DNA of 40,739 bases from a virus, in IMG/VR virus record IMGVR_UViG_3300028025_001564, positions 1 through 40,739 of that record. One strand, 5' to 3'. The notes below the pieces were generated by a model. That model did no database searches. It saw only the letters and a program-made list of their open reading frames with translations, and had not been told where the DNA came from. Numbering within the stretch: position 1 is the stretch's first letter; each line of letters begins with the position of its first letter. This document shows positions 1 through 40,739 of this stretch, in pieces. A program made the position numbers and the translations under genes.

Positions 1-1
1 A

Positions 2-1846
2 AACATCCCTAAGGATGCCGCCCAAAAGCAAGTACTAGAACTTTTATCTCAAGGCTCTACCGTAGTAGATGCTATGAAGGCTGTAGGACGTAACGATGTT
101 ACCTTCCGCCAATGGTCTATGGCAGACCCAGACTTTAAGGACAAAGCGGACAAAGCACGCCTTTCAGGCAAAGGTGTTAAAGCGGACTTATCCAATCTTA
201 AAGATATTTCATTTGAGGATTTCTCTGAACAGTTTCTAGATACCAAACTCTTTGACCATCACAAGTCATGGATTGATTTGGTAGAGGGTAAAGAACCAAG
301 GTTCATCCACCCTAGTATGACATACGAACAGGCAGCAACCAATCGTATCTTAATTAATGTACCACCAGAACATGCTAAGTCAACAGTACTTACCATCAAC
401 TACGTTACCTACCGATTATGCCTAGACCCTAACATTAGAATTATTATTGTTTCTAAAACGCAAGGTATGGCACGTAAGTTCCTATCTGCGATTAAGACAA
501 GATTAAGTCATCCTAACTGGACCAAGATGCAAGTATCCTTCGGACCTAACGGTGGCTACAAAGCAGATTCACCAACCTGGTCTGCTGACATGATTTACTT
601 GGGTTCAGGACGTGACTCAGGTGAGAAGGACCCAACTGTACAAGCATTAGGATTCGGGTCACAGATTTACGGTGCTCGTGCCGACCTGATTATCCTTGAC
701 GATGTGGTGATGAATGCAAACGCCCATGAGTGGGAGAAGCAAATTGAATGGCTTCAAAAAGAAGTCATCACCCGCCTAGGGCGGCACGGAAAACTACTTA
801 TAGTAGGAACCCGTGTCGCACCTATAGATTTATATAAGATGATTCGAGATGGCGACCAATGGACAGGTGGCAAATCTCCTTTCACGTACATGGCTATGCC
901 ATCAGTATTAGAATTTGATGAGAACCCAAAGAACTGGAAAACACTTTGGCCTTGGACAGACAGGGCTGAAGGAGACAAGGACGAACCTAATGAGCAAGGA
1001 CTATATCCCAAATGGGATGGACCTTCGCTTTTTACAAGGCGGTCTGAAGTGGCTCCGTCAGTCTGGGCTATGGTCTACCAACAAGAAGACGTCCAATCCG
1101 ACTCCATCTTCTCGCCAACAATTGTTGCAGGATGTGTTAACGGTATGCGAAAGCGTGGACCACTTAGAAAAGACACGCCAGGCCACCCCAAGAACATAGA
1201 TTCAACCTACACCATTATTGGCTTTGACCCTGCAGTAACGGGACGCTCTGCTTTCGTAGCAGTATCTTATAATCGCTCCGATGGAAAAATTTACGTTTTA
1301 GATTGCGTCAACATGGTTGACCCTTCCCCACAGAAAGAAAACGCTCTGATTAAAGAGTGGGTGGAAAGATTTAAGCCACAAGAGTTTAGGGTTGAAATTA
1401 ACGCCCATCAGAAATACTATGCTATGGATACAGAGTTACGTGAGTACCTAGCATCTTATGGATGTCAACTTAATTCACACTTTACTGGCAAGAACAAATG
1501 GGATGTTGGATTTGGTGTAGCATCTATGGCAAGCCTATTTGGTTCAGCCAGAGATGGTAGATTCCAAGATAACAACCTAATAGAGTTACCTTCCAATGAA
1601 GGTTCTGAAGGACTTAAATCTTTAGTACAGCAACTTATTATTTGGAAGCCTGATACTAAGAACCCTACCGACTGCGTAATGGCCTTATGGTTTGCCGTTA
1701 TCCGTTGTAGAGAACTTATGCAAACATCAAGCAGGATTGGTCAATATCAAAACAATAGATGGGCTACTAGGGCGCAAAAGTCCAATAGAGGTTCACTTAA
1801 TTTAGACGAAGCCTTTGCAGAGCAATGGCAAGAAACTTACGGATAG
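2..1846 (+). CDS. terL: Terminase large subunit (5' end outside window)
   Basis: The packaging motor ATPase and nuclease that cuts concatemeric DNA and pumps it through the portal. Residues are counted from the Met at position 74. A Walker A-like loop VPPEHAKST lies at 96-104 (the usual G/K pattern is relaxed, as in many TerL). Walker B LIILDD lies at 205-210. The RNase H-like nuclease acids are probably D385 (GFDPA), E441 and D533. The frame stays open to position 2 without a stop, and the upstream 24 codons look like the first half of a helix-turn-helix that continues past the Met at 74, so the gene most likely begins left of the window. The stop is 7 nt before the portal start. Function is near certain; the true start is not visible. 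Confidence 0.95.
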   Translation, partial: NIPKDAAQKQVLELLSQGSTVVDAMKAVGRNDVTFRQWSMADPDFKDKADKARLSGKGVKADLSNLKDISFEDFSEQFLDTKLFDHHKSWIDLVEGKEPRFIHPSMTYEQAATNRILINVPPEHAKSTVLTINYVTYRLCLDPNIRIIIVSKTQGMARKFLSAIKTRLSHPNWTKMQVSFGPNGGYKADSPTWSADMIYLGSGRDSGEKDPTVQALGFGSQIYGARADLIILDDVVMNANAHEWEKQIEWLQKEVITRLGRHGKLLIVGTRVAPIDLYKMIRDGDQWTGGKSPFTYMAMPSVLEFDENPKNWKTLWPWTDRAEGDKDEPNEQGLYPKWDGPSLFTRRSEVAPSVWAMVYQQEDVQSDSIFSPTIVAGCVNGMRKRGPLRKDTPGHPKNIDSTYTIIGFDPAVTGRSAFVAVSYNRSDGKIYVLDCVNMVDPSPQKENALIKEWVERFKPQEFRVEINAHQKYYAMDTELREYLASYGCQLNSHFTGKNKWDVGFGVASMASLFGSARDGRFQDNNLIELPSNEGSEGLKSLVQQLIIWKPDTKNPTDCVMALWFAVIRCRELMQTSSRIGQYQNNRWATRAQKSNRGSLNLDEAFAEQWQETYG

Positions 1847-1853
1847 GAAACTA

Positions 1854-3620
1854 ATGGCATTAACAATTGAACAGATAGCGGCACGAGTACAATCGTTACG
1901 TTATCGAAACAGCGAAAGAGATGCCCGTAATCTTGACGTACTTGCTGTTCGTAAAGGAAAAATTGCCGAAGTTTATCCTGACTTTTTTCCAGATGGTGTA
2001 GATGCTAATGTCGTTGCAAATTTTATTGATATCGTTGCCAGGGACCTTTCAGAGGTTATGGCACCTCTTCCTGCGGTTAACTGCTCAGCCGCTAATCAGG
2101 TCAGTGACCGTGCTCGTACTTTTGCCGATAAGCGTACTCGTATTGCTAGTAATTATTTTTCACACTCAGACCTCTCAGTCCAAATGTACTCAGGAGCAGA
2201 CTGGTATATAACCTACGGCTTCGTTCCATTTGTTGTAGAGTTAGATGATGAGGCAAAACTTCCTCGCATCCGCATAGAGAACCCAATTGGTGCATACCCA
2301 GAGTTTGACCGTTATGGACGATGTGTAGCATTTGCAAAACGCTATACAATGACACTTGGCGAGTTAGTAGCACAATTCCCAGAGTATGATAACATACTAC
2401 TTGGCGGAATGGGATATAAGCAAGACCTAAATGGTCAAGTAGAAATTATCCGTTACTACGATAAAGACCAATCAGTTGTATATGTTCCAGCAAAAGATAA
2501 TTTAATTTTATCACAAGCCAAGAACCCTCTTGGTAAGATGATGATAGTTGTAGCACGTAAACCATCTATCGATGGTGACCTACGTGGACAGTTTGATGAT
2601 GTACTTGGAATTCAATTACTCCGCAACCGTTTCGCCTTATTGGCAATGGAAGCAGCGGAGAAATCAGTACAGGCACCAATTGTACTTCCACAAGATGTAC
2701 AAGAACTCCAGTTGGGTGGCGATGCGGTTATCCGTACTGCCAACCCAGCGGGTGTTCGACGTGTGGAACTTACACTACCACAAGGCGCATTCACAGAACA
2801 AACATTACTTAACCAAGAACTTAGAGTCGGTGCTCGTTATCCAGAATCACGTACTGGTAACATTGATGCATCTATCGTTACTGGTCAAGGTGTACAGGCT
2901 CTTATGGGAGCATTTGATACTCAAGTCAAATCAGCCCAAGCAATTTTTGCTGCTGCACTTCGTGATGTTATTAGTATCTGTTTTGAAATTGATGAAACAA
3001 TCTATCCAGAAGAAAAAACAATTCGTGGTGTAGATTCAGGTTCGCCATATGAAATTACATATAAGCCAACTAAAGACATTAAACAAGATTATTCAGCCGA
3101 CGTCCGTTACGGAATGCTTGCTGGACTTAACCCAGCCCAAGGTCTTATTTTTATGTTACAGGCTCTTGGAGGAAAATTAATCTCTAAAGACATGGCTATG
3201 CGTGAGTTACCATTTACTGTTAACGTAACACAAGAACTTGAAAAGATTGAAATTGAGGATATGCGTACAGCATTACTCAGTGGTATTACAGCAATGGCTC
3301 AGGCTATACCAGCGATGGCAACACAGGGACAAGACCCATCAGATATGGTAAATAAAATTGCTGCGGTTATCAAGGCTCGCCAAAAGGGACAAGCATTAGA
3401 AGATGCTATTGAGGCTACCTTTGCACCGCAACAACAGGTTCCTCCTGCTGGCGCCTCTAATCCTATGGTTGAGCAAACGTCCCCTGCTCCCTCTGGTGCT
3501 CCAGTAGGAGGTCCTCCTCAACAAATTGAACAACCTCCGCAAGATGTAATGAGTTTAATCTCTAGTATTGCTGGCTCAGGACAAGGAAATGCAAGCGTAA
3601 GAACTTCACGGCGAAGATAA
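1854..3620 (+). CDS. Portal protein
   Basis: 588 aa. Forms the dodecameric ring at the unique capsid vertex, through which DNA enters and leaves. The assignment rests on its place directly after terL, its length, and a mixed alpha/beta body followed by a Pro/Gln-rich tail (about residues 530-575), a common portal layout. An in-frame start at 1815 would overlap terL by 32 nt. The ATG at 1854 follows an AGGAAAC ribosome site and begins MALTIEQIAA, so I chose it. Next gene starts 14 nt downstream. I recognise no strict portal motif, so this is position plus overall look. Confidence 0.85.
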   Translation: MALTIEQIAARVQSLRYRNSERDARNLDVLAVRKGKIAEVYPDFFPDGVDANVVANFIDIVARDLSEVMAPLPAVNCSAANQVSDRARTFADKRTRIASNYFSHSDLSVQMYSGADWYITYGFVPFVVELDDEAKLPRIRIENPIGAYPEFDRYGRCVAFAKRYTMTLGELVAQFPEYDNILLGGMGYKQDLNGQVEIIRYYDKDQSVVYVPAKDNLILSQAKNPLGKMMIVVARKPSIDGDLRGQFDDVLGIQLLRNRFALLAMEAAEKSVQAPIVLPQDVQELQLGGDAVIRTANPAGVRRVELTLPQGAFTEQTLLNQELRVGARYPESRTGNIDASIVTGQGVQALMGAFDTQVKSAQAIFAAALRDVISICFEIDETIYPEEKTIRGVDSGSPYEITYKPTKDIKQDYSADVRYGMLAGLNPAQGLIFMLQALGGKLISKDMAMRELPFTVNVTQELEKIEIEDMRTALLSGITAMAQAIPAMATQGQDPSDMVNKIAAVIKARQKGQALEDAIEATFAPQQQVPPAGASNPMVEQTSPAPSGAPVGGPPQQIEQPPQDVMSLISSIAGSGQGNASVRTSRRR

Positions 3621-3634
3621 CTAAGTAGGGGACA

Positions 3635-4177
3635 ATGACAACAATTATAGGCTTAGAACATAAAGACCGCTGTTTTATAGTTGCTGACAGTCAAACTACT
3701 GATGCTGATGGCAGAATTTACAACCATCCTGAAGTTAAAAAGATTTCTGAAAATGGAATGTTTTTAATTGCTGGTTCTGGCGAAACATTGCCTTGTGATA
3801 TAGCGCAACATATTTGGGAACCACCAGTTCCTACAAAGCAAGACAAAGAAGATTTATATCATTTTATGATTGTAAAGGCTATGCCATCTCTTCGTAAATG
3901 CATGACAGAGAATGGTTACAACTTTGAAGAAGATACAAAAGAAAATAGATTTCAATTTATCATGGCTGTTGGTGGAGAAATATTTGATGTCGACCAAGAG
4001 TTATCAATAAGTAAATCCGCAGATGGAGTATATGCCGCTGGTTCAGGTGCAAGTTACGCACTAGGCGCTTTATACGCTGGAGCAGATGCATATGAAGCAA
4101 TGGAAATTGCATCTAAACTTACAGCATTTACAGCAGGCCCATATATATCAAAAGAACAACCTAGAAAAATTAAGTAG
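3635..4177 (+). CDS. HslV/proteasome-like Ntn hydrolase, candidate capsid maturation protease
   Basis: 180 aa, the usual size of HslV. The start MTTIIG mimics HslV (TTIV after Met removal), giving a free N-terminal Thr nucleophile. Counting from that Thr, Asp17 in VADSQTT sits exactly where HslV has Asp17 (GDGQ). The V-K-K of the active-site lysine is at 33-35, shifted by two residues. The later GSGASYALGALYAG segment matches HslV GSGGPYAQAAARAL. HslV is the peptidase of HslUV; this family self-assembles into rings. The gene sits between portal and scaffold/capsid genes, where phages usually encode a prohead protease, and no serine-type prohead protease is seen. The fold call is strong; the prohead role is inference. 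RBS: GTAGGGGAC. Confidence 0.8.
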   Translation: MTTIIGLEHKDRCFIVADSQTTDADGRIYNHPEVKKISENGMFLIAGSGETLPCDIAQHIWEPPVPTKQDKEDLYHFMIVKAMPSLRKCMTENGYNFEEDTKENRFQFIMAVGGEIFDVDQELSISKSADGVYAAGSGASYALGALYAGADAYEAMEIASKLTAFTAGPYISKEQPRKIK

Positions 4178-4185
4178 GAGGAATC

Positions 4186-4626
4186 ATGGCTGAAAATCGT
4201 GGCGGCGCCAATGGTGGACCACAATACAATCCTGCTAATGTAAACGCACTAGGCGGAAATGGTCAGTCAGGTGATTATACAGGATTTGCTTATGGTCAAA
4301 ATAAAATGTTAAATGAATCAAGAGTTGAAGGAAATCAAGCAGTAGCGTCTATTAAAAGTAGTACTCCAAGGGGAGTAGCGCCAGATGTGCTTCCTAGTGC
4401 GACTCCATTGACTGCAGAGACAATGAATCCAGAGCAAAGCATTTTAGATGGCGCACCAATAGGTGATGGAGCAATGTCTGTTCCTGGACTTCCAAAGAAT
4501 CCTTCTGGAGACCCAGACCTTGATATGATTCGTGATTACTATCCAATTTTAAATTGGTGGGCTAGTCAACCTGGAGCAGCACAAGGTACTAAAGATTATG
4601 TAAGGTACCTAGGAACGATTATTTAA
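4186..4626 (+). CDS. Hypothetical virion-region protein, 146 aa
   Basis: Not recognised. Low-complexity Gly/Asn/Pro-rich N-terminus (residues 1-40), an extended middle, and a short ordered C-terminal part with DYYPILNWWASQPGA around 117-131. No membrane segment. It follows a clear GGAGGAATC ribosome site, and its stop overlaps the ATG of the next gene (TAATG), so the two are probably translationally coupled. A small structural or assembly protein working with the giant protein downstream is the simplest reading, without direct evidence. Confidence 0.75.
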   Translation: MAENRGGANGGPQYNPANVNALGGNGQSGDYTGFAYGQNKMLNESRVEGNQAVASIKSSTPRGVAPDVLPSATPLTAETMNPEQSILDGAPIGDGAMSVPGLPKNPSGDPDLDMIRDYYPILNWWASQPGAAQGTKDYVRYLGTII

Positions 4627-7600
4627 TGGCACTTTGGGATTCAATTGGAAGACTTCAAGATTTTTTTAAGAAGTCAAATAACCCAGCAGCCACGGACCCG
4701 TTTAATGCTGATGGTAGAATAAAATTTGGAACATCATTAGACATTACTAGAAACCTGCCCGCAAGTCCAGCGAAGTTTACTAAAAATGTTAATGAGGCTA
4801 GAAGTAAACTAGCCGCAATGAATATTAATCCAAATGTGGAAAATTTTTCTCCTAACGATGCAGCAGAGCGTGCTCGTATTGCGGCAATCAATGCTGCTAG
4901 TTTAACTTTAGGAAAACCTGCTGGTATAGCAGTTGGTGCTGCTGCAGGTTCCGTAATTCCTGGTGTAGGTACAGCAGTAGGCGCTGGCGTTGGCGCAGCA
5001 GCATACGGTGTTGCAGAACTTGATAAAGTTACTGATGGTAAAGTAAGTCAAGCATTAATGTCTGGAACAAAAGGTGTACGTTCCAATTATGCTTTTATTC
5101 GTGATATTGAAAAGAAAAACACTGGCATGGGACTTCTTGCTGGTATGGGAATTTTAGGTGGTGCATCTGCAGGTGCTGCAGCAGGTGCTGCATTTGGTGG
5201 CGTAGGAGCAATTCCTGGAGCAGCAATTGGTGTAATTGGTGCAGCCCTTGGAGGTTACTTAACGGGTAAAGCACAACGAACCGCTGCTGAGGCAGGACTA
5301 TTTGATTCTATAGATAAAGATATTAAAAAGTCTGCTAAATTTGCACAAGCCGTTGAAGGCCAAGAAAAATATAATTTTGGAAACGATACAGTTAAAGTAG
5401 CCTCCTGGGTTACTGGCATTAGGGCACTTGCTGATACTTCTAAAGGTATCGGCGCTATTGTTTCAGGATTAATAAATTTTGCTTTTGAAACATCTACAGC
5501 ACCAGACATTAAAGCAGTTCAAGCAGTTGGTAAAACTGCTAGAGCCGCAACTGTTGGTGGTATTACTTCTAAAACAGAAGGCGTAGTTGCTCAACAGGCT
5601 CAAAGATTATTTCGTGAGGGTGAAAGAAGTGCAGAACGTTTAGTAAAAGATGTTGAATTACTAAAGAAAACTGCTGCTGGAGAAAAAACTCCATATACAC
5701 CAGTACTCGAGTTTTATCAAAAAAATGATGCTATTACAATTCAACAACGTCCAGAATTTAAAAACAATGAATTTGGTCAAGTTGGAGCCGCATTAGTAGC
5801 GGGTAAAACACCACAAGAATCAAGCCTTGTTTTAAGAATTGGCCGTGGTGACAAAACTGCAATTGATGAATTACAGGTAAAGCATCCAGCAACTTTTGCT
5901 GAGTTAATGCGTTATGAAGGCATGATTGATATTGTTGAGTCATCTGGCTCACAAAGAGCAGCATATGGATTTTCTAGGAATGGTGAAACAATTGTTTTAT
6001 CAAAAAACCTTCCTGACAATACTAAAATTATTGAAGCCGAACTTACAGACTTACGTAGTCAATATGCTTGGCTAGATAAATCTCTTAGACTTGATAGTGC
6101 TCTTCAAGAAAGAACAGTATCTAAAGTTCCATTTATTGAGTCAATTCGTAACGATATAGCAAAGCAGAGAATTGCTAATAAGTTAGAAGTTAATCGTTTA
6201 GATAAAAGCACTAGAGATACACGCATAGGCAAGGCAATGCAAACCTTGTTCCAACGTAATGGTCTAGGTGTAGTGGTTCGTAAAATTGACCGATGGACAG
6301 ATGACGCTCCTCACAGTACAGTTAACTTTAATGACGCAATTCAAAGTTCAACTAGAGTTCGCACTACCCTTCGTGCTGGTGTAGTAAATAAACTTATACC
6401 ACCTGAAGAGGGTTTAAAATTCTTTAATGATTTTACAACTGCTCGTACAGAGGGTCAAAAACTAGAATTAATAAACAATTTAAGGGACACTGTATTTACT
6501 CGAGTTGCAGATAAATACAAAGTTCCCGCATCAATTAAAGATGTAGTTCTTGCTGAATACGTTAAATTAACTAAACGTAATCAAGATGAAGCAAAAATTG
6601 CTAAATCTGAAAATAGAGCCTACATGAAAGATGAAAACGGCGAGATTGTTGAAGACCCTCAGTTAATATCTCAGTTAGCAAATGGTAGTTATCTGCCTGA
6701 TATTGATTTGATTGATAAAGCATTTAAGCGTTATTCTAAAAAGTTTGGTGCTGAGGGTAGACTGCCAATTAACACAGCAATACTGGGCAAATCTATAGTA
6801 GATGAATTCCAGTCTATTTGGCGTTTACTAACTCTTGCACGTACGGGATTCCCAATTAATATTATGCGTGACTCTACGTTACGTACTTGGGCTGATGGTG
6901 CTATGTTCTATTCATTAAAAGAACTAGGCAAAGATACTTTAGATGATATTACAAACCTTAACACTAGTGTTGGAAAAATTAAACGCTGGGGCAAAGGCGT
7001 TGTTGACAAAGATGCCAATATGGCAAATATACGTCAACAAATTAAAATTCGTGAAGATTCTATTAAAGCAGCAAAAACATCTTTAAAACGTGCTGATTAT
7101 GATTTTGATAATCCTCCTAAAGAGGTGTCCGCAGAGACCCAAAGTACACTTAATTATATTACTGAAGTCACAAAAACAATAAATGAATTTAGACGCCAAG
7201 AAAATGCTTTAGTAAAAAATATTTCTTCAAAGGTTGTATCTAGAGATAAAGTAGATATTGAAGGATATAATTTTCCCGCTCCATTTTCTGGACGTTTTGG
7301 AGAAATCAGTAAAGCCAAAATAAAAGGTAAAGATGATATTCGTGGCCTACTGGCATCTGTTAGAGAATTAGAATTAGCCAATGTTCGCAGAGACCGTGAA
7401 GGCGGTAAGTGGATAGAAGCAATTGAGAATGAAGATTTACATATTCGTTCATGGGACAACGTACTTAATAATCTTTTGCGAAATGATAAAGTAGCAGAAA
7501 TGATTATGCAAGGTGTTCCAGAGAAAAAAGTTATCTCTTGGATTAAAAGTTCAGAGTCAGGATTATATTCAGAGCGATTTGGATTTGTTCAAGCACTAGG

Positions 7601-9584
7601 ACGTCCACTTAAAATTAGTGATGCTAAATATGTTTACGATAGAGTATTAGCAACGGTTAACCAATTTGCTCCCGACCTTAAACTACAAAAGGCTGTAGCA
7701 GATGGCAAGATTAATGTTTTAGAACTTAAGAAGATGTATCCTGATGTAGCCTCTCGCCCTGGTGTCAGTACCGACATGGCACTGGACATGCTGGGTAGAA
7801 GCAAGGGAGTTAGATTTTTTTCTGACTTAACTAAGGATGCTGTAGCATGGTTAGCAACAGCGCCAACCAGTAAGTTATCTTACAACCCATATTTTGCTGC
7901 TAAGTACCAACACAAACTTCAAAGCATGGTAGCCCTAGCAAATGCCCAAGGTCGTAAATTAAGCGACATGAATCAAGCGCAATTTGAATCGGTTGCTAGA
8001 GCGTATGCATTAAATGAATTCCGTGCAAAAATTAACGCATTTAATAGGGACATGAATTATCCATCACTGGTTAATTATATAATTGCGTTTTTTCCAGCCG
8101 TAGTAGAGCAATATAGAGCCTACGGAAGAATTACACTAGAGAATCCAGAATTCCCATTAAGAATTGCTGCAATGGCTAGAATTCCAGATTATATTGGTGA
8201 AGTAGAAGAAGACCCATATGGTACAAAATATGTAGAAGTAACACTTCCACTACTTGGACTAAAGGGAAGACTTCCAACATCTTGGTTTAATCCAGTAAAC
8301 CCTACTGGCGGACAGATTATATCTGCTGGACCTTTGGGTCAGTTTGCTGCAAACGAAGTTGCTAGAAGAACTAAACTTCCAGAAGTATTTATGGAGAGAG
8401 TTTTGCCATTTGGCGTGCAAGCCAATGCCGCTGGAGCATTAACTCCAAATACATTACGCCGTGCTGGTCAGGCATTTCAAGCATTTTTCTTAAAAGACCA
8501 GGGCGCACAGTACAACAAAGACTTAAATATGTTCATGGAACTAAAAAGATTTGAATTTGAGCAAGAAAATGATGGACGCCAGCCAACTGCTGCTGAGTTA
8601 ACAAATATAAAGAATGAAGCATCTAAGGATTCAGTAAGTCTTTCAATACTTCGTGCTCTAAGCGCTGGTATTTTACCATTGCAACCACGATACGTATCTC
8701 CATTACAAAAGTATGCAGATATTTTAAGTGATTACAACAAGGAATATGGCGCCGATGGAGCAGAAAGATTTAGTCAAGACTTCCCTGAGTACTATTTACT
8801 ATCAGATTCTTTATCAGATAAGACATCTGGAATACGTGCAGATGACACATCTGTAGAGTTGGTAAAGAAGAATGGGTCTACAGTTGAATTAATGATTGCA
8901 TCACTGGGTGAAAAGGCTGACTTAAGCGTACTTGGTGCAGTATTTAATGATGATGACTATGCTTTTTCTGGTAGTGCCCAGGCATATTTAATGACTAACT
9001 CAATACCTGGAACTCGTAAGAAATTTACTGAGCAAGCAGCCGCCTTGGAAAACAATCGTTCTTCAATTGTAAACAAAGGTTGGAAAGACTGGACTGCAAT
9101 GAAGGAAATTGTATCCCAGGCAATTGAAAGTAATGACCCTCCATATGACCCATCAAGAGGGTATGGAAAAAATATTCTTGATGCATATAAAGAATCCTTC
9201 TTAAAGGAAATGCAAACTCAGAATAATCTTTGGTATGAAGAAAAAAAGAGTCCTGGATTTCAGGTTAAACTAAACAACACTGTAAAGGTGCTTACTATAG
9301 CAGCCAACACACCTCAAATGTGGGCTGACTTGTCAAAACAGACTCGCTGGCATACAGTTGTAAGTTATTTAAATTTCAGATACGACATCTATGACGAATT
9401 ACAACGCAGAGGTGTAACAATTGAATCTGACAAAGCAAGAGACCTGAAAGAACAGGCAGAATCATTTGCTTATGCTTTACGTAAACAAGATGTAAATTTT
9501 GGAAAGTTTTACGATAGATACTTTGAAGATGATGACTTTTCATATGTATACGAGGAACCTCAAATTGCAGGAGGAAAGAAGTAA
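4626..9584 (+). CDS. Giant 1652-aa virion protein, candidate internal/ejection protein
   Basis: The largest gene in the window. Two stretches made almost only of Gly, Ala, Val and Ile lie at about residues 97-130 and 167-213, enough for membrane insertion or a glycine-zipper. The rest is mainly charged and helical, with a Phe/Pro-rich segment (NYIIAFFPAVVEQYRAY) around 1145-1160. It is not an obvious tape measure: it lies before the capsid gene and lacks long repeats. Large proteins with glycine-zipper segments that are ejected with DNA and form a trans-envelope channel are known from short-tailed phages, and this is my best guess. I see no clear muralytic motif. The start overlaps the previous stop; the end overlaps the next start. 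Confidence 0.8.
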   Translation: MALWDSIGRLQDFFKKSNNPAATDPFNADGRIKFGTSLDITRNLPASPAKFTKNVNEARSKLAAMNINPNVENFSPNDAAERARIAAINAASLTLGKPAGIAVGAAAGSVIPGVGTAVGAGVGAAAYGVAELDKVTDGKVSQALMSGTKGVRSNYAFIRDIEKKNTGMGLLAGMGILGGASAGAAAGAAFGGVGAIPGAAIGVIGAALGGYLTGKAQRTAAEAGLFDSIDKDIKKSAKFAQAVEGQEKYNFGNDTVKVASWVTGIRALADTSKGIGAIVSGLINFAFETSTAPDIKAVQAVGKTARAATVGGITSKTEGVVAQQAQRLFREGERSAERLVKDVELLKKTAAGEKTPYTPVLEFYQKNDAITIQQRPEFKNNEFGQVGAALVAGKTPQESSLVLRIGRGDKTAIDELQVKHPATFAELMRYEGMIDIVESSGSQRAAYGFSRNGETIVLSKNLPDNTKIIEAELTDLRSQYAWLDKSLRLDSALQERTVSKVPFIESIRNDIAKQRIANKLEVNRLDKSTRDTRIGKAMQTLFQRNGLGVVVRKIDRWTDDAPHSTVNFNDAIQSSTRVRTTLRAGVVNKLIPPEEGLKFFNDFTTARTEGQKLELINNLRDTVFTRVADKYKVPASIKDVVLAEYVKLTKRNQDEAKIAKSENRAYMKDENGEIVEDPQLISQLANGSYLPDIDLIDKAFKRYSKKFGAEGRLPINTAILGKSIVDEFQSIWRLLTLARTGFPINIMRDSTLRTWADGAMFYSLKELGKDTLDDITNLNTSVGKIKRWGKGVVDKDANMANIRQQIKIREDSIKAAKTSLKRADYDFDNPPKEVSAETQSTLNYITEVTKTINEFRRQENALVKNISSKVVSRDKVDIEGYNFPAPFSGRFGEISKAKIKGKDDIRGLLASVRELELANVRRDREGGKWIEAIENEDLHIRSWDNVLNNLLRNDKVAEMIMQGVPEKKVISWIKSSESGLYSERFGFVQALGRPLKISDAKYVYDRVLATVNQFAPDLKLQKAVADGKINVLELKKMYPDVASRPGVSTDMALDMLGRSKGVRFFSDLTKDAVAWLATAPTSKLSYNPYFAAKYQHKLQSMVALANAQGRKLSDMNQAQFESVARAYALNEFRAKINAFNRDMNYPSLVNYIIAFFPAVVEQYRAYGRITLENPEFPLRIAAMARIPDYIGEVEEDPYGTKYVEVTLPLLGLKGRLPTSWFNPVNPTGGQIISAGPLGQFAANEVARRTKLPEVFMERVLPFGVQANAAGALTPNTLRRAGQAFQAFFLKDQGAQYNKDLNMFMELKRFEFEQENDGRQPTAAELTNIKNEASKDSVSLSILRALSAGILPLQPRYVSPLQKYADILSDYNKEYGADGAERFSQDFPEYYLLSDSLSDKTSGIRADDTSVELVKKNGSTVELMIASLGEKADLSVLGAVFNDDDYAFSGSAQAYLMTNSIPGTRKKFTEQAAALENNRSSIVNKGWKDWTAMKEIVSQAIESNDPPYDPSRGYGKNILDAYKESFLKEMQTQNNLWYEEKKSPGFQVKLNNTVKVLTIAANTPQMWADLSKQTRWHTVVSYLNFRYDIYDELQRRGVTIESDKARDLKEQAESFAYALRKQDVNFGKFYDRYFEDDDFSYVYEEPQIAGGKK

Positions 9585-10315
9585 TGTCAGAAACAGTTGT
9601 AGGGCGTGGAGAGAATAAAACCTCTGTATCCACACCAAAAGTTATTGCTAGCACGGTTGTTAATGTTGGCGTAATTGATTCAATTAATAAAAAACTTGAT
9701 GCATTAGGTTATAAAGTCACACCTAGTACTGTAACCCAAGTTGGATTAGTCGACAGTTTTACTCCTGAGCAATTATCAGTAATTTATAAACTTATCAAAC
9801 AAAGAGGATACTCGCCTAAAAAGTCTATAGAAGATGTACGAAAACTATTAACTGACGACGGAACATTAATTAATCTTGCTAGTCGTTCAACAGATTACAA
9901 TTCTTTTATTAAAAACCTAGAAAAAGATTTACTTCCTGGGGTTGGTGAAGAAGATGCAGCCAAAAATATTCCCACAAGAAGTATTTCTGAACAAAGACCA
10001 GAAGTGCTAGAAAATTTAGTTGATACATGGTACAAACAAGTATTAAGTCGTCCTGCAAGTAAAGAGGAAAAGGCTGCACGTTTAGCAGAAATGCAAGCAG
10101 AAATTGCTCAGGGCACAGTTACTACTTCTCAAAAGGTTAGAAATCCTAAAACTGGCAAAATGGAAACTGTGGTTAAATCTACTCCTGGATTCTCACAAGC
10201 ATCTTCAGAAGCAAGAATTACAGAGCAACTAAAGACTTTAAATCCAGATGATTTTGACCGTGCTAAAAGAGTTGAATTTTCTTCATGGATATCTCAGAAT
10301 GTGGCGGGAGCATAA
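9584..10315 (+). CDS. Hypothetical virion protein, 243 aa
   Basis: Not recognised. Soluble, helix-rich and highly charged. The N-terminal 60 residues contain a loose duplicated pattern (V-G-x-I-D-S then V-G-L-V-D-S). TAATG coupling links it to the giant gene, and the next gene starts at the very next base after its stop. This packing of four large genes (4626-12453) before the scaffold suggests they act together as one virion sub-assembly, for instance an internal core. No catalytic motif seen. Confidence 0.75.
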   Translation: MSETVVGRGENKTSVSTPKVIASTVVNVGVIDSINKKLDALGYKVTPSTVTQVGLVDSFTPEQLSVIYKLIKQRGYSPKKSIEDVRKLLTDDGTLINLASRSTDYNSFIKNLEKDLLPGVGEEDAAKNIPTRSISEQRPEVLENLVDTWYKQVLSRPASKEEKAARLAEMQAEIAQGTVTTSQKVRNPKTGKMETVVKSTPGFSQASSEARITEQLKTLNPDDFDRAKRVEFSSWISQNVAGA

Positions 10316-11167
10316 ATGGCAACTGGTACCGAAACAGCCGCTTCCTACGGCATTAGCGAAGCATTATTAATAGCATATCCTGAACTCAAAACAGTATATG
10401 ACTTATTTAAAGCAGAAAGAACTGCTGAAGCCTTAGAGGCATTGTATAAAACTTCATATTATCGTAATACAAGCGCAACCGTAAAACAACGTGAGCAACA
10501 AAAATTTAGTCAACCTCAAGTATATGCAGATAGTGTAAATAAATACAAGTTAGCGGCTCGCAAACGTTTAGTTTCTACAGGTATTAAAATTGACACTGCT
10601 ACATTTGACAGTATAGTTAATCAAGCCTATGCAACTGGTATGGATGATAATCAATTAGACCAGGCTCTTGCTACATCAGGTAAAATTACTGGTTTCGGTG
10701 GAGACATACTTGGCGATACTACAGCATTGAGAACTTTTGCTTCATCTTACGGTGTTAACACATTGTTAAACGAATCATATTGGAATCAAAAATCTAAAGA
10801 TTTATTTTCTGGAACTGTAACATATGAAGATATTCAAGCAGAAATTACAACCTTAGCGGCTAGTGCTTATCCAGCCTATGCTGATGGATTTGCAAGAGGG
10901 CAATCTTTAGATGCACAAGCGTCTAATATTAGACAAAGTATTGCAACTCTTTTGGAAAGAGACCCAGATAGTATTGGTTATGATGACCCTGTAATGAAAC
11001 AATTAATTAATTGGCAAGACCCAGTTACTAAGAAGCCAGCAAGGGCACCACAATATATAGTTGACCAAACTATTAAAAGCACTAAAGATTGGGAATTTAC
11101 TAATAATGCTATTGCTACAATTGACGCAATATCTATGAAGCCACTTAAAGATTGGGGATTAATTTAA
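10316..11167 (+). CDS. Hypothetical virion protein, 283 aa
   Basis: Not recognised. Predominantly helical. The section from 'AYPELKTVYDLF' (about residue 20) to 'GMDDNQLDQAL' (about 120) follows the same order of short motifs as part of the next protein: a Tyr-rich helix, a basic KQR-type stretch, a V-x-D-S-x-x-Y/K helix, then an acidic D-x-x-x-x-x-I-x-N segment. This suggests distant paralogy by domain duplication. TAATG overlap with the next gene. Confidence 0.75.
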   Translation: MATGTETAASYGISEALLIAYPELKTVYDLFKAERTAEALEALYKTSYYRNTSATVKQREQQKFSQPQVYADSVNKYKLAARKRLVSTGIKIDTATFDSIVNQAYATGMDDNQLDQALATSGKITGFGGDILGDTTALRTFASSYGVNTLLNESYWNQKSKDLFSGTVTYEDIQAEITTLAASAYPAYADGFARGQSLDAQASNIRQSIATLLERDPDSIGYDDPVMKQLINWQDPVTKKPARAPQYIVDQTIKSTKDWEFTNNAIATIDAISMKPLKDWGLI

Positions 11168-12453
11168 TGGCTAGACCATCAGATAGTGCAGAGGCTAGAA
11201 GAGAAGCCGCTATTGCTAAGGCAGCAGCAGAAGCAATTACCGCCCCTAAACCTTTTGACCCAACAGCATTATTATCCGCTGGAAGTGGTATGGCGGCTGC
11301 AGAAGCAGCAAGACAAAGCGTACTTGCACAAGGTGGAAGTGCTGCTGGAGCAGCATCATCAGCAAGATACACTGGACAAGCCTATGATTATTATGCTAAT
11401 CAAAAAGCAATAGCAGATGCCGCAGCGGCAGCGGAGGCAGCAGCAAAAGCAGCGGCTGAAGAAGCAGCACGTAAAGCAGCAGAAGATGCAGCAAGACGGG
11501 CAGCCTTATTAGGTGGACCAACTATTACACCAACACCATCACCAACTGGTAATATTAGTACGGCAGGTGCGGCAGTGCCAACTGTAACCGCTCCAACAAC
11601 TATTACTGCGGCAAATGTTGATATGCTTGCTCCTGAACGCAAATCTGTTATGGATATTCTTACTGCTAGATTTGCTCAATTTGGACTATCAAGTCTTGTT
11701 CCAAAAATTAAAGAACTAGCAATTAGCGGAGCCACAGAAAATACTATTACTTTTGCTTTACAAGAAACAGATGAATATAAAACACGATTTAAAGCAAATC
11801 AAATTAGATTACAAAAAAATCTTAAAGTTTTAAGTCCAGCAGAGTACATAACTGTAGAAGATTCATATCGTCAGGTATTACGTGCTTATGGATTAAAACA
11901 ATTTGATACAGATGATTATGTGTCACAATTTATTGCTAATGATGTGTCGCCCACAGAACTTTCCAATAGAGTGGTAACTGCGGTTCAACGTGTGCAAAAT
12001 GCCGACCCAGCAGTATCTAGAACTCTTAGGGACTATTATGGAATTGGTCAAAACGACTTAGTTGCTTATGTACTGGACCCAGAACAACAATACCAGAAAA
12101 TTGAACGTCAAGTAGCAGCAGCCGAAATTGGAACCGCAGCAAGAATCCAAGGACTTGAAACTGGAGTTAGTGTAGCAGAGCAACTTGCAGCACAAGGTGT
12201 TACGGCAGCAGAGGCTCAAAAAGGTTACGCAACTATTGCAGACATATTACCAAGTGCTACAAAACTTAGTGATATTTATGGCGAAACACTTGAAGGTTAT
12301 GACCAAGCAACTGCTGAACAAGAAGTATTTAATCAGTTAGCATCCGCACAAAGGGCAAGAAAAAGATTAACAGAAAGAGAAGTTGCTGCTTTTGGTGGAA
12401 AATCTGGTTTATCTGGAACCTCTTTAGGTTCTACTACAAGAGGACAAATATAG
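11167..12453 (+). CDS. Ala-rich helical virion protein, 428 aa
   Basis: The first 120 residues are extraordinarily Ala-rich with regularly spaced Glu/Lys/Arg, typical of a long single helix or coiled coil. A Pro/Thr linker (about 121-150) follows, then a globular helical region beginning ERKSVMDILTARFAQFGL. The start at 11167 (MARPSDS) overlaps the preceding stop as TAATG; an upstream in-frame Met at 11152 would lie inside the previous gene and is less likely. The C-terminal domain shares motif order with the preceding 283-aa protein. Last gene before a 117-nt gap that leads the scaffold/capsid pair. Confidence 0.78.
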   Translation: MARPSDSAEARREAAIAKAAAEAITAPKPFDPTALLSAGSGMAAAEAARQSVLAQGGSAAGAASSARYTGQAYDYYANQKAIADAAAAAEAAAKAAAEEAARKAAEDAARRAALLGGPTITPTPSPTGNISTAGAAVPTVTAPTTITAANVDMLAPERKSVMDILTARFAQFGLSSLVPKIKELAISGATENTITFALQETDEYKTRFKANQIRLQKNLKVLSPAEYITVEDSYRQVLRAYGLKQFDTDDYVSQFIANDVSPTELSNRVVTAVQRVQNADPAVSRTLRDYYGIGQNDLVAYVLDPEQQYQKIERQVAAAEIGTAARIQGLETGVSVAEQLAAQGVTAAEAQKGYATIADILPSATKLSDIYGETLEGYDQATAEQEVFNQLASAQRARKRLTEREVAAFGGKSGLSGTSLGSTTRGQI

Positions 12454-12457
12454 AATC

Positions 12458-12484
12458 CTATGTGAATCCATCGGCCTCACATAG
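12458..12484 (+). repeat. Inverted repeat in the gap before scaffold gene
   Basis: CTATGTGA and TCACATAG form a perfect 8-bp stem around an 11-nt loop. It sits 5 nt after the stop at 12453 in a 117-nt untranslated gap. No T-run follows, so it is not a standard terminator. The loop's ATCGGCCT could pair alternatively with AGACCGAT near 12490-12498. A processing or mRNA-stability element separating weakly from strongly expressed genes is plausible. No good promoter was found in the gap. Confidence 0.5.
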
Positions 12485-12570
12485 CGTAAAAGACCGATAG
12501 CAAGAGCCAACCAATTTCCCCGAATTGACTTGAGGCTTGCGACTAACAACGAATAGAAGGGTGGGTTGCT

Positions 12571-13047
12571 ATGAGCAACAACTACTGGGAAGATGAAGAC
12601 GACGACCTAGATACTACTAACGAGTACGCAGGTGACGGAAGTGACTTACTTAAAAAGTTACGAAAAGCAAAGCGTGCTGACGAGAAACGTATCAAAGAAC
12701 TCACTGAGCAACTTGAGGGATTATCCAAGGCGCAGCGTGAGCGTACAGTCAAAGAAGTCCTAGAAAAGAAGGGCGTCAACCTTAAAGCAGCAAGATTAGT
12801 TCTTAAGGATTTAGAAGATGTTAACGAAGAGACAGTGAATAACTGGCTTGATGATAACGCTGATTTATTCGGAATTACAGTTGCTAAAGAGGAGCCAAAA
12901 GTAAGTGAAGTAGATAAAGCAGCCCTACGGCAGCAAGATGTACTCACCCAAAATGCCATGACCCCAGACCGAGCAGAGGATTTAAATCTTCGCATCGATA
13001 ATGCAGATTCAATGGATGCATTGTTGGATGTACTTCGCTCACAATAA
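12571..13047 (+). CDS. Capsid scaffolding protein
   Basis: 158 aa. Guides assembly of the major capsid protein into a prohead and is then expelled or cleaved. Hallmarks: very acidic N-terminus (WEDEDDDLD), then a Lys/Glu-rich coiled-coil-like helix (about residues 25-60), a second helical section, and a position immediately before the capsid gene. The start is supported by GGGTGGG upstream. The partner protease would be the HslV-like protein at 3635 (inference). Confidence 0.85.
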   Translation: MSNNYWEDEDDDLDTTNEYAGDGSDLLKKLRKAKRADEKRIKELTEQLEGLSKAQRERTVKEVLEKKGVNLKAARLVLKDLEDVNEETVNNWLDDNADLFGITVAKEEPKVSEVDKAALRQQDVLTQNAMTPDRAEDLNLRIDNADSMDALLDVLRSQ

Positions 13048-13077
13048 TTCCGTTCATAGTCACTTGGAGGTGACGAT

Positions 13078-14025
13078 ATGGCATATGTATCAACAGACTC
13101 CGCTTCATTAGGCGGAACCGCTGGTGGTGCTGGTCTAGTCCAGAAGGCGTATGACCGTCTTCTAGAATTCGCTCTCCGTTCTGAACCACTAATTCGTTCA
13201 GTCGCAGATAAGCGTCCAGCACGTCAAGCAATCCCAGGCTCAACAGTCGTTTTACAACGTTATGTTGACCTATCAGTAGCAACAACTGCTCTGACAGAAA
13301 CAACTGACCCAGATGCAGTAGCAATGTCAACACCAACCTCAGTAACCATTACTCTTAACGAGTACGGTAACTCAGTGTTGGTAACTCGTGCATTAGAGTT
13401 ATTCTCTCTTGCAGATGTTGACCCTGCAATTGCTAACATCATTGCATTTAACCTTGCAGATTCTATTGACTCCGTAGCAATGACAACATTGCGTGGCGGA
13501 AACAACGTAATCTACTCAGGTTCAACTGCAACTTCAACAGCAACAATTACTGCTGCTGCAACAATTTCATCCGCAAACCTACGCAAGGCTGTAGCCAAGT
13601 TACGTGCTAACAAGGCTGTTGCTCGCAAGGGTAGCCTATACTGGTGTGGTATCCACCCAGAAGTTTCACACGACCTTCGTGCTGAGACAGGTTCCGCAGG
13701 ATGGTTGCTTCCTAACCAATACGGCTCTGCACAAGACCGTATCTGGGCAGGAGAGATTGGAACATACGAAGGTGCATACTTCGTAGAGTCTCCACGTCTT
13801 TACTCTGCAACTGATGGTTCTTCATCTGCAAAGGTGTACCGCACAATTCTAGCAGGACAGCAAGCATTGGCTGAGGCAGTTGCCGAAGAGCCACATGTAG
13901 TTATCGGACCAGTAGTTGACCGCTTGATGCGTCACCGCCCAATGGGTTGGTACGGCGTATTAGGATTTGCTCGCTACCGTGAAGAAGCACTATACAGAAT
14001 CGAATCAGGTTCTTCAATCGCTTAG
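13078..14025 (+). CDS. Major capsid protein
   Basis: 315 aa, expected HK97 fold. The pattern V-T-I-T-L-N-E-Y-G-N-S-V-L-V-T-R followed by an Ala/Asp-rich helix resembles capsid proteins often annotated as N4-gp56 family. Strong TTGGAGGTGA ribosome site, good codon context and placement after scaffold fit the most abundant virion protein. The N-terminus (Gly/Ala/Ser-rich, about 1-25) could be a flexible arm. No long cleaved delta domain is visible, in line with a separate scaffold. Confidence 0.9.
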   Translation: MAYVSTDSASLGGTAGGAGLVQKAYDRLLEFALRSEPLIRSVADKRPARQAIPGSTVVLQRYVDLSVATTALTETTDPDAVAMSTPTSVTITLNEYGNSVLVTRALELFSLADVDPAIANIIAFNLADSIDSVAMTTLRGGNNVIYSGSTATSTATITAAATISSANLRKAVAKLRANKAVARKGSLYWCGIHPEVSHDLRAETGSAGWLLPNQYGSAQDRIWAGEIGTYEGAYFVESPRLYSATDGSSSAKVYRTILAGQQALAEAVAEEPHVVIGPVVDRLMRHRPMGWYGVLGFARYREEALYRIESGSSIA

Positions 14026-14039
14026 TTGATTGACGGTAG

Positions 14040-14059
14040 GGCTAGGGGAAACTCTAGCC
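14040..14059 (+). other. Short stem-loop after the capsid gene
   Basis: GGCTAG and CTAGCC form a 6-bp stem around an 8-nt loop, 14 nt after the capsid stop. Only a weak T pair follows, so at best it is a leaky terminator or a 3' stabiliser of the capsid message. It could step down expression of the genes that follow. Confidence 0.4.
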
Positions 14060-14085
14060 TTACAGTAAGTTCATTAAGGAGAATA

Positions 14086-14355
14086 ATGGCAGATTATACA
14101 TTTACAACACCTACTGTAGAAGAAGGACCAATCGGTAAACATCGTCTATTCTACTTCTATAAAAAAGATGTTGGTATTTCTGTAGTAAAACAAAATGGCT
14201 CATACAAAATTAGCCGTTACCCATTAGACCCAAGCGTAGAAACATATGAAGAGTTCTATATTGGTGGTCATAATCACGTAGTAGATGATACTACTAAAGC
14301 AGCACTAATTGCTGGTGGTATAGGAGTTACAGAAGCAAACTTTACAGCAGTATAA
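14086..14355 (+). CDS. Small virion-region protein, 89 aa (candidate decoration or fibre-like)
   Basis: MADYTFTTPTVEEGPIG start chosen because TAAGGAGAATA precedes the ATG at 14086; an in-frame ATG at 14026 directly after the capsid stop has no ribosome site and would encode the hairpin region. Beta-rich, with a YYKKDVGISV-like middle and the segment GGHNHVVD at about 65-72. Position right behind the capsid gene suggests a decoration or head-completion protein. No family recognised. Confidence 0.7.
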   Translation: MADYTFTTPTVEEGPIGKHRLFYFYKKDVGISVVKQNGSYKISRYPLDPSVETYEEFYIGGHNHVVDDTTKAALIAGGIGVTEANFTAV

Positions 14356-14363
14356 GGGGATAA

Positions 14364-14672
14364 ATGAAACACTGGGAACATCATCCAGAACCAATTGATG
14401 GATGTTTTGGATGTAAAGGTTTAGGACTTCAGATGAATTCTGGAGATGCTAAAAGGGATATTTCAGACAAGAAGTGGACGTCTGAATTACAGGCTTACAG
14501 AGATGCAAGAGCACAAGGAATACAGCCAGCAGGAACAACTATGCGTCATGTACAAGAAGCGCATAAAGCATCAGAGATTTTAGGCAAAGCGTATAATGCG
14601 GACACTATGCCTAAGACTAAAGATATAACCACAAAAGCCGCAGCCGTAATGAAAGAGATAGGACAAATCTAA
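14364..14672 (+). CDS. Hypothetical protein, 102 aa, with short Cys pair
   Basis: Starts MKHWEHHPEPIDGCFGCKG: His residues near the N-terminus and a CxxC could bind a metal ion together, but a second Cys pair is absent. The remainder is helical and basic. AAGGGGATAA precedes the ATG. The stop overlaps the start of the first of seven tiny Lys-rich genes (TAATG). Role unknown. Confidence 0.7.
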   Translation: MKHWEHHPEPIDGCFGCKGLGLQMNSGDAKRDISDKKWTSELQAYRDARAQGIQPAGTTMRHVQEAHKASEILGKAYNADTMPKTKDITTKAAAVMKEIGQI

Positions 14673-14821
14673 TGCCAAAAGTAGGAAAGAAAAAGTTCCC
14701 ATATACCGCCAAGGGCAAGAAGGCTGCAAAGGCTTATGCTAAAGGCGAGAAGATGGAATCAAAAGCAGAGAAGATGATGGAAATGCGTAAGGGTATGAAG
14801 AAGATGGGCAAGAAAAAGTAA
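14672..14821 (+). CDS. Tiny Lys/Met-rich protein, 49 aa
   Basis: Starts MPKVGKKKFPYTAKGKKAAK and ends in a Lys/Met/Glu-rich helix; about 40% Lys. ATG overlaps the stop of the previous gene (TAATG). Many phages carry a short protein with the K-K-F-P-Y-T-x-x-G-x-x-A-A-x-A-Y-A pattern near the head genes. It is a candidate DNA-binding or condensing peptide, but function is unproven. Confidence 0.75.
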   Translation: MPKVGKKKFPYTAKGKKAAKAYAKGEKMESKAEKMMEMRKGMKKMGKKK

Positions 14822-14822
14822 T

Positions 14823-15008
14823 ATGAATACCCCTAAGCCAAAGCCAACTGTATTAAAAGGTAAAGCAGCAATTAACGAATATCAAAAACAAATATCTCCT
14901 AAAGGTATGGCTGCAGCCGAGGCTGCTGCTCGTAAAGCATTAGAACAAAAATACCCAGGAATGTATATACCTGAAACTCGTATTGCTCGTAGATTAGGTA
15001 CAAGATAA
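14823..15008 (+). CDS. Small basic protein, 61 aa
   Basis: Starts MNTPKPKPTVLKGKAAINEY, then an Ala-rich helix (about 28-42) and ends TRIARRLGTR. Second of seven small basic genes, one base after the previous stop. Strongly cationic, no membrane segment. No family claimed. Confidence 0.65.
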   Translation: MNTPKPKPTVLKGKAAINEYQKQISPKGMAAAEAAARKALEQKYPGMYIPETRIARRLGTR

Positions 15009-15010
15009 TA

Positions 15011-15193
15011 ATGAAAAAAGCACACCCAGGATTTAAAAAGGTAGCAGCAGGTATTGCCAAGAAGCAAGGTATCTCAATGGAACGTGCTTCTGCAATTGTT
15101 GCAGCGGGTGCTCGCAAGGCATCTAAGAAGGCTATTAAGGCTAATCCTCGCTTGAAGAAAGTATCAGGCGTAGTTAAGAAAAAGTCCAAGTAA
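15011..15193 (+). CDS. Small histone-like basic protein, 60 aa
   Basis: MKKAHPGFKKVAAGIAKKQG start, with a central stretch ISMERASAIVAAGARKASKK and a Lys-rich tail. The A-H-P-G-F-K-x-V and G-I-S-x-E-R-A-x-A-I-x-A pattern recurs in short phage proteins of unknown function. The alternating Ala and Lys recall histone H1-type tails. Stop overlaps the next ATG. Confidence 0.75.
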   Translation: MKKAHPGFKKVAAGIAKKQGISMERASAIVAAGARKASKKAIKANPRLKKVSGVVKKKSK

Positions 15194-15336
15194 TGTCATC
15201 GGGTCAACGCAAGCGCCATGATGGTTGGAATAAGTCAATTATGCGGGACGGTATGATTGTTATTCTTCGCAAAGATGGTTCTGAAAAAGTTCGCCTTGAC
15301 CCTAAGACAAAAGAAACAATTAAGGGGACTAAGTGA
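15193..15336 (+). CDS. Tiny basic protein, 47 aa
   Basis: Starts MSSGQRKRHDGWNKSIMRDG; a beta-hairpin-like segment (MIVILRKDGSEKVRL) follows. Not recognised. Coupled on both sides: ATG overlaps the upstream stop (TAATG) and its TGA overlaps the downstream GTG start (GTGA). Confidence 0.7.
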   Translation: MSSGQRKRHDGWNKSIMRDGMIVILRKDGSEKVRLDPKTKETIKGTK

Positions 15337-15515
15337 AAAAAAAGGCAAAGTCTAAAGTTAATGCTGCTGGGAACTATACCAAACCTGGTATGAGAGCGGC
15401 ATTGTTTAAAAAGATTAAGGCTGGCTCTAAGGGTGGAGACCCAGGAGAATGGTCAGCCCGTAAAGCACAACTACTTGCAGTTCAATACAAGAAAGCAGGC
15501 GGAGGTTACAAGTAA
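15333..15515 (+). CDS. Small basic conserved-type phage protein, 60 aa
   Basis: GTG start, 4-nt overlap with the previous gene. Core: GNYTKPGMRAALFKKIKAGS, then GGDPGEWSARKAQLLAVQYK and GGGYK. This Y-T-K-P...R-x-x-L-F-x-x-I-K-A-G-x-K-G-G...W-S-A-R-K-A-Q pattern is one I recognise from many phage and virus proteins of unknown function. The gene is therefore very likely real and under selection. Positive charge suggests nucleic-acid contact. Confidence 0.82.
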   Translation: MKKKAKSKVNAAGNYTKPGMRAALFKKIKAGSKGGDPGEWSARKAQLLAVQYKKAGGGYK

Positions 15516-15757
15516 TGGCACTTGCTAAATCTCAACAATCACTTAAAAAGTGGACTGCTGAAAAGTGGAAAACATCTGATGGTAAACCATCTAAAGGCAA
15601 GAAGAGATATTTACCTACCGCAGCATGGGCTGCTTTAAGTCCTGCAGAGAAGGCAGCAACCAATAGGGCTAAAGCCAAAGGTAATGCTAAGGGCAAACAG
15701 TTTGTTAAACAACCTAAAAATATAGCAAAAAAAACAGCAAAGTATAGGGGCAAATAA
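15515..15757 (+). CDS. Small basic conserved-type phage protein, 80 aa
   Basis: Begins MALAKSQQSLKKWTAEKWKT and contains RYLPTAAWAALSPAEKAATN and AKGKQFVKQPKNIAKKTAKY. The S-L-x-x-W-x-x-x-K-W-x-T-x-S-G-K-P-S...R-Y-L-P pattern also recurs in unrelated phage genomes without known function. TAATG overlaps with both neighbours. Strongly cationic. Confidence 0.82.
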   Translation: MALAKSQQSLKKWTAEKWKTSDGKPSKGKKRYLPTAAWAALSPAEKAATNRAKAKGNAKGKQFVKQPKNIAKKTAKYRGK

Positions 15758-16038
15758 TGGCTGATTCAAGATTAAAGAGAGCGGGAGTATCTGGCTTTAA
15801 CAAGCCAAAGCGTACACCTAATCATCCTAAAAAGTCACACGTAGTAGTGGCTAAGGTAGGAGATAAAGTAAAGACTATTAGATTTGGTGAGCAAGGAGCC
15901 AAAACGGCAGGTGCTCCTAAGGCTGGCGAATCAGAGCGCATGAAGATGAAGCGTAAATCTTTCAAAGCAAGACACGGAAAGAATATTGCTAAAGGTAAGA
16001 TGAGTGCAGCCTATTGGGCGGACAAGGTTAAGTGGTAA
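15757..16038 (+). CDS. Small basic conserved-type phage protein, 93 aa
   Basis: Contains KSHVVVAKVGDKVKTIRFGE and a C-terminal R-K-S-F-K-A-R-H-G-K-N-I-A-K-G-K-M-S-A-A-Y-W signature that I recognise from short virus proteins of unknown role. The N-terminal LKRAGVSGFNKPKRTPNHPK is also a repeated theme in that group. Last of seven small basic proteins and the most structured (beta N-terminus, helical tail). Confidence 0.82.
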   Translation: MADSRLKRAGVSGFNKPKRTPNHPKKSHVVVAKVGDKVKTIRFGEQGAKTAGAPKAGESERMKMKRKSFKARHGKNIAKGKMSAAYWADKVKW

Positions 16039-16039
16039 T

Positions 16040-16789
16040 ATGAGTACCAAGGGGACGAAAGATTCTGTAGCACTAGTATGGTGTGATAACGGAATGGTAG
16101 ATGGTAAGTTTATGCAAGGCGTAGCAGATGTAATGTTAAAGTCTGGCGTAGAATTTGCCACAACATTACGCAGCCAAGGCAACCAAATTGCTAGACAAAG
16201 ACAGACAGTAATTGATTACTGGTATGATAAGACTGATTACGAATGGCTACTATGGGTAGACTCAGATGTAGTAATTAGTCCAGAGAAGTTTAGATTATTG
16301 TGGGATAATAAGGATGCTAAAGAACGTCCTCTAGTTACTGGAGTATATTTTACTACAGATAATCCTGAGGAACCTTTAATGATTCCAATGCCCACAGTAT
16401 TTAGTTTTGTTAACGATGGAGATGGTGGCTTTGGATTATCCAGAGTACATCCACTACCTGAGAATAAACTGATTAAGGTAGATGCTGCAGGGTTTGGATT
16501 TATCCTAATGCACCGCAGCGTAGTTAAGAAGGTAAGAACCGTAGCACCAGATGGACAGGTGTTTATGGAGATGGGTAGAGGGACTAAGTTTATAGGCGAA
16601 GATATATTCTTCTTTGCGCTATGCGATAAGGCAGAAGTTCCACTCTATTGCCACACAGGAGCCACTGCTCCACATATGAAACGTTTTTCATTTGATGAAC
16701 ATTATTACAAGGCATTCTTTGGTAAACCTAAGGAAGAGCCTAAGTCAAAACTTATCACCCCTGATAAGAAAATCATTACACCTAGATAG
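16040..16789 (+). CDS. GT-A-type glycosyltransferase
   Basis: 249 aa from the ATG at 16040, just after the previous stop; an in-frame start at 16004 lies inside that gene. The segment EWLLWVDSDVVIS (68-80) carries the DxD metal-binding motif (DSD, 74-76), preceded by the N-x-I-A-R-x-R helix typical of family-2-like enzymes. Later IGEDIFFF has the usual acidic catalytic helix. It would transfer a sugar from a nucleotide-sugar donor. Lying among virion genes, it may glycosylate a capsid or fibre protein. Substrate unknown. Confidence 0.8.
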   Translation: MSTKGTKDSVALVWCDNGMVDGKFMQGVADVMLKSGVEFATTLRSQGNQIARQRQTVIDYWYDKTDYEWLLWVDSDVVISPEKFRLLWDNKDAKERPLVTGVYFTTDNPEEPLMIPMPTVFSFVNDGDGGFGLSRVHPLPENKLIKVDAAGFGFILMHRSVVKKVRTVAPDGQVFMEMGRGTKFIGEDIFFFALCDKAEVPLYCHTGATAPHMKRFSFDEHYYKAFFGKPKEEPKSKLITPDKKIITPR

Positions 16790-16797
16790 GATAAACA

Positions 16798-17052
16798 ATG
16801 GCACTTGGTAAAGCAGGTAGTAGTTTAACCGCAGAACTTAATCGTCTTGCTGGTACAACTGGATTAGATGAGCAAGGGGCAGCAAATGCCTATGCTAGCA
16901 CTACTGGACTTGCCACTGTTGGTGCTTTAAATATCAAGGCTGAGGCTAATAGAACAAGAGATAAGTTTAAAGATATTGATGGAATCTGCAATGAACTTGC
17001 AGGAACTACTGGCCTAGCAGCACCTGCTGCATTACGGAGTATCAACGCCTAA
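16798..17052 (+). CDS. Small protein with two internal repeats, 84 aa
   Basis: The motif ELNRLAGTTGLDEQGAAN (14-31) is repeated as NELAGTTGLAAPAAL (64-78). Between them is a helix with NRTRDKFKD. Such a two-fold repeat suggests a symmetric binding unit. Not recognised. Stop overlaps the next ATG (TAATG), linking it to the putative connector. Confidence 0.72.
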   Translation: MALGKAGSSLTAELNRLAGTTGLDEQGAANAYASTTGLATVGALNIKAEANRTRDKFKDIDGICNELAGTTGLAAPAALRSINA

Positions 17053-17972
17053 TGACAACTACATTAACAGATTTAATCAATGAGGTTCAGATTAACCTTG
17101 CTGGATATACTTACCAACAAGATAGAGCAACTCACTTAACTAGTGCAGTTACTACTCTAACATCACCATCTACATCTCCTACTGTATTATCTTTAGGCTC
17201 TACTGAAAACCTTGGTAAAGGTGTAGTTGAGATTGATGAAGAGTTGTTATGGGTAGATTCATTTGACCGTGTTGCTAACACAGCAACTGTATCTCCTTAT
17301 GGTCGTGGCTATCTAGGTACTACTGCTGCTACACACACAGCAGATACTAAGGTTACTATCTCACCTACATTCCCACGTTATGTAATTAAGAAGGCTATCA
17401 ACGATACTATCAATGCTGCTGGCTCTAGCATATTTGCAGTTAATGTAACTACCTTTACATTTAATGCTGCTCAAACAACTTATGATTTTGATGGATTAAA
17501 TATCCAAAACATTCTTTCAATTATGTGGCAATCAGTTGGTCCATCACTTGAATGGATTCCTGTTCGTCGCTGGTCTTGGGATTCTAAAGCAGATGCTACA
17601 GCATTTGGTGCTACTTCTCAAACAGTAACTATTGGAGATTATATTACTCCTGGTAGAACTGTTAAGGTTGTATATGCTACTGACCCAGTTCCATTCACTA
17701 CTAATGCTCAAGACTTTGCAACACAAACTGGACTACCAAACTCTTGTAAAGATGTAATTGTATTGGGTGCTTCTTATCGTTTGCTTACTTACCTTGACCC
17801 TGCACGTGCTGCTCAAGTTAGCCCACAGGCAGATGAGACAGATAGCAAACGTCCTTATGGTGCTTCACAAACTGCAACAAAACAACTATACGCCCTGTAT
17901 ACACAACGCTTAAATGAGGAAACTCAAAGACAGCAAACTGCATATCCAATTCGAGTCCACTACAGCCGATAG
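17052..17972 (+). CDS. Putative head-tail adaptor / connector protein
   Basis: 306 aa. N-terminal helix (TDLINEVQINLAGY), then a beta-rich insertion of about 70 residues (VLSLGSTENLGKGVVEIDEELLWV...), and a helical C-terminus ending LYTQRLNEETQRQQ. Adaptor proteins joining portal to tail often have this helical body with a beta insertion, and its place between head and fibre genes fits. No diagnostic motif, so alternatives such as a baseplate or tube component stay open. Confidence 0.55.
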   Translation: MTTTLTDLINEVQINLAGYTYQQDRATHLTSAVTTLTSPSTSPTVLSLGSTENLGKGVVEIDEELLWVDSFDRVANTATVSPYGRGYLGTTAATHTADTKVTISPTFPRYVIKKAINDTINAAGSSIFAVNVTTFTFNAAQTTYDFDGLNIQNILSIMWQSVGPSLEWIPVRRWSWDSKADATAFGATSQTVTIGDYITPGRTVKVVYATDPVPFTTNAQDFATQTGLPNSCKDVIVLGASYRLLTYLDPARAAQVSPQADETDSKRPYGASQTATKQLYALYTQRLNEETQRQQTAYPIRVHYSR

Positions 17973-17980
17973 GTAAATAA

Positions 17981-19858
17981 ATGACAACACGCAAATACTC
18001 CTCACGTTCACAACAGACAACACTGTCTGCAGCATTAACTGCTGGTGGTACTACTGCAACAGTGGTATCAGGAACTTCATTACTAGGTGGTGCCACGATT
18101 TCATCTGGCCAAACCTTTACGGTGGTGATTGACCCAGATACAGCGCTTGAAGAAATTGTAGATGTAACGGCGGTCTCCACCAACACTCTTACTATTACTC
18201 GTGGTATTGATGGCTCATCTGGCGTAGCCCACTCTGCTGGTGCTGTAGTACGGCATATGGCAATTGGTAGAGATTATCGCGAAGCCAATACACACATTGA
18301 AGCATCTTCAGGAGTACACGGTTTAACTGGTTCCGTAGTGGGAACAACAGATACCCAGACTCTTACTAACAAAACAATTAGTGCAGCCGATAACACACTT
18401 ACTGGTGTAGTTACTTTAACTGGCACCCAGACACTAACTAACAAGACTTTAACTAGCCCAACCATTACTGGTACTGGTGCTATTGCAGGTACCTTTACAG
18501 GTAACCTTACAGGTAACGTAACTGGTAATGCATCTGGTTCTGCTGGCTCTGCAGCCACATTAACCACTGGTCGTGACTTCCAATTAACTGGAGATGTAGA
18601 AGCATCAGCCGTATCCTTTAATGGTTCAACCTCAGTTAACTTAGTAACCTCTATTGCAACTGGTTCTATTGTCAACGCTGACGTTAATGCATCTGCTGCT
18701 ATCGCTAAGAGTAAGTTAAACCTTGGTGGAACTATTACCTCTGCTGACCTAGTAGATGGAACTATCGTAGCAACAGATATTGCTGATGGAACTATTACTG
18801 CAGCCAAGTTAGTATCTGACCCATATGCTCGTGCTAACCATACTGGTACTCAATTAGCAGCAACTGTTTCAGACTTTGACACACAGGTAAGAACATCTCG
18901 CTTAGACCAGATGGCTGCGCCTACTGGCTCAGTATCTGTTAATAGCCAGAAGATTACTAATCTTGCTACTCCAACTGCTAACACAGATGCATCAACTAAA
19001 CTTTACGTAGATACAAAGGTTGCAGACCTAGTTAACTCTGCACCATCTACACTTGATACCCTTGGTGAGATTGCAACAGCAATCCAAGCAGGTGGAACTG
19101 TCTATGATTCATTCGTATTAAAATCAGGAAGCACAATGACTGGCAACCTAACCCTTGCTGGTGCTCCTTCATCTAACCTACACGCTGCTACTAAGTTGTA
19201 TGTAGATGATGTTGCTGGTTCTGCTACTGCTGCTGCAGCCTCTGCTGCTGCCGCTGCTGCCTCATATGATTCCTTTGATGATAGATACTTAGGTGCTAAG
19301 TCATCTGCTCCTACATTAGACAATGATGGAAATGCATTAGGAACTGGTGCTCTGTATTGGAACTCAGTAACTAATACTATGTTTGCTTGGACTGGTTCTG
19401 CTTGGGGTTCAATATCCTCAACTGCAGCAATCTTCCGCTTCCGCTTTACAGCAGCAGGTGGAGAAACCTCAGAGTCTGGACTAGATGATAATGGTGTAAC
19501 ACTTTCTTATCTTCCTGGTAAGGAGCAGGTATATCTTAACGGTGTACTTCTTGTTCGTACCACAGACTACACAGCATCTGATGGAACAAGCATCACTTCT
19601 CTTGCTGCATTAACCGCTGGAGATATTTTAGAAATCATTACCTTTACAGCCTTTGACTTAGCAACTGCTATTGATAAGGCATTGTTTGATGCTAAGGGAG
19701 ATATACTAGTAGCAACTGCTGCAGATACACCTGGTAAACTAACAGTAGGAACTAACGGATTTTATTTATCAGCAGATAGTTCTACAGCGACTGGCCTAAA
19801 ATGGGCAGCCGTTACAACAGACCCCACACCAACCGTATTTATGCTCGGTGGAATGTAA
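17981..19858 (+). CDS. Tail fibre protein with TLTNKT-type repeats
   Basis: 625 aa, beta-rich and Thr/Ser/Gly-rich. The N-terminal domain (about 1-100) is an Ig-like or virion-attachment domain. The shaft holds T-x-T-Q-T-L-T-N-K-T-I/L repeats near 120-160, an Ala/Gly segment, and two 'A(T/S)KLYVD' modules near 335-350 and 405-415 that are typical of trimeric phage fibres. The C-terminal part has VYLNGVLLVRTTDYT, a common receptor-distal fold. Function: host binding or shaft of a tail fibre. Confidence 0.85.
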   Translation: MTTRKYSSRSQQTTLSAALTAGGTTATVVSGTSLLGGATISSGQTFTVVIDPDTALEEIVDVTAVSTNTLTITRGIDGSSGVAHSAGAVVRHMAIGRDYREANTHIEASSGVHGLTGSVVGTTDTQTLTNKTISAADNTLTGVVTLTGTQTLTNKTLTSPTITGTGAIAGTFTGNLTGNVTGNASGSAGSAATLTTGRDFQLTGDVEASAVSFNGSTSVNLVTSIATGSIVNADVNASAAIAKSKLNLGGTITSADLVDGTIVATDIADGTITAAKLVSDPYARANHTGTQLAATVSDFDTQVRTSRLDQMAAPTGSVSVNSQKITNLATPTANTDASTKLYVDTKVADLVNSAPSTLDTLGEIATAIQAGGTVYDSFVLKSGSTMTGNLTLAGAPSSNLHAATKLYVDDVAGSATAAAASAAAAAASYDSFDDRYLGAKSSAPTLDNDGNALGTGALYWNSVTNTMFAWTGSAWGSISSTAAIFRFRFTAAGGETSESGLDDNGVTLSYLPGKEQVYLNGVLLVRTTDYTASDGTSITSLAALTAGDILEIITFTAFDLATAIDKALFDAKGDILVATAADTPGKLTVGTNGFYLSADSSTATGLKWAAVTTDPTPTVFMLGGM

Positions 19859-19873
19859 CTAAGGAGAAACACA

Positions 19874-20203
19874 ATGGCAACAACATATAAAGTCCTTGGG
19901 CAATCAAACCCAGCGGCAACAACAGCAACAACCCTATACACAGTACCTGCTGCTACGCAGACAGTAGTATCAACAATTACAATATGTAACCAAGCAGCAA
20001 CTGCTGCTACATACCGTATTGCAGTACGTGTTGCTGGCTCTGCATTATCTGCAGAAGAATACATTGTGTATGGAGCAACAGTTCCTGCATCTGATGCAAC
20101 ATTTCTTACAGTAGGACTTACCCTTGGGGCTACAGATGTAGTCACAGTGTATGCTTCATCTGCAAACTTATCATTTAACCTATTCGGAAGTGAGATAGCC
20201 TAA
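19874..20203 (+). CDS. Small beta-sandwich virion protein A, 109 aa
   Basis: MATTYKVLGQSNPAATTATT start. Looks like a single beta sandwich with N-terminal tether, of the kind used as fibre tip or decoration. It is paralogous to the 104-aa protein at 22338: both begin MATT-x-K-V-L, continue with T-T-L-Y-T-V-P, and end with N-(L/F)-x-x-x-G-x-E-I. TAATG overlap to the glycine-rich gene. RBS AAGGAGAAACAC. Confidence 0.72.
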   Translation: MATTYKVLGQSNPAATTATTLYTVPAATQTVVSTITICNQAATAATYRIAVRVAGSALSAEEYIVYGATVPASDATFLTVGLTLGATDVVTVYASSANLSFNLFGSEIA

Positions 20204-20691
20204 TGTCAGTTAGTAGTGCAAACGCCCCAGCAGGGGGTAAAACCCGTTATGTAGAAACATTAACTTCAGGTACCTCTTGGACAGTTCCAGCGGGTGTTGA
20301 ATATGTTAACGCAACACTTATTGGTGCTGGTGGTTCTGGTGGTACATCTAGTAATGATGGTAACCACGAAGGCAGGGGTGAGAATGGTAGCGGTGGTCAA
20401 ATAATTACTACTACAGTTACAACAACTCCAGGTGCTTCAATTGCTTATGCTATTGGTACAGGTGGCGCTAACCCAGCCGCAGCAGGAACTGCTGGAAACG
20501 CTGGCGGTTCTACAACATTTACAGGAGCAACAACTGCTCTTGGTGGTGCTGGTGGTGGTTCTTTTCAGGGTTCTGGTGGCGCATCTAAAGCAGGATTAAT
20601 AGCGTTTAATGGTGGTCAAGGTGGTGGAAGACAATCATCAAATAGCGGTGCTGGTGGAGATGGACAAATTATCCTAGAGTATTGGAAGTAA
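20203..20691 (+). CDS. Glycine-rich adhesin-like protein, 162 aa
   Basis: Starts with an attachment-like segment (about 1-40, WTVPAGVEYVNATLIGAGGS) followed by glycine-rich loops through the C-terminus. The F/W-T-V-P-x-G-V-x-x-V...G-A-G-G pattern is that of phage glycine-rich tail adhesins, in which polyglycine stretches pack as a type-II sandwich, as in T-even gp38 adhesins. Host receptor binding is the likely role. Ends E-Y-W-K. Confidence 0.75.
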   Translation: MSVSSANAPAGGKTRYVETLTSGTSWTVPAGVEYVNATLIGAGGSGGTSSNDGNHEGRGENGSGGQIITTTVTTTPGASIAYAIGTGGANPAAAGTAGNAGGSTTFTGATTALGGAGGGSFQGSGGASKAGLIAFNGGQGGGRQSSNSGAGGDGQIILEYWK

Positions 20692-20694
20692 ATA

Positions 20695-21828
20695 ATGGCT
20701 AGTCATAATAGAACGACTGCTAGCGAAATAGGTAAAAAAATAATTGACTTACCTACGGTGCCTACTATAGGTACGGCTACTGTTAGCGCCTTAACGGCAA
20801 GTGTTCCATTTACTATAGCAACCCAAGGTGGTCCAGCATCTTCATTTACAGTTACTTCTACTCCTGGTAGTATTACTGCTACTGGAAGTGCAAGTCCTAT
20901 AACAGTTACAGGTTTAACGGCATCTACTTCATACACGTTTAAAGTTTCTGGTACTAATTCTAGTGGAACTAGCGAACAAAGTGCTGCTTCTAATTCTATA
21001 ACAACACCTGATGTATTTGCAGTTAATTATCTTGTAATTGCAGGAGGTGGTGGTGCTGGTTATGATGGCGCTGGTGGTGCAGGTGGTTATAGAACTTCTG
21101 CTGGAACTTCAGGCGGTGGTGCTAGTGCTGAAACTGTAATATATGCAGCACGTGCTTCTAATTATACAGTTACGGTTGGTGCAGGTGGTGCAGCAGGTAC
21201 AACTTCAGGTGGTCAAGGTGTAGATTCTGTATTTTCAACTATTACCTCAGCAGGTGGTGGTAAAGGTAATTATGGTAATCCATTTGCTAATGGTTCATCA
21301 GGAGGTTCAGGTGCGGGTGGAACATCTGTTACTGGAGCAACTGGAACAGGTGGTGCTGGTACCGCAAATCAAGGCTACGCAGGCGGTGATTCAGGCGGAG
21401 CAGCAGGTCAGCAAGGCGGCGGTGGTGGTGGTGCTGGTGCAGTGGGCGGAACTGGCGGTGGCACAGTTGGTGGAAATGGTGGAACTGGTGTAGCAAGTAC
21501 TATTACTGGCTCATCTGTTACAAGAGCAGGTGGTGGCGGTGGTGGTTCTCAAACTACAGCGGGTTCTGGTGGAACTGGCGGTGGTGGTAAAGGTGAAGAT
21601 GCCTCATCTAATAATGCTGCGGCTGGAACTGCTAACACTGGTGGCGGTGGCGGTGGTGGTTACGCTAATGGCGGTAAAGCAGGTGGTTCAGGAGTTGTTA
21701 TTCTTAGATATTTAACTGCTGACGCTACAATTACAATAGGAGCAGGACTTACAGGAACAACTGCAACAGATGGTTCACATAAAGTTACAACAATAACAGC
21801 AGGCACAGGAAATGTGAGTTGGGCATAA
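20695..21828 (+). CDS. FnIII plus glycine-rich adhesin, 377 aa
   Basis: An N-terminal tether is followed by a fibronectin-III-like domain at about 20-105 (A-S-x-F-T-V-T-S-T-P-G...A-S-T-S-Y-T-F-K-V). Then comes a glycine-rich domain (about 110-345) with runs of four to six Gly. The domain order (FnIII, then FAVNYLVIAGGGGAG) is typical of phage receptor-binding proteins. Long homopolymeric glycine makes it prone to rearrangement and thus host-range variation. Confidence 0.8.
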   Translation: MASHNRTTASEIGKKIIDLPTVPTIGTATVSALTASVPFTIATQGGPASSFTVTSTPGSITATGSASPITVTGLTASTSYTFKVSGTNSSGTSEQSAASNSITTPDVFAVNYLVIAGGGGAGYDGAGGAGGYRTSAGTSGGGASAETVIYAARASNYTVTVGAGGAAGTTSGGQGVDSVFSTITSAGGGKGNYGNPFANGSSGGSGAGGTSVTGATGTGGAGTANQGYAGGDSGGAAGQQGGGGGGAGAVGGTGGGTVGGNGGTGVASTITGSSVTRAGGGGGGSQTTAGSGGTGGGGKGEDASSNNAAAGTANTGGGGGGGYANGGKAGGSGVVILRYLTADATITIGAGLTGTTATDGSHKVTTITAGTGNVSWA

Positions 21829-22175
21829 TGGCACATTACGCATTCTTAGACGATAACAATGTAGTTACTGAGGTAATTACAGGTATTGATGAAACTCAAA
21901 CCATTGAAGGACTAAATACTGAAACTTGGTATGGTAACTTCAGGGGTCAAGTATGTAAGAGAACATCTTACAATGGCAACATCCGTAAGAACTATGCAGG
22001 CATTGGTTATACCTATGACTCTGCACGGGATGCTTTTATAGCACCTAAACCTTTTAACTCTTGGGTATTAGATGAGGCTACTTGCCGTTGGCAAGCACCT
22101 ACTCCTATGCCTACAACAGAAGGTAAGTTCTACTACTGGTCAGAGGATGACCTATCTTGGAGGGAAGTACAATGA
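21828..22175 (+). CDS. Conserved-type fibre-associated protein, 115 aa
   Basis: MAHYAFLDDNNVVTEVITGI start at 21828 overlaps the upstream stop (TAATG). Contains W-K/C-K-R-T-S-Y-N-G-N, then KNYAGIGYTYDSARDAFIAP and FNSWVLDEATCRWQAP. This combination is frequent in fibre regions of aquatic phages as an uncharacterised structural protein. Its TGA overlaps the ATG of the next gene. Confidence 0.8.
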   Translation: MAHYAFLDDNNVVTEVITGIDETQTIEGLNTETWYGNFRGQVCKRTSYNGNIRKNYAGIGYTYDSARDAFIAPKPFNSWVLDEATCRWQAPTPMPTTEGKFYYWSEDDLSWREVQ

Positions 22176-22315
22176 GTAAAGCAAGAGACCTAGCAACATT
22201 GGCTGGTTCAGCCACAGTTCTAGCAACAGACGCAGAAGTATCAGCAGCAATTGCAGCAATACCTGCCCCAGATTTATCATCAGTAACAATTGCTGATGTA
22301 ATGGATTCACTCTAA
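22172..22315 (+). CDS. Small fibre-region peptide, 47 aa
   Basis: MSKARDLATLAGSATVLATD start, ending TIADVMDSL. Too short for many annotation cut-offs but coupled to the previous gene by ATGA. M-S-K-A-R-D-L-A is a motif I recognise from phage fibre N- or C-terminal pieces. It may be a detached fibre segment or a small attachment peptide. Confidence 0.65.
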   Translation: MSKARDLATLAGSATVLATDAEVSAAIAAIPAPDLSSVTIADVMDSL

Positions 22316-22337
22316 CAATAACGAAAGGTAGTAACTA

Positions 22338-22652
22338 ATGGCTACAACAAGTAAGGTGCTCTTTCGTGGAGCAGCATCAACATCAAGCACAACTCTATAC
22401 ACAGTACCAACTACATCAACTGTTACAGTAGTAACAAATGTGGTTGTTGCTAACACAGCAGCATCTTCAGCAACATTTGACTTATCATTAGATGATGTTC
22501 AGGTTGCTAACGATGTAGTAGTAGCAGCAAATGACACACTAGTCATTGACCTTAAACAAGTTCTTCCTGCTAATGCTACTCCTAAAACTATTAAAGGATT
22601 AGCCTCAGCAACTACTGTCAACTTTCACATCTCGGGAGTGGAGATAGTCTAG
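22338..22652 (+). CDS. Small beta-sandwich virion protein B, 104 aa
   Basis: Paralogue of the 109-aa protein at 19874 with the same N-terminal pattern and length. RBS CGAAAGGTAG. It directly precedes the kelch-like protein, as the first copy precedes the glycine-rich adhesins, so each copy may connect its neighbour to the virion. Stop TAG overlaps the GTG of the next gene. Confidence 0.72.
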   Translation: MATTSKVLFRGAASTSSTTLYTVPTTSTVTVVTNVVVANTAASSATFDLSLDDVQVANDVVVAANDTLVIDLKQVLPANATPKTIKGLASATTVNFHISGVEIV

Positions 22653-23617
22653 TGGCTGTCTACAATTTTTCTAAATCTTCATTAAAAACTGGTGTCACCA
22701 GAACAACCATTTGGGACCAAGTATCTACATACCTTAATCCTGCTGGATACACAGTTGGTGGAGACGGATTTACCACTACAGTAAATAAATTAACATTTAA
22801 TACTGAAACATTTTCTGTATTAGGTACTGGATTAAGTACAGGAAGAAACTATGTTTGTGGCTATTCATCTGCTACCAATGGTTATGCTGCTAGTGGATAT
22901 GATGGTACAACTATTGCAGTTGCTACAGTAGATAAATTTAGTGGTTCTTCTAATACTAGAACTACTTTAGGTACTGGAATAAATTCACCAAGAACAGGTG
23001 CTGGTGGCGTTGCTTCCAGCACAGATGGTTATGCAATAAATGGTCGTGCCGCAGATGGTAGTTATCGTATTAGCATAAGCAAAATGGCATTTAGTAATGA
23101 CACATTTACTACAAGTGCAGCAACTACTTCAAATAATAGAAATATGGGTGCTTCATTTTATAATTCTACTAATGGTTACTATGCTGGCGGAGAAGATTCT
23201 GGTGGAGCATATATCTCAGCAATAGATAAATTAAATTACTCTGCAGATACTAGAAGTACTTTAGGTACTGGATTATCAAACAGTGTCTCTGCGCCTACAG
23301 GATTTAGTTCTTCAACTGCTGGTTATGTTGCTGGTGGAGTAAATGGTAGTGGTAGAATTAGCACTGTAAATAAATTTTTATTCAGTGATGATAGTAGAAC
23401 TACCCTAAGTACTGGATTAGCAAATGCGTCTTACGGGGCATTTAATAATATAAACTCTACAACTGCTGGCTATTATGTTGGTGGTTCCATAAGTTCAGGT
23501 GCAGTTACCACGGCATACAAATTTACTTTTAGTGATGATAGTCGCAGCACTCTATCTAGTGCGTTAGCAACCGCCAATTATACAAATGGTGGAGGTGGAT
23601 TCTCTTGTCTAGGTTAG
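22652..23617 (+). CDS. Kelch-like beta-propeller tail protein, six repeats
   Basis: 321 aa, GTG start overlapping the upstream stop. About six repeats of 45-50 residues, each with S-T-x-G-Y-x-x-G-G, then a variable G-x-x-x-x-x-V-x-K-(F/L)-x-F-S-x-D, then (T)R-(S/T)-T-L-x-T-G-L. Repeat anchors: VNKLTF, VDKFSG, ISKMAF, IDKLNY, VNKFLF, AYKFTF. This is the layout of a kelch-type six-bladed propeller, a fold that often binds glycans or proteins. Likely receptor-binding or virion glycan-binding. Confidence 0.75.
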   Translation: MAVYNFSKSSLKTGVTRTTIWDQVSTYLNPAGYTVGGDGFTTTVNKLTFNTETFSVLGTGLSTGRNYVCGYSSATNGYAASGYDGTTIAVATVDKFSGSSNTRTTLGTGINSPRTGAGGVASSTDGYAINGRAADGSYRISISKMAFSNDTFTTSAATTSNNRNMGASFYNSTNGYYAGGEDSGGAYISAIDKLNYSADTRSTLGTGLSNSVSAPTGFSSSTAGYVAGGVNGSGRISTVNKFLFSDDSRTTLSTGLANASYGAFNNINSTTAGYYVGGSISSGAVTTAYKFTFSDDSRSTLSSALATANYTNGGGGFSCLG

Positions 23618-24111
23618 CAAAACTTGCACAATCTCAAATTATACCAAGTCGTTCTAAATACCAATTAGAACATTTTGTTATAGGACAGCACGATACTCCT
23701 GAAATGCAGTATCAACAAATCCTTGTTGAAGGTGCCGACCTAACTTACAAAATTAAAATGGCTGAATTTTCTATACGAAAAACAGAAATTGAAATAGCCA
23801 ATCTAAAATTATCAGATGACCCAATTAATTTAATTGAGGCTGAAGAAAAAGAATTAGGATTGGCCTATACACGTTTAGTTTTGGAATCCGCTAAGTATGA
23901 ATGGGCAGTTTTAGAAGAACTGTTTAAGAAGTATCCAAATTATACTTATGTTGAAATAGAAAATAATCAACCTGAGTACTGGAAGCAAAGACTTACTAGA
24001 CAGGCTGAGATAGACCAAGTTCAAGCAAGAGAAGGAATAACTGCAGGAAACGTTACTTCTATGTTAAATGCAGGATTAATAAACAGAACACCTGAACTAG
24101 AAAATAATTAA
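23605..24111 (+). CDS. Helical fibre-region protein, candidate chaperone
   Basis: 168 aa, TTG start at 23605 with a strong GGAGGTGGA ribosome site at 23591-23599. It overlaps the end of the kelch-like gene by 13 nt. Almost entirely helical and coiled-coil-like, with E/K/L-rich heptads (about 35-115), then FKKYPNYTYVEIENNQPEYW and EIDQVQAREGI. Proteins of this type accompany fibre genes in aquatic phages and may act in fibre attachment. Function not proven. Confidence 0.72.
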   Translation: MSRLAKLAQSQIIPSRSKYQLEHFVIGQHDTPEMQYQQILVEGADLTYKIKMAEFSIRKTEIEIANLKLSDDPINLIEAEEKELGLAYTRLVLESAKYEWAVLEELFKKYPNYTYVEIENNQPEYWKQRLTRQAEIDQVQAREGITAGNVTSMLNAGLINRTPELENN

Positions 24112-24125
24112 TTTAAAGGAGCACT

Positions 24126-24161
24126 GTGGCTGGTCGTGATGACTACCACTTACTTAGATAG
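24126..24161 (+). pseudogene. Orphan gene start (11 codons) left of the HNH insertion
   Basis: A perfect ribosome site (AAAGGAG) and GTG start encode VAGRDDYHLLR and then stop. The first five residues repeat, with different codons, the peptide encoded in frame just before the tail gene on the far side of the HNH gene (IAGRDV at 24599-24616). This looks like the cut-off original start of that tail gene, displaced by insertion of the HNH gene. The last 19 bases overlap the 3' end of the antisense HNH gene. Confidence 0.6.
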
Positions 24162-24541
24162 TCAATGGCTGACTGGAGGTACTCAGGGTTATCCTTGAAG
24201 TATCCCAGTCCAGCATTACATCTACCACAAAGCAACCCTCTGGGTTGGTTAGTAGCGTGGTCGTGGTCGGCACACCAGTCTTTATTAGTATATTCAGTAG
24301 TACCGCATATAGCGCATTTACCTTCTTGAAGTTTTAAGTACTCATTGTATCGGTTAATGTCCCAGCCAGGATTACGTTTTTTATTCCAAGCACGTATTTT
24401 TTCTTTATTGTCTAGTCTATATTGTTTCTTCTTAACAGAGGCACAATCTTTACATCTAGATTCAATACCAATTTTTCTATTGTTTCTAATGTGAAACTTA
24501 GAACGTGGTAGTTTCTGACCGCAATCAATACAAATTTTCAT
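24143..24541 (-). CDS. HNH homing endonuclease (Endonuclease VII-like)
   Basis: 132 aa, antisense inside the virion block. N-terminal Cys pairs C4/C7 and C30/C33 form a zinc knuckle (ICIDCG...CKDC). The nuclease core has C76/C79, the catalytic D-H-D-H at 92-95, then RGLLCGRCNAGLG (101-113), diagnostic of recombination endonuclease VII-type HNH proteins. It should cut DNA at a specific site and promote its own spread by homologous repair. The start at 24541 is preferred over an upstream in-frame ATG at 24685 because that one lies well inside the tail gene and the promoter at 24549-24578 fits 24541. It separates the helical gene from the start of the tail gene. Confidence 0.88.
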   Translation of the reverse strand: MKICIDCGQKLPRSKFHIRNNRKIGIESRCKDCASVKKKQYRLDNKEKIRAWNKKRNPGWDINRYNEYLKLQEGKCAICGTTEYTNKDWCADHDHATNQPRGLLCGRCNAGLGYFKDNPEYLQSAIDYLSKW

Positions 24542-24548
24542 AACAATA

Positions 24549-24578
24549 ATTATACTACATATTACCTTTATATGTAAA
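24549..24578 (-). promoter_or_regulatory. Sigma-70-type promoter for the HNH gene, probably leaderless
   Basis: On the minus strand TTTACA, 18 bp, TATAAT. TATAAT is followed by 7 nt and then the ATG at 24541, so transcription should begin at or next to the A of the start codon. No Shine-Dalgarno is found at useful spacing. Leaderless messages are common in Actinobacteria. The promoter supplies expression of an antisense gene that the surrounding operon cannot give. Confidence 0.65.
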
Positions 24579-24613
24579 TCGTTTAATGGAGGTGTGCCAT
24601 AGCAGGTAGAGAT

Positions 24614-26803
24614 GTGACCGAAGGTCGTGCAGAACGTGCCATTGCTGTTGATGTTGGTATTGTTTCTACAAGCCAATACTGGCAAAACACATCTGACTCA
24701 TATGATGTAGCAGTTGGTGGACAACCATTCTTCTATGCCATAAATGACCAACGTCCATACATTAGACAGACTGCACCTTACAAGAAGGACCAGTTTGATA
24801 ATGGAGCAGAGCCAGGCGAGCAATCACTTACTGGTTGGTGGATTAGAAGTCAGTCATCTTTTCACGGTGGAGAGGGTATTAAGTTCTATGACCCATCTGC
24901 TGGCGAGACAGTTGCCCATAGATTTACAGATAGCAAAGGTGTAGATGTCTGGACTAAGGGCGAGGTAACTCTACTTAAGAATACAACCTCTACTCACTAT
25001 ACAACTGGCCCTATTCAATCCAATGGTAAAGCATTTCAACAAGCACGCTCAATTAAGTACGGCACTACTGATGGCATCCTATTATGGGATGAGTATGATG
25101 TAGATAAGATTGCTACAGATGGAACTGTTACTCACTTTATAGATTCTGCTGCAGGCACAGACTATCCTGTATATGCAATTTGCGATGACGGTACTACTGC
25201 TTATTGGGCTACCCGTATTCTTGATTCAGGTGTAGATAAAACTGTTCTTTATAAGAAGGCTTTGACCCTTACATCTGGTGATGCTGCTACTGAAATGTTT
25301 AAAACTAATAGCATTGTAATCAGCAAGGGTGTAATGGAGTATGTTAAAGACCGTATTGTACTTTGTATAAATAATAAGATATTTGAACTATCCTCATCTG
25401 CATCATCTTTACCTACTGCTTTGTATACCCATTCAGATGATGACGTAGTATTTACATCTATCACAGCATCTGGTCCTGCTATCTACATTGCTGGCTATAG
25501 CGGTATTCAATCATTTATCTACAAGTTTACTCTTAATACATCTGGCGTTATGCCAACCCTTACCACAGCCATTACTGCAGCAGAGATGCCAGTTGGTGAA
25601 ATCATTCACAAGATTTACTACTACTTAGGTTATATGATGATAGGGACAAACAAGGGAATCCGTGCAGCAGTTGTCTCTGACCAAGATGGCTCCATTAACT
25701 ATGGTCCACTTATTGTGGAAACCACTCAGCCTTGCTATGACTTTGCTGCACGAGACAGATTCGTCTGGTGTGCAACTGGTGTAGATGGTGCTCCTGGAGT
25801 TATCCGTATTGATTTAGGTAACGAGATAGAAACATTACGCTTTGCCTACGCTAATGACTTATATGTCAGCACTATATCAGGATATAAAACAACTACCTGT
25901 GCATTTGCTGGTGAAACTAACAGATTAGTTTTTGCAACTACAGCCAATAATGCTGGCACTATTACTAATAAAGCCTTGACATCTAACGTAGCAACCTTAA
26001 CTACATCAGCAGCACACGGCCTAGCCGTTGATGATGAGGTGTGGGTAGAGGGTGTAGATGCTACATTTAATGGTAAGTATACTGTAACCGCAGTTGGTTC
26101 AACTACTACATTTAGTTATGCTAAGACTGCAAGCAACGTATCATCTACTGCAGTATCATCATCTACAGCATTAGTTAATAAGGTTGGCTCAATCAATATT
26201 GAGGACTCATCTACTCTTACATCTACTGGCTATGTAACTACTGGCTACATTAGATACGGAACCCTTGAGCCTAAAAACTTTAAGCGTTTACTTGCTCGTG
26301 GTGACTTTACCTATGGTTCATTAACACTTGAGACTGTAGATAAAGATGGTGTTGAGTATGACCATATCACCTATGAAGCAGGAGTGACTGCAGTTGAGGT
26401 TGGTACATCTCAACCTGATACAGCACAGGAGTATGTGGCATTTAAGTTTATTCTTAATCGTGATAGTACAACTACTAGCCAAGGTCCAGTGTTTAAGGGC
26501 TATCAAGCAAAGGCTACTATTGCAACACCTCGTCAGAGAGTTATGAGATTCCCTGTTTATTGCTTTGATATTGAAACAGATAGATACAATGTGGTATCTG
26601 GTTATGAAGGTAAGGCACTAGCACGACTACAACTACTAGAAGGAGTTGAAGAAGGTGGCGATGTTATTACTTGGCAGGACCTTACTACTGGCGAAAGTCG
26701 TCAGGTAGTTATTGAGCAAATCTCATTTACACGTATGACTCCACCAGACAAAAGGTTTGATGGATTCGGCGGAGTAGTTGAGATAACTATTAGAACGGTA
26801 TAA
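24614..26803 (+). CDS. Large tail protein, candidate nozzle/tubular protein B-like
   Basis: 729 aa, rich in beta strands with repeated short blades in the first 450 residues, then an Ig-like insert (GTITNKALTSNVATLTTSAA region, about 450-520), and a mixed C-terminus with QRVMRFPVYCFDIETDRYNV. Its size and blade-like pattern resemble podovirus tail nozzle proteins (T7 gp12-like), but this is by eye. The start is uncertain: GTG at 24614 is in frame, while the only strong ribosome site (GGAGGT at 24588) is spaced ideally for an ATA codon at 24599 that begins IAGRDV. The insertion of the HNH gene explains the odd start. Confidence 0.75.
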   Translation: MTEGRAERAIAVDVGIVSTSQYWQNTSDSYDVAVGGQPFFYAINDQRPYIRQTAPYKKDQFDNGAEPGEQSLTGWWIRSQSSFHGGEGIKFYDPSAGETVAHRFTDSKGVDVWTKGEVTLLKNTTSTHYTTGPIQSNGKAFQQARSIKYGTTDGILLWDEYDVDKIATDGTVTHFIDSAAGTDYPVYAICDDGTTAYWATRILDSGVDKTVLYKKALTLTSGDAATEMFKTNSIVISKGVMEYVKDRIVLCINNKIFELSSSASSLPTALYTHSDDDVVFTSITASGPAIYIAGYSGIQSFIYKFTLNTSGVMPTLTTAITAAEMPVGEIIHKIYYYLGYMMIGTNKGIRAAVVSDQDGSINYGPLIVETTQPCYDFAARDRFVWCATGVDGAPGVIRIDLGNEIETLRFAYANDLYVSTISGYKTTTCAFAGETNRLVFATTANNAGTITNKALTSNVATLTTSAAHGLAVDDEVWVEGVDATFNGKYTVTAVGSTTTFSYAKTASNVSSTAVSSSTALVNKVGSINIEDSSTLTSTGYVTTGYIRYGTLEPKNFKRLLARGDFTYGSLTLETVDKDGVEYDHITYEAGVTAVEVGTSQPDTAQEYVAFKFILNRDSTTTSQGPVFKGYQAKATIATPRQRVMRFPVYCFDIETDRYNVVSGYEGKALARLQLLEGVEEGGDVITWQDLTTGESRQVVIEQISFTRMTPPDKRFDGFGGVVEITIRTV

Positions 26804-26807
26804 TACT

Positions 26808-27002
26808 ATGACACCTAATGACTGGGCTGCATTAGCAGTTGCCATAACTTCTTTACTTGGAGCACTAGCAGTTGGAGTAAGACATTTAGTTAAACACTAT
26901 CTATCTGAACTTCGTCCGAATGGTGGGTCAAGTGTCAAGGACCAGGTCAATAGGTTAGAGCAAAAAGTAGATACCTTATACACAATTTTAATACAGAAGT
27001 AG
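26808..27002 (+). CDS. Small membrane protein with coiled coil, holin-like
   Basis: 64 aa: one hydrophobic helix (about 8-30, WAALAVAITSLLGALAVGV) followed by a basic turn and a heptad helix (VNRLEQKVDTLYTIL). This arrangement is usual for small phage membrane proteins near lysis genes, including holins and spanin-like partners. Located 4 nt after the tail gene and before a methyltransferase and the endolysin. No clear ribosome site. Holin role is inference. Confidence 0.62.
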   Translation: MTPNDWAALAVAITSLLGALAVGVRHLVKHYLSELRPNGGSSVKDQVNRLEQKVDTLYTILIQK

Positions 27003-27008
27003 AAAGTA

Positions 27009-27593
27009 ATGGGGATGAAAGCAGATAACTTTCCGAAGTGGTTCTATGACAATGCAACAGTCCAAGACTTTGAAAATGGACTAGCAGAGTTTAAGGGTAA
27101 AAAGAATCTTAAGTTCTTGCAGATAGGTGTCTTTACTGGCAATGCATCTGCTTGGTTACTAAAGAATATTCTTACTGACCCAACATCATTGCTTGTAGAT
27201 ATAGACCCTTGGTGTGGCAACCTACCTCACGAGTCAGTGTATGACTGGGCAGATATACAAGAGGCTTATCAAGAACAGATAAAGCCATATGGCAAAAAAG
27301 TTCAGGCACATAAAGCATTTAGTGGGGACTGGTTAAAGCAACACCGTGAAGGTGGCTTTGACTTTATCTACATTGATGGTGACCATCTACCAGAGTCAGT
27401 TACTTTAGATGCTGACCTATCCTGGGACTTGCTTAAATCTGGCGGCATTATGGCTTTTGATGATTATGAGTGGGACCATCCAGATGGTACAGATAAAAAC
27501 CCTAAGCCAGCAATAGATGCGTGGCTAGCAAAACATAAAGATGATATTGAAGTATTTCGTAAGGGATGGCAAGTATGGATAAGAAAGAAGTAA
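27009..27593 (+). CDS. Class I SAM-dependent methyltransferase
   Basis: 194 aa. Motif I is LQIGVFTGNAS (37-47). The acidic ribose-binding residue is in VDIDPW (63-68), and FDFIYIDGDH (117-126) forms the central strand with the D-x-D-H typical of Methyltransf_24-like enzymes. W-D-L-L-K-S-G-G-I-M-A-F-D-D follows. Members methylate small molecules or sugars, rather than DNA. Together with the glycosyltransferase it may modify virion or host glycans. An alternative ATG at 27015 is possible. Confidence 0.85.
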   Translation: MGMKADNFPKWFYDNATVQDFENGLAEFKGKKNLKFLQIGVFTGNASAWLLKNILTDPTSLLVDIDPWCGNLPHESVYDWADIQEAYQEQIKPYGKKVQAHKAFSGDWLKQHREGGFDFIYIDGDHLPESVTLDADLSWDLLKSGGIMAFDDYEWDHPDGTDKNPKPAIDAWLAKHKDDIEVFRKGWQVWIRKK

Positions 27594-27718
27594 GTAACAA
27601 CTGTATTGGATGTGGCTGTGACCCGACTGATATTTGTTGGCCTAATCAAAACCTATTAAGAGAACAATGGTTAAAGGATAATCCAGATGCAAAATATGAA
27701 GGATGGATGTCAATATGA
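27575..27718 (+). CDS. Small Cys-rich protein, 47 aa
   Basis: Starts MDKKEVSNNCIGCGCDPTDI, with C10, C13, C15 and C21 grouped in 12 residues, then a helix (NLLREQWLKDNPDAKYEGW). It may bind one zinc ion. Overlaps the 3' end of the methyltransferase by 19 nt, and its TGA overlaps the endolysin ATG (ATGA). Short but bounded by coupling on the downstream side, so probably real. Function unknown. Confidence 0.62.
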   Translation: MDKKEVSNNCIGCGCDPTDICWPNQNLLREQWLKDNPDAKYEGWMSI

Positions 27719-28164
27719 CAACTGTTGCCAAGAAAGCCACACCTGCTGCAATTGCTGTGTTGCGCCAGGCGACGGCATTAAGACCGAATCGCAAGAAAGC
27801 CAGCGATGGTCTGCTTCCATCTGCTGCTCATCTAAAACAGAGTCCTAATTCAGACCACAATACTGGGTATGCAGTTGACTTAACTCACGACCCAGCAAAT
27901 GGTATTGACTGCTTTGAGATATACGAGAAGTTACAGTCAGACTCAAGAGTTAAGTATTTAATATTCACTGGTAAAATTTGGTCAGCCAAGAATGGCGAAG
28001 CCAGATACACTGGAGTAAATCAACATAATAAACACCTACATATTTCCATCAAAGATAACTGCGGTAACGACACGTCACCTTGGTTTCCTTGGCTGGGAAA
28101 GGTAACAACACTCAACAAGGTAAAGGCTTCAGTCAAGCCATTGCCAAAGAAGGAGAATAAATGA
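27715..28164 (+). CDS. Endolysin, M15-like zinc peptidase
   Basis: 149 aa. SDHNTGYAVDLTHDP (47-60) gives the first zinc ligands H48 and D55, and NKHLHISI (105-112) gives the H-x-H with the third ligand. This S-x-H-x-x-G-x-A-x-D...H-x-H pattern is that of the M15 (VanY/CwlK-like) D-Ala-D-Ala or L-Ala-D-Glu peptidases used as phage endolysins. ATG at 27715 chosen for the ATGA overlap. No signal peptide, so it needs a holin; the next gene fits that. It cleaves stem peptides of the host wall. Confidence 0.87.
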   Translation: MTTVAKKATPAAIAVLRQATALRPNRKKASDGLLPSAAHLKQSPNSDHNTGYAVDLTHDPANGIDCFEIYEKLQSDSRVKYLIFTGKIWSAKNGEARYTGVNQHNKHLHISIKDNCGNDTSPWFPWLGKVTTLNKVKASVKPLPKKENK

Positions 28165-28373
28165 AAGACTTAGTTGCTAAGTTAAAAGACCCTAAAACAA
28201 AGGCTGCTTTTAAATCTTACATCCGTGCAGTAATTGCATCAGCAATCACATTGGGCTTAGCCCTCGCTGCCGACCTTGCCCCAGAGCAAGCAATCCTAAT
28301 TGGCGCATTGGCTGCTCCATTGGCTAAATGGGCTGATAAGACTGAAAAAGAGTACGGCATAGGCTCTAATTAA
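28161..28373 (+). CDS. Putative holin
   Basis: 70 aa, ATGA overlap with the endolysin. A basic N-terminus, one long hydrophobic span (residues 21-55) that could make two short helices split near APEQ, and a charged C-terminus. Typical holin size and place. It would permeabilise the membrane to release the endolysin. Last gene of the late block, followed by a strong terminator. Confidence 0.75.
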   Translation: MKDLVAKLKDPKTKAAFKSYIRAVIASAITLGLALAADLAPEQAILIGALAAPLAKWADKTEKEYGIGSN

Positions 28374-28414
28374 ATACCCCTAATCGGGCTTTAAAGGCCC
28401 TTTAGAGACACGAA

Positions 28415-28464
28415 AACCCCCAACTTGAGGTACTTACCTCAGGAAGGGGGTTCTTTTGTCGTTT
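28415..28464 (+). terminator. Bidirectional rho-independent terminator
   Basis: AACCCCC (28415-28421) pairs with GGGGGTT (28446-28452), and an inner stem TGAGGT/ACCTCA caps it with a 4-nt loop. A T-rich stretch follows on the + strand (TTCTTTTGTCGTTTT). On the - strand the stem is followed by TTTT, so it should also stop the convergent transcript of the 54-aa gene. A smaller GC-rich hairpin lies at 28385-28400. Confidence 0.88.
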
Positions 28465-28470
28465 TAAGGC

Positions 28471-28635
28471 TTAATCTTCTAGGTCTTCCCACTCCTCCAT
28501 TAGGAGTCTGATATTCTTATGCTCTTTTGCTGTTCGGTATTCATCGACCAGGGATGTGACTAGGTATACGGTTAGGGTTCCTAAAGTTGAGCCAAAAAAT
28601 ACAGCCCAAAATGTATTATTTACGATTTCTGACAT
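28471..28635 (-). CDS. Small membrane protein, 54 aa
   Basis: MSEIVNNTFWAVFFGSTLGT start with one hydrophobic helix (about 9-28), then a charged helix ending LLMEEWEDLED. It has a GGAG ribosome site 6 nt before the ATG and lies just right of the shared terminator. It is the only gene served by the leftward promoter at 28715-28743. Function unknown; a single-span early membrane peptide could act in superinfection exclusion or lysis timing (guess). Confidence 0.7.
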   Translation of the reverse strand: MSEIVNNTFWAVFFGSTLGTLTVYLVTSLVDEYRTAKEHKNIRLLMEEWEDLED

Positions 28636-28675
28636 AGTACTCCTTAGATATATAATTAATTATATATTATATTAT

Positions 28676-28694
28676 AGACCCCTTCGGGGTTTTA
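28676..28694 (+). terminator. Second hairpin with short T-run
   Basis: ACCCC-TTC-GGGGT, five pairs and extra A-T/G-U pairs outside, followed by TTTT and an AT-rich tail on the + strand. It looks like a backup terminator for the late transcript and would also lie in the untranslated leader of the leftward 54-aa message, where no T-run follows. Confidence 0.6.
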
Positions 28695-28714
28695 TATATA
28701 TTATATTAATATCA

Positions 28715-28743
28715 ATTATACACACAGGTACCAATCTATGGAA
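28715..28743 (-). promoter_or_regulatory. Leftward promoter of the divergent pair
   Basis: On the minus strand TTCCAT (28743-28738), 17 bp, TATAAT (28720-28715). It has TACCTGTG just upstream of the -10, as in the rightward twin. It should drive the 54-aa membrane gene at 28635. The -35 is far from TTGACA, so an activator or alternative sigma is likely. Confidence 0.6.
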
Positions 28744-28755
28744 GTCACATCCGAC

Positions 28756-28784
28756 TTCCATCTAATCCTATACCTGTGTATAAT
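28756..28784 (+). promoter_or_regulatory. Rightward promoter of the divergent pair, probably leaderless
   Basis: TTCCAT (28756-28761), 17 bp, TATAAT (28779-28784). The ATG of the first replication-block gene lies 8 nt after the -10, so the message should start at or next to the start codon. No ribosome site is present at 28792, consistent with a leaderless message. It drives the block 28792-34974. Confidence 0.65.
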
Positions 28785-28791
28785 TCATCTA

Positions 28792-28983
28792 ATGTCAATA
28801 CAACTTGAAGAATATACATTACCAGAACATATATCCTATAGTGCTTTCAGCACTTATCTAACCTGTGGATATCAGTACTACCTTGGTAGATTACTTGAAA
28901 AACAGGAGGAGCCATCTGTTTGGTCAGTTGGCGGTTCAGCATTCCACCTTGCTTGCGAAACCTATGATAGGAATAACCTATGA
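28792..28983 (+). CDS. Cas4/RecB-like nuclease, N-terminal piece
   Basis: 63 aa. HISYSAFSTYLTCGYQYYLG (13-32) matches the N-terminal helix of Cas4-type PD-(D/E)XK nucleases, with C25 in the place of the first Fe-S cysteine. GSAFHLACE (49-57) gives motif I His52. The chain then ends at a TGA overlapping the start of the next gene (ATGA), which carries the rest of the fold. A start at 28738 would put codons into the promoter hairpin and has no ribosome site; 28792 is leaderless. Either a split enzyme or a mutation. Confidence 0.8.
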   Translation: MSIQLEEYTLPEHISYSAFSTYLTCGYQYYLGRLLEKQEEPSVWSVGGSAFHLACETYDRNNL

Positions 28984-29597
28984 TAAATGATGTCGATAAT
29001 TTATGGACAGAATCTTGGAACGCTTGTAAAGGTGATATTGACCTAACCAATGCTCGTATAGGTGGTAAGGCTACTAAACTTAATCCAAATAAGGAAGACG
29101 TTAATTTCTGGCAAACTGCAGGACCTATGTGGGTCAGCGAATATATTGCTTGGCGTAAACATAATCCCAATTGGAAGATTTGGATTGCTCCTGATGGTAG
29201 ACCTGGAATTGAATTAGAACTAATGCCAGTAGTGGCTGATGTGCCAATTAAAATGGTTATAGACAGAATCTTTGAGGTTAATGGGCAACTAGTAATTGTT
29301 GACCTCAAAACATCTAAGAATACCCCAACCAGTACCTTGCAACTAGGTTTTTATAAACTTGGTTTAGAGGAAACCTTTGATATAGAAGTTAACTGGGGAA
29401 ATTACTATATGTCTCGTGGTAGTAATACCGTAGAGATGGTTGACTTATCAGGATATACATATGACAAAATGGAGTTCCTGGTAAAAGGATTTGACAAAGC
29501 ACGAAAGGCAGGGATATTCTTGCCCAACACAAACTCTTGTCAATACATGTGCGGACTGACCGCTCATTGTCAATTCTCGACAAAGAAGGATGGATAA
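28980..29597 (+). CDS. Cas4/RecB-like nuclease, catalytic C-terminal piece
   Basis: 205 aa. KMVIDRIFEV (91-100) gives the motif II Asp95, IVDLKTSK (106-113) the D-x-K active site, and QLGFY (121-125) the Q-x-x-x-Y helix. The C-terminal C187, C191 and C197 would complete a four-Cys Fe-S cluster with C25 of the preceding chain. Such enzymes are 5'-3' or end-resecting exonucleases in phage recombination. The catalytic half here lacks motif I, so it needs its partner. Overlap of 4 nt with the partner gene. Confidence 0.85.
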   Translation: MINDVDNLWTESWNACKGDIDLTNARIGGKATKLNPNKEDVNFWQTAGPMWVSEYIAWRKHNPNWKIWIAPDGRPGIELELMPVVADVPIKMVIDRIFEVNGQLVIVDLKTSKNTPTSTLQLGFYKLGLEETFDIEVNWGNYYMSRGSNTVEMVDLSGYTYDKMEFLVKGFDKARKAGIFLPNTNSCQYMCGLTAHCQFSTKKDG

Positions 29598-29981
29598 ATG
29601 GCAGAAGACTGGAAGTTACAAGTATCATACAAAACTGGAACTGGCGATTTAATTAACGTCAGAGCCAACACAGCGGACGAACTTAGTGTATTGCTTGAGG
29701 GCATTGGTGACTTTGCTACTCAAATTGCAGCAGTACAAAAGTTGGTGGTGGGAGCATCGACAACCGCCCCTTTATCGACGCCAAGTTCCACGCCAAGCAC
29801 AGAGCCTCGACGCTCCTCAGCACCACCCCAGGCATCGGCTCCGTCAGGTGGAGCGGGTCCAACATGTCAACATGGGGCACGGAAGTACAAGTCGGGAATC
29901 TCCAGCAAGACGGGGAATCCTTACGCAATGTGGGTCTGTCCAATGCCTCAGGGAGCAGACCAATGCAAGCCAGTAAATTAG
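29598..29981 (+). CDS. Zinc-ribbon protein with disordered linker, 127 aa
   Basis: N-terminal 50 residues form a small alpha/beta domain (WKLQVSYKTGTGDLINVRAN, then a helix). A Ser/Thr/Pro-rich linker follows (about 50-85). The C-terminus has C-x-H-G-x-R-K, then GNPYAMWVCP and a last Cys (QCKP), a likely one-zinc knuckle (C89, H91, C113, C122 by rough count). I have seen similar layouts beside phage RecB-like nucleases. ssDNA-binding is a possibility but not shown. The gene starts directly after the nuclease stop. Confidence 0.72.
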   Translation: MAEDWKLQVSYKTGTGDLINVRANTADELSVLLEGIGDFATQIAAVQKLVVGASTTAPLSTPSSTPSTEPRRSSAPPQASAPSGGAGPTCQHGARKYKSGISSKTGNPYAMWVCPMPQGADQCKPVN

Positions 29982-30023
29982 TAGAAGAACAATTTCCGTT
30001 TTAACAAATAGGTAGGGGGATAG

Positions 30024-30806
30024 ATGCGTACACTTGTCAGGTCTGTGGGTCGTGCCTCTATTGGCGGGGAACCTCTACCTAGTTGTTTTAAATCATTCGA
30101 AGCGTCCAAGATTATAATTAGGCGTTCAGAAGTTTCAATGTTTGCGGGTGCTCCTGGAGCAGGTAAATCAACACTTGCTCTAGCGATTGCCCTAAAGACT
30201 AATGTTCCAACTTTGTATATATCCGCAGATACCAATGCTCACACTATGGCTATGCGTTTAGCATCAATGATATCAGGCAAGAACCAAACTGATGTGGAAC
30301 AGAAACTTAATACTGATGTTGGATGGACTAAAGCAATCCTCCAAAAAGGAAGCCATATAGTCTGGTCCTTCGAATCATCACCAACGTTGCAAGATATTGA
30401 TGAAGAAGTTCAAGCCTTTGAAGAACTATGGGGTTGTCCTCCAACATTAATAGTTTTGGATAACCTAATGGATGTAGCCACAGATGGTGGTGAGGAGTTT
30501 GCCTCAATGAGGGCAATTATGAAGGAGTTGAAATATCTTGCAAGAGCCACTAATGCTGCGATTATGGTACTACATCATACTTCTGAAGCAGTTCCTGGGA
30601 ATCCTTGTCAGCCAAGAAGCGCAATACAAGGTAAGGTCTCGCAACTTCCTGCTCTCATATGTACACTCGGTACGGTGGGCACATCGCTTGGCGTGGCGTC
30701 AGTCAAAAATCGCTACGGTAGAGCAGATGCTGGAGGAACTCTCATGACTTGGTTAGCATTCAATCCAGAGTACATGTACGTAGAAGATATACCAGAGAAT
30801 TCATGA
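30024..30806 (+). CDS. RecA/DnaB-type ATPase (RepA-like helicase or loader)
   Basis: 260 aa. Walker A GAPGAGKST (42-50), Walker B TLIVLDNLMD (141-150), then a sensor-like AAIMVLHHTSE at about 178-188, followed by L2/DNA-binding-like residues with KNRYGRAD. This is the AAA_25/RepA-type core that acts as a replicative helicase or as a recombination mediator. Start supported by GTAGGGGGATAG. The stop TGA overlaps the next ATG (ATGA). It lies between nuclease and primase genes, pointing to replication. Confidence 0.85.
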   Translation: MRTLVRSVGRASIGGEPLPSCFKSFEASKIIIRRSEVSMFAGAPGAGKSTLALAIALKTNVPTLYISADTNAHTMAMRLASMISGKNQTDVEQKLNTDVGWTKAILQKGSHIVWSFESSPTLQDIDEEVQAFEELWGCPPTLIVLDNLMDVATDGGEEFASMRAIMKELKYLARATNAAIMVLHHTSEAVPGNPCQPRSAIQGKVSQLPALICTLGTVGTSLGVASVKNRYGRADAGGTLMTWLAFNPEYMYVEDIPENS

Positions 30807-31171
30807 CAACTAGAAAAAGCCATAAGGCTAGAGGAGCAAACTTTGAAACCGACCTACGAGATTATTTTAGACGAATTGGACTTGATAGTGAGAGACTTGC
30901 AAGAACAGGTGCTAGAGATGAGGGAGACGTTGTTGTCAGGTCGGACTTCCTCGGTTACATCGGAATCATTGAAGCCAAAGCCCCAGGTCAATCAGGTCGC
31001 ATTGACCTCTCTGGTTGGACTAAAGAGGCTCAAATTGAAGCAACACATTATTCGGAAGCAAGAGGCATTAAAAGAACATCCGTCTTATCTGCGGTTATTA
31101 TCAAAGCCAGAGGAAAAAAAATAGCAGATTCTTATTTAGTACTAAGGTTGGGCGATGTATTTGACGGATGA
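30803..31171 (+). CDS. PD-(D/E)XK resolvase-like endonuclease
   Basis: 122 aa from the ATG at 30803, chosen for the ATGA overlap. ARGANFETDLRDYFRR has the early Glu15, ARTGARDEGDVVV the catalytic Asp, and IGIIEAKAPG the E-x-K. This order matches Hjr/VRR-like Holliday-junction or branch nucleases. It probably resolves recombination or replication branches before packaging. Overlaps the primase zinc-finger gene by 17 nt. Confidence 0.8.
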   Translation: MTTRKSHKARGANFETDLRDYFRRIGLDSERLARTGARDEGDVVVRSDFLGYIGIIEAKAPGQSGRIDLSGWTKEAQIEATHYSEARGIKRTSVLSAVIIKARGKKIADSYLVLRLGDVFDG

Positions 31172-31529
31172 TTTACCAGACATAGTTGAAGTCTTGAAGC
31201 ACTACGGTGCGACAATGAATAGGACTACAGGACAAGTAAATATTAAATGCCCGTTTCATGATGATACTCATAGTTCGGCTAGTTTTAATACTAGAGAGAA
31301 TATATTTAATTGTTTTGCATGTGGGATGCAGGGGAATAGTTTACAGATTATAGCAAGACAAGAGAGGGTTAGCATACATGAAGCAAGGTCATTCGCAGAA
31401 GGAATTGCTGGGCTTGGCGGTAACCAAGTACGCAGCAAACATTTATCAGGCGGAAGATTACCTCGCAAGCAGGGGAATAACAAGGGAAGCAGCACGTCTG
31501 GCTCGATTCGGCGTAGTAGAGGAGCCTGA
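31155..31529 (+). CDS. DNA primase, CHC2 zinc-finger part
   Basis: 124 aa. CPFHDDTHSSASFN...FNCFACGMQG has C32, H35, C53 and C56, the CHC2 zinc finger of DnaG-type primases. Up to about residue 86 (EARSFAEGIAGL) it looks like a primase. The remaining 38 residues in this frame are basic low-complexity that look like out-of-frame translation. The Toprim half continues in the +1 frame at 31378. Either two polypeptides or a frameshifted gene. Confidence 0.8.
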   Translation: MYLTDDLPDIVEVLKHYGATMNRTTGQVNIKCPFHDDTHSSASFNTRENIFNCFACGMQGNSLQIIARQERVSIHEARSFAEGIAGLGGNQVRSKHLSGGRLPRKQGNNKGSSTSGSIRRSRGA

Positions 31530-32004
31530 GGTTGGACATGAAGCATTCAAAGGACGATTATCCATACCGTATATTACCAAGACTGGTGTTGTCGATTTGC
31601 GTTTTCGTAGCCTTCATCCTGCTGTTGAACCTAAGTACATGGGAATGACAGGTATGGAAACTAAAATGTATAATGTGTTAGATATCGATAGAGCGGGGGA
31701 CTGGATTGGTGTATGTGAGGGAGAGTTGGATACTATTACTTTGTCTGCCTGTGTTGGCATTCCTTGCGTTGGCGTTCCTGGTGCGAACTCCTGGAAGAAA
31801 CATTACACAAGATTACTTGCAGACTTTGAAAGAGTCTTTGTATTTGCGGATGGCGACCAACCAGGAAAAGAATTTGCTGCTAGTCTCGCCCGTGAATTGC
31901 CAGTCACAGTTGTGCAAATGCCAGACGAGGAAGACGTCAACTCTTGTTATGTCAAATACGGCTCCCAGTATATTCGAGAAAGAATGGGACTAAATGAATT
32001 ATAA
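31378..32004 (+). CDS. DNA primase, Toprim catalytic part
   Basis: 208 aa from ATG 31378 as written. CEGELDTI (113-120) contains the Toprim Glu, and VFADGDQPGKEF (156-167) the D-x-D. NIYQAEDYLASRGITREAA (21-39) is a normal primase connecting helix. The first 12 residues are probably not part of the native fold. Makes RNA primers together with the zinc-finger part and the ATPase helicase. Overlap with the upstream frame is 152 nt, far longer than any other overlap in the window. Confidence 0.8.
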   Translation: MKQGHSQKELLGLAVTKYAANIYQAEDYLASRGITREAARLARFGVVEEPEVGHEAFKGRLSIPYITKTGVVDLRFRSLHPAVEPKYMGMTGMETKMYNVLDIDRAGDWIGVCEGELDTITLSACVGIPCVGVPGANSWKKHYTRLLADFERVFVFADGDQPGKEFAASLARELPVTVVQMPDEEDVNSCYVKYGSQYIRERMGLNEL

Positions 32005-32359
32005 AGATATTCCGCCATGTAAAACATGCGGACAACATTTTGACAACATATTTGAGGCTACCGACCATCTAATAGACGATGAAAATGGTGAGTATTTTGA
32101 CCCTAAACTTATTCTTCCTGGGGGCTACCAACTAATGGTAGGTTCTTTACTTCGTTGCATATATAGCGTGGCGGATAACCCTGAAGAAGTGGAAAGTATT
32201 ACTCAGTCGGTATATGCAACATTATATGCGGCAGAGTCTAGTCCCAAAAAAATGAAAAAGTATATAGAGGACATAGTTATTCGTGAAGAAATGCGTCATC
32301 TTGATAGTGAACTAACACACTTCTTAACAGAAACCAACGAAGAGAAAGATGGAGAGTGA
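31994..32359 (+). CDS. Hypothetical zinc-knuckle protein, 121 aa
   Basis: Starts MNYKDIPPCKTCGQHFDNIF; the CxxC and H-F...H (C9, C12, H15, H26 or H27) look like a small C2H2-type knuckle. The rest is acidic and helical. Overlaps the Toprim frame by 11 nt. Not recognised; position between primase and DUF1599-like genes suggests a DNA metabolism role. Confidence 0.72.
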   Translation: MNYKDIPPCKTCGQHFDNIFEATDHLIDDENGEYFDPKLILPGGYQLMVGSLLRCIYSVADNPEEVESITQSVYATLYAAESSPKKMKKYIEDIVIREEMRHLDSELTHFLTETNEEKDGE

Positions 32360-32365
32360 CGAAAT

Positions 32366-32731
32366 ATGGCAGATTATAACCCACTTGGAAAATCAAGGTT
32401 TCCATATAACCAAGAAGCAGATAGAGGGGAAGTCTTTAATATTAACAATAAAGGTGCCTCTTTTGAGTCAGCAGTTGCAAAAACCTTCCAAGAATTAGTA
32501 GATTTACTTTTATCTAAACATAAAGATTACGGTCCAAAAAATATTTCAGATGCGCCAGGTGGTGCGCTCAATGGATTACGTGTTCGTATGCATGATAAAT
32601 TGGCACGCATAAATAATTTATATGGTAGTGCCTTGCAACCAGAGCATGAATCTCTTGAGGATTCATTCAAAGATATGGCTAACTATGCAATCATAGGATT
32701 GCTAGTACTGAGAGGAGAATGGGACAAATGA
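32366..32731 (+). CDS. DUF1599-like protein, possible nucleotide-modification or pyrophosphatase
   Basis: 121 aa. KHKDYGPKNISDAPGGALNG (51-70), VRMHDKLARINNL (73-85) and ESLEDSFKDMANYAIIGLLV (95-114) match the all-alpha DUF1599 / nucleotide-modification-associated type, related in pattern to MazG-like NTP pyrophosphatases (acidic residues E95, E98, D99, D103 positioned for metal). Literature places such genes in phage base-modification clusters. The next genes include an HNH protein and a methylase-like protein, so a role in DNA modification or nucleotide pool control is reasonable. Confidence 0.75.
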   Translation: MADYNPLGKSRFPYNQEADRGEVFNINNKGASFESAVAKTFQELVDLLLSKHKDYGPKNISDAPGGALNGLRVRMHDKLARINNLYGSALQPEHESLEDSFKDMANYAIIGLLVLRGEWDK

Positions 32732-33009
32732 AAATATTTGGACCTTATAAAGGCAGTAAACAAAACGGTGGTCGCCCAATTTACGTCATCAAACGTAAGA
32801 AAAAAGATGGCACTACTGAGACTACATCTACCAACAAAGCCCGCTTAGATTATAAAAAGGCTACTGGTAAGAAGTTAAAGCGCAATCAAGAAGTAGACCA
32901 TATTGATAACAAAGGTCGCAAAGGTAATGATAAAATATCTAACTTGAGAGTTCTATCTAAAAAGAAAAATGTAGGCTTAGAGAATAAGAGACGTGCTAAA
33001 AAGAAATGA
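32728..33009 (+). CDS. HNH endonuclease, small
   Basis: 93 aa; ATG at 32728 chosen for the ATGA overlap, although an in-frame ATG 9 nt upstream exists. QEVDHIDNKGRKGNDKISNL (51-70) is the H-N-N form of the HNH motif, followed by a basic helix. The N-terminal half resembles an AP2/NUMOD-like DNA-binding arm (Y-K-G-S-K-Q-N-G-G-R-P). May be a homing nuclease or a host-genome nicking enzyme. ATGA overlap with the methylase-like gene. Confidence 0.82.
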   Translation: MKIFGPYKGSKQNGGRPIYVIKRKKKDGTTETTSTNKARLDYKKATGKKLKRNQEVDHIDNKGRKGNDKISNLRVLSKKKNVGLENKRRAKKK

Positions 33010-33509
33010 AATTTGCGTATGCTGACCCACCATATTTAGGTATGGGTAAAAAATATTCTTCACTCCATGCAGAGGCGGAGATATGGGATGACCCTAAATC
33101 TCATACTCAATTAGTTAAGAAATTAACTGACGAGTATCCTGATGGGTGGGCAGTATCGTTATCGGCTCCTTCATTAAAATTATATTTGTCTGCATGCCCA
33201 GACGATGTAAGAGTCGGGATTTGGACTAAAACGTTTCATCAAATAAGGGTAAATGTAGCCATACAATACGCTTGGGAGCCTGTAATTTGGCGAGGTGGAC
33301 GTAAAGAAACACCAGTAAAACCAATGATTAGAGACTGGCATTCAGGAAGAATTGCCATGAAGAAAAACTTTTATGGAGCCAAGCCATTAGATTTTAATAC
33401 TTGGATATTAAATTTATTACAGTACCAAAAGGGAGACACTTTAGATGACTTGTTTCCTGGCAGTAATAGCATGTCAGAAGCAATTAAACTAATAGAGGAA
33501 GTAGCCTAA
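33006..33509 (+). CDS. Adenine-specific DNA methylase-like protein
   Basis: 167 aa. DPPY at 7-10 is the catalytic motif IV of N6-adenine methyltransferases, while DLFPGSNS at 148-155 is the SAM-binding motif I, so the order is permuted (IV before I) as in beta-type enzymes. No long target-recognition domain. A methylase of this type could protect phage DNA from host restriction. Gene partner: the preceding HNH gene, which overlaps by 4 nt. Confidence 0.82.
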   Translation: MKFAYADPPYLGMGKKYSSLHAEAEIWDDPKSHTQLVKKLTDEYPDGWAVSLSAPSLKLYLSACPDDVRVGIWTKTFHQIRVNVAIQYAWEPVIWRGGRKETPVKPMIRDWHSGRIAMKKNFYGAKPLDFNTWILNLLQYQKGDTLDDLFPGSNSMSEAIKLIEEVA

Positions 33510-34249
33510 TGAAAACTATCGTTTGTATTTCAGACCTTCAAGTACCGTACCATGATGTAGAAGCAGTTAAGGCTGTGGCTAAATTTATTAAAGCCTACCA
33601 ACCCGATACTGTTGTATCCTGTGGTGATGAAATGGATATGCAGACTATTTCGAAATGGAGTAAAGGGACTGAGTTAGAGTTTGAACGTTCTATCGGACGT
33701 GATAGAGACACTACTCGTCAGGTTCTTTATGACTTAACTGTTGAGCATATGATTCGTAGCAACCATACAGATAGATTATTTAATACAGTTGCTATGAGAG
33801 CGCCAGGATTACTTGGTTTGCCTGAGTTGCAGTTGGAAAACTTTTTAGGTCTTGATGAACTAGAAATTAAATATCACAAAGACCCATATGAACTGGCTCC
33901 TGGTTGGTTGTTAATGCATGGTGATGAGGGTAACGTACAGCCTACGGCTGGTGCTACAGCCCTCGGATTAGCAAAACGCTCAGGTATGTCAGTAGTCTGT
34001 GGGCACACGCATCGCATGGGCTTGACTCATCACACTCAAACATATCGAGGCGGTAAACCTAAAACAATTTGGGGCATGGAACTGGGCAATCTAATGAATT
34101 ATAGTAGTGCTAAATATATTAAGGCTGGATTGTTTACGTGGCAACAAGGCTTTGGTATCTTACATGTTGATGGTAAAACTGTTGTGCCTCAATTAGTACC
34201 TATCGTAAATAGGTCTTTTACTGTGGAAGGAAAGACTTGGAAATGGTAG
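33509..34249 (+). CDS. Calcineurin-type metallophosphoesterase
   Basis: 246 aa. The metal-site motifs are all present in order: D9-x-(x5)-H15 (SDLQVPYH), G-D40 (CGDE), N85-H86-(T)-D (SNHTD), H137 (MHGDEG) and G-H166-T-H168 (CGHTHR). Function could be DNA/RNA phosphodiester or nucleotide hydrolysis, or DNA repair (SbcD/Mre11-like folds are longer). TAATG overlap with the methylase-like gene. Confidence 0.88.
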   Translation: MKTIVCISDLQVPYHDVEAVKAVAKFIKAYQPDTVVSCGDEMDMQTISKWSKGTELEFERSIGRDRDTTRQVLYDLTVEHMIRSNHTDRLFNTVAMRAPGLLGLPELQLENFLGLDELEIKYHKDPYELAPGWLLMHGDEGNVQPTAGATALGLAKRSGMSVVCGHTHRMGLTHHTQTYRGGKPKTIWGMELGNLMNYSSAKYIKAGLFTWQQGFGILHVDGKTVVPQLVPIVNRSFTVEGKTWKW

Positions 34250-34974
34250 ATAATACACATCTTGAATGGAAGCGTATAGAAAAATGGGATTACATTGTAG
34301 TCGCCGTTGCTTCTGAGTATCATAGAAAATATGACATGGTTGAACTTGAAGATATTAAGCAATCACTATACAAATGGTTTCTCGAGCATCCCAATAAGTT
34401 AAATGAATGGGAAGCAATAGGCGAGAAAGATGCTAAGAATTTAATCTATCGTTGCTTGCGTAATGATGCATTAGATTATTGTTTAGAATGGAAAGCCAAG
34501 TCTGTTGGCTATGAAACTTCGGATGTATTCTTTTATGAATCAGATATAATCGAAGCACTTCTACCTTCAGTTTTGCGAGGTGAATTTGGTGTATCGCATA
34601 AGTTAAATCTTGTTGGCCCTACTAAACCACCTGCTCCCGCTGAAGGCGGTAACATGATGGTGATGATGATTGAAATAGATAAAGCGTACCGCAAACTTAG
34701 CACCGAGGATAGGACGGTACTGTTTTACAGGTACGCTGAATCTATGGACTATGGCGATATCGCTACCGAGATGAATTTAGGTAGTGAGGATGCTGCTCGT
34801 ATGCGCCATAATCGTGCAATCAAAAAACTTATTACTAGAATCGGTGGATTCCGACCTTGGTTAGATAAGGATTTTGATAATAATACTACTCAAAAACCAG
34901 ACGAATTGGTAGAGGAGGACACCAAGCCCGATGAAAATAAATGGAGCGAAGATAGCGAATCCGATACTGAATAA
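34243..34974 (+). CDS. Sigma-70-family-like regulatory protein
   Basis: 243 aa. Residues 145-200 (AYRKLSTEDRTVLFYRYAES, then MDYGDIATEMNLGSEDAARM and HNRAIKKL) form a sigma region-4-type helix-turn-helix. The N-terminal half (about 20-90) is helical and could be a degenerate region 2. An acidic disordered tail follows (205-243). It probably redirects host RNA polymerase to phage promoters, for example the TTCCAT/TATAAT pair. Start ATG 34243 with GGAAGGAAA upstream; a TTG at 34237 is an alternative. Overlaps the phosphoesterase by 7 nt and is convergent with the next gene. Confidence 0.75.
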   Translation: MVDNTHLEWKRIEKWDYIVVAVASEYHRKYDMVELEDIKQSLYKWFLEHPNKLNEWEAIGEKDAKNLIYRCLRNDALDYCLEWKAKSVGYETSDVFFYESDIIEALLPSVLRGEFGVSHKLNLVGPTKPPAPAEGGNMMVMMIEIDKAYRKLSTEDRTVLFYRYAESMDYGDIATEMNLGSEDAARMRHNRAIKKLITRIGGFRPWLDKDFDNNTTQKPDELVEEDTKPDENKWSEDSESDTE

Positions 34975-34979
34975 GTTTC

Positions 34980-35414
34980 TCAGATTGGATACTCCTGTTC
35001 CATGTAATTCTTATAGGCTTCCCCTGCTCTGTCAAATTCCATATTCTTTACTCTCTTATAATTAATTAACTGTGCTGGAGTAATAAGATGCCCTTTAGAT
35101 TGATTAGGTGGCTGTTTATTCTCAATAGGTTTACCATAGTCCCTAACCACATTGATTAGATGGTCTATTGGTGTAATAATTACATTGTTATCCAGCACGA
35201 AAGCCCAATGAGTAGCCTTACTTACAGCAAGTCCCGATGGCTCCCATTGTCCACTTCCTTGATAGAAACAAGATTCTTCTATAAATAGATTACCTGTTTC
35301 TATCCAACGTCTATCTGTTTTAACCTCTACTGTGTCCATACGCAATAAGTCGGCAAGTTTACTCTCGCCTAATTCTCCATCACGCAGGTCTAAATCCCAA
35401 TTAGAATTTTTCAT
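34980..35414 (-). CDS. PD-(D/E)XK nuclease-like protein
   Basis: 144 aa. GELGESKLADLL (13-24) gives an early Glu, D27 and VEVKTDRRW (29-37) the D...E-x-K core, and TGNLFIEE (40-47) the usual next strand. This pattern resembles small phage PD-(D/E)XK endonucleases. Only 5 nt separate it from the sigma-like gene on the other strand, with no clear terminator between. Last gene of the leftward arm. Confidence 0.78.
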   Translation of the reverse strand: MKNSNWDLDLRDGELGESKLADLLRMDTVEVKTDRRWIETGNLFIEESCFYQGSGQWEPSGLAVSKATHWAFVLDNNVIITPIDHLINVVRDYGKPIENKQPPNQSKGHLITPAQLINYKRVKNMEFDRAGEAYKNYMEQEYPI

Positions 35415-35590
35415 TATCCTCCTGTTGAATAAAATCCAGTCCCGTTCAATTTGAATGGAACTGCATTGATTACTCTTGTTGTTACTTTTGTACAGTATTG
35501 ACAGTTAGGTGCTTCATCTCTTTTGTCAACATGTCTATAATGGTCCTCTGATGTGCCACAAGCATTACATTTATATTCATAGTTAGGCAT
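35414..35590 (-). CDS. FmdB-like zinc-ribbon protein, 58 aa
   Basis: MPNYEYKCNACGTSEDHYRH with C8/C11, then C29/C32 (NCQYC), the usual FmdB-type two-knuckle zinc ribbon (P-x-Y-E-Y-x-C-x-x-C-G). Start at 35590 is chosen because it overlaps the upstream stop (TGATG). The role of FmdB-type ribbons is unclear; in phages they may be small transcription modulators. Confidence 0.82.
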   Translation of the reverse strand: MPNYEYKCNACGTSEDHYRHVDKRDEAPNCQYCTKVTTRVINAVPFKLNGTGFYSTGG

Positions 35591-35976
35591 CAATACCAAC
35601 CATTTTTTTGCCAGAATTTCCATGCTTGGCATGGTGTTGAATACCGATAAACTATATAATCGAGTCCTCGGTCAATTTGCTCTACTGGGTTTGTGTTGGG
35701 CGAAAGTCCAAGAATCTGTGGAATACCACCAGCGTGTAATGCTTTACCCTTTTGATATACGGGTTGCTTGTTGTAAGCCTCATGTCTCCAGTTAGACTCC
35801 TTTGTCCATAGTTTATCCAAGCATAACCATTGATTATGATGCCACGCCAATAATGAATCCCTAGCATAGGCTTTGCTATCTGCAATGCTCCACACATGGG
35901 GTTGTGGTAATGTCTCTACTCTAGTTACTCCAGCAAGAGAAAATATTCCTATAAATAATAGTAATAATTTCTTCAT
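35590..35976 (-). CDS. Secreted lysozyme/transglycosylase-like protein
   Basis: 128 aa. Residues 1-24 (KK, then LLLLFIGIFSLAG) form a signal peptide. The mature part has LWTKESNWRHEAYNK (56-70) with the catalytic-type Glu60, AGGIPQIL (82-89), and the end STPCQAWKFWQKNGWY. This order (E-S-x-W...A-x-N...G-I-P-Q...C-x-A-W...W-Y) matches SLT-type transglycosylase domains of actinobacterial wall enzymes. It would be exported by Sec and act on peptidoglycan outside. It is separate from the lysis cassette and coexpressed with WhiB. Confidence 0.78.
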   Translation of the reverse strand: MKKLLLLFIGIFSLAGVTRVETLPQPHVWSIADSKAYARDSLLAWHHNQWLCLDKLWTKESNWRHEAYNKQPVYQKGKALHAGGIPQILGLSPNTNPVEQIDRGLDYIVYRYSTPCQAWKFWQKNGWY

Positions 35977-35979
35977 GGT

Positions 35980-36333
35980 TCACCGCCTTATCAGGTCTTT
36001 GGTTAGACTGTATAATTTGTATGCTTGATAGGAGGCACTACTCCTAGATGTGCCAGGTTTTATCCCAGCAGATGCCAATCTTTCAGCAGCCATAGTTCCA
36101 CCCCATATTCCAAATGGTAGATTACCCCAACCAGTTTTACCTGACGGCATTTTCTCCATCTTCATACCCTCTGCCAAGCACTCATCTTTAACAGGGCAGG
36201 TGGCGCATAATTGTAGCGCATAGTTTATCTGAGATGCAACTCTTTTAATCTTCTCAGGCTCACTTCTACCTGTGGGAACCTCAGGAAACCACCAATCAGG
36301 GTTTTCATCACCAGTACAGTTGCCGTTAAGCAT
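35980..36333 (-). CDS. WhiB-family transcriptional regulator
   Basis: 117 aa. C6, C43, C46 and C52 (CATCPVKDEC) are the four Fe-S ligands; GIWGG (75-79) is the signature turn; a basic tail follows. The start at 36333 is preferred to 36339 because GGGAGG lies six nt before it. WhiB proteins bind sigma A and modulate promoters in response to redox; phage copies (for example in mycobacteriophage TM4) affect host growth and superinfection. This gene ties the phage to an actinobacterial host. Confidence 0.93.
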   Translation of the reverse strand: MLNGNCTGDENPDWWFPEVPTGRSEPEKIKRVASQINYALQLCATCPVKDECLAEGMKMEKMPSGKTGWGNLPFGIWGGTMAAERLASAGIKPGTSRSSASYQAYKLYSLTKDLIRR

Positions 36334-36442
36334 CCTCATCCTCCCACATTCTATCGGGTAGCCCAGTATCGTTTTCGTCTACATCATCCTCTGTTCCGTT
36401 GAGGGCATAATCATCACCTTGTAAATACATTGGCTCACTCAT
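36326..36442 (-). CDS. Tiny acidic protein, 38 aa
   Basis: MSEPMYLQGDDYALNGTEDD start; 14 of 38 residues are Asp or Glu. Its 3' end encodes the ribosome site of WhiB and overlaps its start, and its start overlaps the stop of the 45-aa gene. Nearly continuous coupling suggests a real gene or a leader that couples WhiB translation. Function unknown. Confidence 0.55.
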   Translation of the reverse strand: MSEPMYLQGDDYALNGTEDDVDENDTGLPDRMWEDEDA

Positions 36443-36572
36443 ATGCTTCCCTTTCATGAATCAATTCGACGATTATGTTATGTGCCTCATCTACCTCATC
36501 TAAGGACCCAGACCAAAGTAATGCCTGTACTTTGTTTAATTGTTGGTCTAAGTACTCGTTGGTTATTGCCAT
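36435..36572 (-). CDS. Small helical protein, 45 aa
   Basis: MAITNEYLDQQLNKVQALLW start with an amphipathic helix. An AAGGAGGATAGG ribosome site stands before ATG 36572. Palindrome copy 1 ends 14 nt upstream. It is the first gene of the cassette that leads through WhiB to the nuclease at 34980. Confidence 0.65.
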   Translation of the reverse strand: MAITNEYLDQQLNKVQALLWSGSLDEVDEAHNIIVELIHEREAYE

Positions 36573-36586
36573 CCTATCCTCCTTAG

Positions 36587-36603
36587 TGTCTGAAATTCAG
36601 ACA
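36587..36603. repeat. Start-associated palindrome, copy 1
   Basis: TGTCTGA-AAT-TCAGACA, perfect 7-bp arms. It lies 14 nt before the ATG at 36572 (-), immediately 5' of its ribosome site. No good promoter was found just upstream. Confidence 0.85.
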
Positions 36604-36604
36604 G

Positions 36605-36751
36605 TTAGTTATGTATGCCATAATCCCATGCAACCCTACGCACAGCATTTATGAGTTCCAGTTGCAAGGCTTTGATTTCTTCATCGCCCATATCGCCAAC
36701 ATCTATCCTTCTAACTTTTGCTTCCCACAATATTTCATCTGTATTTTCCAT
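36605..36751 (-). CDS. Small protein, 48 aa
   Basis: MENTDEILWEAKVRRIDVGD start; charged helical peptide ending in AVRRVAWDYGIHN. ATG overlaps the previous stop (TAATG), and its own stop is next to palindrome copy 1. Last gene of the three-gene cassette headed at 37210. Confidence 0.6.
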   Translation of the reverse strand: MENTDEILWEAKVRRIDVGDMGDEEIKALQLELINAVRRVAWDYGIHN

Positions 36752-36996
36752 TATCTCTCCAAGTCTGTTATACAATCAAGTACATATTCAAATTCAGGGC
36801 GGTATGCCTCGGGTGGGCTAGATGTATCCCACGCCATAGAGTATCCATCATGAGAGTCCCAATGAAGTCTACCTGAATACTGATTAGTTCCATCATTTAA
36901 TATGATAGACTTAGTAAATCCAGTACTCATCTTTTCGTCAGATGATATCATATATTTATCCATTAGTTCAGTAATCGTCACTTCACCCGTCAACAT
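36751..36996 (-). CDS. Hypothetical protein, 81 aa
   Basis: MLTGEVTITELMDKYMISSD start, beta-rich middle with W-D-S-H-D-G-Y-S-M-A-W and an acidic helical C-terminus. ATGGGAGTAA upstream provides the ribosome site and overlaps the previous gene's end by 14 nt. Not recognised. Confidence 0.65.
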   Translation of the reverse strand: MLTGEVTITELMDKYMISSDEKMSTGFTKSIILNDGTNQYSGRLHWDSHDGYSMAWDTSSPPEAYRPEFEYVLDCITDLER

Positions 36997-37210
36997 TTAC
37001 TCCCATTTCTACTAGTCGGCTATCTATCACCATGCTTGTTGTATCATAACTCTCGGCACCCTCACCATCTATGCCTTCACGCCATAATGCTTTACCCCTG
37101 TATGAAATATGTGAACCATCTCCATACAGACTCATAAGTAATGCGCCAGCAGCAAAATCATATACCTCTGCTATCACATCACCGCTTGGGTGGTGTACTT
37201 TTAGTTTCAT
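36983..37210 (-). CDS. Hypothetical protein, 75 aa
   Basis: MKLKVHHPSGDVIAEVYDFA start at ATG 37210, with AAAAGGATAG upstream. A longer reading from 37243 would begin inside palindrome copy 2 and is rejected. Small alpha/beta domain. First gene after promoter 37276-37304 and palindrome copy 2. Not recognised. Confidence 0.68.
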   Translation of the reverse strand: MKLKVHHPSGDVIAEVYDFAAGALLMSLYGDGSHISYRGKALWREGIDGEGAESYDTTSMVIDSRLVEMGVNVDG

Positions 37211-37225
37211 ATCTATCCTTTTCTG

Positions 37226-37242
37226 TGTCTGAAAATCAGACA
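37226..37242. repeat. Start-associated palindrome, copy 2
   Basis: TGTCTGA-AAA-TCAGACA with flanking G/C that extends the arms to 8 bp. It lies 15 nt before ATG 37210 and about 27-43 nt downstream of the expected start of promoter 37276-37304. The stop codon of the 46-aa gene lies inside it. Confidence 0.88.
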
Positions 37243-37376
37243 CCTAGTTTTTGTAGTATTAGTCTAGCGTTAGCAATTATAACATCATCTCTTTCGGTTG
37301 TCAAATTAGCGATAGAGATTAACTCTATAATTACTTTTCTGACTTCTTCTTTAGAAGCCAAAGTCATACTGTCCAT
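37236..37376 (-). CDS. Small helical protein, 46 aa
   Basis: MDSMTLASKEEVRKVIIELI start; amphipathic helices. GGAG nine nt before ATG 37376, overlapping the end of the amidotransferase gene by 26 nt. Its coding region contains the promoter 37276-37304, and its stop codon falls in palindrome copy 2. Could be a short real gene or merely a spacer. Confidence 0.55.
   Translation of the reverse strand: MDSMTLASKEEVRKVIIELISIANLTTERDDVIIANARLILQKLGV
37276..37304 (-). promoter_or_regulatory. Consensus sigma-70 promoter inside the 46-aa gene
   Basis: On the minus strand TTGACA (37304-37299), exactly 17 bp, TATAAT (37281-37276), a perfect match to both boxes. Its transcript would start near 37269, run through palindrome copy 2 and express the cassette from 37210 leftward. 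The distance from -10 to palindrome (34 nt between lower edge and top) equals that at 40199-40227. Confidence 0.8.
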
Positions 37377-38166
37377 TATATACTCCTGTCAGTTGTTTGT
37401 GTCGGTATGCGTCATACTCAGGCGACCAGCACATGCATCCATCATCTTTGACCATTCCGCAATCAAAGCATGTTAAGCATGCATAACAATGGTATGGATT
37501 GCCATCATCTAAGACCGCTACACCACAGGTATAACATGTGTAATCATCCTCAGCCGTAGGGTCATCGCTAACAGTATCCCATTGCCAGTATTTACTGTAG
37601 TCATTTTTCTTATAACTATCATTAGACCACCAGTTGCCGTCATTATCCCAAGCACCTAAGTCCTCGTTGATAATGTAGCAATCGTACTCAGCATTAGGGT
37701 CTAGGGTAAACACCGCAATCTTGCTACCGACAGACCACTTCTCTATCATGCCATACAGATTAGGGTTATCTAATGCTGTGATACCGCCCATTGACGGCAG
37801 TATATCCTCAGCAAATATGCGAGTGTCGCTACGCTTATCAGTAGGCTCAATATGCACAGGCAATATACCATTGTGCGCTAGATAGGTAAGGTCGCTACCA
37901 CCCACCTTGAATGGATGACAGTTTTCCTCATTCTTTACGCCATGTGTAGCAAATCTAGCATGATACATGGCATAACTCTTTGGATATTTTTTGCGTACCT
38001 CTAAGAATTCTTTGATTACTTTCTTAGCGGACATACCCTTACCAGTAATAATCTTATTACCAGCAATTATAGCATAGCCGAAGCCATGCGGATTATTACA
38101 AGAAGCATTATCTAAATCCTTCTTGCGTGGTGTGCTATTCGGTGAACTTACTACTAGCAGACACAT
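37351..38166 (-). CDS. Class II glutamine amidotransferase-like protein with zinc knuckles
   Basis: 271 aa. Starts with Met-Cys2, the N-terminal nucleophile of GATase-II/Ntn enzymes, and has the supporting motifs HARFATHG (69-76), CHPF (83-86), LAHNGIL (96-102, oxyanion Asn/Gly) and SDTRIFAE (113-120). The C-terminal 65 residues add Cys pairs C211/C214, C227/C230, C233/C236 and C244/C246, an unusual zinc-knuckle tail. It should hydrolyse Gln or a related amide to release ammonia. The gene overlaps the amidoligase by 32 nt and has GAAAGGAAAGAGC before its ATG. Confidence 0.85.
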   Translation of the reverse strand: MCLLVVSSPNSTPRKKDLDNASCNNPHGFGYAIIAGNKIITGKGMSAKKVIKEFLEVRKKYPKSYAMYHARFATHGVKNEENCHPFKVGGSDLTYLAHNGILPVHIEPTDKRSDTRIFAEDILPSMGGITALDNPNLYGMIEKWSVGSKIAVFTLDPNAEYDCYIINEDLGAWDNDGNWWSNDSYKKNDYSKYWQWDTVSDDPTAEDDYTCYTCGVAVLDDGNPYHCYACLTCFDCGMVKDDGCMCWSPEYDAYRHKQLTGVYNGQYDFGF

Positions 38167-39358
38167 GCTCTTTCCTTTCTATCCTAGTTAAAACATCTGA
38201 ATGTATTTGTATTCTCGCTATGAGTGATGGATATAACTCAGGCTTACTTTCTATGTACTGTCTGAAATTCAGACAGGATAGACCACCATCTCTAACTTCT
38301 TTGACACTCATTACTCTAGTGAACTCAACGCTGGCATGCGCTAAATCAATAGCAGACTTAATGAATCTCGGATTCAAACTACCTCTAAAGATTCGCATCT
38401 CTAAAGTATTTCTATTGTTAGTATTTACGGCAGAGTATCTATCGCTACCATGCCTATCGAACTTATGCTTGAAGGATTTTTGTCCAGTATCGGGGTCAAT
38501 ATTGTCATTGAACTTAGCCCAATGACTAGATGACCTGCCAGCAAGCACCTCGTAGAAGTCCTTGTTATTGTAGACTAATTGGAGGAATCTATGCTGATGT
38601 GAACCGCCATTAAATCCAGCACGAGAAATATGCACATGAAGTCCACAAGTTTTTGTACCCCATGCCATCATGTCATAGTTAGATTTAAGTGTGCTGATAG
38701 TTTCCCATAGTATATTTGCATCCTTCATAAAATAACTATGGGTCATTGGATGAGATACTATCTCAAACCCACACTCAAGTGAGCCGTCAGATTTTAGATA
38801 GGCTAATCCATCATGTTCCAATCTAACTGCGTACTCGGCTGCATATCTGCGGTCTCCATAACTACCACCTCGGACTTCTGTCTCGACTTCTATGCCAAAG
38901 TAGAGCCTAGTATTTTCATCCTCGGAACTACGGAAGATAGGGTCAGGTCTGTATGAGTAATCATGAACTAACCTAGTATCAACATCCTCATCATGATTAT
39001 ACTCGCAACCATTTAGATAGGTAGCATCACAACCCTCACAGTAAGTAGTATTATTCTCATAACACCTCTCACACATAGTGCTATCGCTATCATCTGTACC
39101 ATAAGTATAACCTGTGAAGTAATTATCGCACAGGTCGCACCAATGGGCATCATTATTGGTGCAATTCTTACACCATAACTCGCCCTCTACATCATTGAAT
39201 TCGTCATCACATGTGATAACATCTTCACATTTCATGCACATTACCATGCAACTTTCGCAGACAGGGTCTCCGCTACTGGTAGTAGTGCCATCATCACTAT
39301 CTAATGTGGTATCACAAGCAATACAGCACTTAGTTTCTACCTCATCAACAGTTTCCAT
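38135..39358 (-). CDS. Amidoligase (COOH-NH2 ligase, glutamine-synthetase fold) with Cys-rich N-terminus
   Basis: 407 aa. Residues 10-120 hold at least seven C-x-x-C pairs (C12/C15, C34/C37, C41/C44, C63/C66, C74/C77, C96/C99, C107/C110), a long zinc-knuckle array. The catalytic domain has FGIEVETE (154-161), KSDGSLECGFEIVSHP (189-204), CGLHVHIS (238-245) and NTLEMRIFRGSL (317-328), the ATP/metal and substrate motifs of the amidoligase family described by Iyer and colleagues. It should make an amide bond using ATP. Start at 39358 follows GGAAAGGATAAA; the reading from 39388 begins in palindrome copy 4. Pair partner: the amidotransferase. Confidence 0.87.
   Translation of the reverse strand: METVDEVETKCCIACDTTLDSDDGTTTSSGDPVCESCMVMCMKCEDVITCDDEFNDVEGELWCKNCTNNDAHWCDLCDNYFTGYTYGTDDSDSTMCERCYENNTTYCEGCDATYLNGCEYNHDEDVDTRLVHDYSYRPDPIFRSSEDENTRLYFGIEVETEVRGGSYGDRRYAAEYAVRLEHDGLAYLKSDGSLECGFEIVSHPMTHSYFMKDANILWETISTLKSNYDMMAWGTKTCGLHVHISRAGFNGGSHQHRFLQLVYNNKDFYEVLAGRSSSHWAKFNDNIDPDTGQKSFKHKFDRHGSDRYSAVNTNNRNTLEMRIFRGSLNPRFIKSAIDLAHASVEFTRVMSVKEVRDGGLSCLNFRQYIESKPELYPSLIARIQIHSDVLTRIERKEHVSASSKFTE
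38259..38275. repeat. Start-associated palindrome, copy 3 (inside the amidoligase gene)
   Basis: TGTCTGA-AAT-TCAGACA, perfect. The only copy inside a coding sequence (it encodes C-L-N-F-R-Q of the amidoligase C-terminus). It lies 92 nt upstream of the amidotransferase start, so it may serve that gene. Confidence 0.75.
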
Positions 39359-39370
39359 TTTTATCCTTTC

Positions 39371-39387
39371 CGTCTGATTTTCAGACA
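39371..39387. repeat. Start-associated palindrome, copy 4
   Basis: CGTCTGA-TTT-TCAGACA: one arm base differs, leaving six pairs. It lies 12 nt before the amidoligase ATG 39358 and about 13-29 nt downstream of the start expected from promoter 39407-39435. Confidence 0.82.
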
Positions 39388-39406
39388 CTTCTTGTTGAGT
39401 GAGATT

Positions 39407-39435
39407 AGTTTACACTAACTCCGCCTCTTTGTCAA
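39407..39435 (-). promoter_or_regulatory. Promoter upstream of the amidoligase gene
   Basis: On the minus strand TTGACA (39435-39430), 17 bp, TAAACT (39412-39407, four of six bases of the consensus). Perfect -35 and optimal spacing, weaker -10. It lies within the 3' end of the 73-aa gene and would drive the amidoligase/amidotransferase genes. Confidence 0.6.
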
Positions 39436-39631
39436 TTCTGCGTTGGACACTATCAAGAATTATATTCACAATCTTGTCCCGCAAATCATCAGCATACTTG
39501 GCACGCCCCTCGAAACCATGCCTCGTATTATGTATGGAGAATTGCCTAAGAGATTCCCTGACAGTTTCTAGTTCATCTCTAGTAAGTGTCAGGATAATCT
39601 CATTGGCATAATCTACATTACTTTTGGACAC
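39410..39631 (-). CDS. Hypothetical helical protein, 73 aa
   Basis: GTG start giving V(M)SKSNVDYANEIILTLTRD and long charged helices, ending RIDKEAELV. It overlaps the end of the 43-aa membrane protein gene by 14 nt and has no strong ribosome site, so coupling is likely. Not recognised. Confidence 0.65.
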   Translation of the reverse strand: MSKSNVDYANEIILTLTRDELETVRESLRQFSIHNTRHGFEGRAKYADDLRDKIVNIILDSVQRRIDKEAELV

Positions 39632-39749
39632 TTAACTCACGCAAAGCACGAGTAAGTTTAGCGTTTCTAATTGCGGTGGTGATTACCAGCGTGGTGCTAG
39701 TAGTCAGCGCAATTATAATTGCTATTGTATCCGTTATTTCGATATACAT
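39618..39749 (-). CDS. Small membrane protein, 43 aa
   Basis: MYIEITDTIAIIIALTTSTT start; one hydrophobic span (about 7-27) followed by a basic tail (RNAKLTRALRELSVQK). Palindrome copy 5 ends 20 nt upstream, and GAAGGGC provides a ribosome site. A single-span phage peptide of unknown role. Confidence 0.6.
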   Translation of the reverse strand: MYIEITDTIAIIIALTTSTTLVITTAIRNAKLTRALRELSVQK

Positions 39750-39769
39750 GATTGCCCTTCGTAAATAAG

Positions 39770-39786
39770 TGTCTGAATCTCAGACA
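39770..39786. repeat. Start-associated palindrome, copy 5
   Basis: TGTCTGA-ATC-TCAGACA with flanking G/C. It lies 20 nt before ATG 39749 (-). The adjoining region 39787-39846 holds the tRNA-like element rather than a clear promoter. Confidence 0.85.
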
Positions 39787-39791
39787 CTCGT

Positions 39792-39836
39792 GCCCACCAT
39801 AGGAATTGCACCTATGCGAAGCCGTCTAGCGTGGGC
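39792..39836 (-). other. tRNA-like 3' half (T-arm plus acceptor-like stem)
   Basis: On the minus strand, ATAGG-TGCAATT-CCTAT forms a 5-bp stem with 7-nt loop, as in a tRNA T-arm (T54, C56 and A58 positions kept). It is followed by GGTGGGCA, which reads as a 3' acceptor strand and discriminator. GCCCAC on the other side closes a 6-bp stem. The anticodon and D portions do not form a cloverleaf. It could be a decayed tRNA, an attachment-site core, or chance. Confidence 0.4.
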
Positions 39837-39846
39837 TATCCAGTTG

Positions 39847-39990
39847 CTATTCGTAGTCCGAGTCCGTAGCAACATCCTCAAGCAAATCATCAAGGTTGGT
39901 CATATCAACCTGAAAAATGTCCTCGGTTGCCATTATCTCGGCTACTTCTTGCTCGGTCATAAAGTCTAAGGCAATATCGTCAGGACTCAT
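39847..39990 (-). CDS. Small acidic protein, 47 aa
   Basis: MSPDDIALDFMTEQEVAEIM start; 16 of 47 residues acidic, helical. ATG overlaps the upstream stop (TAATG). The strong negative charge would fit a DNA-mimic or anti-nuclease peptide, but nothing specific is seen. Confidence 0.62.
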   Translation of the reverse strand: MSPDDIALDFMTEQEVAEIMATEDIFQVDMTNLDDLLEDVATDSDYE

Positions 39991-40133
39991 TAGATTAACC
40001 CCATAGCCCGTAGATATTCAGGATTAGGCTTATTGCGGTTTTCTTGCTCTAACTTATTGCGCTCTACTTCATAATGAGCATCTATCTTTTGCGCTAATTG
40101 GATTAGCACATTTTCTGCATTTTGGTCTAGCAT
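39990..40133 (-). CDS. Small helical protein, 47 aa
   Basis: MLDQNAENVLIQLAQKIDAH start, coiled-coil-like, ending NPEYLRAMGLI. TTAGGATAAT precedes the ATG, and palindrome copy 6 ends 15 nt upstream. First gene of the leftward arm after promoter 40199-40227. Not recognised. Confidence 0.65.
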   Translation of the reverse strand: MLDQNAENVLIQLAQKIDAHYEVERNKLEQENRNKPNPEYLRAMGLI

Positions 40134-40148
40134 TTTTATTATCCTAAC

Positions 40149-40165
40149 TGTCTGATTTTCAGACA
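40149..40165. repeat. Start-associated palindrome, copy 6
   Basis: TGTCTGA-TTT-TCAGACA, perfect. It lies 15 nt before ATG 40133 (-) and about 27-43 nt after the expected start of promoter 40199-40227, the same geometry as copy 2. Confidence 0.88.
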
Positions 40166-40198
40166 CTCACTTAAGATACATTTTTCCTAAGTGGCTCT

Positions 40199-40227
40199 AG
40201 TATAACATAATAGCCCCTCAATGTCAA
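40199..40227 (-). promoter_or_regulatory. Main leftward promoter
   Basis: On the minus strand TTGACA (40227-40222), 17 bp, TATACT (40204-40199). Expected start near 40192. It lies between palindrome copies 6 and 7 and opens the arm of small genes. Confidence 0.8.
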
Positions 40228-40242
40228 GTTGAGGTTAGCCCT

Positions 40243-40259
40243 TGTCTGATTTTCAGACA
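40243..40259. repeat. Start-associated palindrome, copy 7 (upstream of the main promoter)
   Basis: TGTCTGA-TTT-TCAGACA, perfect. Unlike the others it lies 15 nt upstream of a -35 box and not before a gene start, which would suit a DNA-binding protein better than an RNA hairpin. Confidence 0.82.
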
Positions 40260-40436
40260 CTCCGCTAATCGTAGCCGCACTCATTCGCCTCGCACCAGTT
40301 TGTGTTGAAAAAATTGCTGGCGGTGGTTGTCCTCGTCCTCGTCCTACACCTAAAAATAGTTTGTGTTGGTTTGTGTTGGATTTTCCCCCCGCACTCGGGC
40401 GTGTCGAAAGTTGCAACGCACTCGGGCGTGTCTAGC
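40260..40436. other. Non-coding region with direct repeats
   Basis: No convincing gene between the main leftward promoter and the terminator at 40438. It holds GTTTGTGTTG three times (40298-40307, 40359-40368, 40369-40378) and the 16-mer CGCACTCGGGCGTGTC twice (40390-40405 and 40417-40432, 27-bp period), plus a CCTCGT repeat near 40331. The repeats look like protein-binding iterons, possibly a replication or regulatory centre. GC is higher than in surrounding DNA. Confidence 0.6.
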
Positions 40437-40437
40437 T

Positions 40438-40470
40438 AAAAAAAATAACCCCACCCCCTAAGGGGTGAGG
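40438..40470 (-). terminator. Rho-independent terminator for the rightmost leftward gene
   Basis: On the minus strand CACCCC-type stem (six pairs, 40452-40457 with 40462-40467; 4-nt loop) followed by TTATTTTTTTT. It ends transcription of the gene entering from the right edge and insulates the repeat region. Confidence 0.85.
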
Positions 40471-40488
40471 CTACTTTGTCGGGTTGAG

Positions 40489-40739
40489 TTAGGCGTTAGC
40501 CTTAACTTGAGCCTTGCTATTTTTCGCTAACTGATTCCATCCAGCGACGCAATTCATGGCAAGTTTTTCATTAACCAGTTTTGCATCTTTCATACTCAAG
40601 GTTGAAAAATACTTGATGGTCAATTCAGCAAACGCATCAGGGGTAATCCCCTTAAGGTCTGCTTCTTTCTTTGCTTCAGCATCTTTTGTAGTTGCTTCTG
40701 CTTCTGCCTTCTCGGTGGCTTCTGCTTTTGCATCCTCAG
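40489..40739 (-). CDS. Ala/Glu/Lys-rich protein, C-terminal part (gene continues beyond right edge)
   Basis: 82 residues visible, open to the window edge. First 30 are an EAK-rich helix (A-K-A-E-A-T-E-K-A-E), then a compact helical domain containing LKGITPDAFAELTIKYFSTL and MNCVAGWNQLAKNSKAQVKA. Not recognised. It is followed by its own terminator at 40438-40470 and is probably a separate, strongly expressed unit. Confidence 0.7.
   Translation of the reverse strand, partial: EDAKAEATEKAEAEATTKDAEAKKEADLKGITPDAFAELTIKYFSTLSMKDAKLVNEKLAMNCVAGWNQLAKNSKAQVKANA

Follow-up and report, generated by a model that had tools for sequence, protein, structure and literature searches.

What does a palindrome do that recurs, almost letter for letter, along one arm of a viral genome, and which protein, if any, recognizes it? 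The IMG/VR record IMGVR_UViG_3300028025_001564, whose entire contig of 40,739 bp is the window analysed here, raises this question, and an earlier note made from its letters alone had listed seven copies of TGTCTGA-NNN-TCAGACA and proposed either an RNA hairpin or the operator of a phage regulator. All seven copies were recovered at the positions given in Table 1, all are restricted to the leftward arm (36587-40259), and a search of the whole 40,739-bp record with up to two mismatches added no other. At one mismatch or fewer, seven copies compare with 0.01 expected in the record, and none of 100 dinucleotide shuffles reached seven. An eighth copy is expected just past the end of the window, which stops inside a gene that we call R; relatives carry one there. 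The central three bases vary, as the note had it, and the arms are invariant in six copies, but the copy at 39371 has one arm mismatch. Five copies indeed lie 12 to 20 nt 5' of an ATG, and AGGATA follows on the 3' side in four of these five. The further claim that every palindrome heads a gene cassette passes over two details: one copy lies within the amidoligase-like coding sequence (38259), and another lies upstream of a promoter (40243), away from any gene start.

Table 1. Sites, promoters and genes of the leftward arm, in window coordinates
Feature	Position	Strand	Remarks
WhiB-like protein	35980..36339	(-)	Same arm
Dyad site TGTCTGA-AAT-TCAGACA	36587..36603	(.)	14 nt ahead of ATG of gene 36435-36572 (-)
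Dyad site	37226..37242	(.)	15 nt ahead of ATG (37210) of gene 36983-37210 (-); promoter P3 upstream
Promoter P3, TTGACA-17-TATAAT, TG-extended, 12/12	37276..37304	(-)	33 bp upstream of site 37226
Class-II glutamine amidotransferase-like protein	37351..38166	(-)	Scores below Pfam cut-offs
Amidoligase-like protein (Amidoligase_2)	38135..39358	(-)	Contains internal site 38259
Dyad site	38259..38275	(.)	Within amidoligase-like CDS, codons SCLNFRQ
Dyad site, one mismatch	39371..39387	(.)	12 nt ahead of ATG (39358) of amidoligase-like gene
Promoter P2, TTGACA-17-TAAACT, 10/12	39407..39435	(-)	19 bp upstream of site 39371
Conserved 73-aa protein	39410..39631	(-)	Overlapping start
Small conserved protein, 43 aa	39618..39749	(-)	
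Dyad site	39770..39786	(.)	20 nt ahead of ATG (39749) of gene 39618-39749 (-)
Small acidic protein	39847..39990	(-)	Start overlaps preceding gene
First small gene of leftward operon, 47 aa	39990..40133	(-)	
Dyad site	40149..40165	(.)	15 nt ahead of ATG (40133) of first leftward-operon gene; promoter-proximal, inferred about +27 to +43
Promoter P1, TTGACA-17-TATACT, TG-extended, 11/12	40199..40227	(-)	Bracketed by sites 40243 and 40149 (the latter 33 bp downstream)
Dyad site	40243..40259	(.)	15 bp upstream of P1 -35 box; centre inferred near -59
Intrinsic terminator of R, 16-pair stem and T run	40442..40477	(-)	Separates R from operon
R, C-terminal part, candidate cognate regulator	40489..40739	(-)	Gene continues past contig end

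Relatives were gathered from IMG/VR by searching with the amidoligase-like protein and with the terminase. They carry other dyads at equivalent positions, always in a 7-3-7 layout of 7-bp arms around a spacer fixed at 3 bp, and these fall into seven motif types: TGTCTGA, TGTATTA, TGTCATA, TGCCGTA, TGCTGTA, CATATTA and CACTATA. Because the motif differs between types, a pattern search coupling it to AGGATA recovered phages with the TGTCTGA motif only. Perfect dyads make up 129 of 180 unique sites. Of 170 unique sites, 166 are of the type of their own record; among the four off-type ones, three occur at the in-gene position and the fourth at the 36587 position in contig L047. Between orthologous sites of different types, 4 to 12 of the 14 arm bases differ and the flanks are 68-84% identical. 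Site 36587, for instance, is separated from its TGTATTA counterpart by 4 of 14 arm bases with flanks 74% identical, and site 37226 from its CACTATA counterpart by 12 of 14 with flanks 76% identical.

The in-gene site is perfect in all nine TGTCTGA-type records (peptide SCLNFRQY or SCLKFRQY), and synonymous changes break it in all four records of other types that encode nearly the same peptide. In TGTATTA-type phages except L170, the peptide is DCINLIQY and the TGTATTA dyad is perfect; since some phages of other types retain TGTATTA-like arms there, the comparison at the in-gene site is clear for one type only. The amidoligase gene of L183/G018, a phage of TGCTGTA type, holds the in-gene dyad TGTATCA-ACC-TGATACA, altered symmetrically in both arms and possibly the trace of an unseen motif type. 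In two TGTATTA-type phages, L084 and L170, three sites follow one another at intervals of about 95 bp and two promoter-like sequences lie between them, an arrangement that looks like a duplication of the P1 region.

The leftward gene R, of about 200-220 aa, sits between terminase and arm; it has a terminator of its own, and a motif copy lies upstream of it. The window holds only 251 bases of it; the gene is complete in the near-twin contig L081 (725-1390, minus strand), to whose R the C-terminus encoded in the window is identical. On a tree of R from 41 records with seven motifs, the motif changes six times, which is the minimum possible, and among the genes tested only R has a tree in perfect agreement with the motif. 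The terminase tree requires 16 changes (minimum 5), the amidoligase tree 11 (minimum 6), the tree of the glutamine amidotransferase-like protein 12 (minimum 6), and the trees of two further array genes 10 changes apiece (minimum 5 or 6). Other candidates for a motif-tracking gene were rejected, namely the WhiB-like gene (8 changes, minimum 5), a sigma-like gene (7, minimum 5), and the zinc-ribbon gene together with the other arm genes, each above its minimum. The WhiB-like protein is strongly variable among relatives, out of step with the motif.

R proteins of one motif type have an average identity of 0.77, those of different types 0.27; the corresponding values for the terminase are 0.95 and 0.92. 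Four contigs carry too few copies for a motif to be defined from them, and in each the motif predicted from R was present upstream of R. Repeated dyads are absent from the same region in 14 terminase relatives that lack R, and long arms that have R carry 5-9 sites each. R adjoins the array, so some linkage is expected, and the gene g36751 tracks the motif almost equally and comes nearest to R in fit (6 changes, minimum 5); the sites might then be recognized by a regulator of the host or by some other phage protein, the match between R and motif reflecting linkage through recombining neighbouring DNA. Yet the array genes fit worse than R (10-12 changes) despite being closer to the sites, the off-type sites point to recombination inside the array, and the presence or absence of R coincides with that of the sites, and we regard this explanation as very unlikely.

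Within R, the C-terminal domain requires seven motif changes against six for the N-terminal part, and the sequences suggest that the C-terminus is a swappable module. Two C-terminal versions, diverging after about residue 160 (L116 as opposed to L105 and L099), occur among TGTCTGA-type phages, across N-terminal subgroups.

The sites are also tied to promoters. Near-consensus sigma-70 promoters lie 19-37 bp ahead of three start-associated site positions, and promoters occupy equivalent positions in most relatives; P1, P2 and P3 are among the best sigma-70 matches on the minus strand of the arm, and a clear promoter is missing in this window for sites 39770, 36587 and 38259. Two sites 89-107 bp apart flank P1 in six of the seven motif types; their spacing lacks helical phasing, and we do not claim DNA looping between them. 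Promoter-like matches as such are no commoner in the arm than chance would give, but their association with the sites exceeds chance: sigma-70 matches of at least 11/12 occur within the 75 bp upstream of 22% of sites as opposed to 1.7% of random positions. The positional enrichment before start codons, which the earlier note had put forward as a check, is likewise present, with a plausible start at most 30 nt away for 63% of 177 sites and for 14% of random positions, both figures being approximate under a simple start-calling rule. Some array sites also lie upstream of promoters, and in many arrays a coding sequence contains one. The start association looks like a by-product, arising because operators sit between promoter and ribosome site.

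With 63% of sites immediately ahead of a ribosome site, one could instead imagine RNA hairpins in mRNA leaders that control translation or processing and are recognized by R or a ribonuclease. On the sense strand the spacer is rich in A (AAA 34 times and TTT once in TGTCTGA; TAA 57 and TTA 15 times in other types), a bias that does not fit a purely symmetric DNA site and could be due to shared descent, and the predicted hairpins reach -6.9 kcal/mol for TGTCTGA and -8.3 kcal/mol for TGCCGTA. The TGTATTA and CATATTA hairpins, however, reach only -2.5 and -1.9 kcal/mol, although these are the best-conserved sites, and broken pairs comprise 23 G-U against 34 non-wobble, a lack of G-U preference by which RNA pairing is not favoured. 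One site, moreover, falls between the R terminator and P1 in nearly all records, besides the copies in coding sequences. The hairpin option was thus not borne out, given the absent G-U preference and the site between terminator and promoter, and we consider it highly improbable.

Other structured elements accompany the sites. Immediately before site 39770 lies a tRNA-like mini-helix of about 50 nt (39787-39837, minus strand) made of an acceptor stem and a T-arm, at which ARAGORN called no tRNA; an Rfam scan of the arm returned sub-threshold chance matches only. The mini-helix is kept across motif types, with TGCAATT, TTCAATT or TTCGATT as its T-loop in relatives, where an extra hairpin insert sometimes follows. 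In L089, a tRNA-like 3' end (GGTTCGAATCCCGATTAGGCAC) immediately precedes the site upstream of R (position 1058 of the arm-oriented sequence), and an additional site lies further upstream of R.

The operator option is strongly supported by the match between R and motif, by their joint presence or absence and by the promoter-linked positions. From these sequence comparisons, we estimate a probability of about three in four that the palindromes are operators of R and that R is a DNA-binding regulator of a new family acting on the leftward arm. R would bind each 7-3-7 dyad as a symmetric dimer and would control the arm at the DNA level. Relative to transcription starts inferred from the -10 boxes, sites would bracket or follow the arm promoters at about -59 and +27 (P1), +13 (P2) and +27 (P3), with additional sites between and within genes. 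By analogy with stoperators, R probably acts through repression or as a roadblock: when occupied by R, the downstream sites would block initiation or obstruct elongation, as stoperators do. The site upstream of R hints that R controls itself. Specificity would switch jointly in R and in all its sites, and a single phage group would thereby contain at least seven R/operator types, which might act as immunity groups.

The same pair could work in the opposite sense, with R as an activator or timing switch that turns on, for example, the arm or its own gene. Such a role would suit the P1 site near -59 and, in several types, a site upstream of the promoter-like sequence of R. P1 and P3, however, are near-perfect sigma-70 sequences that should need no activation, and the majority of sites lie downstream of promoters or within genes, where activators rarely act, so that we see activation as unlikely.

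As a protein, R has no meaningful Pfam or PHROG match and no PDB relative by sequence, and two models of it found nothing significant in the PDB by fold. Three R types had no match among GenBank phages, in a collection of 50,697 records that includes mycobacteriophages; a viral structure library gave one match, the unnamed protein A0A6G6XMX5 (E 0.019, probability 1.00, TM 0.41). The N-terminal 150 residues yield a confident all-helical model (pLDDT 86, pTM 0.80), in which the order of helices makes a helix-turn-helix plausible, and the structure of the C-terminal part is poorly predicted. R is a candidate for a new family of DNA-binding proteins, represented in nature by at least seven pairs of protein and site. 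One list of structural matches contained a weak one to ParB-parS, and multiple spaced copies close to one operon would suit parS-type centromere or DNA-organizing sites at which a ParB-like R maintains or condenses the phage genome. That match, however, is non-significant and does not appear among the matches listed for the better R model, ParA is absent from eight records, and the sites follow promoters, which leaves a centromere role a poor prospect.

How, then, does a regulator R with its operators compare with known systems? In cluster A phages (L5 gp71 and relatives), site consensus and repressor diverge together between subclusters, and the L5 stoperators are asymmetric 13-bp sites bound by a monomer, present in more than 20 copies genome-wide and mostly in one orientation (PMC6550527, PMC9283540). 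The present system resembles cluster A in that a single site recurs many times, at promoters and in short or transcribed gaps, and is tied to one protein, in that site and protein diverge together, and in its occurrence in actinobacterial phages (here a likely host). It differs in that its sites are 17-bp dyads, numbering 7-9 copies and confined to one arm, in that R is not detectably related to gp71 by sequence or fold searches, and in that neither integrase nor parA was found in near-full-length records, which may be incomplete.

In cluster K, the start-associated sequence (SAS) is an asymmetric 13-bp element, GGGATAGGAGCCC, that overlaps the ribosome site, whereas ESAS are imperfect 15-17-bp inverted repeats linked to SAS, with a variable spacer of mostly 4-13 bp, and in Adephagia they contain SigA-like promoters (PMC3203893; PMC11373665). 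Pope et al. (2011) left the function of ESAS open (PMC3203893). The likeness to cluster K drawn in the earlier note is apt for ESAS, as both are start-associated inverted repeats at or beside a SigA-type promoter, with a consensus specific to the subcluster or subgroup, in a non-structural arm. It does not extend to SAS, from which the present sites differ in sequence, in symmetry and in lying at least 8 nt upstream of the start. Unlike ESAS, they have a fixed 3-bp spacer and 7-bp arms and are accompanied by no SAS, and whereas ESAS are without an assigned cognate protein, here R follows the motif exactly. Since the defining features of cluster A sites and of ESAS are lacking, we assign the system to neither.

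Operators of the lambda CI/Cro type are 17-bp dyads that cluster at two promoters, with autoregulation and interchangeable immunity specificities. Dyad length is shared with the present sites, and autoregulation and interchangeable specificities would be shared on the side of R; here, however, the sites are single copies spread over several kb, one of them within a gene, and the protein belongs to another family.

An actinobacterial host is likely because the terminase is about 47% identical to those of Streptomyces phages, a WhiB-like protein is encoded, and the amidoligase-like protein matches Marvin-type genes of mycobacteriophages. Searches of the near-full-length records, which may be incomplete, turned up neither a tyrosine integrase nor a resolvase or ParA, and a prophage and host search found no terminase relatives in bacterial genomes. 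The negative outcome for integrase, resolvase and ParA gives no support to a classical lysogeny repressor, and R with its operators may serve immunity or early shut-off. A tentative and rather doubtful extension is superinfection immunity in virulent-looking phages, with resident R silencing the leftward arm of an incoming phage of the same type.

Our verdict, drawn from sequence, is that this system is an operator/stoperator variant whose regulator belongs to a new family and occurs in a natural series of matched specificities, at least seven in number. A start-associated phage palindrome is thereby tied to a single gene through exact co-variation, and the open question of the ESAS type becomes testable in phages with R and its operators. 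The natural R/site pairs would be useful for deriving a recognition code. The entire operator set, the in-gene copy included, changes jointly in nature. If the immunity reading is true, competition during co-infection would drive the repeated joint replacement of R and its operators, and immunity groups would exist without lysogeny, extending superinfection immunity beyond temperate phages.
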